Below are positions 1 to 64,000 of a DNA stretch of 64,000 bases, piece after piece; the stretch's first letter is position 1; every line of letters begins with the position of its first letter. Below the pieces are notes generated by a model. It did no database searches. It saw only the letters and a program-made list of their open reading frames with translations, and was not told the DNA's origin. The stretch comes from Actinomycetota bacterium (GTDB lineage: Bacteria; Actinomycetota; Acidimicrobiia; Acidimicrobiales; Ilumatobacteraceae). The stretch covers positions 62,001 to 126,000 of the forward strand of contig VFZC01000001.1 of NCBI GenBank assembly GCA_016871355.1. The letters are read 5' to 3'. The translations under genes and the position numbers were made by a program.

Positions 1-45
1 TCGCTGGACAGAACGATCGAGGCGCGGCTCGAACGCGCGCGGTGA

Positions 46-303
46 TCAGGCGGTGGCGGTGCGACGACCGGCCTGGGCACGCTGACGACGCAGACGACGA
101 CGCTCACGCTCGGAGAGGCCGCCCCAGATACCGAACTTCTCGCCGTTGACGAGCGCATACTCGAGGCATTCGTTGCGAACGACGCAGCCGCGGCAGACCT
201 CCTTGGCCTCGCGGGTGGAAGCCCCCCGCTCGGGGAAGAAGAGGTCGGGGTCGACGCCGAGGCAGTTCGCCTCGTCCTGCCAGTTCTGCTCGTTCTCACT
301 CAT
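46..303 (-). CDS. WhiB-family Fe-S transcriptional regulator
   Basis: MSENEQNWQDEANCLGVDPDLFFPERG...CRGCVVRNECLEYAL...GIWGGLSERERR: four-Cys WhiB signature and GxWGG motif; start placed at internal ATG (303). Confidence 0.95.
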   Translation of the reverse strand: MSENEQNWQDEANCLGVDPDLFFPERGASTREAKEVCRGCVVRNECLEYALVNGEKFGIWGGLSERERRRLRRQRAQAGRRTATA

Positions 304-470
304 GCGGCTGCCTCGCCATCTCGGCCTGACGGCCGTTTTGCCGGCACCTCGGGGCGCCGGAACTACATCAGTGTCATTCTGGCTCGCCGCGGGCGATATG
401 TGCAAGAGGAAACTTTACGAAAGCCCAGCCTGCGGGCCTGAGCGATCCGCGACCACGGCCCGGCGACGTG

Positions 471-1022
471 TTAACGGGGGTCGAAATACGGGTTGTGAGC
501 CGGCTGCCCCGACCGCCAGCGCGCCACCGTGGCCGGGACGTCATCGGCCGCCAACGACTGCCCGCCCTGGCGCAGCGCAGCCAGCGTGGCCTCCCGGTTG
601 TTGCGGTACACCGCCGTTGCGTTCGGGGCCAGCGGATTCACCCACACGGCCACGATGATGGCATATTTCCCCAGGTCAGAGGGGGTGAAACGTTCGTCGG
701 CGAAGGCCGCGACACCCTCGGCCACCCCGGCCTGGGCGGCACCCCACGTGAGCTCACCGTGGTGGTCGCCGGCGATGGTCGCCTTGTTCACGAACAGTGT
801 GGGTGGCTCGCAGGGCACCCCCGGCTCGTACACGCACAGAAACGGGGTGTGACCCGGTGACGGCGTGGCCAGAGCGGTGGCCAAGGCCGTGCCCACCGGA
901 CCATCGCGATGGCCGAGAAGAGTATTGATGTGCGCGGCGTCGGCACCCGATCCGCTGAATCCCTCGCCGATTTCGACATCGTTCACGCCATTGTTCACGG
1001 CTTTGTTCACGAGAGCGCTCAC
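471..1022 (-). CDS. fae: Formaldehyde-activating enzyme (Fae)-like protein
   Basis: GEGFSGSGADAAHINTLLGHRDGPVGTALATAL...PTLFVNKATI...WGAAQAGVAEGV: Fae-type AHI active-site region and VNKxTI motif. Confidence 0.85.
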   Translation of the reverse strand: MSALVNKAVNNGVNDVEIGEGFSGSGADAAHINTLLGHRDGPVGTALATALATPSPGHTPFLCVYEPGVPCEPPTLFVNKATIAGDHHGELTWGAAQAGVAEGVAAFADERFTPSDLGKYAIIVAVWVNPLAPNATAVYRNNREATLAALRQGGQSLAADDVPATVARWRSGQPAHNPYFDPR

Positions 1023-1813
1023 GACGTTGCTCCGGCCGGCAGGCGCCCGTAGCGCGACAACTTGAGCGCCTCGGACGAATCGGTGCCCGGTTTGGTGTCG
1101 TACGCCAACAGCGCCACGTAGCGCGGAGTGGGGCCTTCGATCGTGGTGACGCGATGCATGCTCCAGCGGCCGTTGAACAACATGAGGGTTCCGGGAGTCA
1201 TCGGTTCGGTGCGTACGAGATGCGGCGCACTGTCGTCGAGCACGGCAGCCACCGCGTCGTAGTTCGGGTCGTCAGCGGTTCGGAGTTGTTTCGCATTGTC
1301 GAAATCGCCGCCGCGGTCGGACGACTGCAGCGCGAGCGACACCACGAAATCAGCCATGTCGAAGTGCCAACACAGCGCGTCACCGTCGCGCATGACCGAC
1401 AAGTTGAGCGCACCGAACCGATCGGCGTACCGGTGCATCACGTCGAGACCGAGACAACGACGCACGAAATCGAGCATCGGATCCCACTCGTACAGACGGC
1501 GCAACGCACTGTCGGATGGGAACTGGTCGTACGCCACCACCTCGACCTGACTGTGCACGAGGGTGCGCTGAGGATGTCCTTCGGGGTACGCGGCGTCGGG
1601 CTGGGTGAGATACGGGGTGGACGACGAGTGCGAACGGAATGCGAGTGACTCGAGCCGACGGGCCTCGTCGACCATGGTGTTCACGGCCGCCGCGGTGAGG
1701 AATCCCGGCAAGACGCACACACCCTCGCTGTCGAACTGGGTGCGGCACGATGCGATCAGCGCGTCGTCGTCGAGTGCGTACCGAGAACCGTCGATCATCT
1801 CGGCCGGGGTCAT
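1019..1813 (-). CDS. 2OG-Fe(II) oxygenase-like protein (phytanoyl-CoA dioxygenase-related)
   Basis: CWHFDMADF (HxD), C-terminal MLFNGRWSMHRVTTIEGPTPRYVALLAY; stop overlaps fae start by 4 nt. Confidence 0.7.
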   Translation of the reverse strand: MTPAEMIDGSRYALDDDALIASCRTQFDSEGVCVLPGFLTAAAVNTMVDEARRLESLAFRSHSSSTPYLTQPDAAYPEGHPQRTLVHSQVEVVAYDQFPSDSALRRLYEWDPMLDFVRRCLGLDVMHRYADRFGALNLSVMRDGDALCWHFDMADFVVSLALQSSDRGGDFDNAKQLRTADDPNYDAVAAVLDDSAPHLVRTEPMTPGTLMLFNGRWSMHRVTTIEGPTPRYVALLAYDTKPGTDSSEALKLSRYGRLPAGATS

Positions 1814-1856
1814 GGGCGAAGAGTAGCGGCCCGAGGCGATGACCTACTCTCGGTAC

Positions 1857-2570
1857 ATGCCCATTCACTTGAGAGCCGAGAACGGCGACTACGCATCCGC
1901 AGTGCTGTGTCCGGGTGACCCGCGACGCGCCAAGTACATCGCCGAGACGTTCTTCGATCCGGGCGCTCGTTGCGTCAACGAGGAGCGCGGCATGCTCGGG
2001 TACACCGGTACCTACAAGGGCAAACCCATCAGCGTGCAGAGCACCGGCATGGGTACACCAAGCGCCGGCATCGTGTTCGAAGAGCTCGTGATGCTCGGCG
2101 CCACACGCCTCATTCGCGTCGGCACCTGCGGAGGGTTGCAGACACACCTTCAGATGGCCGACACGGTCATCGCGGTCTCGGCATCGGCTGACGATCGCAC
2201 GCCCATCCGTTACGCGGGCATGGAAGGTTACGCACCCACCGCGGCGTTCTCGTTGGTGGAAACCGCGGCCCGACTCAGCCGCGAAGTGAGCGACCGCGTG
2301 TTCGTGGGTTCGGTGGTCACCAGTGGTTTGTTCTACGACCCCGACACCACGTCGTTCGATCGCTGGCGGTCACTCCAGCATCTCGGCGTGGAAATGGAAG
2401 CGTCGATGCTCTACACCATCGCGGCGATCAAGGGAGTGGAAGCGTTGGCGATGATGACGGTGAGCGACGTGCTCGCACCCGACGCATCACCCGTACGCAT
2501 CACCGACGACGACCTGAAGAAGGGCGTCGATCAGATGATGCGCATCGCGTGCGACGTGGCGATCTCCTGA
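1857..2570 (+). CDS. deoD: Purine nucleoside phosphorylase, DeoD type
   Basis: MPIHLRAENGDYASAVLCPGDPRRAKYIAETFF...STGMGTPSAGIVFEEL...GVEMEASMLY. Confidence 0.9.
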   Translation: MPIHLRAENGDYASAVLCPGDPRRAKYIAETFFDPGARCVNEERGMLGYTGTYKGKPISVQSTGMGTPSAGIVFEELVMLGATRLIRVGTCGGLQTHLQMADTVIAVSASADDRTPIRYAGMEGYAPTAAFSLVETAARLSREVSDRVFVGSVVTSGLFYDPDTTSFDRWRSLQHLGVEMEASMLYTIAAIKGVEALAMMTVSDVLAPDASPVRITDDDLKKGVDQMMRIACDVAIS

Positions 2571-2596
2571 TCGAGACGTGACTAGATCAGACGTGA

Positions 2597-3583
2597 CTAA
2601 ATAAGGCCTAGGTCGCGCACGGCCTGACGCTCCTCGGCCAGTTCGGCGTTGGAGGCGTCGATCTTGCCGCGACTGAAATCGTCGATGTCGAGACCCTGGA
2701 CGATGGAGTACTTCCCGTCCTTGCACACGCACGGGAACGACGAGATGAGTCCTTCGGGCACGCCGTAACTGCCGTCGCTCGGGATGGCCATGCTCACCCA
2801 GTCGCCGGGCGCGGTACCGAGGTGCCACGAACGAATGTGATCGACGGCGGCGTTGGCGGCCGAAGCAGCCGACGACAGGCCACGGGCCTCGATGATGGCC
2901 GCACCACGCTTGGCGACGGCGGGAATGAACGTTCCCTCGACCCAGGCGTGATCGTTGACGGCCTGGTACGCGTTCTTGCCGCCCACTTCGCAGTGGAACA
3001 AGTCGGGGTACTGAGTCGCACTGTGGTTGCCCCAGATGGTCATCTTCTTCACGGCCGTGACCGGCTGGTTCAACTTCTGCGCGATCTGTGTGACCGCCCG
3101 GTTGTGATCGAGACGCGTCATCGCGGTGAAACGACCCGCGTCGAGACCCTTGGCGTTCTGCTGCGCGATGAGAGCGTTGGTGTTGGCCGGGTTGCCCACC
3201 ACGAGCACCTTCACGTCACGTTTCGCACTGCGAGCGAGCGCTTCACCCTGCGGCTTGAAGATGCCACCATTGGCGCTCAGGAGATCGGCGCGCTCCATGC
3301 CCGCCTTGCGCGGCATCGCGCCCACGAGCAGAGCGACATCGGCATCACCGAATGCCTTGTCGGCATCGTCGGTACCCACCACTCCGGCGAGCAACGGGAA
3401 CGCGCAGTCGTCGAGTTCCATCTTCACGCCCTCGAGAGCCTTGAGCGCCGGAGTGATTTCCAGCAACTGCAAGATCACGGGTGTGTCGGGGCCGAGCATG
3501 GCGCCCGAGGCGATACGGAAGAGGAGGCTGTATCCGATCTGGCCAGCAGCTCCGGTGACGACAACACGTACGGGGGTAGTCAT
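2597..3583 (-). CDS. mdh: Malate dehydrogenase
   Basis: [22 protein letters not shown]...TRLDHNRA...[12 protein letters not shown]. Confidence 0.97.
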
Positions 3584-3623
3584 GGGCGCAGAGCGTACGC
3601 CCGCGCGTGGGCCAACCCGAAAG

Positions 3624-5528
3624 TCAGCCGAGAGCTTGGCGAATCTGCTCGGTGTAGTACGTCACGCCGTCGCGGTCGAGATGGACCCCGTCACCGGCGA
3701 AACAATCCCCCTGACAGAGTTCGGACACCAACTGCCAGTCGAGAACCACCACGTTGGGGTACGTGTCGGGCAGCGCGCGAATCTTGGTGTTGTTCGCGTT
3801 GGTCCAGCCTCGATCGACCCGGGTGGTGAGCACCACCACGCGCGGAACATCGGCCACCGCGTCCATGAGAACGTCGAAGGTCTTCTGACTGATCGGCCCG
3901 TTGGTGCCCAGGTGCACCACCGCCTTGTCGATCGTGACTCCGAGCTCATTCAACTGCACGAAGATCTCGGCGCCGATCTTGCCCTGGCGATCTTCGATGG
4001 CATCGACCACCCAACCCTCGTCGGCCATGGCCCGTGCGGCACCCTTCATGACCGAATCGCCGAGGGCGAACACTTCGTAGCGCGGCGGCACGAATGACGT
4101 GGTGGGTGCGTTGCCCGATCCGTCATCGGTTCCCGCGCCGCCCACTTCTTCGAGCACGTCGGTGACCGAACCCGCCGCCTGATCGAGAGATGCGCGAACG
4201 TCATTCGGTTTCAGATCGGCTACGGCCAGACTCAACACCGAGACCGCTGGGATCGCGACGGCTGCGACGACGATCGCGCCGAATGCTCCACGTCGTCGCA
4301 GTGATCCGGGGCCACTCTCGAGCAGCGACGCGATCGACTCGCGGAAGCGTCGCTCACGAATGGGTAGCTCGATCACGCGATAACTGACCTCGGTGATGAA
4401 CACGGTGACTGCGAGAGCACCCACGAACTCGTGCACCTTCAAGTGAACGCCGGTCTCGTGACGCAGCGCCTGGAACACCGGCCAGTGGTAGAGGTACAGC
4501 CCGTACGAACGCTCACCGATGACGCGCAACACCGGGTTGCCGAGCGCGCGTCCGGTGAAGGCACGCTGGTGGGCCACCGCCGAGATGAGCATCACGGTGA
4601 AGAGTCCGGTGAGGAAGAGCCCGCCGTAGAACAAGAGACGGTCGGCGTGCAGCCCGTCCTCGCCTCGCAACGTGAGGATATGCGTCCGCGTGACGAGCAA
4701 GCCGAGGCCGACGAAACCGAGGATCGCGATCGGGTCCATCAACTTGCCCTTGTTGCGCATCGGCCCGCGCAGAAGTGCGAACGGGCGCCACACCAGCGCC
4801 AAAGCGGCTCCGAGTAACAGGCCGGTCGAGCGACTCGGAGTCGACAGGTAGAGCGCATCGACCTTGCTGATGCAGCGGTCGCCCAGCATCCAGTACGCGT
4901 CGGGGGTCTCGGAGCAGAGCCCGATCGGGCCACGAGGCGTGAGCACGGCGATGAGCAGCGACACGAAGATCGCCACGCCGACGAACCACAACGCGACACG
5001 AGGCAAGCGATCGCGGCCACGGCGCAGAATGGCCGCCATCACGAGAGGCCACAGCAAGTAGAACTGCTCCTCGACGGCGAGCGACCACAGGTGTCGTAAC
5101 GGCGCGAAGTCGTTGACTGCCGTGTAGCCGGCACCGATCCAGACCTGGAACCAGTTCGAGCCGTACAGCGCACCCGCGACCACATCGCCCCGCAACGCAC
5201 CGAGTGCGTCGCGCTCGAAGAAGGCCGTCCACACGACCAGCAAGAACATCATCACCACGAGCGCGGGCAGCAGGCGTCGGGCTCGACGGGCCCAGAATCC
5301 CCGCAGGCTGAGGGAGTCGGTGCGTTCGTGCTCGGCCACGATGAGCAACGTGATGAGGTACCCACTGATCACGAAGAAGACTTCGACGCCGAGGAAACCT
5401 CCGGGCAGCCAGTCGGAATTCGCGTGATACACGATCACGGCCAGAACCGCGAGTGCGCGCAAGCCATCGAGACCGGGCAGATACGGAACCCGGCTGATCT
5501 GCTGCGAACGAGAACCCGACGCGGTCAT
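3624..5528 (-). CDS. Acyltransferase 3 family membrane protein with C-terminal SGNH domain (OafA/YrhL-like)
   Basis: [20 protein letters not shown]...[17 protein letters not shown]...[16 protein letters not shown]-terminal GDSVMKG and GDGVHLD. Confidence 0.93.
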
Positions 5529-5567
5529 TGGTGTTTCAGTCTGCCGAACCGTGTGGTCGGCGAGCGG

Positions 5568-6428
5568 TCAACCCTTCACCGGGAGGCCGAGGTTGGCGTA
5601 GATCTCTCTCGTGGCGGTGCTGCGGTTGAGTGTGTAGAAGTGCAGACCAGGTGCGCCGGCCTCGAGCAGACGCGCGCACAACTCGGTGGCCACCTCGACT
5701 CCGACCTGCCTCACGTCGTCAGGATCGTCGACCGTGCTCAACCGTTCGGCGAGCCACGATGGAAACGCTGCGCCCGACAACTGCGCCATGCGTTCGATCT
5801 GCGACTTGTTGGTGACCGGCATGATGCCCGGAATCACCGGCTTGTCGACACCGAGCGCGGCGAGTTCGTCGACGAGTCGAACGTACGCCTCGGCTTCGAA
5901 GAAGAACTGAGTGATGGCGAAGTCGGCCCGACGCAACTTCTCGGCCAGGAACCGACGATCGGACTCGCGACTCGGTGAGCGCGGATGAACTTCGGGGTGG
6001 GCGGCGACGCCGACCGAGAACCGACCAGAAGCCAGAACGTCGTCGAGAAGATCGGTGGCGTAGGTGTAATCGCTCGGTTCGGCCGAACCGTCGGCGGGCG
6101 CGTCACCACCGAGCGCGAGGATATTCTGCACATCGGCGGACGCGTAGCTGTCGAGGATCTCGAAGATCTCGGAACGGCGGTGGCCCTGGCACGTGAGGTG
6201 CGCCATCGGGTTGATGGTGGTCTCCTGACGAATCCACTGGACCAACTGCTGCGTGCGCTGACGCGTGCTACCGCCGGCGCCATACGTGATGCTCACGAAG
6301 CTGGGTGACAAAGACTCGAGTTCGGAGATGGTCCGACCCAGGGTGAGTTGAGCCATGTCGCTCTTGGGCGGGAAGAACTCGAACGAGAACGTGCGGCCAG
6401 CAGCGATGAGATCAGCGATACGAGCCAC
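5568..6428 (-). CDS. metF: Methylenetetrahydrofolate reductase
   Basis: FSFEFFPPKS...SITYGAGGSTR...HLTCQGH...FALGGDAP-like motifs...GIMPVTN. Confidence 0.95.
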   Translation of the reverse strand: MARIADLIAAGRTFSFEFFPPKSDMAQLTLGRTISELESLSPSFVSITYGAGGSTRQRTQQLVQWIRQETTINPMAHLTCQGHRRSEIFEILDSYASADVQNILALGGDAPADGSAEPSDYTYATDLLDDVLASGRFSVGVAAHPEVHPRSPSRESDRRFLAEKLRRADFAITQFFFEAEAYVRLVDELAALGVDKPVIPGIMPVTNKSQIERMAQLSGAAFPSWLAERLSTVDDPDDVRQVGVEVATELCARLLEAGAPGLHFYTLNRSTATREIYANLGLPVKG

Positions 6429-6448
6429 GGACGAATTCTACGCGTTGC

Positions 6449-7951
6449 TCAGTGACGGAAGTGGCGGTGGCCGGTGAAGATCATGGCGATGCCATGTTCG
6501 TCGGCCGCCGCAATCACTTCATCGTCGCGAACACTGCCACCCGGCTGGACCACACACGTGACCCCGGCCGCGGCCACTGCATCGAGACCATCGCGGAAGG
6601 GGAAGAACGCATCACTCGCACACACCGAACCCTTCGCGCGCGAGGCCGCGCGTTCGACCGCGATACGCGCCGAGTCGAGACGGTTCTGCTGACCGGCTCC
6701 GATTCCGACCGCGCACCCACCCTTGACCAGCACGATGGCGTTCGAACTCACAGCCGACACGACCTGCCACGCCACGTCGACGTCGTGCCACTGCGACGGT
6801 GACGGTTGCGTCTTGGTGACCACACGCCACGCACCGTGGTCGACGCTCACCGCATCGGGTGTCTGAACGAGGAACCCACCGTCGATCGACCTCACGTCGA
6901 GGCGTCGACCGTACGGGGCGGGACCACTGATGGTGCGCAGGTTCTTCTTCTCGCCGAGCACGGCCAATGCATCGGCATCGAACGACGGCGCCACCACCAC
7001 TTCGGTGAACACCGGAGCCAGTGCAGTGGCCATGGCGGCGGTGACCGGGCGATTGACCGCGACGATGCCACCGAATGCGCTCACCGGATCGCACTCGTTC
7101 GCCGCGCGATACGCATCGACGATCGCCGAGTCGGGGCCGTCGGCCACCGCCACACCGCACGGATTGGCGTGCTTCACGATCACACAGGCCGGCGAGTCGA
7201 ACCGATGCACGAGCGACCAGGCCGCTTCGGTGTCGTAGACGTTCAGGTAGCTGAGCTCCTTGCCACCGTGCTGCACCGAGTCGTCCCACCAACTGCGCTC
7301 ACCAGCCGATCGATAACGCGCTCCGTCCTGATGCGGATTTTCACCGTAACGAAGCGACTGCACTTTCTCGGCCGACAGCACGAGCACAGCGGGAAGTTGT
7401 CCGCCGTCCGACATCCACGCCGCGATCGACGCGTCGTATTCGGCCGTCACACGAAAGGCGGTGGCGGCCAATTCGCGCCGCATCACCGCACTCACCGAAC
7501 CGTTCGCGACAATCTCGCCGGCAACACGCTCGTAGTCACTCGGACGAACGACCACCGCCACGTGCGCGTGATTCTTGGCCGCGCCACGAACCATCGCCGG
7601 ACCACCGACGTCGATCAGTTCGATCGACGGCTGCGACGCGAACGGATAGAGGTTCACGACCACGAGCGAAATCGGCTCGATACCGAGACGCTCGAGATCC
7701 GCTCGGTGCGTCGGATCGTCGAGGTCGGCCAGGATCCCGACGTGAACGGCCGGATGCAGAGTGACCACACGATGACCGAGAATCGCATCGAACCCCGTGA
7801 TGGATGCGACGTCGGTGACCTCGACACCTGCGTCAGCGAGTGCACGTGCCGTACCGCCACTCGACAGAATCGACCAACCAGCCCGAAGCAATGACGACGC
7901 GAAGTCGACGACTCCGGTCTTGTCGTACACACTGATGAGCGCGGTCGGCAC
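6449..7951 (-). CDS. purH: Bifunctional AICAR formyltransferase/IMP cyclohydrolase
   Basis: [15 protein letters not shown]...SSGGTARAL...LRYGENPHQ...[12 protein letters not shown]. Confidence 0.97.
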
Positions 7952-7992
7952 TCAGTGAACGCTAACCACCGGGCGTCACCGCCCCACGAGGG

Positions 7993-8892
7993 TTATGAGA
8001 GAGTCGCGATGATTTCGGCCATCAAGGTGCCGGCTTCGGTGGGGTTCTGGCCCACCTTCACACCCGCAGCCCGCAATGCATCCATCTTGCCCTGAGCGGT
8101 TCCCTTGCCACCCGACACGATGGCGCCGGCGTGGCCCATCTTCTTGCCCGCGGGTGCGGTCACACCGGCGATGTACGCGCTCATCGGCTTGGTGACGTTG
8201 GCCTTGATGAAGTCGGCTGCTTCTTCTTCGGCCGAACCTCCGATCTCACCGATCATGATGATCGCGTGCGTTTCGGGGTCGGCCTGGAACTCACGCAAGC
8301 AGTCGATGAAGTTGGTACCCGGAACCGGGTCGCCACCGATACCCACGCACGTGCTCACGCCGATGCCGCGCTGCTTGAGTTCGTAGAGCGCCTGGTACGT
8401 GAGTGTTCCGGAACGGCTCACGATGCCGACGTTCTTCTTGCTCGTGCTCGGCAACTCGGCGATTTCACCGGCGGTGATTCCGATGTTGCACTTGCCTGGG
8501 CTGATGATGCCCGGGCAGTTCGGGCCGAGCAGACGTGTGTTCGGGTAGTCGCGAACGAGCGTGTTGTACACCTTGGCTTCGTCCTGCGCCGGAATGCCTT
8601 CGGTGATGCACACGATGAAACGAATACCCGCGGCGGCGGCTTCGAGAATGGCGGCCGACGCGGCCTTGGGCGGCACGGCGATGAACGACGCATCGGCACC
8701 GGTGGCCTTCACGGCTTCGGCCACGGTGTCGAACACCGGGATGCCTTCCACGTCGGTTCCACCCTTGCCGGGTGTGACTCCGCCGACGACCTGAGTGCCG
8801 TACGCCTTGTTGCGCAGGCCGTGGTACTTGCCCTGACCGCCGGTGAGGCCTTGCACGATGACCTTGGTGTTCCGGTTCACGAAGATGGCCAT
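7993..8892 (-). CDS. sucD: Succinate-CoA ligase alpha subunit
   Basis: [25 protein letters not shown]...[16 protein letters not shown]...[14 protein letters not shown]; start at internal ATG (8892). Confidence 0.95.
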
Positions 8893-8896
8893 GACA

Positions 8897-10048
8897 TCAC
8901 TTCCCGTTGGCGAGCGCGACAGCGGCCTTGGCCGCTTCGAGCATGGTGGGCTTGGACATGAGTTTCGACTCGGGAATACCGGCCTTGGCGAGGATCTCGC
9001 GACCCTGCTCGGCGTTGGTTCCGTCGAGACGAATGACGATCGGTGCGCGCAAGTCGACACGGCTCAACGCTTCGACGATTCCCTTCGCCACTTCTTCACC
9101 GCGCGTGATGCCGCCGAAGATGTTGATGAAGATCGACTTCACTTCTTTGTCGAAGTTGATGACTTCGAGCGCGGCCGCCATCACGTCGGCGTTGGCGCCA
9201 CCGCCGATGTCGAGGAAGTTCGCGGCCTTGCCACCCACCTGATTGACCACGTCGAGCGTGCTCATGGCCAAACCAGCACCGTTGGCGATGATGCCGACCG
9301 AACCTTCGAGGCCGATGTACTGCAGATCGTGCGTCCGGGCGAGTTGCTCGCGCGCGTCGAGTTCTTCGGTCGCGCGATATTCCTCCCACTCGGGATGACG
9401 GAACGCCGCGTTGTCGTCGAGGCTGACCTTGGCGTCGAGAGCATGCACCTCGCCGGTGGGCTTCAGGATGAGCGGATTGATCTCGGCCAGGTCGCAATCA
9501 CCTTCGGTGAAGCAGCGGTAGAGCTGGACGAGAATCTTGGCCACACCGTCCACGGCCTTGGCCGGGATGCGCGCATCGATCGCGGCCTGGCGCGCGGTGG
9601 TCTCGGTGATTCCGTCGACCGGATCGATGTGCAACTTCACGATGGCCGTCGGATCCTTGGCGGCCACCTCTTCGATGTCGACACCACCCTGCGCCGACAG
9701 CATCAACAAGTGCTTCTTGGCCGATCGATCGAGCGTGTACGACGCGTAGTACTCCTCGGCGATGTCGCTCGCGTGTTCGACCCACAACCGCTTCACCACG
9801 TGGCCCTTGATGTCCATGCCGAGGATGTTCCCGGCGTGGAAACGAACCTCGTCGGCGTCGTTGGCCAACTTGATGCCGCCAGCCTTGCCACGCCCGCCCA
9901 CTTGTACCTGCGCCTTGAGAACGACCGGGAAGCCGGATGCATTGGCAACCTTCACGGCTTCGTCGACGGTGTCGGCGGCGCCTCCGGGGCTGACGGGGAT
10001 GTCGAAGCGGGCGAAGTACTGCTTGCCCTGGTATTCGAACAGGTCCAT
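8897..10048 (-). CDS. sucC: Succinate-CoA ligase (ADP-forming) beta subunit
   Basis: [22 protein letters not shown]...[12 protein letters not shown]...[15 protein letters not shown]. Confidence 0.96.
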
Positions 10049-10113
10049 GTCGGGGGATCCTCTTTCTGAACGCGAACGGTTTTTGACGAAGGTTTGTGGG
10101 TGTCGTGGTGCGG

Positions 10114-10530
10114 TTACACCGTGACGGCGTCTTCACGCCCGTCGAGTTCGATTTCGAGCCACTGGGCAATGGCCTTGAGCGACGAGCCGGGGCCGAAGAT
10201 CTCGGCCACGCCCTGCTCGCGCAAAGCGCGGGCATCGGCATCGGGAATCACACCGCCGCCGAACACGAGCATGTCGGCGAGATCGCGTGAGCGAAGTTCT
10301 TCCATCACGCGGGGGAAGAGCGTGAGGTGCGCGCCGGAGAGAAGTGAGAGGCCGACCGCATCGACATCTTCTTGGAGAGCGGTCTCGGCGACCTGCTCGG
10401 GGGTCTGATGCAGACCGGTGTAGATGACCTCGAACCCGTGGTCGCGCAGAGCACGAGTGATGGTCTTGGCGCCCCGATCGTGGCCGTCGAGACCGGGCTT
10501 GGCGACGACGATTCGGTAGGGCCGTTTCAC
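10114..10530 (-). CDS. Cobalamin B12-binding domain protein (methylmalonyl-CoA mutase C-terminal-like)
   Basis: RIVVAKPGLDGHDRGAKTITRALRDHGFEVIYTGLHQTPEQ...GLSLLSGAH...VFGGGVIP. Confidence 0.9.
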   Translation of the reverse strand: MKRPYRIVVAKPGLDGHDRGAKTITRALRDHGFEVIYTGLHQTPEQVAETALQEDVDAVGLSLLSGAHLTLFPRVMEELRSRDLADMLVFGGGVIPDADARALREQGVAEIFGPGSSLKAIAQWLEIELDGREDAVTV

Positions 10531-10588
10531 GGCGGTAGACCCTAGGTCCTGCCCGCTCGGGGCGCACATTTCACCCCGAGCAGGCCAT

Positions 10589-10618
10589 CGCCCGGCATCC
10601 CACCGCGAATGCCGGGCG
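10589..10618 (-). terminator. Hairpin downstream of the His-rich secreted protein gene
   Basis: CGCCCGGCAT ... ATGCCGGGCG perfect 10-bp arms, 7 bp past the stop at 10625. Confidence 0.55.
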
Positions 10619-10624
10619 ACGAGA

Positions 10625-11230
10625 TCAGTTGGCGCGCAGGATCGCTCCGCCGAACGAACCGCTGGCGACCAGGCGGACGACCTGGCCTCCCTGCACCACT
10701 GCTACCAAGCCATCGGGGTTGGCCGCGATGATCTGGTCGAGAACGGCGTCGGCCGGATCAGCATCCAGAACCGCGACCGGGGACTGCGTCGAGGAACCCG
10801 CATCCCGAGCGTCGCGCGGGCTCGGGGACCGGTCGGTCGAGTCGGCGCCGACGGAGTCGTTCGCTGACGGCTGGTTGGTGCCGATCGGCCCCTGGTTCGG
10901 GGTGTCGTTCGACTCGGGCGTCGAGTCGTCACTCGGCTCCGGGCTCGAATCACTGGGCTCGCTCTGGTGGGTGTGGTCGCCGTGGCCGTAGCCGTGGCCG
11001 TTGCCATGGTCCTCGTGGCCGCGGCCGCGGCCGGGGTTCTCGTCCTCGTCGTGGCCACGCACCGCGTCGGGGTTCGGGTGGCCATGTTCCTGGTGGGCCT
11101 CCTGGCTCCGACCCGATGACCTCTCGGCTCCGTTGCTGGCGGCGGCGCCCGAGACACCAGCGCCCAGAACCACCGCCGAGGCGGCGGTGAGGGCGAGGGT
11201 CAGGCGGAGGGGGCGGCGGTTGATCTTCAC
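10625..11230 (-). CDS. Secreted low-complexity His/Gly/Pro-rich protein, unknown function
   Basis: Signal-peptide-like N-terminus (RPLRLTLALTAASAVVLGAGVSGAAAS), then GHEDHGNGHGYGHGDHTHQSEP low-complexity tract. Confidence 0.6.
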   Translation of the reverse strand: MKINRRPLRLTLALTAASAVVLGAGVSGAAASNGAERSSGRSQEAHQEHGHPNPDAVRGHDEDENPGRGRGHEDHGNGHGYGHGDHTHQSEPSDSSPEPSDDSTPESNDTPNQGPIGTNQPSANDSVGADSTDRSPSPRDARDAGSSTQSPVAVLDADPADAVLDQIIAANPDGLVAVVQGGQVVRLVASGSFGGAILRAN

Positions 11231-11336
11231 GGTGGTTCCTTTCGTCGTGAGCGCCGGTTGCGCTCACACCGGACAAGAGGCCCCTGGCACACGGACCTCG
11301 CAAAGACTTCAGAAACTTCTTGGGCAGACTTGGGCC

Positions 11337-11837
11337 GTGCGCCGACCCGAGCTCCGCTCCCCCTTGGCCCGGGCCATGGCCCCGGTGGCGGCCGGACTCG
11401 GCTTTTTCACGGTGCTCGGTCTCGTGATGTGGGGAATCGCCTCACTGATGGCCGGTGAGCAGGCGCAGACCACCACGTTCACACCCGACCGACTGCAGAT
11501 TGGCTCGATCACGCGCTGGGCCGAGTCGATCGACACCGACGGACCGGTGTTGTTCCCGGGTCTTGGCACCACATCGGGTGAACGCACGCTCGTGCTCGAC
11601 CACAACGGCACCAACGTCGAGAAGGGTTGGGTCGTCTACTACGCGTACCCCGCCGACCGAGGGCCCGAGTGCGCGGTCGAACAAGTGGAGGGCACCGACG
11701 ACTTCGTCGACTGCGAGGGTCGGACTCTCGACGTCAGCGAACTGTCACCGCCCACCAACGGCGAGTACCCGATCGTCGAAGACCGCAAGACGATCTTCAT
11801 CGACTTGGGTGAGCGTCCCGGCGACACCACGCCGTAA
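11337..11837 (+). CDS. Membrane-anchored hypothetical protein
   Basis: GTG start; LARAMAPVAAGLGFFTVLGLVMWGIASLM transmembrane segment followed by an extracytoplasmic-like domain. Confidence 0.6.
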   Translation: MRRPELRSPLARAMAPVAAGLGFFTVLGLVMWGIASLMAGEQAQTTTFTPDRLQIGSITRWAESIDTDGPVLFPGLGTTSGERTLVLDHNGTNVEKGWVVYYAYPADRGPECAVEQVEGTDDFVDCEGRTLDVSELSPPTNGEYPIVEDRKTIFIDLGERPGDTTP

Positions 11838-11849
11838 CTCGGGGGCGCG

Positions 11850-12692
11850 TCAGCGCGGAAACAACTGCGGAAACCACGGACCCGACAACGGCTCGCCGGG
11901 TGTGCGCGGATCGCGGTCGCCGAACAACTGCGTGAAATCGGGTGAACATGTCCACTCGCGCGGTGCGTACACCATGTCATCGCCGAGAACGCGCACACTG
12001 AACACCCGCCGACGTTCGTCACCCGAGACGCCCGGTGCACCGTGAACGGTGAGCATGTGGAAAGCGATCGCGTCACCGGGCTCGAGCGACCACGACTTGA
12101 TCTCGAAGTCGCCGCGCCGCGCGTCGACGTCGGGAAGTTCGGTGAGTGAACCTTCGGGGAACCACTTGGCTTCCTTGGTGAGGAACGATCGCGGCATGAG
12201 CCATGGTCCGAGATGAGTGCCGACCACCAATTCGAGACACGACGACACGTCCACCGGGTCGACCGGAATCCAGAAACTCACGTTCTGACGGCCTTCGACG
12301 TCGTAGTACGGCTGGTCCTGATGCCACGGTGTGCGCTGCCGCGTGCGCGCCTCTTTCACCAGCACGTGGTCGTGATACATCCGAATCGCGTGGCTGTCGG
12401 TCAACTGGGCGGCCACGTCACCGAGTGTCGTGGTTCGCACGAACTCGCCGAACGCCTCGTGATCACGCCAAGTGCAGAAGTCTTCGATGAAGAACCCGGG
12501 ATCGTCGGGAGAACTCGCAACCTTCGCCCGTGGACTCGGATTCTCGAGAACTTCGTCGATGCCAGCCGTGAGAAGTTCGACCTCGTGCGGCGACACCACG
12601 CCACGCAGAACCACCACACCATCACGCCGGTACGCCTCGACGTCGGAACGACTCACGGTCACTCGCGATCCCACCTGTTCATTCTGATACAC
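11850..12692 (-). CDS. Phytanoyl-CoA dioxygenase (PhyH) family protein
   Basis: GVVVLRGVVSPHEVELLTAGID...TPWHQDQPYYDVEGRQNVSFWIPVDPV...GDAIAFHMLTVHGAPG. Confidence 0.88.
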   Translation of the reverse strand: MYQNEQVGSRVTVSRSDVEAYRRDGVVVLRGVVSPHEVELLTAGIDEVLENPSPRAKVASSPDDPGFFIEDFCTWRDHEAFGEFVRTTTLGDVAAQLTDSHAIRMYHDHVLVKEARTRQRTPWHQDQPYYDVEGRQNVSFWIPVDPVDVSSCLELVVGTHLGPWLMPRSFLTKEAKWFPEGSLTELPDVDARRGDFEIKSWSLEPGDAIAFHMLTVHGAPGVSGDERRRVFSVRVLGDDMVYAPREWTCSPDFTQLFGDRDPRTPGEPLSGPWFPQLFPR

Positions 12693-12714
12693 GCCGTCTG
12701 ATACAAGAGAACGC

Positions 12715-13242
12715 GTGCCCTACACACCGATCATCGGGACTCTCGGCTACGTGATCGACCGAGCCGACGACACGGTGTTGCTCGTTCATCGCAACAAGCG
12801 GGCCGGCGACGAACATCTCGGCAAATGGAACGGGCTGGGCGGAAAACTCGAACCGGGTGAAGATCTCGCGGCCGGTATGCGTCGCGAGTTGTTGGAGGAA
12901 GCGCACATCCACGTTCGTGCCATGACATTGCGCGGGACCATCTCGTGGCCCGGATTCGGGGCCAACGGTGAGGACTGGTTGGGTCCGATCTTCCTCATCG
13001 ATCAGTGGGACGGAACACCGCCCACGTCGAATGCCGAGGGTGACCTGGCCTGGATCGCCGCCGAACGCATTCGACGCGCGTGCAGCGACGATGAGACCGT
13101 GCGCCGAACAGCCGACCTGCCGATGTGGGAAGGCGACCGCTTCTTCTTGCCGTTGGTGTTCGACGACGACCCCCGGCCGTTTCACGGTGTGATGCCCTAC
13201 GCCAACGGTCGGCCGGTCTCGTGGACCTTCGAGCGTTGGTGA
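12715..13242 (+). CDS. NUDIX hydrolase
   Basis: GKWNGLGGKLEPGEDLAAGMRRELLEEAHI Nudix box (GX5EX7REUXEE-like). Confidence 0.92.
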   Translation: MPYTPIIGTLGYVIDRADDTVLLVHRNKRAGDEHLGKWNGLGGKLEPGEDLAAGMRRELLEEAHIHVRAMTLRGTISWPGFGANGEDWLGPIFLIDQWDGTPPTSNAEGDLAWIAAERIRRACSDDETVRRTADLPMWEGDRFFLPLVFDDDPRPFHGVMPYANGRPVSWTFERW

Positions 13243-13308
13243 ACACGGTCATTCACACTGATAACGCAACCGGCGCACACTGAATCACGCTGTCTTCGTT
13301 CCCTCTCC

Positions 13309-13566
13309 ATGCCCGAGAGGAATTCGTTCTGGTGTCGCACCTTCGACGCCGCCCGGTCGCACGGAGATTGGCATCGCGTCGACAAGCTCTACACCCGCAA
13401 CACCGCCGCTCAGATCGCGAGCGACATTCGACGGGCTCATCTCGACGGACGCCAGTCGATCCGTACACAAGGAATTCGTCACGGCGAGCAGTGGGAGGCC
13501 CGCTGGGCCGACATCAAGACCGGCGCACCGGGTGATTGCGAAGTGTGGATCAGACTCGTGCGCTGA
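13309..13566 (+). CDS. Small uncharacterised protein, paralog of the 13576-13908 product
   Basis: NSFWCRTFDAARSHGDWHRVDKLYTRNTAAQIASDIRRAH...WEARWADIKTGAPGDCEVWIRLV aligns with the neighbouring ORF. Confidence 0.7.
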   Translation: MPERNSFWCRTFDAARSHGDWHRVDKLYTRNTAAQIASDIRRAHLDGRQSIRTQGIRHGEQWEARWADIKTGAPGDCEVWIRLVR

Positions 13567-13575
13567 TCGCGCGCA

Positions 13576-13908
13576 TCACTTCTGGTAGCCGACGAACTTG
13601 ATCCAGATGGAGAAACTGCCCGGTGGGCATTTTTCGTCGGCACCCCAGCGTGCGGTCCACAACTCGCCGGGAAGAATGCCCCTCACTCGCAACGTGTCGA
13701 GCGGGCGACGATGCGACGAACGAATGTCGCTGGCGATCTGGGCTGCCGTCGACGCGGTGTAGTAGCGCTGCACGCGAACCCAGCGATTTTGTTGGCGTGC
13801 GTCGTCGAGTGCGAGCACCCAGAACGATTGACGTTGCCAGTGCCCACCGTTCGGTGGCTCCTCGGCGACGACACGCCACGATGATTTCGATCGGCCCCGC
13901 TCCACCAC
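13576..13908 (-). CDS. Small uncharacterised protein, paralog of the 13309-13566 product
   Basis: QSFWVLALDDARQQNRWVRVQRYYTASTAAQIASDIRSSH...WTARWGADEKCPPGSFSIWIKFV. Confidence 0.7.
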   Translation of the reverse strand: MVERGRSKSSWRVVAEEPPNGGHWQRQSFWVLALDDARQQNRWVRVQRYYTASTAAQIASDIRSSHRRPLDTLRVRGILPGELWTARWGADEKCPPGSFSIWIKFVGYQK

Positions 13909-14013
13909 GCTCCCAGTGTCGTCAATCGGAGTACATCTGTCATCACAATCGGTGAGAACTGTCTATACTATTTTTCTAGACTATTAAGAACATCACTCCA
14001 GGTGATGGCGAAC

Positions 14014-14604
14014 TCAGGCCGCCGAAGCACCTACACCGTTAGTCGCTCGTCGATACACGACTAGACGGGCTTTCTCTTGCGCGCGGTGCACCCGCCGCAA
14101 CACGGTGGTGTGCGATTCGGCGTTGATGTCGGCCACCTCCGAGTAATTCAGACCGATCAAGCGCGTGCGACAGAAATCGCGCTGCTCATCCGATGTCATG
14201 GTGGAGAGCACGGCTCCGAGAAGTTCACGACTCTCGATCTCGCTCGTCGGATCGGATGTCAGGTCCGATACCCGTGAGTCGATCGACTGATCGAGCGATG
14301 ACACGTCACGGCCACGCCGAGCGCCAGCGCCTCGTTGGGCGTCGTTGCTCCGAATGGCATCGACCAACAACGACTTGCGAACTGCGCGCGCATAGGCCGC
14401 TCCGCTCGGATAACGATCGACTTCGTCACGCACCGTCTTCACCAGACGCAACGACAACCGCGACACCGCTTCGTCGGCCAAGCCAAACGGCAATTGGCGC
14501 GATTCGAAGATGCGACGCGCGGCGGCCAGCGCGTCACTCACGAACGCTTCTTCGCGGGCCGTGAATGTGATCCGCTGAGACGGATGGACTCGACGCTTCG
14601 ACAT
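14014..14604 (-). CDS. RNA polymerase sigma-factor-like protein (sigma-70 region 4 / HTH)
   Basis: SLRLVKTVRDEVDRYPSGAAYARAVRKSLLVDAIRSNDAQ...LIGLNYSEVADINAESHTTVLRRVHRAQEKAR; GGCGAAGGAG ribosome-binding site before the ATG at 14604. Confidence 0.65.
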   Translation of the reverse strand: MSKRRVHPSQRITFTAREEAFVSDALAAARRIFESRQLPFGLADEAVSRLSLRLVKTVRDEVDRYPSGAAYARAVRKSLLVDAIRSNDAQRGAGARRGRDVSSLDQSIDSRVSDLTSDPTSEIESRELLGAVLSTMTSDEQRDFCRTRLIGLNYSEVADINAESHTTVLRRVHRAQEKARLVVYRRATNGVGASAA

Positions 14605-14692
14605 GCTCACTCCTTCGCCGCCCCGGGGTTGGTTCGGCGAGACCAGAGTGACGAGGGGGTGTGTCAGAGAACAGGTGTTCGATTCCCGAACA

Positions 14693-16225
14693 TCACGACG
14701 AGCTCTTGTCGCGCAGATGTCGTCCGATGTAGGCCACCACCACCTGCTGCGTCTCGTTGTCGAAGAACACGTGCACGCGGTACAGGCTGGCGCCCTTGCC
14801 GTTGCGGATGTGAGCAACCGCGTACTCGGTTCGGCCACGCCAGGTGAACGCGTAGTCCTCGGAGAACTTGCGCTCGGCGGTGTCGGAAATTCCACCGGCG
14901 TAATTCAGCCCGAGGCTGCGGCACGAGATCGTGAGCGAGGCGTTGTTGATCCGACCGCTCTTCCAGTCGCCGGCCACCACATCGAGACGGACCAGATCTT
15001 CGAGGAGTCGATCGGCGTTGATTCCGTCGAGTTGCGCGGCGGTCTCGATGGCGCGCTGATGGAACGTGAGATGCGTGCACAGGTCGCGCGCCTTGGCCAC
15101 CGCGTCGGATGCCGACGACGCCCGAAGTTCGGTTCCCCGCTTGCCCAGACGAATCTCGAGAGCCACGTTGCGTTGCACCAACTGGTCGACCAGACCCTCG
15201 CGATTCTCGAGCAGTTGATTGCGTTCGTCGATGGTGCGATCGGCTTCGGCCAACGCCTGCTCGAGTTCGTCGATGCGGTTGTACGCCTCCTGCCAACCTT
15301 CGAGCGCCGCGCTGTACTCGTCCCACGCAACCGTTTGCTCCGACGTGTCGGTGGTGGAGACCGTCGGTGTGGTGGGAACCACGATCGCGGCCGCCGCGGC
15401 AATCGGTTCGACCGCCTTGGGCTCGCGCGGACGACGCGTGAACGCCGGTGAGCGCAACGGGGCCAGCGAGTTGAACGCGGCCTCGTTCACGAGTGCCAGA
15501 CAATCACGCAGTTCGTGTTCGGCCTCGATGGCGGTGACCTTCGAGCCACCCCATTGACGAACGTCGCGACCCGGCCAGAACAGAGTGAGTCCGCGCGCAT
15601 TGAGAACCTCGACCCCGTAGAGACCGTGGAACGCGGTGCGCGCCGCGTCGCCTTCGAGTCGATACAGATGAGCCTGACCGGCCACCCGCAATCCGATCGA
15701 CTCGACTTTGTAGAGCGGAGTGCTTCGCGACGGAACCGTCTCCACCAACACGGGTAAGAGGCGACCCTTCGCTTCGCAGAACGCCGCGACTTCTTGGGCC
15801 GCCATCGTCTCGGACACCAAACGAACTCCCGCGAGTACACGTTGGTTGGCGTCGTACAGCCGAGTGAGTTCGAGAACACGCGCCACCAACTTCTGTACCG
15901 AAGCCACGGACACGTCAATGGATGTCGGCGCGATGCGGCGTCCACCCGGTACGAGAATCACGCGCGCTTCGAAGGTGGTGGTCGAGTCGTCACTGGCAAT
16001 CGTGATGGTCGTGGTGGCCACCGAGTTACCCACCAGACCGCGGTCGACCGACAGACGCCACCAGCGTTCGGGTTGATCGTTGTCGACACGAACCGAGACA
16101 CCGGCCTCACGTTCTTCGAACGGATGCTCGGCCTCCACCCAATCGGTGACCACGCGACGCACCGAGTCGGTCTGCCCCAGGGTCCACACCGGTCCATCGA
16201 GGCGCATCACGTAGACCGGTCGCAT
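14693..16225 (-). CDS. Uncharacterised 510-aa protein with central coiled coil and conserved-looking C-terminal domain
   Basis: Coding-like ORF; heptad region RIDELEQALAEADRTIDERNQLLENREGLVDQL; C-terminus FTWRGRTEYAVAHIRNGKGASLYRVHVFFDNETQQVVVAYIGRHL. Confidence 0.7.
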   Translation of the reverse strand: MRPVYVMRLDGPVWTLGQTDSVRRVVTDWVEAEHPFEEREAGVSVRVDNDQPERWWRLSVDRGLVGNSVATTTITIASDDSTTTFEARVILVPGGRRIAPTSIDVSVASVQKLVARVLELTRLYDANQRVLAGVRLVSETMAAQEVAAFCEAKGRLLPVLVETVPSRSTPLYKVESIGLRVAGQAHLYRLEGDAARTAFHGLYGVEVLNARGLTLFWPGRDVRQWGGSKVTAIEAEHELRDCLALVNEAAFNSLAPLRSPAFTRRPREPKAVEPIAAAAAIVVPTTPTVSTTDTSEQTVAWDEYSAALEGWQEAYNRIDELEQALAEADRTIDERNQLLENREGLVDQLVQRNVALEIRLGKRGTELRASSASDAVAKARDLCTHLTFHQRAIETAAQLDGINADRLLEDLVRLDVVAGDWKSGRINNASLTISCRSLGLNYAGGISDTAERKFSEDYAFTWRGRTEYAVAHIRNGKGASLYRVHVFFDNETQQVVVAYIGRHLRDKSSS

Positions 16226-16270
16226 TCCTCCAGTCTCGCCCCTGGTCCCGGCACCTCCTACCCTCGGACC

Positions 16271-16723
16271 ATGTTCGATGCCTGGTCAGATGCGACGGCC
16301 GAGGCTCTGGTGGTGGCCAATGCCGCCGCCGCTCTCGTGATGACCGGCCTCATCTGGTTCGTGCAGATCGTCCACTACCCCTTGTTGGCCGACGTCCCGG
16401 CCGATCAAAGCACGCGGGTGGCCGACGAGCATCAGCGACGGACTTCTTACGTCGTCGCTCTACCGATGGCCGTGGAGGGTCTCACGACTCTCGCCCTCCT
16501 CGTCGACCGTCCGAGTGACGTCGCAGTGATGTGGCCATGGCTCGGAGCAGTGCTCGTCGCGATCGCGCTCGCCTCCACCGTGTTCTTGTCGGTTCCTCTG
16601 CACGCGCGCATGGCACGAGCGTTCGATTCGACCACTGGTCCGAGGCTCGTTCTCACCAATTGGCCGCGAACGATCGCGTGGACACTTCATGGTGTCGTCG
16701 GTGTGGTGATGCTCGCGCCGTAG
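16271..16723 (+). CDS. Predicted integral membrane protein
   Basis: Hydrophobic helices (AAAALVMTGLIWFVQIVHYPLL, AVLVAIALASTVFLSVPL). Confidence 0.65.
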   Translation: MFDAWSDATAEALVVANAAAALVMTGLIWFVQIVHYPLLADVPADQSTRVADEHQRRTSYVVALPMAVEGLTTLALLVDRPSDVAVMWPWLGAVLVAIALASTVFLSVPLHARMARAFDSTTGPRLVLTNWPRTIAWTLHGVVGVVMLAP

Positions 16724-16753
16724 GCTGATGTTCGATCGGGCAGGAGAACGCTC

Positions 16754-18445
16754 ATGGACAATCAGACCGGCGTCGACAGCTCGGGATTCGAAGAACTCGG
16801 CCTACGGCCGCAACTGCTGGCGTCGTTGACGTCGCTCGGTTACGAGGAACCCACCCCGATCCAGCGTGAAGCGATCCCACTGCTTCTGCGCGGGCACGAT
16901 CTACTCGGCCAAGCAGCCACCGGAACCGGCAAGACGGCCGCTTTCGCATTGCCGATCCTCGAAAAGATCGACCCCTCACGATCGAAGCCGGCGCCCTCGG
17001 CTCTTGTACTCGTGCCCACTCGCGAACTCGCCATGCAGGTGAGCGAAGCCATCTACAAGTACGGCCACCAGCTCGGGGCCAAGTGCGTCCCGATCTACGG
17101 CGGCCAGCCGATCGGACGGCAAATCGACGCCCTGCGTCGCGGAACTCACGTGGTGGTGGCCACACCCGGTCGCGCTCTCGATCACATCCGCAAGGAAACG
17201 CTCGAATTGGGCGAAGTCGAGATGGTCGTTCTCGACGAGGCCGACGAAATGCTCGACATGGGCTTCGCCGAAGATCTCGACGCCATTCTCGAGTCGTTGC
17301 CCCCGGCCCGCCAGACCGTTCTCTTCTCGGCCACCATGCCGCCGCGCATCGAGAAGATCGCTCGCGAACATCTGAGCGAGCCCGTGCGTGTCACCATCGA
17401 ACGCAAAGCCAGCCAACCCGGCTCCATTCCGCTGGTTCGTCAGACCGCGTACATGGTGCCGCGTTTCCACAAGGCGGCCGCGCTCGGACGCATTCTCGAC
17501 ATCGAAGCTCCCGAGGCCGCCATCGTCTTCTGCCGCACTCGTGGTGAAGTCGATCAACTCACCGAAACCCTCAACGGCCGCGGCTATCGCGCCGAAGCCT
17601 TGCACGGTGGGATGGATCAAGAACAGCGCGACCGAGTGATGGGCCGCGTGCGCGCCGGCACCGCCGATCTGCTCATCGCCACCGACGTGGCCGCCCGCGG
17701 ACTCGACATCGAGCACCTCACCCACGTGGTCAACTTCGACGTTCCGTCGGCGCCCGAGTCCTACGTGCACCGCATCGGCCGTGTGGGGCGAGCGGGTCGC
17801 GAAGGTGTGGCCATCACGATCGCCGAACCGCGCGAGCAGCGCATGCTCCACAACATCGAACGGCTCACCAAGCAGAAGATCTCGTTCGAGAAGGTTCCGT
17901 CGGTCGAGGCCCTTCGTGCCAAACAGATGGAACTCACGACCGAGAACGTTCGTGAAGCACTCAGCCTTCCCGACCTGAGCACGTTCGACGAAGTGATCGA
18001 CGAACTCTCCCAGGAGTTCTCGATCGCCGACATCGCTCGCGCGGCCATCAAATTGGCCCACGACGCCGAGCAGTCGACTCTCGAAGAAGTCGAGATTCCC
18101 GATCTATCGGTCGAGCGACCCGAACGCGGTGCCCGCCGCGAACGCGATTCGTTCCGCGATCGTGAGCACGGTGGCAAGCGCGAACGCGGCGAACGTTTCA
18201 GCGGCAAGACGTCTCGACTCTGGGTGTCGGTTGGTCGCAAGTCGGGCGTCCGCCCGGCCGACCTGGTGGGTGCCATCGCCAACGAGAGCGGAGTCCCCGG
18301 ACGCGACATCGGTGTGCGCATCTTCGATTCGCACTCGATCGTCGAAGTTCCGGCTTCACGGGCTTCTCACGTGATCGACTCGATGCGCAACACCGTCATT
18401 CGCGGCAAGCGTGCGAGCCTTCGACATTTCAAGGAAGACCGTTGA
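16754..18445 (+). CDS. deaD: DEAD-box RNA helicase
   Basis: PTPIQREAIPLLL...AATGTGKTAAF...VLDEADEMLDMGF...SATMPPRI...HRIGRVGRAG; C-terminal RNA-binding domain. Confidence 0.95.
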   Translation: MDNQTGVDSSGFEELGLRPQLLASLTSLGYEEPTPIQREAIPLLLRGHDLLGQAATGTGKTAAFALPILEKIDPSRSKPAPSALVLVPTRELAMQVSEAIYKYGHQLGAKCVPIYGGQPIGRQIDALRRGTHVVVATPGRALDHIRKETLELGEVEMVVLDEADEMLDMGFAEDLDAILESLPPARQTVLFSATMPPRIEKIAREHLSEPVRVTIERKASQPGSIPLVRQTAYMVPRFHKAAALGRILDIEAPEAAIVFCRTRGEVDQLTETLNGRGYRAEALHGGMDQEQRDRVMGRVRAGTADLLIATDVAARGLDIEHLTHVVNFDVPSAPESYVHRIGRVGRAGREGVAITIAEPREQRMLHNIERLTKQKISFEKVPSVEALRAKQMELTTENVREALSLPDLSTFDEVIDELSQEFSIADIARAAIKLAHDAEQSTLEEVEIPDLSVERPERGARRERDSFRDREHGGKRERGERFSGKTSRLWVSVGRKSGVRPADLVGAIANESGVPGRDIGVRIFDSHSIVEVPASRASHVIDSMRNTVIRGKRASLRHFKEDR

Positions 18446-18828
18446 GCATCGCCGACGAGCGCTACGTGCTGCTCACCACGCTCCGCAAGGACGGGTCGCC
18501 CGTCAGCACCCCGGTCTGGATAGCGCCGCTGACTGGCCGTGACGTGTGCTTCACCACCAGTGGCGACGCCGGGAAAGTGAAGCGCATCAACCGCACTCCC
18601 CGCGTCACGCTCCAGCCGTGCGACATGCGTGGTCGTCTCGAGCCGAACTCGGTGGTTGTGGGTGGTTCGGCCCGGGTGGTCACCGGATCCGACTTCGCCC
18701 CGGTCGAGAAGGCGGTGGCCAAGAAATACGGCATCCAGTACCGATTGGTGGTGTGGTCGGGGGTCCTGACCTCGGTGTTCAAGCGGACCAAGACCGCCGA
18801 TGCCGGAATCATCATCACTCTCGACTAA
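18442..18828 (+). CDS. PPOX-class (F420-dependent type) flavin-reductase-fold protein
   Basis: SIADERYVLLTTLRKDGSPVSTPVWIAP...FTTSGDAGKVKRINRTPRVTLQPCD. Confidence 0.88.
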   Translation: MSIADERYVLLTTLRKDGSPVSTPVWIAPLTGRDVCFTTSGDAGKVKRINRTPRVTLQPCDMRGRLEPNSVVVGGSARVVTGSDFAPVEKAVAKKYGIQYRLVVWSGVLTSVFKRTKTADAGIIITLD

Positions 18829-18884
18829 TCAGAACTAAGGTCGGGTCGACGGCCGACCCCACGGCCGCATTGAGGGAGGAATCC

Positions 18885-20138
18885 ATGCTCAGCAAGACCC
18901 GCGGGTCGCTCGGGCTCGCCCTCGTCGCAGCACTTGGCATCGGCCTCGTCGCTTGCGGCGGTGACGACGAGTCGAGCGAACCGGCAGCAACCAAAGCCCC
19001 GGCCGCATCCGAGGCACCGGCTGGAAGCGACGCTCCGGCTGGTACCGACGCTCCGGCTCAAGGCGCGACGCTCGCCAACTTCACACCGTGGAGTGCCGAC
19101 GCGCCCGTCATCGACTGTCGACCCGAAGAAGGACCGCTGAAGGCGGCCTGGATCTACGTCGGCCCCACCAATGACGGTGGTTGGACTCAGCAGCACGACG
19201 TGAGTCGTCAGGCTGTGCAGGACCACTTCGGTGGTGCCGTTGAAACCACCTACAAGGAGAACGTGCCCGAAGGGCCCCAGGTTCTCCAGACGATCGAAGA
19301 CCTGATCGCTGACGGCAACACCGTCATCTTCGGAACCTCGTTCGGATTCCAGGACGCCTTCGTCGAAGCGGCCGAGGCTCACCCCGATGTGTGCTTCGAG
19401 TTCGCCACTGGTTTCAAGGGTTCCGACAACCTGTCGCAGTTCTACGGCGCCGCCGAAGACACCGACTTCCTCGCCGGCATGGCTGCGGGTGCCGCATCGG
19501 CAACCGGCAAGCTCGGCATGGTCGCGTCGTTCCCGATCGGTGAAGTTCTCCGTGGTGTGAACGCGTGGACCATGGGTGCTCGCATGATGAACCCCGACTC
19601 CACCGTGAACGTGGTGTGGGTCAACAGCTGGTTCGATCCGCCGAACGAGCGCAAGGCCGCCGAGGCTCTCATCGCCGAAGGCGTCGACGTGCTCGGTCAG
19701 AAGGGCATCGACTCACCGGCCACCGGTGACGCTGCCAAGGCTGCGGGTGTTCCGTGGGCCGGCTATAACGCCGACCAGAGCGCCAATTACGGCGACGTGT
19801 GGTTGACGGCGACCGCGTACGACTGGTCGATCTACCAGATCCCGCGTCTGCAGGCCATCCTCGATGGCGCCTGGGTTGCCGGTAACTACTACGGCAACCT
19901 GTCGGACGGTTTCGTCACCCTGGCGTCGTTCGGTGATCTGGTCTCGGAAGAGACCCGCGCCGCGATCGCAGCCGAACTCGAGAAGCTGACGGCAACGCCG
20001 GGCTCGCAGTTCACCGGTCCGATCAACGACAACAAGGGCAACGAAGTCCTCGCCGCTGGCGTGAGCCACACGTTCGAGGAACTCATGAGCATGGCGTACT
20101 TGATCGAAGGTGTGATCGGAGACATTCCGGCCAGCTGA
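18885..20138 (+). CDS. BMP-family (nucleoside-type) ABC transporter substrate-binding lipoprotein
   Basis: Lipobox LVACGG; AAWIYVGPTNDGGWTQQHD...KENVPEGPQVLQTIEDLIADGNTVIFGTSFGF. Confidence 0.92.
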   Translation: MLSKTRGSLGLALVAALGIGLVACGGDDESSEPAATKAPAASEAPAGSDAPAGTDAPAQGATLANFTPWSADAPVIDCRPEEGPLKAAWIYVGPTNDGGWTQQHDVSRQAVQDHFGGAVETTYKENVPEGPQVLQTIEDLIADGNTVIFGTSFGFQDAFVEAAEAHPDVCFEFATGFKGSDNLSQFYGAAEDTDFLAGMAAGAASATGKLGMVASFPIGEVLRGVNAWTMGARMMNPDSTVNVVWVNSWFDPPNERKAAEALIAEGVDVLGQKGIDSPATGDAAKAAGVPWAGYNADQSANYGDVWLTATAYDWSIYQIPRLQAILDGAWVAGNYYGNLSDGFVTLASFGDLVSEETRAAIAAELEKLTATPGSQFTGPINDNKGNEVLAAGVSHTFEELMSMAYLIEGVIGDIPAS

Positions 20139-20164
20139 CGTTCGACGTCGCAAGAATTGCGTTG

Positions 20165-20189
20165 GGCGGGCCCGCAAGGGCCCGCCTTT
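20165..20189 (+). terminator. Rho-independent-like terminator after the BMP gene
   Basis: GGCGGGCCC-GCAA-GGGCCCGCC perfect 9-bp stem followed by TTT. Confidence 0.75.
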
Positions 20190-20247
20190 CGTTGTCCCCC
20201 GCAAGGGCCCGCCTTTCGTTATCTCGCGCAAGGGCCCGCCTTTCGTT
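20174..20247 (+). repeat. Three exact copies of GCAAGGGCCCGCCTTTCGTT at 27-bp spacing
   Basis: Copies at 20174-20193, 20201-20220 and 20228-20247. Confidence 0.95.
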
Positions 20248-20313
20248 TCGTCCCAAGGTTTTTCGAGGGATGCCACTCAGCCATCTAGGGTTGGGGCGAA
20301 AGGGGGCACCGCA

Positions 20314-21840
20314 ATGACTTCTGCTGTGCGCATGACGGGGATCGTGAAGCGCTTCCCCGGGGTCGTGGCCAATGATGGTGTCGATGTCGACATCCGGGCC
20401 GGCGAAGTGCACGCCCTGCTCGGTGAGAACGGTGCCGGCAAGTCCACGCTGTCGAACATCTTGACGGGCCTGTATCGGCCCGACGAGGGAACCGTCGAGA
20501 TCGACGGCCGGGCGATGCAGTTCTCCTCTCCTCGCGACGCGCTCGACGCCGGCATCGGCATGGTGCACCAGCACTTCCGACTCGTGTCCACCTTCACGGT
20601 GGCCGAGAACGTGGTGCTGGGCGAGTCCGACTCTCCGTTCATGATGGATCAGAGTCGAGTCGCACAGCAGGTGGAAGAACTGAGCAACCGCTACGGCCTC
20701 GCGGTCGATCCCTCGGCTCGCATCTGGCAGTTGAGCGTGGGCGAACAACAGCGCGTCGAGATCGTCAAGGTTCTCTACCGCGGCGCCAAAGTTCTCATTC
20801 TCGACGAACCCACCGCCGTCCTCACTCCCATCGAAGCCGACGCTCTCTTCAAGACGTTGCGCGCCATGGTCGCCGAAGGCCGCACCGTGATCTTCATCTC
20901 GCACAAACTCGACGAAGTGATGAAGGTCAGCGACCGCGTCACGGTGCTGCGTGGTGGCAAGACGGTCGGCACCGTCGAGACCGTCAACACCAACACCCGC
21001 GAGTTGGCCAGCTTGATGGTGGGTCGATCGGTCGAGTTCAACCGAGTCGCACGCAGCATTCCGGCCGACGTCTCACAGACGGTGCTCTCGCTCCGCGGCG
21101 TGTCGGCTCGTGACGATCGCGGTCGCGACGCCCTCCACGACATCTCTCTCACGGTTGGTCGTGGTGAAATCGTCGGCGTGGCCGGAGTGGCCGGCAACGG
21201 TCAGCGCGAACTGGCCGAGGCAATTTCCGGAATGCGAGCACTGTCGAGTGGACACATCGATGTAGCCGGCGAACAAGTGCAATCGGGCCGGGCCCGATCG
21301 GCCATCGCCAAAGGCATCGCCCACATTCCCGAAGATCGCCTGCACACCGGTCTGGCGTCATCACATTCGGTCGAAGACAACTTGGCGCTCAAGAACTACC
21401 GGTCGAGCAGCCTGTCGAAGTTCCGTGTGCTTCGGCGCAAGGCCATTCGCGCTCAAGCCACCGACCTCGTTCAGAACTACGACGTGAAGACTCCCGACAC
21501 CGTGACCCCGGTCCGTTTGTTGTCGGGTGGCAACGTGCAGAAAGTTCTGCTCGCGCGCGAGTTCTCATCGCTACCCAAAGTTCTCATCGCCGCCTCCCCC
21601 ACTCGCGGTCTCGACGTCGGCGCCATCGAAACGGTGCGCGCACGCCTCGTCGAAGCGGCCGAACGTGGTGTGGGCATCCTTCTCATCAGCGAAGACCTCG
21701 ACGAGATCATGTCGTTGGCCGATCGCATCGTCGTGATGTACGAGGGCCGACTCGTCGACGAAGTCGCCGCCGAGTCGGCCGATCGCGAACGCCTGGGCCT
21801 CACCATGGGTGGAAGCACCGTGAGCGGAGGTGCCCGATGA
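20314..21840 (+). CDS. ABC transporter ATP-binding protein, duplicated NBD (nucleoside/sugar type)
   Basis: ALLGENGAGKSTL...LSVGEQQRVEIVKVLYRGAKVLILDEPT; second NBD LLSGGNVQKVLLAREF. Confidence 0.95.
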   Translation: MTSAVRMTGIVKRFPGVVANDGVDVDIRAGEVHALLGENGAGKSTLSNILTGLYRPDEGTVEIDGRAMQFSSPRDALDAGIGMVHQHFRLVSTFTVAENVVLGESDSPFMMDQSRVAQQVEELSNRYGLAVDPSARIWQLSVGEQQRVEIVKVLYRGAKVLILDEPTAVLTPIEADALFKTLRAMVAEGRTVIFISHKLDEVMKVSDRVTVLRGGKTVGTVETVNTNTRELASLMVGRSVEFNRVARSIPADVSQTVLSLRGVSARDDRGRDALHDISLTVGRGEIVGVAGVAGNGQRELAEAISGMRALSSGHIDVAGEQVQSGRARSAIAKGIAHIPEDRLHTGLASSHSVEDNLALKNYRSSSLSKFRVLRRKAIRAQATDLVQNYDVKTPDTVTPVRLLSGGNVQKVLLAREFSSLPKVLIAASPTRGLDVGAIETVRARLVEAAERGVGILLISEDLDEIMSLADRIVVMYEGRLVDEVAAESADRERLGLTMGGSTVSGGAR

Positions 21841-22940
21841 AATCACCGGTTCGTTTCGAACGCCGTCTCGAACAGCCGAAGTGGCTCAACTGGGCCATCC
21901 CGGTGGTCTCACTGATTACGGCGCTCGTCCTCGGGGCCATCGTTCTCCTGGCCACCGGCAAGAACCCACTCGACGTGTACAGCCGAATCTTCGAACGAGG
22001 TTTCGCCGGCAAGCGCGCGCTGTCCGGATCCATCAAGACGGCCACGCCACTCGCGTTCACCGGTTTGTGCGCAGCCATCGCGTTCCGTATGGGCCTCATC
22101 AACATCGGCGGCGAAGGTCAGTTCTACATGGGCGCTGTCGGCGCCACCTGGGCCGGCCTCGTGTTCGGCGGTGATCTCCCCCCCGGTGCCGTCGTGATCG
22201 TCATGGCGTTGAGCGGCATGGTGTGCGGCGGTCTCTACGCGGCCATCGTCGGCGTGTTGCGCGCGAAGTTCAACACCAACGAGATCATCACGTCGCTGAT
22301 GATGAACTACCTGGCGGCCATCTTCCTCAACTACCTCATCTACAACTCCACGTCGTATTGGCGTGACCCCGAATCGCGTAACTTCCCCGCTGGCAAGCCG
22401 ATTCCCGATCGCGCCGACTGGAACTTCTACGAAGTCGGCGGCATCAAGATTCCGCTCTCCTTCCTGATCGCGATCCTCGCCGCTGCGGCGATCTGGGTTC
22501 TGTACAAGCGCACACGATTCGGCTTCGAAGTGGGCGTGATCGCCGATTCACCGAAGGCCGCGCGTTACGCCGGTATCCGCACCACGTCCACCATCGTGAT
22601 CGTCCTCGCACTGTCGGGCGCTCTGGCCGGTCTGGGCGGAGCGGCCGATGTGGGCAACTTCCGCGGCCTGCTCGACTCGAAGGGTCTGCAGATGTCGGGT
22701 TACGGATACACCGGAATCGTGGTGGCCGCGTTGGCTCGACTCAATCCGATCTCGACGGTGGTCGTGGCGGTGCTCATCGGCGGACTCACCAACGCCGGTT
22801 TCGCGCTGCAAGGCCCCGACTTCCCGAGTGGACTCGTGGGCACGCTGCAGGGACTCATCTTGTTCACCGCGGTGGCCGGTGAGGTACTCGTGAAGTACCG
22901 CATCAGACGCAATCGTCAAGCGGCGGCGGTGCTGGCATGA
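21837..22940 (+). CDS. Nucleoside-type ABC transporter permease 1
   Basis: TPLAFTGLCAAIAFRMGLINIGGEGQFYMGA; 4-nt overlap with the ATPase gene. Confidence 0.93.
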   Translation: MKSPVRFERRLEQPKWLNWAIPVVSLITALVLGAIVLLATGKNPLDVYSRIFERGFAGKRALSGSIKTATPLAFTGLCAAIAFRMGLINIGGEGQFYMGAVGATWAGLVFGGDLPPGAVVIVMALSGMVCGGLYAAIVGVLRAKFNTNEIITSLMMNYLAAIFLNYLIYNSTSYWRDPESRNFPAGKPIPDRADWNFYEVGGIKIPLSFLIAILAAAAIWVLYKRTRFGFEVGVIADSPKAARYAGIRTTSTIVIVLALSGALAGLGGAADVGNFRGLLDSKGLQMSGYGYTGIVVAALARLNPISTVVVAVLIGGLTNAGFALQGPDFPSGLVGTLQGLILFTAVAGEVLVKYRIRRNRQAAAVLA

Positions 22941-23896
22941 ACAGCAACATCTTCGTCATCATCGCGTCGTCGGCCATCTTCTACGGCACGCCGCTGTTCT
23001 TCGCCGCACTCGGCGGCATCTTCACCGAACGCAGTGGCGTGCTCAACCTCGGCGTCGAGGGCACCATGCTTCTAGGCGGCGTGTCGGGTGCATGGGCTTC
23101 GCAACACGTGCCCGGTTCAGCGTGGTTCACGGTGCTCGCGGCCATCATCATCGGCATGGCGGCTGGTGCACTCACGTCCACGCTGCTCGCAATCCTGTGC
23201 GTCACCTTGCGTACCAACCAAACGGTGGCCGGTCTGGCCATCACGATCTTCGCCGGTGGTGTGGGGCTGTCGAGTTACTTCGCCAACATCTGGAAGGTGG
23301 CCGAGGCTCCGGTCGATCGACAAGTGCGTCGCCTCGACGTGTTCGGTTGGGCCGATGCTCCGGTGGTCGGTCCGATTCTGTTCAACCAGACGATCCTCAC
23401 GTATCTGTCGTGGGTGCTGGTGGTACTGGCGAGTGTGTACTTGTTCCGCACTCGGTTCGGACTCCAGTTGCGCGCCGTCGGCGAGTCACCGCAAACCGCT
23501 GACGCCATGGGTATCAACGTTGTGAAGTACCGCTACCTGCACACGATCCTGGGCGGAGCCCTGGCCGGACTCGGCGGCGTGTACTACAGCCTGGCGATCG
23601 TGCCCACGTGGGTCGACGGCATGACCAAGGGAGCCGGCTGGATCGCCATCGCTCTGGTGATCTTCGGCTTCTGGCGCCCGAGCATCACCTTGATCGGGGC
23701 CTACTTGTTCGGTGCACTGCAGTCGCTGAGCTCCACTCTCAAGGCCCGCAACGTGCAGGTCAGTGGCGACGTGCTCGATGCGTTGCCCTTCTTCATGACC
23801 ATCGTCGTCCTCGTTCTCGTGTCGACCCGCTTCGCCCACCGCCGCCTCGGCGCACCGGCGGCCCTGGGCTTTCCGTACGAGCGCGAAGAACGATGA
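22937..23896 (+). CDS. Nucleoside-type ABC transporter permease 2
   Basis: TPLFFAALGGIFTERSGVLNLGVEGTMLLGGV; 4-nt overlap with the previous gene. Confidence 0.93.
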   Translation: MNSNIFVIIASSAIFYGTPLFFAALGGIFTERSGVLNLGVEGTMLLGGVSGAWASQHVPGSAWFTVLAAIIIGMAAGALTSTLLAILCVTLRTNQTVAGLAITIFAGGVGLSSYFANIWKVAEAPVDRQVRRLDVFGWADAPVVGPILFNQTILTYLSWVLVVLASVYLFRTRFGLQLRAVGESPQTADAMGINVVKYRYLHTILGGALAGLGGVYYSLAIVPTWVDGMTKGAGWIAIALVIFGFWRPSITLIGAYLFGALQSLSSTLKARNVQVSGDVLDALPFFMTIVVLVLVSTRFAHRRLGAPAALGFPYEREER

Positions 23897-24894
23897 CGTC
23901 GATCAGCAACGTCTCTCCCGCTCTGCGTCGCATCTGGCATCCGGTCGGACGGGTCGATTCCTTCGGTCACACGCCCACCCGCATCGAACTCGTGGGCGAG
24001 GGCTACGTGCTCGTTCGACTCGACGGTCAGCTGCGCGCGTTTCTCGACGTGTGCCCGCATCGGTTCGCTCGGCTGTCGGATGGCGCGGTGATCGACGACA
24101 CCATTCGCTGCCCTTACCACGGCTGGCAGTTCTCCGCCGAAGGTCGCTGTGCTCACGTGCCCGCGTTGGGCGACGACGCCACGCTTCCGCCGGCTCGTCT
24201 CACCGCGCCGCACGTCAAAGAGGCGTACGGCCTGCTCTGGATCGCCCCTGCCGAACCCATCACCGACATCCTCACGATTGCCGAATGGGACGATCCGTCA
24301 CTCGACAAGGTATGGGTTCCGCCGGTCGATGTGGCGGCTGGTGCCGCGCAAATCGTCGACAACTTCCTCGACTTCGCTCACTTTCCCTTCGTTCACGCCG
24401 GCACGTTCGGTTCCGACAAGGACCGCCTGGTGAGCGATTACTCGACAGAACGCACATCCGATGGATGGGGTTTTGTCGTCGAGCACCCACACGTGATCGA
24501 GAATCACGAAGATCCTTTGGTGGCGAGTGGCGAGCACCCGCTGGTTCAGCCGCGCGACATGCGTTACGACTTCCGCGTTCCGTTCACTGCCAACTTGCGG
24601 CTCTTTCTTCCCCTCACCGGCATGGTCAACGCGATCGTCCTGTGGTGTCAACCGATGAACGCGTCCACGACCCGAGTGCACATGGTGATGATCCGCAACG
24701 ACACCCAGACCGACGCCGATCGGCAAGCCGCCATCGATTACGAGTTGGCCATCTTCACCGAGGATCGCCGCATCATCGAACGCCTACCGTCCACCGAGAT
24801 TCCACTCGATCGAGGACAAGTGCACATCCGCTCCGACCGGCACACGGTGGAGTTCCGACGCATCCTGCAGCGCCTGGTTGAGTCGACCGACTAG
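23893..24894 (+). CDS. Rieske 2Fe-2S ring-hydroxylating/N-demethylase-type oxygenase
   Basis: CPHRFARLSDGAVIDDTIRCPYHGWQFSAEG (CxH...CxxH); NFLDFAHFPFVHAGTFG; overlaps permease 2 by 4 nt. Confidence 0.88.
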   Translation: MTSISNVSPALRRIWHPVGRVDSFGHTPTRIELVGEGYVLVRLDGQLRAFLDVCPHRFARLSDGAVIDDTIRCPYHGWQFSAEGRCAHVPALGDDATLPPARLTAPHVKEAYGLLWIAPAEPITDILTIAEWDDPSLDKVWVPPVDVAAGAAQIVDNFLDFAHFPFVHAGTFGSDKDRLVSDYSTERTSDGWGFVVEHPHVIENHEDPLVASGEHPLVQPRDMRYDFRVPFTANLRLFLPLTGMVNAIVLWCQPMNASTTRVHMVMIRNDTQTDADRQAAIDYELAIFTEDRRIIERLPSTEIPLDRGQVHIRSDRHTVEFRRILQRLVESTD

Positions 24895-25485
24895 GAGAGG
24901 CCAAGTCGAGGCGTACGAACTCGAGGGTGCATTCCGCACCCGACGAGTCGACCATGCGATGGTGCAACAAACCGTCCACGAACGAAGGCGTGTGGGTCTC
25001 GAGACCGGCCGACGTGTCGATTTCCATCGTAAGATCGGCGCCTGGAACAGCGTGACGATGGAAACCGACCCCGACGGCGAATCGAGGAAGACCGTGGTTT
25101 CGCCGTCGACGGGAAACTTCTGCACCGTTTTGCGCCGACGAACGTCGCCGATCGAGCGCGTCTTGACGGTGACGGTGAGTTCGCCATCCTTGAAGTCGAT
25201 GTCGGTGGTGGTGCGATTGAACTCGTCGCTGATCCGCTTCTCGATGTCGGCCGGTGTGACTCCGCGAGCAGCCAACCAATCGCGATACCCGGTGTGGCCG
25301 ACGAACTTCCAGAGTCTGCGCCACGGGTAGATGGGATCGTCGAGTTCGACCTTCTGGGCCTTGGGCTTGCGACGACGATGCGGCGAGAAGGCAGAGTTGA
25401 GCGCCTCGGCCCGTACTCGCTGAGCCATCTTGCCGACGATGGCTTCATCCTCGGTTGGTCGAGCGAATTTGGCCAACGACTTCGT
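24895..25485 (-). pseudogene. Uncharacterised protein apparently split by a 1-nt frameshift near 25040
   Basis: SVSIVTLFQAP in one frame continues as DLTMEIDTSAGLETHTPSFVDGLLHHRMVDSSGAECTLEFVRLDLA in another; ends approximate. Confidence 0.45.
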
Positions 25486-25558
25486 GACGGATCGATGGTA
25501 TCCCACGCAACCCGACACGTTTTCGGCGTCTCTCGGCCGGCTCGCCTAGGGTCGATCC

Positions 25559-26137
25559 GTGACTCGATTCGGTGCCGACTACTACCGGCGCTTCTACGGA
25601 CGTGGTGGAGTCCATGACAAGAACTCCATCGCCCGACTCGCGTCGGCCGTGCACGGTATGTGTGGCTGGTGGGGTGTCTCACCGCGCAGCGTGCTCGACG
25701 TGGGAGCCGGGCCTGGCCTGTGGCGCGACTGGTACCACCGCGAACATCCGAAGATTCGCGTGGTGTCGACCGATGTGAGCGAATACGCCTGCACGAAGTA
25801 CGGACACGAGCAACGCGACATCGCCACGTGGCGGCCGGCCAAGCCCTTCGATCTCGTGATCTGTCACGGAGTGCTGCAGTATCCGAGCGACACCGACGTC
25901 GAATCGGCGATCGAGAACCTGGCCCACGCGTGTCGGCACGTGCTGTATCTCGAAGTTCCGACGCGATCCGACTACCGAACGATCGTCGATCCGTCAGCCG
26001 CCGACATGGACGTGCACCAACGGACCGGTGATTGGTATCGCGCGCGACTCGAGCGGCACTTCATTCAAGCCGGAGCCGGGCTGTGGGCCCGCAAGGGAGG
26101 CCACGTGCTGTTGTACGAACTCGAACGAACGCGCTGA
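25559..26137 (+). CDS. Class I SAM-dependent methyltransferase
   Basis: SVLDVGAGPGLWRDWYHREHPKIRVVSTDVSEYAC...FDLVICHGVLQY. Confidence 0.85.
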   Translation: MTRFGADYYRRFYGRGGVHDKNSIARLASAVHGMCGWWGVSPRSVLDVGAGPGLWRDWYHREHPKIRVVSTDVSEYACTKYGHEQRDIATWRPAKPFDLVICHGVLQYPSDTDVESAIENLAHACRHVLYLEVPTRSDYRTIVDPSAADMDVHQRTGDWYRARLERHFIQAGAGLWARKGGHVLLYELERTR

Positions 26138-26168
26138 GTCTGACACTGGGTCAGACACTGGGTCAGAC
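26138..26168. terminator. Hairpin with reiterated right arm between convergent genes
   Basis: GTCTGAC (26138-26144) pairs with GTCAGAC at 26150-26156 or 26162-26168; 12-bp direct repeat ACACTGGGTCAG. Confidence 0.45.
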
Positions 26169-27446
26169 ACGGAGCGCGCGGCGAACCGGGCGATCCCAAC
26201 CGGGTTGACCCGTGGGGCGCGGACCAGGCCACAAACGCGGGCCCATCTCCACCATGCCGTGATGCGATCCATATTCGCCGAGCAGATTCAGATACGGCTC
26301 GGCTCCGAATGCTTCGGCACCGCGCACGCCGGTTCCCTTCCACACACCGGTGGCCAGAAGTTCGATGGCGACCACCGGACAGATGGCCGTCTGCCACAGC
26401 ACGGCCTGCGATCCCCACTCGCGCATCGTGGTCTCGTTGTCGGCCACGTGGTACAGGTACACCTCGCGGTGCTCGCCGTACGAGGTGCCCTTCACCCAGA
26501 TGCCCGCGCACGTCGTGCCGTGCATGAGGTGACCGAGCCGGGCCGGATTGGGGAGGACCGCGGCCAGAACGTCGCGCGGTGACACCTGTACGTCACCCAC
26601 CCGGATCGGATCGGTGGAGTCGAGACCGAGGTACGCGAAGGTCTTCAACCAGTCGATGAACTCGGCGCCCAAGCCGTACTTGAACGTGACACGGTTGCAC
26701 TCGACTTCACGCGGAATGAGGATGACCTCTTCGTGCTCGACGTTCACGCACTCGATCGGGCCGATACCCGCCGGGAAGTGGAAGATCTCGGGCTCGCTGA
26801 AGCACTCGGTCGTGAAGAGTCCACGCTCACGCTCCCACACGATGGGCGGATTGAGACACTCTTCGATGGTGGTCCAGATCGAGAAAGTGGGCGCGAAGTC
26901 GTACCCGTCGATCGAGAGGTTGGAGCCATCGCGCACACCGATCTCGTCGATCGTGTCGAACAAGTTGTCGGCGGCGTAACGCGCGAAGATGTCGGACAAC
27001 CCGGGTTCCACTCCCATGCCGACCAGAGCCAACAGACCCTTCTCTCGCCACGCGGTATCGGCATCGAGTTGCTCTTGACCGAGAGGGATTCCGACCTGGT
27101 TGTAGGGGTCGGTCGGGTGCGGCCGACTCAAGTTCATGGCCATGTCGAGGTAGTTGGTGCCAGCCCGGAAGCAGGCCTCGAAGATTTCCTCGTTGAGGCG
27201 AGGGTCGCAGGCGTTGACGACGATGTCGGCCTTGGTACGCGTGATGAGCGCGACGAGTTCGTCGACCGAGCGAGCATCGACCTGCGTGGCCGCGAAGCGA
27301 CCCGGATCATCGAGTTCACTCACCACCTTTTGTGCGGAGGTCAACGAAATGTCGGCGATCGTGAACGAATCGAAGAAAGCGCGTGTTTCAGCGATGGAGG
27401 CCATCGAGGCTCCAACGCCGCCAGCGCCGATCACCAGGATGTTCAT
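26163..27446 (-). CDS. Saccharopine dehydrogenase-family NAD(P)-binding protein
   Basis: MNILVIGAGGVGASMASIA...VVNACDPRLNEEIFEACFRAGTNYLDMA...GVEPGLSDIFARYA. Confidence 0.9.
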   Translation of the reverse strand: MNILVIGAGGVGASMASIAETRAFFDSFTIADISLTSAQKVVSELDDPGRFAATQVDARSVDELVALITRTKADIVVNACDPRLNEEIFEACFRAGTNYLDMAMNLSRPHPTDPYNQVGIPLGQEQLDADTAWREKGLLALVGMGVEPGLSDIFARYAADNLFDTIDEIGVRDGSNLSIDGYDFAPTFSIWTTIEECLNPPIVWERERGLFTTECFSEPEIFHFPAGIGPIECVNVEHEEVILIPREVECNRVTFKYGLGAEFIDWLKTFAYLGLDSTDPIRVGDVQVSPRDVLAAVLPNPARLGHLMHGTTCAGIWVKGTSYGEHREVYLYHVADNETTMREWGSQAVLWQTAICPVVAIELLATGVWKGTGVRGAEAFGAEPYLNLLGEYGSHHGMVEMGPRLWPGPRPTGQPGWDRPVRRALRV

Positions 27447-27546
27447 GAAAAATCAGTCCAATGCGGGGAACGGTGTGAACCGTGCCCTTCTTTCTACCCG
27501 CAAAACGTGATCGAAGTGTGTCACTCGATCGTCAAGAAATGGTTTC

Positions 27547-28284
27547 TCAGGTCAAAAGTGATTCGAAATGCATTGCGATGTCGCGAACGACCTGCGGTTT
27601 CGTTCCGGACGTTGAAAATCGATCGCGATCGATACCGGCGAAGACCACAGCACCGTTCCAACGACCGATTGGTGTCGTCGAACTCACCACCCGTGGCAGA
27701 GCGTCCGACCAATCACGATCACTGTCGATCAATGTGGTGATGTCGCTATGGGCGGTCCGATCCGACGATCGATACAACCCGTAAGCAATCGACCCGGCGC
27801 TCGAGGTGACGACCCCATTCAGGCCAGCCAGACGTGAAGCCACGAAATCGAAGGGCAGAGCGAAACTGGCCGCGGCGTTCCACACCTCGACTTCACTGCG
27901 ATGCAGCCATGACATCTTCGTCACCGCGTGGCGATCTTCGGGGATGATCCCGGTTTCGCTCTCCCACCACTCGGGGGCCAACTTCTTTCGACACCAGCCG
28001 GCGTCGGGTTCCGAACGATCGTCGTCCCACACCGCCCGCGCGGGACGACCCACCGAGTCGAGAACCACGAGGCCCGATCCGAATGCGGCCACGCTGACCG
28101 TGCTCACCACGGGAGAGCCGAGACGAGTCCAGGCCTCGTCGACGGCTCGAAGCCACTCGAGTGGCGAGACCTCATCATTGTCGAGTGCGTGATCGATCGA
28201 CACGACGTCGACCACATCACGACGAACGTCGTCGAAGACTCCAACGGCTGTGGAAGCGAACGAGACGTCGATGGCGGCGATCAC
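27547..28284 (-). CDS. FGGY-kinase N-terminal-domain-like protein (single actin-fold domain)
   Basis: VIAAIDVSFASTAVGVFD...ARAVWDDDRSEPDAGW...TGIIPEDRHAVTKMSWLHR; lacks an FGGY C-terminal domain. Confidence 0.55.
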   Translation of the reverse strand: MIAAIDVSFASTAVGVFDDVRRDVVDVVSIDHALDNDEVSPLEWLRAVDEAWTRLGSPVVSTVSVAAFGSGLVVLDSVGRPARAVWDDDRSEPDAGWCRKKLAPEWWESETGIIPEDRHAVTKMSWLHRSEVEVWNAAASFALPFDFVASRLAGLNGVVTSSAGSIAYGLYRSSDRTAHSDITTLIDSDRDWSDALPRVVSSTTPIGRWNGAVVFAGIDRDRFSTSGTKPQVVRDIAMHFESLLT

Positions 28285-28288
28285 GTGA

Positions 28289-29089
28289 TCAGACTCCCAC
28301 GGTCTCGCCGATCGCACGAATCGGACGCAGACGGTGATAGAGCCGGAAGCGATCGACGGAATGGCGCGTGATGTGGGCTTCGGCCTCGGCCAGATCGTCG
28401 GTCACGAGCAACAAGTCGAGATCACCGCGGTCGATCATGCCTTCGTCGACCATCACATCGAGTTGTGTGAGCAGCGGAGTCCAGAACTCCTGACCCATGA
28501 GCACCACCGGGAAGTCGCTGACCTTGCCGGTCTGGATGAGCGTGAGGGCCTCGAACAGCTCGTCGACGGTGCCGAATCCGCCCGGCATCACGACGAACGC
28601 GTACGAGTACTTCACGAGCATGACCTTGCGCACGAAGAAGTACGAGAACTCCACACTCACGTCGACGTACGGATTGGCCGCCTGCTCGTGCGGAAGGACG
28701 ATGTTGCAGCCGATCGAATGACCACCGGCCTCCTTGGCCCCGCGGTTGGCGGCCTCCATGACCCCGGGTCCGCCACCGGTCATCACCGAGAACCCGAGTC
28801 GGCTCATCGCCGCGCCCACGTCGCGGGCCAGCTCGTACTCGGAATCGCCCTCGCGCACTCGGGCCGATCCGAAGACCGTGACGCACGGACCCACGAAGTG
28901 GAGTTGGCGAAAGCCGTGCAGCATCTCGCGCGTGACCCGCACGACAGTTCGTAACTCGCGACGACGGAGCCGTGGTCCGCTGAGAAACGAGCGGTCTCGT
29001 GCCGCTAGTGACTGCGACGTCGACGATGACTTTGGTCCCTGTGAGCCCATATCCATACCCGCAAGAATGCCATTCATGGAACTGCACAT
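28289..29089 (-). CDS. LOG-family/TIGR00730-type protein
   Basis: VTVFGSARV...GFSVMTGGGPGVMEAANRGAKEAGG...VVMPGGFGTVDELFEALTLIQTGK. Confidence 0.95.
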   Translation of the reverse strand: MCSSMNGILAGMDMGSQGPKSSSTSQSLAARDRSFLSGPRLRRRELRTVVRVTREMLHGFRQLHFVGPCVTVFGSARVREGDSEYELARDVGAAMSRLGFSVMTGGGPGVMEAANRGAKEAGGHSIGCNIVLPHEQAANPYVDVSVEFSYFFVRKVMLVKYSYAFVVMPGGFGTVDELFEALTLIQTGKVSDFPVVLMGQEFWTPLLTQLDVMVDEGMIDRGDLDLLLVTDDLAEAEAHITRHSVDRFRLYHRLRPIRAIGETVGV

Positions 29090-29435
29090 TCACGGCACCG
29101 AGGTCATGGACGATCTCGTTCCGCTGGCCCGCGACTTCCGCCACGCCGCACCCGATGTGATGAAGGCGTTCGGCGAACTGCACCGGGCCGCCATGAGCCC
29201 GGGCGCTCTCGACACCAAGACCAAGGAACTGATCGCATTGGCGATCTCCGTCACGAAGCAATGCGACGGTTGCATCGCCTCGCACGCCGAGGGTGCCGCC
29301 AAAGCCGGCGCCACCGAGGCCGAGGTGGCCGATGCGCTCGGAGTCACCGTGCTCATGAACGGTGGACCGGCCACCGTGTACGGGCCGCGTGCGCTGTCCG
29401 CATTCCGGGATTTCGCCGGAGGTGTGGCAACCTGA
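29076..29435 (+). CDS. Carboxymuconolactone decarboxylase/AhpD-family protein
   Basis: TKELIALAISVTKQCDGCIASHAEGAAKAGATEAEVADALGV: CxxC...H motif. Confidence 0.92.
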   Translation: MELHIHGTEVMDDLVPLARDFRHAAPDVMKAFGELHRAAMSPGALDTKTKELIALAISVTKQCDGCIASHAEGAAKAGATEAEVADALGVTVLMNGGPATVYGPRALSAFRDFAGGVAT

Positions 29436-29440
29436 GAGTG

Positions 29441-30280
29441 ATGCCTCGTCGCTCACGTCTCACCATCGCCACTGTCAACGTCAACGGTCTGCGCGCCGCA
29501 GCCACCAACGGAATCAAGGGTTGGCTCGACGACCGTCAGCCCGACATCGTGACCATGCAGGAGGTCCGTGCACCCGATGCCCTCGTGCCCGATTTGGTGA
29601 AGTCGGTGGCCGGCCCCAAGTGGACGGTCGCTCACGACGAATGCGAACAGAAAGGCCGCGCCGGTGTCGCGGTGGCGTCACATCGACCGATCGTGGCCAC
29701 TCGCTCCGGACTCCAGAAGTTCGCCGCCGATTCCACGCCGTTCAGCGACAGTGGCCGCTGGATCGAAGTCGATGTCGACACCGCCGACGGTCGCGGACTC
29801 ACAGTCATCTCGTCGTACGTGCACACCGGTGATGCCGAATCGCCCGCTCGCATGTCGGAGAAGTTGGCGTTCATGCGCGCCACCACCAAGCGACTGCAAG
29901 CACTCAAGAAGACGAAACGTCACGTCTTGCTCACCGGTGATCTGAACGTGGCCCACCGCGAGGTCGACCTGAAGAACTGGAAGGGCAACCTGAAGAGTGC
30001 TGGCTTCCTGCCCGAGGAACGGGCCTGGTTCGACGAGTTGTTCGACCGCCACGGTTGGGTGGACGTCGCCCGCAAACTCAGCGGAGATGGTCCGGGCCCG
30101 TATTCGTGGTGGTCGTGGCGAGGCAAAGCGTTCGACACCAACGCCGGATGGCGCATCGACTACCACATCGCGTCACCCGACTTGGCCGACGCCGCGGTGG
30201 AAACGATCGTGGACCGGGCACCCTCATATGCCGAACGCTGGTCGGATCACGCACCCGTGGTGGTGACGTACCTCTTGTGA
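29441..30280 (+). CDS. xthA: Exodeoxyribonuclease III
   Basis: LTIATVNVNGLRAAATNGIKGWL...QEVRAPD...LTGDLNVAHREVDLKN...GWRIDYHIAS...SDHAPVVV. Confidence 0.93.
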   Translation: MPRRSRLTIATVNVNGLRAAATNGIKGWLDDRQPDIVTMQEVRAPDALVPDLVKSVAGPKWTVAHDECEQKGRAGVAVASHRPIVATRSGLQKFAADSTPFSDSGRWIEVDVDTADGRGLTVISSYVHTGDAESPARMSEKLAFMRATTKRLQALKKTKRHVLLTGDLNVAHREVDLKNWKGNLKSAGFLPEERAWFDELFDRHGWVDVARKLSGDGPGPYSWWSWRGKAFDTNAGWRIDYHIASPDLADAAVETIVDRAPSYAERWSDHAPVVVTYLL

Positions 30281-30386
30281 TGTCCGTTGCGGCGCAACAT
30301 CGTGACGATGGTGCCGAGCACGAGAGCACCGATCAACGACACGATCGGGACGAACGTTCGTCCCGGCTGTATTCAGCTGGCTGTGC

Positions 30387-30755
30387 TCAGTTGGCGTGGT
30401 TGGCCGTGCGATACGCGCGGTACACCGACACGAGCGAATCCTTCTGCTCGTCGGTCAACGACGAGTCGGAACGAATCGCTTCTTCGGTGGTCGACACCGC
30501 AGACGCGGCCTCGGCCTCGTCATCGAGCATGCCGGCATCGCCGAGCAGTTCTTCGGCCGACACGTTGAGGGCCTTGGCGATCGAACGGACCACACGAACC
30601 GACGGTTCGTGCAGGCCTCGTTCGATCTGACTGAGGTACGGGTTCGACACCTGCGCCAGTTCGGACAACTGACGCAGACTCATCTGCGCGAGCTGACGCT
30701 GGCGACGAATGGTGGCGCCGAGGACGCCCAGTCGATTGCTCCAGTCGTCGCTCAT
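30387..30755 (-). CDS. XRE-family HTH transcriptional regulator
   Basis: LGATIRRQRQLAQMSLRQLSELAQVSNPYLSQIERGLHEPSVRVVRSIAKAL. Confidence 0.93.
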   Translation of the reverse strand: MSDDWSNRLGVLGATIRRQRQLAQMSLRQLSELAQVSNPYLSQIERGLHEPSVRVVRSIAKALNVSAEELLGDAGMLDDEAEAASAVSTTEEAIRSDSSLTDEQKDSLVSVYRAYRTANHAN

Positions 30756-30774
30756 GAGGTGGCGACGAACCAGC

Positions 30775-31113
30775 TCAGGACGCCGGGGCGACCGTCTTGG
30801 CGATCTTGCTGGCGAACTCGATCTGCGCCTGGGCGACCTTGACGGCGAAGTCGATGTTGGCCGTGATCGCCTTGCGGACGTTCACCACGACCGGACGAGC
30901 CTTGGCCGGGGCCACGCGGTCGACGGTGGCGACGGCGCGCTCGACGACGGCGATGGTGCGCTCCTGGCCTTTGGCCACGCCCGTGGCCAGAGCGGCGCGG
31001 GCGACTTCAGGCTTGAGGTTGGCGGTCACCTTGCTCACCAACACGCGCGGGTCGCGCGAGGGGGCAGCGTCGGTGGTCGGGGTTGCTTCTTTGGTGTTCT
31101 TTTTCTGAGCCAT
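30775..31113 (-). CDS. Hypothetical Ala/Lys-rich protein
   Basis: MAQKKNTKEATPTTDAAPSRDPRVLVSKVTANLKPEVARAALATG; directly follows the XRE gene. Confidence 0.6.
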   Translation of the reverse strand: MAQKKNTKEATPTTDAAPSRDPRVLVSKVTANLKPEVARAALATGVAKGQERTIAVVERAVATVDRVAPAKARPVVVNVRKAITANIDFAVKVAQAQIEFASKIAKTVAPAS

Positions 31114-31193
31114 GCTTGAAGAATACGACCGAGTGCTTGGTATGCCAAGCGGGAGAAGTGTGGCGGTGGTCACCGTCACCGAAGAACGAGCCG

Positions 31194-31871
31194 TCAGGGG
31201 CGCTTGGGCTGGTCGGGGAACATCGACGCCACGAAGAACCCCATCAGGCCGAACCAGGCCGCCGGGGTCGGACCGTCGTCGCCCAGGATCTCCACGATGT
31301 TCGAGCCCAGACCCAGCGCGTTGATGGCGGTGGCCACGGCCACCGGGTCGAGGTCGTCGCGGAACATGCCGCGCTGTTGAGCTTTGGTGAGGACGTCGAC
31401 GAAGGCACGCTGGCTGCGCACCTGCAGGTCGTGCATCAGTTCGCGGAGCTCGGGGTCGCGGTGCGTACTGACGAGTAGCTCGAACCTTCGCCACCGGGCG
31501 TTCACGTGTTCGGGGTCGAACGGGTTGGCCAAGAACGGCGTCAACTGGGCGAGGTAGTCGTCGCGACCAGTTGCCGTGTCGAGGGCGGTGTTGATGCCTT
31601 CCACCGTGGCCTCGATGGAACGCCGAAGGTGTTCGGCCAGCGCTTGCCGAATGAGATCGTCGCGATCACGGAAGTGCCAATAGAGCGAGCCGGTGGTGAC
31701 GCCGACTTCGGAGATGATGTCGTCGAGACGCACGGCATCGATACCCTTGTCGAAGATCAGGTCGAGCGTTGCGTCGATGAGAGCCAGGCGCGAATCGATA
31801 CGCGGTTTGGGCTGACGCGTCGTGGCCTTCGAGCGTGCGTGTCGGGATGTCTTCCCACACGATGTCGTCAC
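31194..31871 (-). CDS. TetR-family regulator
   Basis: LIDATLDLIFDKGIDAVRLDDIISEVGVTTGSLYWHFRDRDDLIRQAL. Confidence 0.93.
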   Translation of the reverse strand: MTTSCGKTSRHARSKATTRQPKPRIDSRLALIDATLDLIFDKGIDAVRLDDIISEVGVTTGSLYWHFRDRDDLIRQALAEHLRRSIEATVEGINTALDTATGRDDYLAQLTPFLANPFDPEHVNARWRRFELLVSTHRDPELRELMHDLQVRSQRAFVDVLTKAQQRGMFRDDLDPVAVATAINALGLGSNIVEILGDDGPTPAAWFGLMGFFVASMFPDQPKRP

Positions 31872-31904
31872 GTCACGGACTGTACAACGTGATTCGAAGT
31901 TGGC

Positions 31905-32807
31905 TCAATGGCCCGCGCCCACGACCAAAGCCTCCAGGAACACCTCGTGTGCAGCCTGAGCGTCCAGGTCGGTGGCGACCTCGATCGTCGACTCGGGTTC
32001 GGGGGTCCCCCGCACTCGGCCGTCCGCCTCGACCACCACCGCCATGGGCGTGAACGTGAAGAGGTGCGGATGGGTCAGGGCGAGCAACGTGAGCGGATCG
32101 TGGGCCCAACTTCGATCGTCTGGCATCCCCGGTCGCAGGCTCGACAGCCATTGCCAGAATCGCCGAGCCTGATTGGCCATCAACGATCCGAGGGGATGCA
32201 CCGCAGCGATTCGCTCGACATCGGTCTCGTCGACCGCCACGCGCAACGTCTGGTCGAGCGGCACGATCGTGATGGGGGCGCCTGAACTCATCACGATGTC
32301 GGTCGCCACGACATCGCAGGCAAAGTTGTGTTCGGGCCAGCCCGACTGGAACTCTCCACCCATCACGAACAATCGATGCACGTTGCGAGAGAACGACGCA
32401 TCACGCTGAATCGCCGTGGCGATGTTGGTCAACGGACCGATCCCCAGCACGTCGAGCGTTCCAGGGGCGGCGGCCACCAATTCGATCAAGACGTCGACCG
32501 CATCACCCGACGCATACGACGCCGCACTCAACCCGGGAACACCTTCGCCCTCGTGGCCACCCCACACGACCGCTTTGCCGCTCAGTGGTTGTTCGCAGCC
32601 TCGATACACCGGAACATCGAGGCCCATCGTGGAGAGTGCGACCGACGCGAGCCGTGCCCTCAGGTCGGTGTCGCCGTACACCAGCGTGACCGCTTCGAGT
32701 TCGATCGATGGCAGGCCTGGCATCATTGCCAGAGTCCACAAGTCGTCCACATCGGTTCCGATGTCGGTGTCGATCACGAGACGAGCCACTCGTTCATCCT
32801 TCCTCAT
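31905..32807 (-). CDS. Inosine/uridine-preferring nucleoside hydrolase family
   Basis: VIDTDIGTDVDDLWTLAM...VLGIGPLTNIA...VMGG...HDPLTLLALTHP. Confidence 0.9.
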   Translation of the reverse strand: MRKDERVARLVIDTDIGTDVDDLWTLAMMPGLPSIELEAVTLVYGDTDLRARLASVALSTMGLDVPVYRGCEQPLSGKAVVWGGHEGEGVPGLSAASYASGDAVDVLIELVAAAPGTLDVLGIGPLTNIATAIQRDASFSRNVHRLFVMGGEFQSGWPEHNFACDVVATDIVMSSGAPITIVPLDQTLRVAVDETDVERIAAVHPLGSLMANQARRFWQWLSSLRPGMPDDRSWAHDPLTLLALTHPHLFTFTPMAVVVEADGRVRGTPEPESTIEVATDLDAQAAHEVFLEALVVGAGH

Positions 32808-32854
32808 CGACGAGGCCGCCACTGGCTTCGCGTTCTCGGCGTACCATCGATCCC

Positions 32855-33277
32855 GTGCCACCCACTCCGCCCTCCGAACCCTTGTACCGCACGCCACTGC
32901 GCTGGATTCTCGGAGTCGCGCTCGTCGGTGCCGGTGTCGCCCACCTCACGACGCAACGCACCGAGTTCCAGGCTCAGGTTCCGAGTTGGTTTCCGCTCGA
33001 CGAGGATCTCGTGGTGGTTGTCTCGGGAATCATCGAAATCGCTCTGGGCCTCGCGTTGATCGTGCTTCGCCGTCGACGAGTTCTCGTTGGTGCCATCGTG
33101 GCGGCGTTCTTCGTGGCGATCTTCCCTGGCAACATCGCGCAGTGGAGCGAAGGCGTCGATGCGTTCGGACTCGACACCGACACCGAACGGTTCGTTCGAC
33201 TCTTCTTCCAGCCGGTGCTCGTGATGTGGGCGCTCGCCGCGACGGGAGCCTGGCGCGCCTACCGAGCCAGACGGTGA
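32855..33277 (+). CDS. DoxX-like small membrane protein
   Basis: Four hydrophobic segments: LRWILGVALVGAGVAHLT, LVVVVSGIIEIALGLALIV, LVGAIVAAFFVAIFPGNIAQW, QPVLVMWALAATGAW. Confidence 0.65.
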   Translation: MPPTPPSEPLYRTPLRWILGVALVGAGVAHLTTQRTEFQAQVPSWFPLDEDLVVVVSGIIEIALGLALIVLRRRRVLVGAIVAAFFVAIFPGNIAQWSEGVDAFGLDTDTERFVRLFFQPVLVMWALAATGAWRAYRARR

Positions 33278-33328
33278 CCGGGGAGGGGAACCCTCGCTGC
33301 GCTCCTCCCAAATCCCAGACGCGCACGA

Positions 33329-33372
33329 AAACATGAAGAGGGCCGACCTGGCGGCCGGCCCTCTTCATGTTT
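33329..33372. terminator. Strong hairpin in the left direct repeat
   Basis: AAACATGAAGAGGGCCG ... CGGCCCTCTTCATGTTT, 17-bp perfect arms. Confidence 0.7.
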
Positions 33373-33418
33373 GGTGGCGGGGAGGGGATTTGAACCCCTG
33401 ACCTTCGGGTTATGAGCC
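33372..33418 (-). pseudogene. 3' fragment of tRNA-Met (anticodon to CCA end)
   Basis: rc CTCATAACCCGAAGGTCAGGGGTTCAAATCCCCTCCCCGCCACCA; 5' half missing. Confidence 0.9.
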
Positions 33419-33577
33419 GACAGCGTCTGGTGAGGTCTGATCGGAGCTCGGCTGCGTTGGTGCAGGTGGGGCGCCGATTCGAGGGGTGGTCACGCTCGTG
33501 TCGTGTGCATCGGTACGTGCCCGTCGGTCGTTGTCGTGTTCGCGCCCTCTCGGGGTCCGCAGACGGGTTCCGTTCGG

Positions 33578-33874
33578 TCAGTGTTCGTCCCAGTGGCCGT
33601 CGTGGAGGGCGTGGCGGTGACCGTCGTGCAGGTAGTCCACGTGGTCGCCGTGCTGGATCGCTTCGTGGCCGCAGCCGGGGCCGTGTTGGTGCTCTGCGTG
33701 CTCTGCGTGCTCTGCGTGCACGCTCGAGCACTCGTCCCAGTGCCCCTCGTGGAGGTGATGCACGTGGCCGTCGTGGAAGTAGTCGACGTGGTCGCCATGT
33801 GTGATCGAGGCGTGCCCGCAGTCGGGGCCGTGCTGGTGCTGGTGGTCCTCGTGGACCGCATGGGTGGTGCTCAT
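33578..33874 (-). CDS. His-rich metal-binding-type protein with two internal repeats
   Basis: HQHGPDCGHASITHGDHVDYFHDGHVHHLHEGHWDE / HQHGPGCGHEAIQHGDHVDYLHDGHRHALHDGHWDE. Confidence 0.85.
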   Translation of the reverse strand: MSTTHAVHEDHQHQHGPDCGHASITHGDHVDYFHDGHVHHLHEGHWDECSSVHAEHAEHAEHQHGPGCGHEAIQHGDHVDYLHDGHRHALHDGHWDEH

Positions 33875-34188
33875 GTTCGTGCCTCCTCGGCATGTCGAAT
33901 CGCGTCGCGGACGATGTGGATCACATGGTCGTCGGCGATCACGTAACGGATCTCCTTGCCGTCGCGTCGCCCGACGATCAGGTTTGCCGAGCGCAGCACG
34001 CGGAGGTGTTGCGACATCAGCGGTTGGCTCACGTCGAGCGAGGCGACGAGTTCGTGCACGCACTGCTCACCGTGCTCCTCGAGTTCGAGGATCACACCAA
34101 GACGAACCGGGTTGCCCAACACCTTGAGCAACTCGGCGCCCCGCATGATGTTCGGATGGTCAGCGGGCGGCACGCGCCGAGTATACAC
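33871..34188 (-). CDS. ArsR/SmtB-family transcriptional regulator
   Basis: LLKVLGNPVRLGVILELEEHGEQCVHELVASLDVSQPLMSQHLRVLRSANLIVGRRDGKEIRYVIAD; 4-nt overlap with the His-rich gene; exact GTG/ATG start uncertain. Confidence 0.93.
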   Translation of the reverse strand: MYTRRVPPADHPNIMRGAELLKVLGNPVRLGVILELEEHGEQCVHELVASLDVSQPLMSQHLRVLRSANLIVGRRDGKEIRYVIADDHVIHIVRDAIRHAEEART

Positions 34189-34270
34189 CTATTCGCATGT
34201 GTGCACAAGTTGTAGCGGGTTTCAGCTCTGGCCGGCGAGCCTGCCGCCCAGCCGGCGAAGCGGGAGAGTG

Positions 34271-34696
34271 CTACACCCCGACGATGATCAACTTGGAGCT
34301 ACGGAGCCGCTGCTCGACGACGACCGATGCCATGCCTGCGACAGCGAACGGTTCCCGGAGGGATCGATGGTCAGGGTGGTACTCGGCCGAGACGACGTCG
34401 ACGGGGCCCTCGATTGATCGGGTCCAGTCCGAGCCACCCAGGTCGGCGTCGACGACGTGGACCCTGGCACCATGCGCCGATGCCGGGCCGAGCTGGTGGA
34501 GACGTCGGAGTACCGGGTCGATCTCGACGCCGACGAGCCGAGCCGACGGGAGCGATGCGGCCAGGCGAGCCAACAGCGTGCCCGTACCGGAGCCGAGTTC
34601 GACGACGACACTCGACTGGTTGGCCAGTCGCTGGGTGAGGTGATCCACGATCGAGTCAAGGAGCTCGGCCCGACCTTCGAGGTAGTGATCGCTCAT
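34271..34696 (-). pseudogene. Internally deleted SAM-dependent methyltransferase
   Basis: VVVELGSGTGTLLARLAASLPSARLVGVEIDP intact, then DVVSAEYH jumps to a C-terminal-type end REPFAVAGMASVVVEQRLRSSKLIIVGV. Confidence 0.5.
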
Positions 34697-34794
34697 CGGC
34701 TCCCATCCCGCACGCAGCTGCTGCGACGCATTGCCGTGTTGCGACCCGATCCCGGCTGCGCGTGGCGCCGTCTGCATCGGTCGGATCGTAGCTA

Positions 34795-34813
34795 TCTCGG
34801 ACTCGCTCCGATT
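34795..34813. promoter_or_regulatory. Putative Zur box S1
   Basis: TCTCGGACTCGCTCCGATT, 14/19 to AATCGGAATTGTTCCGATT; upstream of the zur gene (34846). Confidence 0.55.
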
Positions 34814-34845
34814 CTTGTCGAGCGCCTTCGGCGTAGAATGTCGGC

Positions 34846-35292
34846 ATGGCCGTCGAAGTGAACGACATCCACCTTCTGGTCGAACGCCGTATGCGCGACA
34901 CCGAGTTGGTCTACACGAAGGGCAGGCGGGAGATCGTCGAGATGCTGGCGACGATCACGCGCCCGACAACCATGCAAGAACTCCTCGATCGCCGACCCCG
35001 GCTCAACCAGGGCTCGATGTACCGGAACATGACCGACCTCGAAACCGCCGGCGTCGTGCAGAAGGTCATCGGAGCCGACGACCGCACCCGCTACGAACTC
35101 GCCGAGCACCTGATCGGCCACCACCACCACAGCATCTGCAGCCAGTGCGGCGCGGTCGACGACTTCACCATCTCTTCGAAGATGGAGAAGTCACTCGAAG
35201 CGGCACTTGAACGCGCTCTCGGCGAAGCCGGCTTCCACCCGACAGCTCACCGGCTCGACGTGATCGGCATCTGCGCCAGCTGCGCTGCCTGA
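34846..35292 (+). CDS. zur: Fur-family metalloregulator, probable Zur
   Basis: TKGRREIVEMLATITRPTTMQELLDRRPRLNQGSMYRNMTDLETAGVVQKV; HHHHSICSQC and CASC metal motifs; genomic context. Confidence 0.85.
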   Translation: MAVEVNDIHLLVERRMRDTELVYTKGRREIVEMLATITRPTTMQELLDRRPRLNQGSMYRNMTDLETAGVVQKVIGADDRTRYELAEHLIGHHHHSICSQCGAVDDFTISSKMEKSLEAALERALGEAGFHPTAHRLDVIGICASCAA

Positions 35293-35318
35293 CCCGTCCG
35301 CGAGGAGTGGATCGGCGG

Positions 35319-35489
35319 TCAGCGCTCCTCTTTGAACACCACGTGGCGACGCAAGACCGGGTCGTACTTCTTGAGTTCGAGGCGTTCGCGGTCGTTTACC
35401 TTGTTTTTCTTCGTCACGTAGGTGTAACCCGTACCTTCGGTGCTCTTGAGCTTGATGATCGGGCGACGGTCCTTGCTCGCCTTGGCCAT
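35319..35489 (-). CDS. rpmG: 50S ribosomal protein L33, cysteine-free (C-) paralog
   Basis: [56 protein letters not shown]; no CxxC pairs. Confidence 0.93.
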
Positions 35490-35725
35490 CAGACCTTCAC
35501 CCCGCGGGCCCGCAGCTCGGCAACGACCGACTCGATACCCCGGCGATCGATCGTCTTGATCGCCCTCGTCGACAGGGTGAGCCGGACCCAGCGGCGCTCG
35601 CTCGGCAGGTAGTACCGCTTCCGTTGGATGTTCGCATCCCACCGGCGGTTGGTGCGGCGATGTGAGTGAGACACCGATTTTCCGAAACCGGGCTTGGTCC
35701 CGAAGAGCTGACAGACGTTCGACAT
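35489..35725 (-). CDS. rpmB: 50S ribosomal protein L28, zinc-ribbon-less paralog
   Basis: [63 protein letters not shown]; a single Cys. Confidence 0.93.
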
Positions 35726-35742
35726 GGATTCGAGTGTATCGG

Positions 35743-35761
35743 AGTCGGAGTGATTCCGATA
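35743..35761. promoter_or_regulatory. Putative Zur box S2, divergent rpmB/rpmE2 promoter
   Basis: AGTCGGAGTGATTCCGATA, 14/19 to consensus; within a 27-bp inverted repeat GTATCGGA..TCCGATAC (35736-35762). Confidence 0.7.
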
Positions 35762-35772
35762 CAATCGGGACG

Positions 35773-36033
35773 ATGAAGCGAGATATCCACCCCGACTACC
35801 GCCCTGTCGTGTTCGAAGACGTGTCGATCGGCGAGCGTTGGCTGAGCGCCTCGACGGTACGAACCGACAAGACGGTCGAGTGGACCGATGGCAACACGTA
35901 CCCGCTGTTCACCGTCGAGATCTCGAACCTCACACATCCTTACTTCACCGGCCAGATGAAGATCTTCGACACCACAGGCCGGGTCGAGCGGTTCAACAAG
36001 CGATACGGCGCCCGGAAGGCCCCGAAGGTGTGA
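35773..36033 (+). CDS. rpmE2: 50S ribosomal protein L31 type B
   Basis: [29 protein letters not shown]...[37 protein letters not shown]; no Cys. Confidence 0.95.
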
Positions 36034-37040
36034 GCAACGACCTGCCTTGGGCCGACCGAGGGCTCACTCCGGTCACGGTGATCGCAGGAGGCCACGAAGC
36101 GGCCGTCTTGGCTGCGCGACTTGCGCTCGGCCTCCGTGACGGGGTCTGTCCCGAACAGGTCGCGGTGGTCGCCGAGGCGCCTGCACCGGAGTCCGTCGGC
36201 GAGATCGCCTGGTGCGTCGTGCGTCCTGTCGAGGGTGCGCGGACCGAGGGATGTGATTGCTGTCGCGTCCGTCTCGACCTCGTCGGTGCGATCCGGCTGG
36301 TGCTCGAACGACCGACTCCCCCGCAGCGTGTACTCGTGGTCGCTTCGGAGTCGAGCGACGTCTCGACGATCGCGCAGACCTTGCTCTCGGAACCGGCGAT
36401 GCAGCGTCTGGTCGATCTCGACGGCGTCGTGGTCACGGTCGATGCCGTGGCACAAGCGACACGCGTCGCGCTCGGCCTCCCGTTCGACGACGAGATGGGA
36501 TTGGCGAGGCTTGCGGTCGCCGACCGAGTGCTGGTCTCTCGCGCCGACGACGTGACGGACGACGCGCTCGGAACGGTCATGCGTTCGCTGCGCACGATCA
36601 ACCGGTTCGGCTTCATCGCAGCACCGGCTCTGAGTCCGATCGACATGAGCGCGATCGTCGATCTGCGAGCGTGGCACGGCGCACCACCGCTCGGCTCGGA
36701 TCGGATGGTCGAGCCCGTCGTGGTTGCCGATGGCACTCGGTGGCCGGTCACGGTACGTTGCGAGATGGACGGCTTCTGCGATGCCGACGCGGTCGACGGG
36801 TGGTTCGATCACTTGATCGCGCAGCACGGTTCGCGGATCCTGAGGCTCCAGGGTGCGGTGGCCGTCGTCGGACACGAGCACCGGGTCTGCTGTCGCGGTG
36901 TTCGCAGCTTCGCGATCAGTCACTCCGAGACGGAGCATCGTGCCGACGAGCGCTCGCCGCTGAGCATCGTCGCAGTGGTGGGTTACGGCCTCGACGCCGA
37001 CGCCGTACGCGCCGAGTTCGAAGCCACCCGCGCACGCTGA
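36030..37040 (+). CDS. COG0523-like protein without recognisable GTPase P-loop, CxCC retained
   Basis: VTVIAGGHEAAVLAARL in place of VTVLSGFLGAGKTSLL; EGCDCCRVRLDL; GTG start overlaps the rpmE2 stop by 4 nt. Confidence 0.75.
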   Translation: MSNDLPWADRGLTPVTVIAGGHEAAVLAARLALGLRDGVCPEQVAVVAEAPAPESVGEIAWCVVRPVEGARTEGCDCCRVRLDLVGAIRLVLERPTPPQRVLVVASESSDVSTIAQTLLSEPAMQRLVDLDGVVVTVDAVAQATRVALGLPFDDEMGLARLAVADRVLVSRADDVTDDALGTVMRSLRTINRFGFIAAPALSPIDMSAIVDLRAWHGAPPLGSDRMVEPVVVADGTRWPVTVRCEMDGFCDADAVDGWFDHLIAQHGSRILRLQGAVAVVGHEHRVCCRGVRSFAISHSETEHRADERSPLSIVAVVGYGLDADAVRAEFEATRAR

Positions 37041-37098
37041 TCCGCATGATGACTCTCAACCGGGCCGGACGCGGCATCGACCCGAGCGTCTGATCGAC

Positions 37099-38088
37099 AT
37101 GGACGTCGTGACGAGCGTGGAGATCGTCTGGCGTCACTCGATGCCGGATGCAGCCAGACACCTCGCCTGGACCGATCTCGGTCTTGTCATCGCCCGCGAC
37201 GACGGGCACATCGTCCTCGTCGACGACTCGACGGCGGGTGTTCGACACGTGCTCGACGTCAGCGCTCCGCCGACGGCGCTCGCCGCCGCCGGCGAGGCCA
37301 TGGTCGTCGGAGGCCTCGACGGCAGCCTCACGCACCTCGCACGTGGCGTCCGCACCTCCTGGCACGTCGCAGAACCGATCGTTGCAGCTGCATGCGTGCG
37401 TGGAACCGTGATCGTCGGCCACGGGACCTCTGCGCGCGCCGTCGTACCGCATCCGATCGACGCGCTCGAAGGCGGCGTCGGTTCGGTCACGGCGATCGGG
37501 TGCGCCGCCGGGCGGCTGGCAGTGATCGGCGGCACCACCGGTCTCGCATGGGTCGACACCGGCCTCCTCGTCGTGGACGGTCGGATCGACCTGCCGACGA
37601 TCGTGTCGGTGGCACACGATCCTCGAGAACGTGTGGTGGCATGTGGCGACCTCGGCGGCTCCATCCATGTGCTCCGACCGGGGACCGGTGAGGCGAACGA
37701 GCTCACCGGTTATCCCGATCGTGTCGACCTGATCGCGTTTGCGGCGAGTGGCCGTGCCCTGTGCGCCTGCGCGTCGGACGAGATGACAGTGTGGCCGGTC
37801 GACGACGACGGCGGGGTCGAGGAACCCGAACCACGTCGGCTCGTCGGACACGACGAGCCGATCACCGCCCTCGCTGCGAGCGAGGTCGACGACCTCGTCG
37901 TGACAGGCGATGCGTCAGGTCTCGTGCGCGTCTGGGCGCCGCTGCTGCTCGACCGTCCGGTAGCGACGCTGCGGACCGAAGGCGTGGTCCTTGCGATCTC
38001 CTGGCGTCCCGACGGGCGCGGCGTCGCGATCAGCTCGTCATCGGGGACGCTGCTGTTCGCCGACGTACGGCCCGGCGCCGTCGCGTGA
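37099..38088 (+). CDS. WD40-like beta-propeller protein
   Basis: Repeated blades: VIARDDGHIVLVDD, MVVGGLDGSLTHLA, VVACGDLGGSIHVLR, VVTGDASGLVRVWAPL, AISWRPDGRGVAISSSSGTLLFAD. Confidence 0.75.
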   Translation: MDVVTSVEIVWRHSMPDAARHLAWTDLGLVIARDDGHIVLVDDSTAGVRHVLDVSAPPTALAAAGEAMVVGGLDGSLTHLARGVRTSWHVAEPIVAAACVRGTVIVGHGTSARAVVPHPIDALEGGVGSVTAIGCAAGRLAVIGGTTGLAWVDTGLLVVDGRIDLPTIVSVAHDPRERVVACGDLGGSIHVLRPGTGEANELTGYPDRVDLIAFAASGRALCACASDEMTVWPVDDDGGVEEPEPRRLVGHDEPITALAASEVDDLVVTGDASGLVRVWAPLLLDRPVATLRTEGVVLAISWRPDGRGVAISSSSGTLLFADVRPGAVA

Positions 38089-38132
38089 TCCGCGCTGAGC
38101 GCCCGCGCGCCGTGCGGGTGGCCGACGTCCGC

Positions 38133-38950
38133 TCAGCTCGAGGTGAGCGGACGCGTCCCGACGTGCAGCGTCCGCGCTGCGAGGACGAAGACGTCGGGCC
38201 GGTGGTGCACGCTGTCGGAGCGGGAACGCTGCGTCGGTGTCGATCAGGGTGAGGTGGCCATGTGGCCCGACGCTCGCCGACAACGACGCGGCGAATCCTC
38301 CGGCGCCCGACCCGATGTCGGCGATCCGGCTGCCAGGTGCGAGATCGAGCCACGCTGCCATCTCGTCGTGGACACCTCGCCACGCCGTATCCGCCCGGGC
38401 CAGCTGATCGGCCATCGCCGACCAGTCGAACCCGTCGTGGCTGTGGCCGCCGTCGTGGCTGCCGGCGTGGTTGCGGTGGCCGGTCCCGGGGCCCGGCGTG
38501 AGTCGGCGACGGCGCCAGACGGTGGCAAGCCGGTGATCGTCGTGTGGCTCGGCGTGCGTTCGGGCGAAGCCGTGCCGACGTAAGAACCGAGCCGCGTCGA
38601 CATTCGCGGCGATGTGCTCCACGAGGAGTTGCTCGGTACCTGCGGGGAGCGCGACCACGAGGTGCTCCACGAGCGCCGCACCCACTCCGGTCGATCGTCG
38701 CGCCGGGTGAACGTAGAGCTTCCAGAGCACCGGAACGCCGTCGAGGTCACCGAGGTGCGCGAGTCCGATCACCTCATCGTCGTCGGTCGCGATGGTGACG
38801 CGCCCCACGGCGATGTCGGGGTCGAGCGCCGATCCCCACCACGAGTTCAGGAGACCGGCGGCGTACTCGCTCCCAACGGGGGCGAATAGGTGTCGGGGAT
38901 CACTACCGTGGCGAAGGCGTCGATGGCCGGTCGGTCCGTGGCGGTGGCTC
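38133..38950 (-). pseudogene. GNAT acetyltransferase plus truncated methyltransferase, frameshifted
   Basis: ETHIRRATATDRPAIDAFATVVIPDTYSPP and VGSEYAAGLLNSWWGSALDPDIAVGRVTI lie in different frames across CCCCC at ~38878-38882; methyltransferase motif RIADIGSGAGGFAASL then frame break. Confidence 0.6.
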
Positions 38951-38985
38951 GTCGGATGTGCGTCTCGGTTATGGGTTCGTGAGTC

Positions 38986-40221
38986 CTACGGCGATGGGGT
39001 TGGCGATGGGGTTGGCGATTCGGATGTGAGTACGGCGACGACGTCGGCGACCGTCCTCAGTTGCGATGCCGATGTGACTCGCTCGGCGTAGCCCTGCATC
39101 TCGGCGAACCCGAGCGGCCACGCGCCGACCGGTTCTGGTGTGCACCAGTGCAGGCCGGCCGCGCGGCGCATCCACCGTTCGACGACCTCGAAGCCGGGGT
39201 CGGCACCATTGCTGCGGCCGTCACCGAAGACGATCACGGTCGTCACCCGCCCGATCCGTGTCCCAGCTCGTTCGTCGATGGCACGCAGCGCCGCCCCGTA
39301 GTCCGACGCAGCACCGATGTCGACCACTCCCCCGTCGAGCAGCACGTCGACGGCGACGTCGGGCGCCGATCGGCGGACGATGGACGTCGCGTCAACGGGG
39401 CGATCGACGAAGGCGATCAGCCTGACTCCACGGCTGCATCGCGTGAGTGCGTCCGCTGTGTGCAGTGCGAGCACTGCAGTCGGGCGCACCGAGATGCTCA
39501 CGTCGGCGAGCACCACCACCCGTGGCGCGACCCGTATCCGACCGCGGCGGCGGAGCATCATCGGCACGCCGGACGAGCGCTGCGCGGCCCGCATGGTGGC
39601 GCGCACGTCGAGGCGGCCCAAGCGCGATGGACCCCACCGACGCGCGTCGTGCCGGTGGCGATGAACGAAGGTTCGAGCGGCTCGTTCGACCTGGCGGCGT
39701 TCCGACGGAGAGATCTCGGACCTCTCCCGTGCCTGCAGCGACGGTCGGAGACGGTGCCATCGGCGGTCGTCACCGGCGCGCTCGCCGGCATCGGCGAGAT
39801 CGACGCCGTCGAGCCCGATGCTCTGACCGGTGTCGGAGCCCTCTGCGCGCTGTGCCAGGCCCTGCTCCATGCTCTCCGCGCGCTGGTCCTCGACCGAGAT
39901 CCGCTCGGCGAGGTCGGGCAGCTGCCCGATCACCGGTGCCGAGCCATCGAAGCCGACGTCCGATGACACGTCAGACGACCTCGGTTCGGCCGGGTCGAGA
40001 TGTGAGAGCTCGTCGAGGAGCGCACCGAGCTCGTCATCGAACACGGCGTCGTTGCCCGCATGCTTGACCAGCGTCGCCCGCAGCGCCGCGGTCGCCCGTT
40101 GTCGGTCGTGCCAACCGATCAGCGCGACACAGCGATGGGCGTCGATCACCTCGGCGACCGAGATCGGCAGACCGCGCGCCCGGAGCCGCCCGGCGAGGCG
40201 CACGATCAGCTGGTCGCTCAC
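38986..40221 (-). CDS. CoxE-like VWA-domain protein
   Basis: RRRGRIRVAPRVVVLADVSISVRPTAVLALHTADAL...VTTVIVFGDGRSNGADPGFEVVERWMRRAAGLHWCTPEP. Confidence 0.85.
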   Translation of the reverse strand: MSDQLIVRLAGRLRARGLPISVAEVIDAHRCVALIGWHDRQRATAALRATLVKHAGNDAVFDDELGALLDELSHLDPAEPRSSDVSSDVGFDGSAPVIGQLPDLAERISVEDQRAESMEQGLAQRAEGSDTGQSIGLDGVDLADAGERAGDDRRWHRLRPSLQARERSEISPSERRQVERAARTFVHRHRHDARRWGPSRLGRLDVRATMRAAQRSSGVPMMLRRRGRIRVAPRVVVLADVSISVRPTAVLALHTADALTRCSRGVRLIAFVDRPVDATSIVRRSAPDVAVDVLLDGGVVDIGAASDYGAALRAIDERAGTRIGRVTTVIVFGDGRSNGADPGFEVVERWMRRAAGLHWCTPEPVGAWPLGFAEMQGYAERVTSASQLRTVADVVAVLTSESPTPSPTPSP

Positions 40222-41174
40222 GGGCTGACGAGCAACGATTCGACGCGCGGGCCGACCAGCGCCTCATCGGCCGCGTGCTTGACCACGAGTCCGAGCGTGG
40301 CGCGAACGAGTTCAGGATCGAGTGCGGTGGCGTTCAGCAACGCAAGTGCTCGCGCCCAGTCGAGTGTCTCGCTCACACCCGGCGGTTTGCGGAGCCCGAG
40401 CGAGCGGAGTCCGGTGAGGAACGCCACCACCGATGCTCGCAGCGCTGCTGTGAGGTGCGGGACGTGGGTGGCGATGATCGCCGACTCGCGTTCGCGGGTC
40501 GGGTGGTCGAAGCCGATCCGCAGGCAGCGTCGCCGCAGCGCGTCGGACAGGTCACGCGTGTCGTTGCTGGTGATCACAGCGAGGATCGGCGACGAGGCAC
40601 GGATGGTTCCGAGCTCCGGGATCGTCACCTGACCCTCGCCGAGCACCTCGAGCAGCAGCGCCTCGAACGACTCGTCGGAGCGATCGACCTCGTCGACGAG
40701 CAAGACGACCGGCGTGGACGAGCGTACGGCCGCCAGCAGAGGACGCTCGACCAAGAATCGCTCCGAGAAGAACAGGTCTTCGAGGTGAGCGGTGGCGTCG
40801 ATCGCCTCGTCGATCGAGCCGTCGAGTTCGCTGTCGATACGTGGTCGCATCAGCTGGACCGCGAGCATCTGACGCCCGTAGTCCCACTCGTACAGCGATC
40901 TCGCCTCGTCGAGCTCCTCGTGACACTGCAACCGGATGAGGCGCCGTCCGAGCGACGCGGCGAGCGAGATCGCGAGCTGGGTCTTGCCCGTTCCGGGAGG
41001 TCCCTCTGCGAGGATCGGTCGGTTGAGTGAGAGGGCCAACGCGGCCACCGTCGCCGTCGAATCATCGGCCAGGTAGCCGCGATCGGCGAGCAGCAACCGA
41101 ATGCTGTCGATGTCGAGCGGCGCGGAGACCCCGACGTCTGCTGCTGGATCTCGATCGAGGCCTTCGGCGCTCAC
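40218..41174 (-). CDS. MoxR-family AAA+ ATPase
   Basis: LAEGPPGTGKTQLAISLAASLGRRLIRLQCHEELDEARSLYEWDYGRQ...VVLLVDEVDRSDESFEALLLEVL; 4-nt overlaps with both neighbours. Confidence 0.93.
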   Translation of the reverse strand: MSAEGLDRDPAADVGVSAPLDIDSIRLLLADRGYLADDSTATVAALALSLNRPILAEGPPGTGKTQLAISLAASLGRRLIRLQCHEELDEARSLYEWDYGRQMLAVQLMRPRIDSELDGSIDEAIDATAHLEDLFFSERFLVERPLLAAVRSSTPVVLLVDEVDRSDESFEALLLEVLGEGQVTIPELGTIRASSPILAVITSNDTRDLSDALRRRCLRIGFDHPTRERESAIIATHVPHLTAALRASVVAFLTGLRSLGLRKPPGVSETLDWARALALLNATALDPELVRATLGLVVKHAADEALVGPRVESLLVSP

Positions 41175-42439
41175 CTGCTGCCGACCATCGACGCCTTCAC
41201 GAGGGCCGACATCGAGTCGAGGGTGAGCGCGCGCGGATTCGTGACGGTGCAGACATCACCGAGTGCGTGAAGGGCGATGCGAGCGCAGTCGGCGTCGTCA
41301 CCGACGATCGTGGCCGCGTGTGCGTAGCGGCCTTCGCCGATTCGACTCTTGCTGTAGCGCGGGAGGTCGTTGAGCGAGGTGAAGTTGTGGGGAATGCCGA
41401 CGTCGTCGGCCAGCCGCCGCGTCGCCATGAGCGCCGCATCGGCGGCCTGGACATCGCTCATCCCTCGCGTGTCGACGCCCATCGCCTGGGCGATGCGGGC
41501 GAACTTCCGGTATGCCATCGGTAGGTTCGCCTCCCAGACGGGGAACGTCGCGATCGCGTTGCCGAGGCCGTGGTGGGTGTCGTAGTGGGCGCTCGTGGCG
41601 TGGCTGATCGAGTGCACCGCATCGAGCCCTGCCGAGTTGAAGGCCTGGCCTGCGATGTACTGGGCGTACATCATCCCTTCGCGAGCGACCGCGTCGTAGC
41701 CGTTGCCGACCGCCGGGCGCAGGTGGGTGGTGAGCAACTCGATCGCCTGGAGCGCCTGACCGTGAGAAGGAGTCATCTCGAGAACCGACACATACGCGCC
41801 GACGGCGTGTGCGAGCACGTCGAATCCACAGAAGGCCGTGAGATCACTTGGCATGCTGTAGAACAGCACCGGATCGTCGATCGCCATCGTCGGTGCCACT
41901 GCGTGGGCGAAGCTCGCGAACTTGTGGGGCTTGTCCGGGTCGGTGGTGGTGTCGGTGATCACGAACGCGAAGCTCGTCTCGGATCCCGTGCCCGCCGTTG
42001 TCGACACGGCGATGTGTGGCGGCAGGACGGGATTCTCGAGTGCGAGCGGCCCCTTGAAGTCGGTGATCAGTCGGCCATCGTGCGCAGCGACGACGCGCGT
42101 CGCCTTGGTGCAGTCGTGCGACGAGCCGCCACCGAGCGAGATGAACGAGTCGCATCGTTCCGACCGGAACACGGCGTGAGCCGCCATCACATCGCTGTCT
42201 TTCGGGTTGGACTGCACCCGATCGAAGACGATCACCTCCACACCGGCCGCTTCCACCTGCGCTCGGATCTCCTCCACGATGCCGGTGCCGCGGAGCCCTG
42301 TCGTCATCAGCAGCGTGCGTCGGAAGCCGAGCTCGGATGCCGACGCGCCGATCATCTCGTGGGCGCCTGGGCCGAGCAGCGCCGGCGGCACCGGGTGGAA
42401 GTTCTTGATCGGGAAGATGTGGAGGCGACCGACGTCCAT
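41171..42439 (-). CDS. Iron-containing (group III) alcohol dehydrogenase, NDMA-dependent methanol dehydrogenase-like
   Basis: FHPVPPALLGPGAHEMIG...RTLLMTTGLRGTGIVEE...SNPKDSDVM...ISLGGGSSHDCTKATRVV...STTAGTGSETSFAFVITD...AQYIAGQAFNSAGLDAVHSISHA. Confidence 0.92.
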   Translation of the reverse strand: MDVGRLHIFPIKNFHPVPPALLGPGAHEMIGASASELGFRRTLLMTTGLRGTGIVEEIRAQVEAAGVEVIVFDRVQSNPKDSDVMAAHAVFRSERCDSFISLGGGSSHDCTKATRVVAAHDGRLITDFKGPLALENPVLPPHIAVSTTAGTGSETSFAFVITDTTTDPDKPHKFASFAHAVAPTMAIDDPVLFYSMPSDLTAFCGFDVLAHAVGAYVSVLEMTPSHGQALQAIELLTTHLRPAVGNGYDAVAREGMMYAQYIAGQAFNSAGLDAVHSISHATSAHYDTHHGLGNAIATFPVWEANLPMAYRKFARIAQAMGVDTRGMSDVQAADAALMATRRLADDVGIPHNFTSLNDLPRYSKSRIGEGRYAHAATIVGDDADCARIALHALGDVCTVTNPRALTLDSMSALVKASMVGSR

Positions 42440-42484
42440 GAGAGCCCTCTCGTTCGACGATGACCACTCCGGCCATCGCAAATG

Positions 42485-42503
42485 TATCGTAATAGATCCG
42501 ATT
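42485..42503. promoter_or_regulatory. Putative Zur box S3 upstream of the alcohol dehydrogenase
   Basis: TATCGTAATAGATCCGATT, 15/19 to consensus, 46 bp from the start codon (42439). Confidence 0.55.
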
Positions 42504-42526
42504 CCGTTTCGGTTCAACTCGCTGTG

Positions 42527-43010
42527 TCAGAACGAACTGAGGGCGTACATCGCCTCGGCACCCACCACCGCCCCGACGATCAGTTCGCCCGCTCGCCGGG
42601 CTCCGGCAAGGTTTCCGGCGGTCGGGCCGAGCTGCAGAGAGCCAATGCAGCGCGGTCGACGAGCACACCACGTCGACGTCGCCGATCGGTGCGCTCGCGA
42701 GCCAGCCGCCGTCAGCGACGTCGTGTTCGATGATCTCGGCGCGGCGCGGGCCGAACGTCGCGGTGGCCTGACGCGCCAGCTCGAGCAACACCGGATCGAT
42801 GTCCACACCGATGTACTTCGAACCGGGGAGACGCCGAAGCAATCGTTCGCCGATGGCCGCCGGCCCACAACACAGATCGACCGCGGTCGGACACGCGGTA
42901 CCAGCGAGTTCCGCGTGCCACTCCACGGCCGAGAGCAGCACGGCGAACCGCTCCTCACGTTGACCGATGTACATCTCCTGCTGGCGATCCCACGCCTCGA
43001 TCATGGACAT
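42527..43010 (-). pseudogene. Truncated or frameshifted SAM-dependent methyltransferase
   Basis: AVDLCCGPAAIGERLLRRLPGSKYIGVDIDPVLLELARQATATFGPRRAEIIEHDVADGGWL...DVDVVCSSTALHWLSAAR, then apparent frame change to GNLAGARRAGELIVGAVVGAEAMYALSSF*. Confidence 0.55.
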
Positions 43011-43021
43011 GACGCCACCCT

Positions 43022-43040
43022 AATCGGAATTGTTCCGATT
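43022..43040. promoter_or_regulatory. Putative Zur box S4 (best palindrome)
   Basis: AATCGGAA-TTG-TTCCGATT, perfect 8-bp arms. Confidence 0.75.
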
Positions 43041-43049
43041 TCAAAGATG

Positions 43050-43068
43050 AATCGGAACAATTCTGATT
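43050..43068. promoter_or_regulatory. Putative Zur box S5, tandem to S4
   Basis: AATCGGAA-CAA-TTCTGATT, one arm mismatch; 28 bp from S4 start to start. Confidence 0.7.
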
Positions 43069-43096
43069 GAGCCGCCGGTCGGCGTAGGCTCCGGTC

Positions 43097-43648
43097 GTGG
43101 AACCTCGGGCGACATCGACCATCGCGCTGATCGGGATCGTCACGGTGTCCGACCGGGCAAGTCGTGGCGAGTACGACGACCGTGGAGGCCCGGCGATCGA
43201 TCGGTTCCTCGAAACACATCTGTCGTCGCAGTGGTCTGCGATTCGGCGACTCGTGCCCGACGAGGCACCTGAGATCGAGGCCTGCTTGCGAGAACTGTGC
43301 GACGAAGACGGATGCTGTCTCGTGATCACGACCGGTGGGACCGGGCCAGCCGCACGCGACGTGACGCCGGAGGCGACCGAGGCGGTGGCCGACAAGGTGC
43401 TACCAGGCTTCGGTGAGCTCATGCGGCAGGTATCGCTCGCCGCGGTGCCGACGGCGATCCTGTCCCGGCAGACCGCCGTCGTCCGTGGCACCTCGTTGAT
43501 CGTCAACCTGCCGGGGAAGCCGTCGGCGATCGACGACTGCCTCCGCGCGGTGTTGCCTGCGATCCCCTACTGCATCGATCTGATCGGCGGACCGCGCCTC
43601 GAGACCTGCGGCGGGATCACCGCGTTTCGTCCGGGTGGTTCGCCGTGA
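43097..43648 (+). CDS. MoaB/Mog-family molybdopterin-adenylyltransferase-like protein
   Basis: IGIVTVSDRASRGEYDDRGGPAIDRFL...VITTGGTGPAARDVTPEATEAVADKVLPGFGELMRQVS...LIVNLPGKPSAIDDCL. Confidence 0.92.
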   Translation: MEPRATSTIALIGIVTVSDRASRGEYDDRGGPAIDRFLETHLSSQWSAIRRLVPDEAPEIEACLRELCDEDGCCLVITTGGTGPAARDVTPEATEAVADKVLPGFGELMRQVSLAAVPTAILSRQTAVVRGTSLIVNLPGKPSAIDDCLRAVLPAIPYCIDLIGGPRLETCGGITAFRPGGSP

Positions 43649-44727
43649 CGGAGACCGACGGCCTCGTGGGTCTCGGCCCTGCGGTGTGGAGCGTCGATGC
43701 CGGCGACACCATCGCCGACCTCGTCTGGTCACCCACGGACGAACGTCTCGCCGTCGGATGCTCGGGCGGCGACGTGGCCGTGTTCGACGAGGCAGGCCAG
43801 GTGATCGACCGCAGGCTCCGTCACCCGTCGGGAACGTCGTGCGTCACGTGGTTCGGCGGCGACGTCGCCAGCGGCGGGGTCGACGGTTGGGTCGACGTCG
43901 GCGGTCATCGTGAACGACACGTTGGCTGGGTGAGCGCGCTCGCCCCGAGCGACACCGGGCTCGGCGTCGCGCACGGACGAGAGATCTCGATCCTCGGCGG
44001 CCCCTCCAGCGACCGGCTACCGGCCTCCGTCGCGCAGATCCGCTGGACCACAGGCCCCGGCGAGACCAACCGTCTGATCGCCTGCGGACACGGCTACATC
44101 GCCGAGTTCGACGCGACGCTCCGACATCGCAACGATGCAAACCTGGTGTGGGGTGGATCCGTCGAGCAGGTCGACTGGTCACCCGAGGGGCGCTGGGCCG
44201 CCGCAAGCACGCGCGGCACGACGAACTACCTGTGGCTCCGCCCGACCGCCGAGGACGGCAGAGTGATCGACCCGCAGGTGCACGTCCACGTGCTGCCGTG
44301 CCCAGCGAGCAACGGACGACTCGTCCGGTTCGACCCCACCGGCCGCCACCTCGGGATCGCGACCAGTGGAGGGCTCGCCGTGTTCGACCTCGACGACGTC
44401 CATCCGATCGCAGGGCCGCCAGGCCGGCTGCTTCCACTGTTCTGCCGCGTCCGCGCATTCTCGTGGTGGCCGGACGCACCGGTCGCCGTGCTCGGCGTCG
44501 CGACCGACTCCGGCGGTGGAGGCCTGCTCCTCGTGCGATGCGACGAACATGCAGCACCAGTCGGCGTCGTCGACCTCGGATCTGCGGTCACGGGAATCGC
44601 CTGGTCCAGCGGTTCCGACCTCGTCGCCGCCGCATGCGCCGACGGGACGGTGCACGCGCTGCGCCGTATCGAGGACTGGGACTGGCAGGCCAGCACCGGC
44701 GAGCGGGATGCCACGGACCGGCTGTGA
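43645..44727 (+). CDS. WD40-like beta-propeller protein
   Basis: IADLVWSPTDERLAVGCSGGDVAVFDEAG, VEQVDWSPEGRWAAASTRGTTNYLWLRP, VTGIAWSSGSDLVAAACADGTVHALRR; 4-nt overlaps on both sides. Confidence 0.85.
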   Translation: MTETDGLVGLGPAVWSVDAGDTIADLVWSPTDERLAVGCSGGDVAVFDEAGQVIDRRLRHPSGTSCVTWFGGDVASGGVDGWVDVGGHRERHVGWVSALAPSDTGLGVAHGREISILGGPSSDRLPASVAQIRWTTGPGETNRLIACGHGYIAEFDATLRHRNDANLVWGGSVEQVDWSPEGRWAAASTRGTTNYLWLRPTAEDGRVIDPQVHVHVLPCPASNGRLVRFDPTGRHLGIATSGGLAVFDLDDVHPIAGPPGRLLPLFCRVRAFSWWPDAPVAVLGVATDSGGGGLLLVRCDEHAAPVGVVDLGSAVTGIAWSSGSDLVAAACADGTVHALRRIEDWDWQASTGERDATDRL

Positions 44728-45932
44728 CGAACCCGGTCTCGACCACCCCGATCGCCACCAAGCTGCCAGTGACCGTGCTGTCGGGGTTCCTCGGCGCGGG
44801 CAAGACCAGCTTGCTCCGCCACGTGCTCACCAACCGCGACCAACTGCGGGTTGCGGTGATCGTCAACGACATGAGCGAAATCAACGTCGACGCGATGCTG
44901 CTGCGGGGCGCCGACGTCATGCGCACCGACGAACAGCTCGTCGAGATGACCAACGGCTGCATCTGCTGCACCCTGCGAGAGGACCTCGTCGTGGAGATCG
45001 CCCGCCTCGCGGCGCAGGGCCGCTTCGACCACCTCGTGATCGAGTCCACCGGGATCAGCGAACCGATGCCGGTCGCCACCACCTTCGCCTATCGAGGCGA
45101 GGATGGTGCGAGCCTCGGGGACGTCGCCGAGCTCGACACCACGGTCACCGTCATCGACGCCGCCACGATCCTCGACGAGCTCGGCACCCGAGACCGACTC
45201 CCCGACCGCGACCTGGCATCGACCGACGATGACGAGCGACGCATCGCGCACCTCCTCATCGACCAGATCGAGTTCGCCGACGTCCTCGTGATCAACAAGA
45301 CCGACCGAGTCGGTCGCCGCCAACTCGACGAGGTCGACGCCCTGCTCACCCATCTGAACCCCGGCGCGATCAAGCTGCGCGCCACACATGGCCGCGTGCC
45401 GCTCACCGAAGTCCTCGCCACCCGCCGCTACTCACCCGAGGCTTCCACCCGACGCGCCGGATGGGCACGAGAGCTCGCCGGCTTCCACACCCCTGAGGTG
45501 GAGAAGTACGGCATCGAGAGCTTCGTCTACCGGCGTCGCGTGCCCTTCCACCCACAACGACTGGCCGAGTTGTTCGACCGTGGCCTCCCCGGCGTCGTCC
45601 GCTCCAAGGGCACCTGCTGGATCGCATCACGCCTTTTCGTCTGCGGCGTATGGTCCCAGGCCGGAACTGCGATCACCCTCGAACCCTTCGGACACTGGTT
45701 CGCCACCGTCCCGCGCGACGAGTGGCCCGACGACCTGGCAACACGTGACTGGATCGACAGCATCTGGGATCCCGGCGTCGGCGATTGCCGCCAGGAGATC
45801 GCCATCATCGGCCGCAAGCTCAACCGCCCACACCTCGAACGCCTCCTCGATCGCGCCCTGCTCAACCGCCACGAACAGACCTTGCACCCCGACCGCTGGC
45901 TCGCCCTCCCCGACCCACTCCCGGCGTGGTGA
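44724..45932 (+). CDS. COG0523-family GTPase, putative zinc metallochaperone
   Basis: VTVLSGFLGAGKTSLLRHVL...EMTNGCICCTLREDL...ESTGISEPMPV...VLVINKTDRVG. Confidence 0.95.
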   Translation: MTNPVSTTPIATKLPVTVLSGFLGAGKTSLLRHVLTNRDQLRVAVIVNDMSEINVDAMLLRGADVMRTDEQLVEMTNGCICCTLREDLVVEIARLAAQGRFDHLVIESTGISEPMPVATTFAYRGEDGASLGDVAELDTTVTVIDAATILDELGTRDRLPDRDLASTDDDERRIAHLLIDQIEFADVLVINKTDRVGRRQLDEVDALLTHLNPGAIKLRATHGRVPLTEVLATRRYSPEASTRRAGWARELAGFHTPEVEKYGIESFVYRRRVPFHPQRLAELFDRGLPGVVRSKGTCWIASRLFVCGVWSQAGTAITLEPFGHWFATVPRDEWPDDLATRDWIDSIWDPGVGDCRQEIAIIGRKLNRPHLERLLDRALLNRHEQTLHPDRWLALPDPLPAW

Positions 45933-46002
45933 CGGTTCTGCGACCGCGAACTCCGACGACCCACCGTCTCGTCCCCCGACCGAACCGAAGCATGCCGCCG
46001 AC

Positions 46003-46263
46003 TCAGTACTGCGGCAGGAGCAGCGACGGTCGCCTCGGGAACCAGCGTCGCAACGCCTCCGCTGCTGCTGGGGTGGTACGTACCCGGTAGGGACGGTGGC
46101 GCTCGAGGTGATCGATGTCGTCGACGCCGAGGAGCATGAGGTCGAACGCGTCGTCGGCCCAACCGCCCGGGATCAGACGCCGGATGATGCGCCCGCGACG
46201 AATACCCGCTCGAACAGTCGGCCAACGCGAGATCCGGCCTCTCTTCGCCCGGGTGGCGAGCGT
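46003..46263 (-). pseudogene. Open frame without good start, possible 3' remnant of a gene
   Basis: RRLIPGGWADDAFDLMLLGVDDIDHLERHRPYRVRTTPAAAEALRRWFPRRPSLLLPQY*. Confidence 0.3.
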
Positions 46264-46332
46264 CTATATCGCCCATATCGCGAGCGCCGCAGCGAGGGGC
46301 ACAGCAACTTCGGCCCGTATGCCTTGGTGGCG

Positions 46333-46498
<166 letters not shown>

Positions 46499-46546
46499 GA
46501 GACTCGGACAGCCTAGAGGTCGGTCGGGTCGGCTCCAACGCCCCGA

Positions 46547-47272
46547 TCAGGACATGTCTCCGCGCTCGCGCGGAATCAGCCAATCGAGGACTTCCAGCAA
46601 CTTCTCGCTCAAGCGCTTGGACGCCATCGAGAGGTTGGCGTTGAACTGATCGGCGGTCGCCGTCGGATGGTCGACCAGATCGGTGATCGCCTTCAGCGCC
46701 AGGAACGGCACCGACAACTGCTCGCACACGTACGCAACCGCAGCGGCTTCCATGTCCTTCACCGCGGCACCCGAGGCGGAAATCAGCAAACGATCGTCGT
46801 CGTTCTCGTCGAGCGAATTGCTGGTGGTCACGATGCCCGTCCTCAAACCGAGCGTCGCCGCCATCTGTCGGGCCGGCAACACCGGGTACGCGCCGATTCC
46901 GTATTCACGGAATCCTTCGAGCGCGATGCGTCGATCATGATGTACCACGCAGCCGTCGCTCACATACACGTCGCCGATCGCACCGCCGGCGCGCTCCCAT
47001 CCCCCGGCGGTCCCGGCCGAAATCACCACGTCGGGTCGAAAGCGGTCGATGGCCACATACGTGTTCAGTGCCGCGGGCTCGGTTCCGATCGAGTCGACAC
47101 CGAAGCGGCGATCACGCCCGTTCAATGCGATGAGGATCTCGGAGCGGTGTCGCGTAGACGTGAACCAACGAACCACCAACGGCGCCACACCAGTAGCGGC
47201 TTCGGCCGAGAGCGCAGTGAGCACCGGGGACGCCTCGGCACTCATGGCCATCACGACCGCGATGCGCTTCAT
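46547..47272 (-). CDS. 5'-methylthioadenosine/S-adenosylhomocysteine nucleosidase-like phosphorylase-fold protein
   Basis: RIAVVMAMSAEASPVL...VVISAGTAGGW...VKDMEAAAVAYVCEQLSVPFLALKAITDL. Confidence 0.88.
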   Translation of the reverse strand: MKRIAVVMAMSAEASPVLTALSAEAATGVAPLVVRWFTSTRHRSEILIALNGRDRRFGVDSIGTEPAALNTYVAIDRFRPDVVISAGTAGGWERAGGAIGDVYVSDGCVVHHDRRIALEGFREYGIGAYPVLPARQMAATLGLRTGIVTTSNSLDENDDDRLLISASGAAVKDMEAAAVAYVCEQLSVPFLALKAITDLVDHPTATADQFNANLSMASKRLSEKLLEVLDWLIPRERGDMS

Positions 47273-47326
47273 GAACGAATGGTAGAGCCCCGATCGAGGT
47301 GCGAACGGCGACTACCGTTCGTACGA

Positions 47327-47740
47327 GTGGGACTCTTCGGACGTTCAAAGAAGGCCAGACAGGCCGAACTCGACGCGATGCGCGCGCAGATCGCGGCCAT
47401 CAGTGACGAGGTGCAATCACTCGTTCGCGGCGAAGCCTCGCAACGGGAACAACTCGAGACCCTCCTCAACCGGCTCAACGGGCTCGACGCGCGCATCGTG
47501 CAAGTGGGTCACGAGGTCACCCACCAACTCGGCGAATTGTCGGGCGACATCGACACGCTGTCCGTGCGCTCGAACCAACTGGCCGCCGACATGGGTGAGT
47601 TGACCGCGCTTCCGCACATGGTCGACGGGGTGAAGAGCGATCAGGCTCGGCTCGCCAACGAGCAGGCGCGCTACGAGATCGCCTTCCGCCAAGATCTGGC
47701 CGAGATCGTCGAGATGCTCACCAAGCGTCGTTCGGCCTGA
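47327..47740 (+). CDS. Coiled-coil hypothetical protein
   Basis: GTG start; VGLFGRSKKARQAELDAMRAQIAAISDEVQSLVRGEASQREQLETLLNRLNGLDARI. Confidence 0.6.
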   Translation: MGLFGRSKKARQAELDAMRAQIAAISDEVQSLVRGEASQREQLETLLNRLNGLDARIVQVGHEVTHQLGELSGDIDTLSVRSNQLAADMGELTALPHMVDGVKSDQARLANEQARYEIAFRQDLAEIVEMLTKRRSA

Positions 47741-47746
47741 CGACGA

Positions 47747-50734
47747 TCACGCACCGAGCAGAGTAAGGGCCCGCGAGATTCGCTTCTGCGCCTCGCTGAC
47801 CTTCGCCTGATAGAGACCGAGATCGCCATCGCGGAGGGCCTCATCGGCCTCGTCGAACAGCGATTCGGCTTCCTCGAGCAACACGACCGGATCTTCGGAA
47901 GTGGAACCCGGCGTCGTCGGGTTCGTCGATCCACTGCTCGATCCACCGCTCGAACCACCACTCGTGCCACCCGATGTGGAGCCGGACGTGGAGCCCGATG
48001 TGTCGGTCCCGGTATCGGTGCCGTCATCGGCCTGACCCGAACCGTCGTCGAACACTTCACCGAGGTCGACATCGGCCAGCGGGAACAACCGATTGATCGC
48101 ATCCGACAAGGTGTCGCCGATCACCGAACGACCGTCGTACCAAGCGAGCACTCGGCGCACGAACACCTGCTTCGAACCCGGATCGTCGGGACGCACATAG
48201 AGAGGTCGCACCCACACCAGGCCGTCGCCAACCGGGAAGAACTGCAACTGGCCGAACACCACGCGTGAACCGCGCTGGTCGAGCAACGTGATGACCGGAG
48301 CGATTTCGGTGTCACTCTGCAGTTCGGCCGCAACCGTGGCCGGACCCTCGGGCAACGACCCGTCGATGCGATACACCGTGAGTTGGCCGTAGGTCTCGGG
48401 TTCGCTCGACACGACCATCACCGCGCGGAGTTCCTTACGGGCGTCGTCGGACGAGAACGGAACGAACGGGCGCAACAACAAGAACTGCGAGCTGTCGCGA
48501 TCGGGTGCGTGGAAGAACGTGTAGTACGGCTCGAAGCGATTCACGTTGGCGTCGGCCACGTCACCGGTGTTGGCCTGGCTGGCCTCGTCCACCAGCGCGA
48601 CTCCAGCCGCGGTGTTCGACACCTCGGGCTCGCGCGGCGCGGCCTGCGCCACACTCCACGCCGCATCACGGTTGAAGAACTGGTCGGCGTCGGCGAACTG
48701 ATAACGGCCATACAAGTTGGTCTGAACACGGAAGAGGTCTTCGGGGTAGCGGAAGTGCTGACGCAACTGTTCGGGCACCTGATCTCCGGCGGTGAACAGA
48801 CTCGGATACGCCTTCGACCACGCGCGAATGATCGGGTCGGTCGGATCGATCACGTAGAGCGTGACGTCACCCGAGTACGCTTCGATTACGGCCTTCACGC
48901 TGTTGCGCACGTAGTTGAAGTTGTGATTGAGGCCTGAGCCCGGCGTGAGTTGATCGGTGTTGGCCTTCTGCGCGTACGGGTAACGCGAGGTGGTGGTGAA
49001 CGCGTCGATGACCCACTTGACGTCTCCGTCGACGACAACCGGATACGGATCGGCATCGAGATGCAGGAACGGCGCCAACTTCGAGACTCGATCACGAACG
49101 TCGCGTACATGGAGCAATCGCGAGTCGCTCTTGATCAGACTCGAGCCGAACAAGTTGAACTCACCGAAATGCACGGCCATCGCCACACGACGAATCGACG
49201 AGTTGAGTGGGATGCCGCCGTCACCGGCGTACTCCTCGGGCTCACTACCCGGACACGCCTGCTCGACCTGATCGGTGTTGACGATCGCGTAGCCCGGCTG
49301 CTGCGTGCCCACGTACAACTGCGGACGATCGACGTCGATCGGGGCGTAAATGGGGCGACCATCACTGGTGATGCGACTCGCCGAAGCGGCCACCACTCCG
49401 CAACCGTGGGTGTAGATGAGGTGACGAGACACCCAGGTCTTGTTGGGAATACCGGCCGAGTTGAGTTCGCGCGCCGCGACGAGTGTCTGCTGCACACGAC
49501 CGTCGATCTCGTAGCGGTCGACGTCGAGATCGTTGATCGAATAGAACGCCAACTGGCCTTCGTCGAGCGAGAAGCGATCGCGCATCTCGGTCACGTCGAG
49601 CAGGCGGGCATCGGCCAAGGCGGCCGAATCGGCCACCACCTCGTCGGTCGACACGTCACCGAACGACACGGCCACCGTCTGCACCTTGTCGAGTCCCATT
49701 GCAACTTGCGTGGCGTCGATGTTGCGCTCGATGTACGGCCGTTCGCGCGTCGTGACGTTCGGCTGCACCACGAACCGCTGGATGATGGCCGGATACACGG
49801 CACCAGCGATCACGGCCACCAGCGCCCACAACGCCATCGACAACAGCGGCAGTCGCCATCCGCCCCAACGCAGTCCGGCGAGGAAAAGGGCCGCCACGAG
49901 CAGGCTCACGAGAATCAACAAGTTGATGGCTGGCAATTGAGCCTTCACGTCGGTGTACGTGGCACCTTGCACCACACCGCGTGTGGACACCGTGAGTTCG
50001 AAGCGCTGCAACCAGTAGTCGACCGCCTTGATGGCGGCCAACAACGCGAACATCACACTGAGCTGAATACGAGCACCACGCGCCACTCGCTCACCCGGCG
50101 TCTGAACGCGAATCGAACCGTTCAAGAAGTGCAAAATCGCCGACAAGATCACGATGAATACCAGGGCCGCGAACGCCCAGTCGATCACGTACGTGAGGAA
50201 CGGCAGGCGGAACACGTAGAACCCGACATCGACGTTGAACTGCGGATCGTCGGTACCGAAACTCTGCGAATTACGGAAGAGCAACCACGACTGCCACCGG
50301 CTGGTGGCCGGTAGACCGACCAACAAGCCGAACACGATCGACACCGCGATGCGCAGCAAACGCGAACGACGACCGATGATCTGGCGATACCGCTCGACGA
50401 CTTCTCGTTCGGGACCGGTGGGCAGATCTTTCGGAGCGAGTCGCTCGGCGAGCGTCAGGCTGAAGAGACAGACGATGGCGAACGCGGCGCTGAACATCGC
50501 GCCGAGCAGAACCTTCGCCCACAACGAATCCCAGAACACGCTGCTCTGGTCGACCGAGTCGAACCACAGCGCGTCGACGTAGAAACTGGCCAGCTGACGC
50601 GCTGAGAGCACGAGCAGCAACAGGATCGCCGCAACGAGGATGAGAATGATCCGCCCGCGCGACACCCAACGGGGTCGGCCAGTCGACGACGACCGGCGGC
50701 GCGGACCACGGGGAAGGTCCGAGGGGATGCGCAC
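47747..50734 (-). CDS. UPF0182 family large membrane protein
   Basis: Seven hydrophobic N-terminal segments; TRERPYIERNIDATQVAMGLDKV...YTHGCGVVAASASRITSDGRP; acidic/Ser-Gly-rich tail. Confidence 0.93.
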   Translation of the reverse strand: MRIPSDLPRGPRRRSSSTGRPRWVSRGRIILILVAAILLLLVLSARQLASFYVDALWFDSVDQSSVFWDSLWAKVLLGAMFSAAFAIVCLFSLTLAERLAPKDLPTGPEREVVERYRQIIGRRSRLLRIAVSIVFGLLVGLPATSRWQSWLLFRNSQSFGTDDPQFNVDVGFYVFRLPFLTYVIDWAFAALVFIVILSAILHFLNGSIRVQTPGERVARGARIQLSVMFALLAAIKAVDYWLQRFELTVSTRGVVQGATYTDVKAQLPAINLLILVSLLVAALFLAGLRWGGWRLPLLSMALWALVAVIAGAVYPAIIQRFVVQPNVTTRERPYIERNIDATQVAMGLDKVQTVAVSFGDVSTDEVVADSAALADARLLDVTEMRDRFSLDEGQLAFYSINDLDVDRYEIDGRVQQTLVAARELNSAGIPNKTWVSRHLIYTHGCGVVAASASRITSDGRPIYAPIDVDRPQLYVGTQQPGYAIVNTDQVEQACPGSEPEEYAGDGGIPLNSSIRRVAMAVHFGEFNLFGSSLIKSDSRLLHVRDVRDRVSKLAPFLHLDADPYPVVVDGDVKWVIDAFTTTSRYPYAQKANTDQLTPGSGLNHNFNYVRNSVKAVIEAYSGDVTLYVIDPTDPIIRAWSKAYPSLFTAGDQVPEQLRQHFRYPEDLFRVQTNLYGRYQFADADQFFNRDAAWSVAQAAPREPEVSNTAAGVALVDEASQANTGDVADANVNRFEPYYTFFHAPDRDSSQFLLLRPFVPFSSDDARKELRAVMVVSSEPETYGQLTVYRIDGSLPEGPATVAAELQSDTEIAPVITLLDQRGSRVVFGQLQFFPVGDGLVWVRPLYVRPDDPGSKQVFVRRVLAWYDGRSVIGDTLSDAINRLFPLADVDLGEVFDDGSGQADDGTDTGTDTSGSTSGSTSGGTSGGSSGGSSSGSTNPTTPGSTSEDPVVLLEEAESLFDEADEALRDGDLGLYQAKVSEAQKRISRALTLLGA

Positions 50735-50743
50735 AGGCGCAGG

Positions 50744-52708
50744 CTAGTTGCGCACAGGTACAAGTGCACAGCGGCAGCCCGCATGTGCCGGTGCGTGAGT
50801 GTGACCTGTGGGGAACGCGTCGCCCCCACAAATTGCACCCGCCAACGAATTGTCTTCGGCGTCGGGGCAACCCGGACCAGCCGGATCGAACTTCCAGCAC
50901 ACGTTCATGTCAGGAGTGAGCGCCGACAACGCGCCGCGTCCGAAAGCGGTGTACGCGATGTCGTCGATGTGTTCGTCGACCATCTGGTTCTTCCACTCGC
51001 GGTACGCCGAACGCACGAGGGACGACAGTTCGGCGTTGCTGCCACCGGCCTGCGAAATCGAACGGCTCAGACGCTCGCGCAACGGTTCGACGAATGCGGT
51101 GATGATCGCCTCGTCGACGGCCTTCAACTGCGGAGCCACCATGTCGGCCAAAGCCTTGTCGGACGGAACCGAACCGCTGGTGTGGATCGAGCGGGCGCCC
51201 GCGATGGCGGCCGACTTCACCGATGCCGACAACGCCGAGCAGAACCGCTTGGTGTGATCGGACTTGGGTCCGACGATCGCGTCGAGGGTCTTGACAACCG
51301 CACGACCGCGGAGGATGTCGAGCACCTCGTTCTGCTCATCGGCCAGAACTCGCTTGATCTTGCGACCCATCGTCAACACGAGCGGCACCAGGATCTCGTC
51401 GCGCGATTCGAAGGTGGTGACCGAATCGGCCAGATCGTCGAGCTTGGGGGACGGAGCGGTCGCCTTCGGAGTCGTCTTCGATGTCTTCTTCGGGCTTTTG
51501 TTCGACGTTTCCACCGGATTCGCCTTCGGAGTCGACGCACCCGACTTGCTGTTGGCCTCCTTGGCCACCGACTCGGCGCTGGCGCGACGCAGCTTGGCGA
51601 AGATGTCGTCCACCGGAACGGCCGGACGGGCCGCCGGCTTCATCGATTCGGTGTGAGTCGAGTCAGCCGGGGTGGGCTCGACTTTGCCGAACAACTGAAC
51701 GACGTTCGACGGCTTGGGAGCCTCGACCACGGGTTCGACGATGGGTGCCGGCGTTTCGACGGCGACCGCTTCGTCGACGTCTTCGATCTGCTCGACTTCT
51801 TCGACGGCATCGACCTCGTCGACAACAAGGGTCTCGACGACCGCGTGCACTTCTTCCATCTCGGCCACCGTCATCGACGCCGTGGGATTGTCGATGCTCG
51901 GGTGACGCACCACGACGTGCTCGTGCACCGGCGTGTCGGCGTCGTCACGATCCTGGTCGTAGAACTGCGTCGGCGTCGGACGACGCATCGACTCGTGCAT
52001 CTCGTCGGCCTGAACCACGATCGGAACCGGACCGGTGGTGTTGGCCAGATTCACGAACTCGGACGGCTCGTCACCCGCATCGACGAGATCGCGCAACACG
52101 TCGTCGGTCGCGATACGAGCGCGCTCGAACGACTGCACCAACCGGTCACGACCATGGATGAGGTCTTCGATCTGTTCGCGGGCGAGCTCACGGCGGCGCG
52201 CCACATCGGCCAGCACGCGCTCGCGGTACGCGCGGGCCTCTTCCACCATGTCGCGACCCTGCTGCTTGGCCATGAGGATTTCGGCCTCGGTGTCGGAGAC
52301 GGTGTCCTGGCGGCGGCGGGCCGCTTCAAGTTCGGCTTCTTCGCGGATACGCGCGGCGTCTTCGGTGGCGTCACGGAGCAGGCGCTGAGCGGTTTCTTCG
52401 GCCCGGGCCCTGATCTTGCCGGCGGCTTCGCGGGCGGCCTGGATGATGCGGGCGGTCTCTTCGCCCAGAATTTCGGTGATCGCGTCGTCGTCGAGGTCGG
52501 CCGGAATGAACGGCGAGCCCTCCGGGCGGTTGGCCACTTCACGCTCAAGGAATCGCTCGCGCTCCTGGAGGCGCGACAACTCGGCGGCGACCATACGCAG
52601 GAAGTCGCGGACCTCGGTCGGATCGAATCCGCGGCGACTGGTCGGGAACGAGGCCCCGGCAACAGCGGCCGGGGACGACGGATCAGGGCGCGAAAATGAA
52701 ATGGCCAC
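50744..52708 (-). CDS. DivIVA-domain coiled-coil protein with C-terminal Cys/His motif
   Basis: PTSRRGFDPTEVRDFLRMVAAELSRLQERERFLEREV; C-terminus CWKFDPAGPGCPDAEDNSLAGAICGGDAFPTGHTHAPAHAGCRCALVPV. Confidence 0.85.
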   Translation of the reverse strand: MAISFSRPDPSSPAAVAGASFPTSRRGFDPTEVRDFLRMVAAELSRLQERERFLEREVANRPEGSPFIPADLDDDAITEILGEETARIIQAAREAAGKIRARAEETAQRLLRDATEDAARIREEAELEAARRRQDTVSDTEAEILMAKQQGRDMVEEARAYRERVLADVARRRELAREQIEDLIHGRDRLVQSFERARIATDDVLRDLVDAGDEPSEFVNLANTTGPVPIVVQADEMHESMRRPTPTQFYDQDRDDADTPVHEHVVVRHPSIDNPTASMTVAEMEEVHAVVETLVVDEVDAVEEVEQIEDVDEAVAVETPAPIVEPVVEAPKPSNVVQLFGKVEPTPADSTHTESMKPAARPAVPVDDIFAKLRRASAESVAKEANSKSGASTPKANPVETSNKSPKKTSKTTPKATAPSPKLDDLADSVTTFESRDEILVPLVLTMGRKIKRVLADEQNEVLDILRGRAVVKTLDAIVGPKSDHTKRFCSALSASVKSAAIAGARSIHTSGSVPSDKALADMVAPQLKAVDEAIITAFVEPLRERLSRSISQAGGSNAELSSLVRSAYREWKNQMVDEHIDDIAYTAFGRGALSALTPDMNVCWKFDPAGPGCPDAEDNSLAGAICGGDAFPTGHTHAPAHAGCRCALVPVRN

Positions 52709-52767
52709 GGATCAAGGGTACGGAATACCTGTGGACAAGGGGTGGCAATCGCCGGATCGTCCCAGCG

Positions 52768-53916
52768 TCAGCGGAGTGTGACTGGTTCGCCACCCCACCG
52801 CTCGAGGGTCGCGAGAGCCTCGGCGAGCGTTGCCACCGTCGCAATTTCCACCGATGTACCGACCGCACGACGCGCCGCTTCCACATCGGCTGGGTCCTGG
52901 CCGGCCGGAACGATGAAGTAGCGCGCGCCCGAGCGCTTCACCGCGATGGCCTTCTGAACGAGCGCGCCGATCGGACCAACTGAGCCGTCCTCGGCGATCG
53001 TGCCGGTGAGGGCCACTCCCCCGGGTGGTGACAGTTCGCCGGGCGACAACTCGTCGATGAGTGCCACCGTGAACGCCAACCCAGCCGACGGTCCGCCGAT
53101 CTCGTCGGTGTCGATACCGATCTCGAACGGCAACTTCACCGTGCGCGTGTCGCGAGCGTTGAAACCGATGATCGTGCGCTTCGGATCATCAGGGCTGGCC
53201 ATCAGTTCGACCTTCACCGTGCGCACTTCGTCGGCCGGAGCATCGAACGGACGCACCACGAGACGAATCACATCACCGGGCTCGGCGTCGGCCAAAGCCT
53301 TCGACAGATCGGTCACCACGTCGATGTCGATCGAATCATCGACTGACCCAGTGTCGTTGACCGAGAGATCGACCTTGACGATCGTGTCACCCACCGACAG
53401 CACACGGCAGGCGCGAAGTTCGGGGGCATCGTCCGGACACAGCGCGGGGTCGAATCCACCAACCTGGGCCGGACCCATGTCGAACGACGCATCGAGTCCG
53501 AGATAGTCGAGTGCGACGAACGATGCGATCTCCTTGGCCGTCGACATCGCACCGAGTTGGATCGTGCGATTGGCATCGGGATCGCAATCACCGAATCGCT
53601 GCTCGCACGTCTGCACGTCGACGTACGGGTCGATCCAACCCATGAACGATTGGAGCGGAGCCAACTCGCTACCGAGAGCCGTGACGAACCGAACGCTGCG
53701 ATCGGGCTCGAACACGCCCACGCCATCGGACGCGCCCTCGATGGAGAGTCGAGGAGCCACCAACTTGGCCCGACCGGGCGCGGTTTCGAAGCGCTGCATC
53801 GGCCACACCATGGCCCCGATCACCACGATCATCACGAGAAAGGCCAAGGTGGCGAAGGGAACGCCCCACACCGGACGAGCAGTCCCGGCTACTTTGTCGT
53901 TTCGAGTGTCACTCAC
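52768..53916 (-). CDS. Membrane-anchored PDZ/Lon (S16)-protease-domain protein
   Basis: GTARPVWGVPFATLAFLVMIVVIGAMVWPM anchor; DEIGGPSAGLAFTVALIDELSPG...LTGTIAEDGSVGPIGALVQKAIA (Ser/Lys dyad region). Confidence 0.9.
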   Translation of the reverse strand: MSDTRNDKVAGTARPVWGVPFATLAFLVMIVVIGAMVWPMQRFETAPGRAKLVAPRLSIEGASDGVGVFEPDRSVRFVTALGSELAPLQSFMGWIDPYVDVQTCEQRFGDCDPDANRTIQLGAMSTAKEIASFVALDYLGLDASFDMGPAQVGGFDPALCPDDAPELRACRVLSVGDTIVKVDLSVNDTGSVDDSIDIDVVTDLSKALADAEPGDVIRLVVRPFDAPADEVRTVKVELMASPDDPKRTIIGFNARDTRTVKLPFEIGIDTDEIGGPSAGLAFTVALIDELSPGELSPPGGVALTGTIAEDGSVGPIGALVQKAIAVKRSGARYFIVPAGQDPADVEAARRAVGTSVEIATVATLAEALATLERWGGEPVTLR

Positions 53917-54211
53917 TGATCTCACCGTTCGTGTCGCCGCGATTGCTGCCTTCGCCTTGCTGGCGCTGATCGCGATCGGCTGGAGACAGCCTGCCAGACA
54001 ACGTGCGCGGAGCCACCGCACCGAAGCGACGACACACTCTGCCGAACACTCTGCCGACGAGCCCGTGGCCAGCCTGGGTGACAGTGTGAAACAACGAGTG
54101 CTACGAGTCACCGCGCTCGGAGGCATCGCTCTCGTCGCGAGCGCCGTGGTAGCCACCATCGTGTCGGTTGCCTTGGCCTGGCTCGTCACCAACATCATCG
54201 ATCGGCTCTGA
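53906..54211 (+). CDS. Small membrane protein
   Basis: GTG start; LTDLTVRVAAIAAFALLALIAIGW and LGGIALVASAVVATIVSVALAWLV. Confidence 0.55.
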   Translation: MSLTDLTVRVAAIAAFALLALIAIGWRQPARQRARSHRTEATTHSAEHSADEPVASLGDSVKQRVLRVTALGGIALVASAVVATIVSVALAWLVTNIIDRL

Positions 54212-54214
54212 CCC

Positions 54215-54808
54215 GTGACCGACATCGAACACCTCGAACGACGACGTGCGGTCGTGATCGCCGGCCACACCGGTGATGTCGCGGTCGTTCATGCGGGTCT
54301 CGACGATTCCGATGCCGGTGTGCGTGAGGCTGCTCTCGGAGCCATGGCTCGACTCGGTGCGTTCGACGCAGAGATGGCACAGCGCTTCGCGACCGATTCC
54401 GAACCGCGCGTGCGACGGCGGGTGGCCGAATTGTCGGCCACGCTCGTCGACGTCGATCTGTTGCCCTTGCTCTCCGATCACGACTCGTCGGTGGTGGAGA
54501 CCGCCGCCTGGGCTTGTGGTGAACAGGTGGAGATTGCCGATGCGACCCTGCAGCGCGTCATCGAATTGGCCACCACACACGACGACGTCCTGGTGCGCGA
54601 AGCGGCCGTGGCCGCGCTCGGTGCCATCGGCGATGAACGCGGTCTGCCGGCGATTCTTCACGGCTGTTCGGACAAACCCGCCATTCGACGACGTGCGGTG
54701 TTGGCACTCGCCCCCTTCGACGGCCCCGAAGTGGACGCGGCATTGAAGACGGCTCTCGAGGATCGCGACTGGCAGGTTCGACAGGCCGCCGAAGACCTGC
54801 TCGGCTGA
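54215..54808 (+). CDS. HEAT-repeat domain protein
   Basis: DSDAGVREAALGAMARLG, DHDSSVVETAAWACGE, HDDVLVREAAVAALGAIGDERGLPAILHG, DRDWQVRQAAEDLL. Confidence 0.9.
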   Translation: MTDIEHLERRRAVVIAGHTGDVAVVHAGLDDSDAGVREAALGAMARLGAFDAEMAQRFATDSEPRVRRRVAELSATLVDVDLLPLLSDHDSSVVETAAWACGEQVEIADATLQRVIELATTHDDVLVREAAVAALGAIGDERGLPAILHGCSDKPAIRRRAVLALAPFDGPEVDAALKTALEDRDWQVRQAAEDLLG

Positions 54809-55375
54809 TCAGAGACCTTCGACGATCAGCAGCACGCCGAACACGACGAACGACAACGTCGCGCCGATTCGGATGGTTCGTTCGGGGAGGCGCGCGCCCA
54901 ACTGCTGGCCCACCACGATCGCCAGTGCATCGGCTGCCACCATGCCGAATGTCGATCCCACCCACGTGCCCCACGCGCTTTCCTTCGTGGCCAAGGTGAT
55001 GGTGGCCAACATCGTCTTGTCGCCCAATTCGGCGAGGAAAAAGGCGACACTGGCCGCGACCACCGCGTGACGGGTGGACCGCTCGGCCGCTTTCGCGTCG
55101 TCTTCGTCGAGTGAATCTCCGCGCCACGTCCAGGCCGCGAACAACAAGAAGGCGAAGCCGGCGACCACGGCAATGGTGTCGGTGGAAAGTTGCGCCCCCA
55201 CCACCGCACCGATACCCACGCTGATGGCATGGGTGACAGCGGTGGCAATGGTGATGCCCACCAGCACCGGCCAGGCGCGGTAGCGAGCCGCGAAAGCCAA
55301 CGCCATGAGATGGCTCTTGTCGCCGAGTTCGGCCACGAAGATGACACCGAAACTGAGGAAGAGCGCGGACAACAT
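54809..55375 (-). CDS. UPF0016/GDT1 (TMEM165) family transporter
   Basis: Two ELGDK motifs: FVAELGDKSHLMALAFA and FLAELGDKTMLATITLA. Confidence 0.95.
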   Translation of the reverse strand: MLSALFLSFGVIFVAELGDKSHLMALAFAARYRAWPVLVGITIATAVTHAISVGIGAVVGAQLSTDTIAVVAGFAFLLFAAWTWRGDSLDEDDAKAAERSTRHAVVAASVAFFLAELGDKTMLATITLATKESAWGTWVGSTFGMVAADALAIVVGQQLGARLPERTIRIGATLSFVVFGVLLIVEGL

Positions 55376-55404
55376 GAGAGCGTTCCGACAGTACAGTCGG
55401 CCTG

Positions 55405-56874
55405 GTGGGGACCCAGTTATTCGCTCGGCACGTGAGCACGCTGCCCGTCGACGACGATCATCCGTATCGCACCGGAGCGTGGCGTCCGCAGACCACTGAA
55501 TACACAGCCACCGAACTACCGGTGGTCGGAACGATCCCAGACGATCTCAACGGTGTGTATCTGCGCAACACCGAGAATCCGCTGCATCCGAACGTCGAGC
55601 GATACCACCCGTTCGACGGTGACGGGATGATCCACATGATGTCGTTCGCCAACGGAGTGACCGAATACCGCAATCGGTTCGTGCGCACGGTCGGTCTCGA
55701 TGTCGAACGTGAAGCCGGCGGAGTTCAGTGGGCTGGCTTGGCCGAATCTCCGAAGAAGTCACCGCGTACCGACGGCTGGGGTGCACGCACCCGCATGAAG
55801 GACGCGTCGAGCACCGATGTGGTCGTGCACGCGGGTGTCGCGTATTCGAGCTTCTACCAATGCGGCGATCTCTACCAGCTCGATCCGCGAACGCTCGACG
55901 ATCGCGGTCGCGCGACATGGAACGGAAACTTCCCATCGTGTGGAGTCTCGGCGCACACCAAGGTCGACGAACTCGCCAACGAGATGTTGTTCTTCAACTA
56001 CCAGACCACCGCGCCGTTCATGCACTACGGCGTGGTCGACGCCAATCACGAACTCGTGCACTACGTGCCGATTCCTCTGGCTGGTGCTCGGCTCCCACAC
56101 GACATGGCGTTCACCGAGAACTTCGCGATCCTCAACGACTGTCCGTTGTTCTGGGACGCCGATCTCGTCGCCAAAGGTGTCTATGCCACCAAGTGGCATC
56201 CCGAGATGCCCACCCGATTCGCGGTGATTCCTCGTCGTGGACAGTCGAGCGACATCAGGTGGTTCGAGGCCGACCCCACCTACGTATTGCATTGGATCAA
56301 CGCCTTCGAGACACACGATCACGAGGGCCACTGGGTCGTGCTCGACGGCTTCTTCCAACACTCACCTTCGCCGTACATCCCACCCGACGCCGACATCAAC
56401 ACCCGACTCTTCCGATTCCTCGATCTGTACGCGATGGATTCACGTCCCTACCGCTGGCGCTTCAATCTCACGACGGGTGAAACCCGCGAGGGCCCATTGA
56501 GCGACGAAGTCACCGAGTTCGGGATGATCAACGGTCGCCACGGTGGTCGCCCGTATCGCTACTACTACTCGGTCGTTCCCACACCTGGCCGTTTCGAATT
56601 CGACGGCATCACGCGCAACGATCTGCATACTGGCGAGAAGGAGTCGTACATGTTCGGGCCGGGGGTCTTCGGCAGCGAAACGGTGATGGCTCCGCGCGAT
56701 GGCTCCACGTCGGAAGACGACGGTTACCTGGTGACGTTCACGATCGATGTGAACAACGATGTGTCAGAGTGTTTGGTCTTCGACGCTCAGGGAGTGGCCG
56801 ACGGGCCGTTGTGCCGCATTCGACTGCCCGAGCGGATCAGCAGCGGCACCCACGCCTACTGGGCGCCGGCCTGA
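55405..56874 (+). CDS. Carotenoid oxygenase (RPE65/CCD) family
   Basis: GTIPDDLNGVYLRNTENPLHPNVERYHPFDGDGMIHMMSF...SAHTKVDELANEMLFFNYQ...PHDMAFTENFAIL. Confidence 0.95.
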   Translation: MGTQLFARHVSTLPVDDDHPYRTGAWRPQTTEYTATELPVVGTIPDDLNGVYLRNTENPLHPNVERYHPFDGDGMIHMMSFANGVTEYRNRFVRTVGLDVEREAGGVQWAGLAESPKKSPRTDGWGARTRMKDASSTDVVVHAGVAYSSFYQCGDLYQLDPRTLDDRGRATWNGNFPSCGVSAHTKVDELANEMLFFNYQTTAPFMHYGVVDANHELVHYVPIPLAGARLPHDMAFTENFAILNDCPLFWDADLVAKGVYATKWHPEMPTRFAVIPRRGQSSDIRWFEADPTYVLHWINAFETHDHEGHWVVLDGFFQHSPSPYIPPDADINTRLFRFLDLYAMDSRPYRWRFNLTTGETREGPLSDEVTEFGMINGRHGGRPYRYYYSVVPTPGRFEFDGITRNDLHTGEKESYMFGPGVFGSETVMAPRDGSTSEDDGYLVTFTIDVNNDVSECLVFDAQGVADGPLCRIRLPERISSGTHAYWAPA

Positions 56875-56896
56875 CGAGTCGTGCCACACTGACGTC

Positions 56897-57541
56897 ATGA
56901 GTGACTTCCTCTTGCCGACCCCTCAGGTCGTCGCGGCATACGAAGGTGTGCGGACGCGAGTGATCGAGTTGCTGCGTTCGACTCCGGATCCCGACGGCGA
57001 TCGCGTGGTGCCGCACTGTCCGTCGTGGACGGTGCGCGAACTCGCGGCGCACCTGGTCGGCCTTCCCGAAGACATCCTCGCCGGGCGCATGGAAGGTGTC
57101 ACGACCGACGCCTGGACCCAAGCCCAAGTCGAACGCCACCGCGGCGAGACGCTCGCCCAGTTGGCCGACGCGTTCGAGGCATCGATCGAGCCGTTCGCCG
57201 CGATCCTGCCGCACGTTCCGGTGCCGGTGAATTCGCAGATGGTGATGGACGCGGTCACGCACGAACACGACCTGCGCTTGGCCCTGGGTCGAATCGGAGC
57301 TCGGGACTCCGATGCGGTGGCCGTGGCCGTCGGGTGGTTGCTCGACATGGCCGAGAACCGTTCGAGCGGACTCGGCCATGAGTTGCGGTCGTCGGGGTTG
57401 CCGTCGTTCGATCTGCTGCGCGTGATGAGCGGCCGGCGCGCTCCCTTACAGGTCGCAGCGCTCGGTCTCGACGCCGAGTCGCTGGTCGCATTACTCGCCG
57501 GCACGCCACTGAAACCGCCGGCCCAGCCGATCGAGGAGTGA
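56897..57541 (+). CDS. Mycothiol-dependent maleylpyruvate isomerase-family protein
   Basis: VVPHCPSWTVRELAAHLVGLPEDILAG...VTHEHDLRLALG. Confidence 0.88.
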   Translation: MSDFLLPTPQVVAAYEGVRTRVIELLRSTPDPDGDRVVPHCPSWTVRELAAHLVGLPEDILAGRMEGVTTDAWTQAQVERHRGETLAQLADAFEASIEPFAAILPHVPVPVNSQMVMDAVTHEHDLRLALGRIGARDSDAVAVAVGWLLDMAENRSSGLGHELRSSGLPSFDLLRVMSGRRAPLQVAALGLDAESLVALLAGTPLKPPAQPIEE

Positions 57542-57559
57542 ACCCGCGAGGTTGTCGAT

Positions 57560-57578
57560 TTAGTCAATAATTGACTAA
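57560..57578. promoter_or_regulatory. Perfect 19-bp palindrome in front of modA (putative operator)
   Basis: TTAGTCAAT-A-ATTGACTAA ending 9 bp before the modA ATG. Confidence 0.75.
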
Positions 57579-57587
57579 TCTGCACCG

Positions 57588-58328
57588 ATGCGTGTTCGCG
57601 CCGGGATCATCGTCGCGGTCCTGATGGCGTTCGGGGTCGCCTGCGGCAGCAACGACGCCGAACGTTCACGCCTCGATGTGATGGCGGCCAGTTCTCTCGC
57701 CACCGCCTTCGAAATCCTCGAATCCGAATTCGAAGCAGCCAATCCCGACATCGACGTTCGGGTCACGTCTGGTTCGTCCAGTAACTTGGCGTTGCAGATC
57801 GAGAACGGCGCACCGGCTGACGTGTTCGCGTCAGCTGACGAATCGACCATGACAAAGGTCGCCGGCTTCCTCGTTCCCGATTACAGAGTGTTCGCAACCA
57901 ACGAACTGCAAATCATGGTCGCCCCCGGAAATCCGAAGAACATTCGATCACTGGCCGATCTCCAGGCCGACGATCTCATCGTCATCACCGCGCAGGAAGG
58001 GGTTCCGATTCGTGGTTACACCGATGAGGTGTTGACACGGGCCGGAGTCGTCGCGAACTTCCGCTCGTTCGAAGCCAACGTGGGAGGCATCGTCACCAAG
58101 ATCACGAACGGTGCCGCCGACGCTGGCATCGTCTACCGCACCGATGTGATCGCTACTGGTTCGCGGGCATCGGGAGTCGACATTCCCGCCGAGCAGAACG
58201 TCGTTGCGCGTCACCCGATCGCCGTGCTCACGAGTTCGACTCGTCGTGACGACGCCGCGGCATTCGTTGCCTTCCTCCAGGGCCTCGGACGCGACACCCT
58301 TCGCGAGCTCGGATTCGGCACCCCGTGA
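57588..58328 (+). CDS. modA: Molybdate ABC transporter substrate-binding protein
   Basis: Lipobox GVACGS; LDVMAASSLATAFEILESEFEAANPDIDVRVTSGSSSNLALQIENGAPADVFASADESTM. Confidence 0.95.
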   Translation: MRVRAGIIVAVLMAFGVACGSNDAERSRLDVMAASSLATAFEILESEFEAANPDIDVRVTSGSSSNLALQIENGAPADVFASADESTMTKVAGFLVPDYRVFATNELQIMVAPGNPKNIRSLADLQADDLIVITAQEGVPIRGYTDEVLTRAGVVANFRSFEANVGGIVTKITNGAADAGIVYRTDVIATGSRASGVDIPAEQNVVARHPIAVLTSSTRRDDAAAFVAFLQGLGRDTLRELGFGTP

Positions 58329-59149
58329 AGACGTCACGGTCGACTCGACGCGTCGACGACGGCGCCCCCTGGCCGGTCATCGTTGTCGCAACGCTCACCA
58401 TCGTCTTCTTCGCCCTCCCCTTCATCGGGCTGTTGGGACGCACTCCATGGTCCGACCTGTTCGACGTGCTCGGCGAGAGTCGCGTTCGAACCGCGCTGTG
58501 GTTGTCGATTCGCACGTCGGTCACGTCGGCCAGCGCATCGTTGTTGTTCGGCGTTCCCTTGGCCTGGGTTCTCGCCCGCGGTCGATTCCCCGGACGCAGT
58601 GCCGTGCGCGCGCTGTGCACGATGTCGATGGTTCTTCCGCCCGTCGTGGGCGGCGTGGCGCTCTTCTTCTCGTTCGGCCGTCAAGGAGTCTTCGGACGAT
58701 TTCTCGACGACTGGTTCTCGTTTCAGTTCACGTTCAGCGTGTGGGGCGTGATCCTCGCGCAAACCTTCGTCGCCATGCCCTACCTCGTCCTCACGGTCGA
58801 GGCCGCCATTCGACAAGCCGACGCTCGCTACGAGGACGCCGCACGCTCACTCGGGGGCTCGCGGTGGTACGTGTTCCGACGAATCACCGTTCCGGCCATT
58901 CGACCCGCGCTCGTCGCCGGTGTCGTCTTGGCCTGGGCTCGCGCGCTCGGCGAGTTCGGCGCGACCATCACGTTCGCCGGCAACTTCCCGGGCACCACCC
59001 AAACCATGTCGATCGCCACCTACCTGGCTCTCGACACCGACGCGCGCGAGGCCTTGGTTCTCAGCGTCGTCATGATCGCCACCTCGTTCGCGGTGCTGTT
59101 CGGGCTCCGTGACCGTTGGATGGGCGCAGCAACAGGAACGACGCGATGA
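58325..59149 (+). CDS. modB: Molybdate ABC transporter permease
   Basis: TALWLSIRTSVTSASASLLFGVPLAWVLARGRFPG...LPPVVGGVAL...GEFGATITFAGNFPGTTQTM. Confidence 0.93.
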   Translation: MKTSRSTRRVDDGAPWPVIVVATLTIVFFALPFIGLLGRTPWSDLFDVLGESRVRTALWLSIRTSVTSASASLLFGVPLAWVLARGRFPGRSAVRALCTMSMVLPPVVGGVALFFSFGRQGVFGRFLDDWFSFQFTFSVWGVILAQTFVAMPYLVLTVEAAIRQADARYEDAARSLGGSRWYVFRRITVPAIRPALVAGVVLAWARALGEFGATITFAGNFPGTTQTMSIATYLALDTDAREALVLSVVMIATSFAVLFGLRDRWMGAATGTTR

Positions 59150-59868
59150 CCATCGACGCCCGCTTCTCGATCGTGCGCGCCAACTTCACTCTCGCTGTCG
59201 ACGTGCACGTCGCACCGGGAGAAACACTTGCTGTCCTCGGTCCGAACGGTGCCGGCAAGACAACGCTTCTGCGGGCACTCGCTGGTCTGGCTCCCATCAC
59301 CAGTGGGTCGATCGGTCTCGACGGCACCGTGCTCGACGATCCCGATCGTTCCGTGTTCGTTCCGGCCGAGAAGCGACCAGTGGGATTCGTGTTCCAGGAC
59401 TACCTGTTGTTCCCCAACATGACCGTTATCGAGAACGTCGCGTTCGGTCTGCGTGCTCGCGGCACTGATAGCGATACAGCACGCGCTCGTGCGAATGAAC
59501 TTCTCGAATGGGTGGGTCTGAGTGAGCACGCCGAGAAGAAACCCGGTCAGATCAGCGGTGGGCAGGCTCAACGAGTGGCATTGGCGCGGGCCATGGCGGT
59601 GTCACCACGATTGCTGTTACTCGACGAGCCACTGGCTGCGCTCGACGTGACCACTCGCCGCTCGGTGCGCTCCGATCTGTCACGGCTCCTCGGCGCCGTC
59701 GACAGTGCTCGCATCCTCGTCACCCACGATCCTCGTGATGCGCGCGTTCTCTCCGATCGGATGATCATCATCGAGAACGGTCGCATCGTGCAGAGCGGAA
59801 CGTTCGACACCATCGCGGCCGATCCCGCGACGCCGTACGTACACGAGTTGCTCGGAGACTTGTCGTGA
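59146..59868 (+). CDS. modC: Molybdate ABC transporter ATP-binding protein
   Basis: LAVLGPNGAGKTTLLRALAGL...ISGGQAQRVALARAMAVSPRLLLLDEPLAALD. Confidence 0.93.
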   Translation: MTIDARFSIVRANFTLAVDVHVAPGETLAVLGPNGAGKTTLLRALAGLAPITSGSIGLDGTVLDDPDRSVFVPAEKRPVGFVFQDYLLFPNMTVIENVAFGLRARGTDSDTARARANELLEWVGLSEHAEKKPGQISGGQAQRVALARAMAVSPRLLLLDEPLAALDVTTRRSVRSDLSRLLGAVDSARILVTHDPRDARVLSDRMIIIENGRIVQSGTFDTIAADPATPYVHELLGDLS

Positions 59869-60383
59869 GCCGAGCGTCGCGTAGCGCGAGCGAACTCCTG
59901 CTCGGCGAGTGGGCCTGTCTCGGAGTCATCGCCGAGAAACCGAGCCACGGTTTCGCGGTGGCTACTCGGTTGGCCTCCTCCGGAGACCTGGGCCGCATCT
60001 GGTCGTTGTCGCGACCACTCACCTACCGCGCGATCGATCAACTGATTGGACGCGGATACATCGAGACCCGCGGTGAAGAGCCCGGGATCGCCGGCGGCCA
60101 ACGCACGGTGTTGCGCATCACTCGTTCGGGGCGGGCCGCACTGAACGCCTGGCTCACCCTGCCGGTTCCGCATCTACGCGATCTCCGCAGCGAGTTGCTG
60201 CTCAAACTCGAGATCGGCCGTCAGGTGGGCGTTCAGCAGACCGCGATGCTGAAAGAGCAGCGGCGAATCGTCGACGGCATCATCCGAGGTCTCGAAAAGA
60301 CCATCGACGATGACGACATCGTCACTGCCTGGCGCGTCGAATCAGCCGAAGCGGCGCGTCGGTTCCTCGACCGCCTCGGCTGA
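59865..60383 (+). CDS. PadR-family transcriptional regulator
   Basis: GEWACLGVIAEKPSHGFAVATRLASSGDLGRIWSLSRPLTYRAIDQLIGRGYIETRGEEPG; overlaps modC by 4 nt. Confidence 0.9.
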   Translation: MSRASRSASELLLGEWACLGVIAEKPSHGFAVATRLASSGDLGRIWSLSRPLTYRAIDQLIGRGYIETRGEEPGIAGGQRTVLRITRSGRAALNAWLTLPVPHLRDLRSELLLKLEIGRQVGVQQTAMLKEQRRIVDGIIRGLEKTIDDDDIVTAWRVESAEAARRFLDRLG

Positions 60384-60385
60384 CG

Positions 60386-61975
60386 TCAGTTCTCGACGCC
60401 TGCCAAAATGGGTCTGAGCGTGAGTTCGGGCTCGTCGCTCATGAGACGCTGCAAGCGATAGCGATTCTCGAACAGTGCGACGAGTTCACCGTCACCCCGC
60501 TTGAGGATTCGAATGCCGCCGATGCGGCGCAAACGCTCCACCGACTCTTCGTCGGTGAGGCGAATGGCTTGGTAACCCGCCGGCTCGATGCGACTCGGTG
60601 CCTTGAACTCGTGTTCGAGGCGATGCGCGAACACTTCGAACTGCAATTGCCCCACCGCCGCCAGGACGGGATCGGCGTCACCCATGTCGGGATCGCGCAA
60701 CACCTGGACCACACCCTCTTCGTCGAGTTGGGACAAACCCTTGCGGAACTGCTTGTACTTGCCGGTGTCGATCGGACGTGCGGTAGCGAACACCTCGGGC
60801 TCGAAGCGTGGAACACCGGGGAACTCGACTCGGGGTCCGGCGTACAGCGTGTCGCCGATCTGCAAACCGGCGGCGTTGATGAGTCCGATGATGTCGCCCG
60901 GATAGGCCCGCTCGATCGTCTCGCGTTCGGCGCCGAATGCCGTGGTGGCGTACTTGGTCCCCACCGGTTTGCCGGTGCGGGTGTTGGTGACGTCCATCGA
61001 GCGTTCGAACTCGCCCGAGCAGACCCGTGCGAACGCGAGACGGTCGCGGTGGTTCGGATCCATGTTGGCCTGCACCTTGAACACGAATGCGGCGAATGGC
61101 GCATCGATCGGTCGACCTTCACCATTCACGCCGAGGCGCGGCGATGGCGGCGGCGCGTAGTCGACCACGGCATCGAGCAGCATGCGCACGCCGAAGTTGG
61201 TGAGGGCCGAGCCCACGTAGACGGGCGTCGACTCGCCGGCGAGGAACGACAGTTCGTCGACATCGGCGCCGATCGCATCGAGAAGGCCACAACCGTCGAG
61301 GGCAACTTTCCAGGCGTCGCCTTCTTCGGCAGCGGCCTGCTCGCGACTCACGAACTCCTCTGGTGCCAACGACGCACCACGCGCCGTGCGCGTGAAGCGG
61401 ATGTATTCACCGTTGCGACGATCGATCACACCACGGAAGTCGCCCGGGATGCCGACCGGCCACGTGACCGGGGTGGGCCGCAGGCCGATCTGCTCTTCCA
61501 CCTCGTCGAGTAGCTCGAGCGGATCGCGGCCGGCTCGGTCGTACTTGTTGAAGAACGTGACGACCGGTAGGCGCCGCGTGCGACACACCTGGAACAACTT
61601 CAGTGTCTGTGACTCGATGCCCTTGGCGGTGTCGAGCACCATGATCACCGCGTCGACCGCCGCGAGTACTCGATAGGTGTCTTCGGAAAAGTCGCGGTGA
61701 CCCGGAGTGTCGAGCAGATTGAACACATGGTCGCGATACGGGAACTGCAGCACCGCCGACGAGATGGAGATGCCACGCTGACGCTCGAGCTCCATCCAGT
61801 CGGATGTGGCGCCACGACGATCGCCGCGTGCATGCACCGCACCGGCTTCTTGAATGGCGCCGGCGTACAGCAAGAACTTCTCGGTGAGCGTGGTCTTACC
61901 GGCGTCGGGGTGGCTGATAATCGCGATGGTGCGGCGCCTGGCCGCCTCGGCACGAACATCCACGACTTCCGACAC
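60386..61975 (-). CDS. prfC: Peptide chain release factor 3
   Basis: RRRTIAIISHPDAGKTTLTEKFLLYAGAIQEAGAV...LDTPGHRDFSEDTYRVL...FFNKYDRAGRDPLELLDEVE. Confidence 0.97.
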   Translation of the reverse strand: MSEVVDVRAEAARRRTIAIISHPDAGKTTLTEKFLLYAGAIQEAGAVHARGDRRGATSDWMELERQRGISISSAVLQFPYRDHVFNLLDTPGHRDFSEDTYRVLAAVDAVIMVLDTAKGIESQTLKLFQVCRTRRLPVVTFFNKYDRAGRDPLELLDEVEEQIGLRPTPVTWPVGIPGDFRGVIDRRNGEYIRFTRTARGASLAPEEFVSREQAAAEEGDAWKVALDGCGLLDAIGADVDELSFLAGESTPVYVGSALTNFGVRMLLDAVVDYAPPPSPRLGVNGEGRPIDAPFAAFVFKVQANMDPNHRDRLAFARVCSGEFERSMDVTNTRTGKPVGTKYATTAFGAERETIERAYPGDIIGLINAAGLQIGDTLYAGPRVEFPGVPRFEPEVFATARPIDTGKYKQFRKGLSQLDEEGVVQVLRDPDMGDADPVLAAVGQLQFEVFAHRLEHEFKAPSRIEPAGYQAIRLTDEESVERLRRIGGIRILKRGDGELVALFENRYRLQRLMSDEPELTLRPILAGVEN

Positions 61976-62028
61976 AGTGGAGTGAATCTACCGACTGGGT
62001 TCGAGTGCTCACCGTCTACTGTCGAGAT

Positions 62029-63264
62029 GTGACTTCAACCGAATCACTGGGAACACGTCACTCGTTGCGGCGCGAAGCAAGCCGACGCGAGTTCATGGCC
62101 CAGGTGACGGTGTTCATGGCGCTCATTGCCATCGCGATCGACTTGGTACTGCCCGCCTTCCCCGAGGTTCGCCAAGCATTCTCGATGCCATCGGATTCCA
62201 CTCACGTCACGTGGGTCATCACCGTGTTCTTCTTGGGTATCTCCGTCGGTCCGTGGCTCTTCGGTCCGGCGTCCGATCGATTCGGTCGTCGACCGATGTT
62301 GTTCGCGAGTCTCGCGCTCTACATCCTCGGAGGATTGCTGTCGGCCCTCGCGAGTTCGTGGCCACTTCTCATCGCCGCCCGGTTCGTGTGGGGCATCGGT
62401 GCCGCCGGCCCGCGCACACTCACCAACGCGATGGTTCGCGATCGCTTCGAAGGCGATGTGATGGCACGACTGATGTCGTTCATCATGGCCGTGTTCCTGA
62501 TCGTCCCGATCATCGCGCCGGCCATCGGTGCCGGACTCATCGAGATCTTCCCGTGGCGATCGGTCTTCGTCGCCCCGGTCGTGATCGCCGTACTCCTGGC
62601 CGTGTGGGCGTTGCGACTACCCGAAACGTTGCCGGTCGAACGTCGTCGTCCCTTCACGTGGCGTGCGGTTGGTGAAGCCAGTCGCGAGGTGTTCCGCAAT
62701 CGGACGACCCTGTCGTTCATGTTCGCCAACATGTTCACGTATGCCATCCTCACGGCCTACCTCGGTGCATCCGAAGTGATCTTGGAAGACGTCTACGAGC
62801 GCGGCGATTTGTTCCCGCTCTTCTTCGGCGTGCTCGGAGTGTTCTTCGCCTTGAACTCGCTCAACAACGCACGACGAGTGAAGAACGTCGGCCTCTATCA
62901 CCACCTGCGTCGGTCGGTGTATTTCGGATCGGTCGCGGCCATCGCCTTCGTCCTGGTGTCGTTCACCAACGGAGGTAAGCCCAACTTCTGGATCTTCGCC
63001 ATCACCCTGGCCTTGCTCATCCCGGTCGCCCAGGGCCTCGGACCTCTCGCCAACACCGCCGCCATGACCCCCTTGCCGCACATCGCCGGCACCGCGTCGT
63101 CGGTCATCACCACCATCACAACCGCCGGTGGTGCGCTACTCGGTGGCGTCGCCAACTCCACGTTCGACGGCACGGTGCGCTCGTTCGCCGGGTGGTCCAC
63201 CGGCTTCTTCGCCCTGTCCACCTTGCTGATCCTCCGAGCCACCCGCGACGTTTCGCAGCAGTAA
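62029..63264 (+). CDS. MFS transporter (Bcr/CflA-like)
   Basis: ALIAIAIDLVLPAFPEVRQAF...GISVGPWLFGPASDRFGRRPMLFASLALYILGGLLSALA...RFVWGIGAAGPRTLTNAMVRD. Confidence 0.93.
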   Translation: MTSTESLGTRHSLRREASRREFMAQVTVFMALIAIAIDLVLPAFPEVRQAFSMPSDSTHVTWVITVFFLGISVGPWLFGPASDRFGRRPMLFASLALYILGGLLSALASSWPLLIAARFVWGIGAAGPRTLTNAMVRDRFEGDVMARLMSFIMAVFLIVPIIAPAIGAGLIEIFPWRSVFVAPVVIAVLLAVWALRLPETLPVERRRPFTWRAVGEASREVFRNRTTLSFMFANMFTYAILTAYLGASEVILEDVYERGDLFPLFFGVLGVFFALNSLNNARRVKNVGLYHHLRRSVYFGSVAAIAFVLVSFTNGGKPNFWIFAITLALLIPVAQGLGPLANTAAMTPLPHIAGTASSVITTITTAGGALLGGVANSTFDGTVRSFAGWSTGFFALSTLLILRATRDVSQQ

Positions 63265-63267
63265 CGA

Positions 63268-64000
63268 TCAGACTCGTCGGCGACGCTGACGCTCCATGAG
63301 GCTGCACCAGTCCCACTGCGCACCACCCATGGCGGTCACTTCGGCGAGCATCTGACCCACCATCGCGGTGACCGGCAGCGGAATGTTCATCGCTTCGGCT
63401 TCTTCGAGCACCAAACCGATGTCCTTGCGCATGAGCGTGGTGGAGAAGCCGTAGTCGTACTCGCCGGCGAGCATCTTCTCGGCACGGTTGGCCATCTGCC
63501 ACGACGCCGACGATCCCTGCAACATCACGTGGATCACCTTCGTCACGTCGAGGCCCGCGCTCTCGGCGAAGTCGAGACCTTCGGCCAGGGCTTGGCAGAG
63601 GCCCACGACACAGATCTGATTCGTCATCTTCGTGATCTGGCCGGCTCCCGATTCACCCATCAGAGTGATGCGTGCCGCGTACGACGCAATCACGGATTCG
63701 ACGTCGTCGAAGGCTCGTTGATCGCCGCCCGCCATCACGGTGAGTGTTCCCTTGCGAGCTCCATCGACCCCACCCGACACCGGTGCGTCGAGGAACGATC
63801 CGCCGATCGCGGCCACACGCGAGGCAACGCTGCGCGCGGCTTGGGCCGAGGTAGTGGAGTGATCGACCCACACGCGCCCGGCGGTGACGGCCGACGCGAT
63901 CTCATCGGAGACCGCGAGCAACTCACGATCGGCTGGCAACGACGTGATCACGACGTCGGCGTCACGCGCCGCATCAGTTGGAGACGAGGCCGCTCGACCG
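63268..64000 (-). CDS. 3-hydroxyisobutyrate dehydrogenase-like NAD(P)-dependent oxidoreductase (5' end beyond window)
   Basis: ADVVITSLPADRELLAV...FLDAPVSGGVDGARKGTLTVMAGGDQRAFDDV...GQITKMTNQICVVG; frame open to window end. Confidence 0.92.
   Translation of the reverse strand, partial: GRAASSPTDAARDADVVITSLPADRELLAVSDEIASAVTAGRVWVDHSTTSAQAARSVASRVAAIGGSFLDAPVSGGVDGARKGTLTVMAGGDQRAFDDVESVIASYAARITLMGESGAGQITKMTNQICVVGLCQALAEGLDFAESAGLDVTKVIHVMLQGSSASWQMANRAEKMLAGEYDYGFSTTLMRKDIGLVLEEAEAMNIPLPVTAMVGQMLAEVTAMGGAQWDWCSLMERQRRRRV

Follow-up and report, generated by a model that had tools for sequence, protein, structure and literature searches.

A candidate zinc-sparing exchange of mycofactocin-dependent alcohol dehydrogenases in a zinc-starvation island of an Acidimicrobiia genome

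The window analysed here, a stretch of 64,000 nucleotides from a member of the Ilumatobacteraceae, holds one minus-strand operon for an iron-family alcohol dehydrogenase (ADH), a MoxR-type ATPase and a VWA protein. This operon is preceded by a zinc-type operator motif and lies within a zinc-starvation island. The best explanation, with a probability of about 60%, is that it serves a zinc-sparing swap, in which ADHs with two zincs per subunit give way to one with a single metal, because the genome also encodes MftC and two NDMA-dependent ADHs (NDMA-ADHs) with two-zinc motifs. What is new about the trio is its regulation and genomic setting.

According to the proposed mechanism, when zinc is plentiful a Zur-type repressor would occupy the operator S3, over the promoter, and keep the ADH–MoxR–VWA operon off, while scarcity of zinc would release it along with the zinc-free ribosomal proteins and the CobW/COG0523 proteins. 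In this scheme, the iron-family ADH would be a nicotinoprotein of the mycofactocin type, each subunit having a single metal site; it would replace or supplement the alcohol oxidation carried out by two zinc MDR NDMA-ADHs, and both types would share a common mycofactocin pool. In this process, MoxR–VWA would be the dedicated ATP-driven activation or remodelling partner of the ADH. The operon would then link bacterial zinc sparing and mycofactocin metabolism, two fields that seldom meet, and would parallel in bacteria the swap from Adh1 to Adh4 in yeast.

The operon and its counterparts in other actinobacteria

The three co-directional genes and 4-nt overlaps described in the first-pass annotation are confirmed: the open reading frames are uninterrupted, all are on the minus strand (Table 1), and they overlap by GTGA at 41171-41174 and at 40218-40221, the ADH gene starting with the ATG at 42439. 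The likeness of the ADH to NDMA-dependent methanol/alcohol oxidoreductases is also borne out, since the protein belongs to the Fe-ADH family and lies near TIGR04266, although its score of 532.6 bits is under the curated cut-off of 625 and files it as a close relative only. The MoxR protein scores 315.6 bits against the MadB model NF047784, under its cut-off of 475, and the VWA protein 195.2 bits against the MadC model NF047783, under its cut-off of 600. The MadB model was dropped as an orthology marker, given that it awards 300 bits or more, never above cut-off, to MoxR proteins from the majority of genomes in the class. The solved structures nearest to the ADH are NAD(P)-dependent methanol dehydrogenases. 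Its residues D207, H211, H276 and H290, the D, H, H, H metal ligands of type III ADHs, are invariant in six aligned members of the family and correspond to Asp193, His197, His262 and His276 of Bacillus methanolicus Mdh.

Table 1. Genes and operator-like sites of the ADH operon and the surrounding island (positions in the window)
Feature	Position	Strand	Basis
Operator-like site upstream of regulator gene	34795..34813	-	AATCGGAGCGAGTCCGAGA; 2 mismatches to palindrome
Fur-family regulator, putative Zur	34846..35292	+	PF01475; two CxxC pairs, HHHH
Cys-free ribosomal protein L33	35319..35492	-	sequence; 70-79% identical copies in island relatives
Ribosomal protein L28 without Cys pair	35492..35728	-	sequence; 77-78% identical copies in G381 and G100 islands
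Operator-like site between L28 and L31	35743..35761	+	AGTCGGAGTGATTCCGATA; 1 mismatch; also 1 in genome-wide shorter-core scan
Cys-free (type B) ribosomal protein L31	35773..36033	+	sequence
CobW-like protein	36030..37040	+	weak NF008578/TIGR02475 matches; equivalent position in G100 and G381 islands
WD40 beta-propeller protein, convergent with VWA gene	37099..38088	+	domain match; equivalent position in G100
VWA/CoxE protein, MadC-like	38986..40221	-	VWA_CoxE PF05762 93.6 bits, NF047783; MIDAS-type DVSIS at residue 240
MoxR-type AAA+ ATPase, MadB-like	40218..41174	-	AAA_5, NF047784; Walker A GPPGTGKT at residue 58, Walker B from residue 156
Iron-family (type III) alcohol dehydrogenase, NDMA-methanol-dehydrogenase-like	41171..42439	-	TIGR04266, PF00465 + PF25137
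S3, putative Zur-type operator of ADH operon	42485..42503	-	AATCGGATCTATTACGATA; motif match, 45 nt upstream of ADH start
Tandem operator-like palindromes, methyltransferase/MogA region	43022..43068	.	AATCGGAATTGTTCCGATT and AATCGGAACAATTCTGATT; 0 and 1 mismatches
Molybdopterin adenylyltransferase (MogA/MoaB type)	43097..43648	+	PRK09417 250 bits, over its cut-off
WD40 protein	43645..44727	+	domain match
COG0523 GTPase, ZigA-like	44724..45932	+	NF038288 517.7 bits, under cut-off 600

The combination of ADH, MoxR and VWA genes is already known from actinobacteria (mno/mdo, 'MadB', 'MadC') and is not new in itself, because the MoxR/VWA gene order recurs at loci throughout the phylum, on plasmids and in Sciscionella. 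The mno/mdo operon of Mycobacterium and Rhodococcus encodes an NDMA-dependent methanol dehydrogenase, a MoxR ATPase and a VWA protein, with the same genes running in the same order and direction as in the window; however, all three window proteins score under the equivalog cut-offs. A search with TIGR04266 covering the whole phylum yielded 22 loci besides those of G000 (the source genome) and G100, and a MoxR homologue is encoded directly downstream of the ADH at 21 of them, the exception being located on a short contig. The VWA gene is also present at the nine longer loci inspected, where no match to the zinc-island proteins was found. The order of the trio is identical in L006 and L249-L257. 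Plasmid copies are annotated as mdo, MoxR and VWA in Rhodococcus and M. dioxanotrophicus, and the window ADH is 55-57% identical to actinobacterial plasmid copies. In Sciscionella, the trio has mftF, the gene for a mycofactocin glycosyltransferase, in its vicinity. In M. smegmatis, Mno/Mdo is the alcohol dehydrogenase associated with mycofactocin (PMC11778925), and the mno operon is regulated by MnoSR (PMC11303327), whereas the operon in the window holds a zinc-type operator and is placed inside a zinc island. A literature search for MadB/MadC together with mycofactocin found nothing on these proteins.

The zinc island and its operator

The Cys-free L31 of the island has a genomic partner at G000:C50 with a zinc ribbon (CSCGNKF...CNEC). 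The island regulator is 40-66% identical to the regulators found in zinc islands of other genomes. Among its matches, PerR/Fur structures outscore Zur/FurB, and the sequence does not split Zur from Fur/PerR; its designation as a putative Zur comes from its target genes. The island is patchy and was probably acquired. GC content climbs over 36-48 kb of the window, an ADH of the window kind is absent from 24/24 genomes of the same genus, and no type B L31 was found in the same-genus genomes checked. The source genome is a 2.2 Mb draft in 59 contigs, with a completeness of 86%.

A similar island has been described in M. smegmatis (MSMEG_6045-6071), where Zur controls zinc-independent ribosomal proteins, CobW/COG0523 proteins and a SAM methyltransferase (PMC7174638), but it includes no alcohol dehydrogenase. 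The homologous M. smegmatis operon (MSMEG_6242-6240) is encoded elsewhere and is down 24-28-fold in a zur mutant, while MSMEG_6242, which has no predicted Zur site, is down 4.6-fold in excess zinc (PMC7174638). The family is therefore not generally Zur-repressed. The response of this homologue to zur deletion, which is probably indirect, runs opposite to the direction proposed for the window operon.

The palindrome AATCGGA-N4-TTCCGATW has 11 matches in the window with up to three mismatches, compared with 1.63 expected, and none of 100 shuffles reaches this number. The matches fall at six places, and all but one of these are promoter regions of the island (zur at 34795, L28/L31 at 35743, ADH at 42485, and methyltransferase/MogA at 43022 and 43050). 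S3, the site of the ADH operon, overlaps a candidate promoter (TTGAAC-17 nt-TATTAC, a pair read by eye); a scan for consensus sigma-70 promoters found nothing there by its criteria.

Because circularity was to be avoided, a PWM was trained on seven non-ADH promoter sites from G000 and G241, and then applied to the ADH promoters. Its top-scoring sites precede the ADH start by 45 nt in G000 (S3, score 18.95), 49 nt in L005 (22.75) and 40 nt in G241 (20.97). Such scores are reached by no more than 2 of 1412 background windows, with a shuffle p≤0.0004 (2/1412 and p=0.0004 for S3). No PWM operator site was detected at the Sciscionella ADH promoter, nor any good operator site at the L31 promoters of relatives with a type B L31 (e.g., G442). 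A putative Zur-type operator is present at S3, is kept in L005 and G241, and appears as a variant in G100. This out-of-sample test, together with the conservation in other lineages, gives good support to the Zur-type control initially proposed for the ADH: binding is predicted, and control of the operon through a zinc-type operator is very probable.

Elsewhere in the genome, operator-like sites on C2, C5, C10, C15 and C26 adjoin no zinc gene recognisable by inspection. A further operator-like site, on C4, precedes a znuA-like gene by ~320 nt, yet falls within a divergent coding frame. Conservation of the operator within the genus was rejected as a line of evidence: one-mismatch matches in other same-genus genomes adjoin no island genes, and the island is absent there.

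In a set of 396 Acidimicrobiia genomes, a close ADH was found only in G000, G100 and G241, in all cases among zinc-island genes on the contig. A fourth close locus, L005, consists of a 3.7 kb contig, and the operator and an ArsR/His-rich gene pair are the only island features visible there; this pair is also part of the G381 island. The ArsR/His-rich genes are the upstream neighbours of the L005 ADH, a position occupied in the window by a methyltransferase gene, and because these neighbours differ, the operator site has been kept through rearrangement. G241 encodes a regulator with 66% identity, with clean palindromes beside it. In G100, a variant operator, TGAGAA-N3-TTCTCA, occurs at L28/CobW, ZigA, the gene for an FAD/NAD-binding protein and the ADH (four sites in 20 kb against 0.13 expected, the ADH one with two mismatches), and by its sequence it appears to be a diverged form at the same ADH promoter. 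The order of the G100 island, L31-L33-L28 / CobW-WD40 facing VWA-MoxR-ADH, mirrors that of the window. When the monophyly of zinc-island ADHs was tested, the G100 ADH formed a long branch.

Mycofactocin-dependent dehydrogenases and zinc sparing

The first-pass annotation pointed to mycofactocin genes as a check on its reading, and MftC is indeed encoded at G000:C13:6660-7673 (632 bits against a cut-off of 265). Beside mftC, on the same contig, are the genes for two TIGR03989 NDMA-ADHs of the zinc MDR family (552 and 548 bits). Both proteins hold the catalytic Cys/His/Glu and the structural four-Cys zinc motifs, and on this basis are expected to bind two zincs per subunit. Of the four genomes that hold the operon, three have MftC and TIGR03989 ADHs above cut-offs, MftC above cut-off not having been found in G241 (64% complete). 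SDR, zinc-MDR and iron-family enzymes all occur among the mycofactocin nicotinoproteins (PMC3023750). The zinc-type and iron-type dehydrogenases of the genome probably share one redox cofactor.

The presence of two NDMA-ADHs with two-zinc motifs beside mftC makes the metal-sparing replacement suggested in the first reading plausible, but the avoidance of zinc as such is doubtful. Mdh from B. methanolicus contains one Zn, assigned to the ligands that match those of the window ADH (PMC3602061); therefore, the latter may need one zinc fewer instead of doing without the metal altogether. In yeast, Zap1 raises Adh4 and represses Adh1 and Adh3, a zinc-responsive exchange of two-zinc ADHs for a one-metal isozyme (PMC3369956). 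This likeness is one of working and not of family, the yeast system depending on a eukaryotic activator and lacking MoxR/VWA and mycofactocin. The gene adhA from Corynebacterium glutamicum and C. diphtheriae codes for an actinobacterial ADH and has a predicted Zur site (PMC2823685, PMC6103462), but its product is zinc-dependent, and Zur failed to bind the C. glutamicum adhA site in vitro (PMC2823685). Zur-controlled zinc-free ADH paralogues have already been named as a class (PMC6103462).

Instead of replacing the zinc ADHs, the Zur-controlled operon could add capacity under zinc stress, for example for the disposal of an alcohol or aldehyde formed under those conditions. Members of TIGR04266 oxidise several alcohols, the evidence from the operator and the island serves this explanation equally well, and the genes for the zinc-type ADHs, at a separate locus, show no sign of being turned down. 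Even so, added capacity is considered unlikely, given that the other island paralogues (L28, L33 and L31) are replacements and that MftC and the TIGR03989 ADHs accompany the operon in most of its genomes.

MoxR–VWA pairs and the exchange of modules

The first-pass annotation gave the ADH a dedicated chaperone, formed by MoxR and VWA, to load its metal. CoxD/CoxE-type pairs are regarded as maturation factors of metalloenzymes, and the pair belongs to the same operon as the ADH and comes immediately after it in genomes throughout the phylum, so that MoxR–VWA might insert or swap the ADH metal, with Zur control providing the inserter at zinc shortage. This function is, however, improbable, and the claim is not upheld: the homologues of iron-family NDMA-ADHs examined elsewhere in the phylum have the pair and show no zinc context, and a second, unrelated MoxR–VWA pair follows the two zinc MDR-type mycofactocin ADHs of the window genome, whose metal sites are quite different. 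MoxR–VWA also follows TIGR03989 in G489, G381, G100 and G028. This distribution points to a function connected with mycofactocin/nicotinoprotein dehydrogenases themselves. Given that neither fold nor metal site is common to the two ADH families, metal loading accounts for the pairs less well than a function shared by both, which we infer to be the activation or remodelling of mycofactocin nicotinoproteins.

It can be tentatively postulated that the whole mycofactocin-dependent module is exchanged under zinc starvation, with a zinc MDR ADH and its MoxR–VWA pair giving way to the iron-family ADH and a different pair around one mycofactocin pool. If this were true, MoxR–VWA pairs would serve to activate mycofactocin nicotinoproteins irrespective of the fold and metal of these enzymes. 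One genome with a pair beside a zinc-type ADH and another beside an iron-type ADH offers a natural test of MoxR–VWA function.

Finally, the widespread architecture of the trio and the control of the M. smegmatis operon by another regulator, MnoSR (PMC11303327), would be compatible with a normal mno/mdo operon for alcohol use whose place in the zinc island is accidental, with S3 as a fortuitous palindrome, but this is very improbable, as a zinc-type operator is present at the ADH promoter in 4/4 close loci, three of them beside zinc-island genes, and two distinct operator variants track with their islands.

Divergence of the operon and a second MoxR–VWA pair

When the ADH–MoxR–VWA operon of the window (38986-42439) is compared with L005, a short contig carrying a close ADH homologue, identity over the compared part is 90% for the ADH, 75% for MoxR and 45% for VWA, the members of one operon having diverged to very unequal extents. 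A second pair is encoded in the same genome behind zinc-type ADHs; its MoxR is only ~27% identical to that of the window in sequence comparison. The order TIGR03989 ADH, MoxR, VWA is also found in genomes G489, G381, G100 and G028 (loci L203, L204, L206 and L207).

Features associated with zinc islands

Within the 64-kb window, no FAD/NAD(P)-binding protein like those of the G100 and G241 zinc islands was seen. Tandem operator-like sites are located upstream of the methyltransferase-like frame, to which a short frame in G241 (L193:4559-5026) is homologous; in M. smegmatis, the SAM methyltransferases MSMEG_6055 and 6237 are zinc-responsive (PMC7174638). The His-rich/ArsR pair recurs within the G381 zinc island and also in L005, where it immediately precedes the ADH on its upstream side.

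Operator types

The site near the znuA-like gene is closer in form to the G100 operator (TGAGAA-N3-TTCTCA) than to that of the window's island, and two related zinc operators may be in use within this genome.

Features of the window and of compared loci
Feature	Location	Remark
FAD/NAD(P)-binding protein, G100 zinc island	L192:13360-14628	predicted operator at gene start
FAD/NAD(P)-binding protein, G241 zinc island	L193:2163-3503	
SAM methyltransferase-like frame	window 42527-43010	apparently frameshifted or truncated
Small His-rich protein and ArsR-type regulator	window 33578-34188	
znuA-like lipoprotein and permease genes	L247:2960-4928 (G000:C4)	TGAGAACAATTATCG site nearby
Zinc-type NDMA-ADHs (TIGR03989), then separate MoxR and VWA genes	L190:8236-12542 (G000:C13)	near mftC
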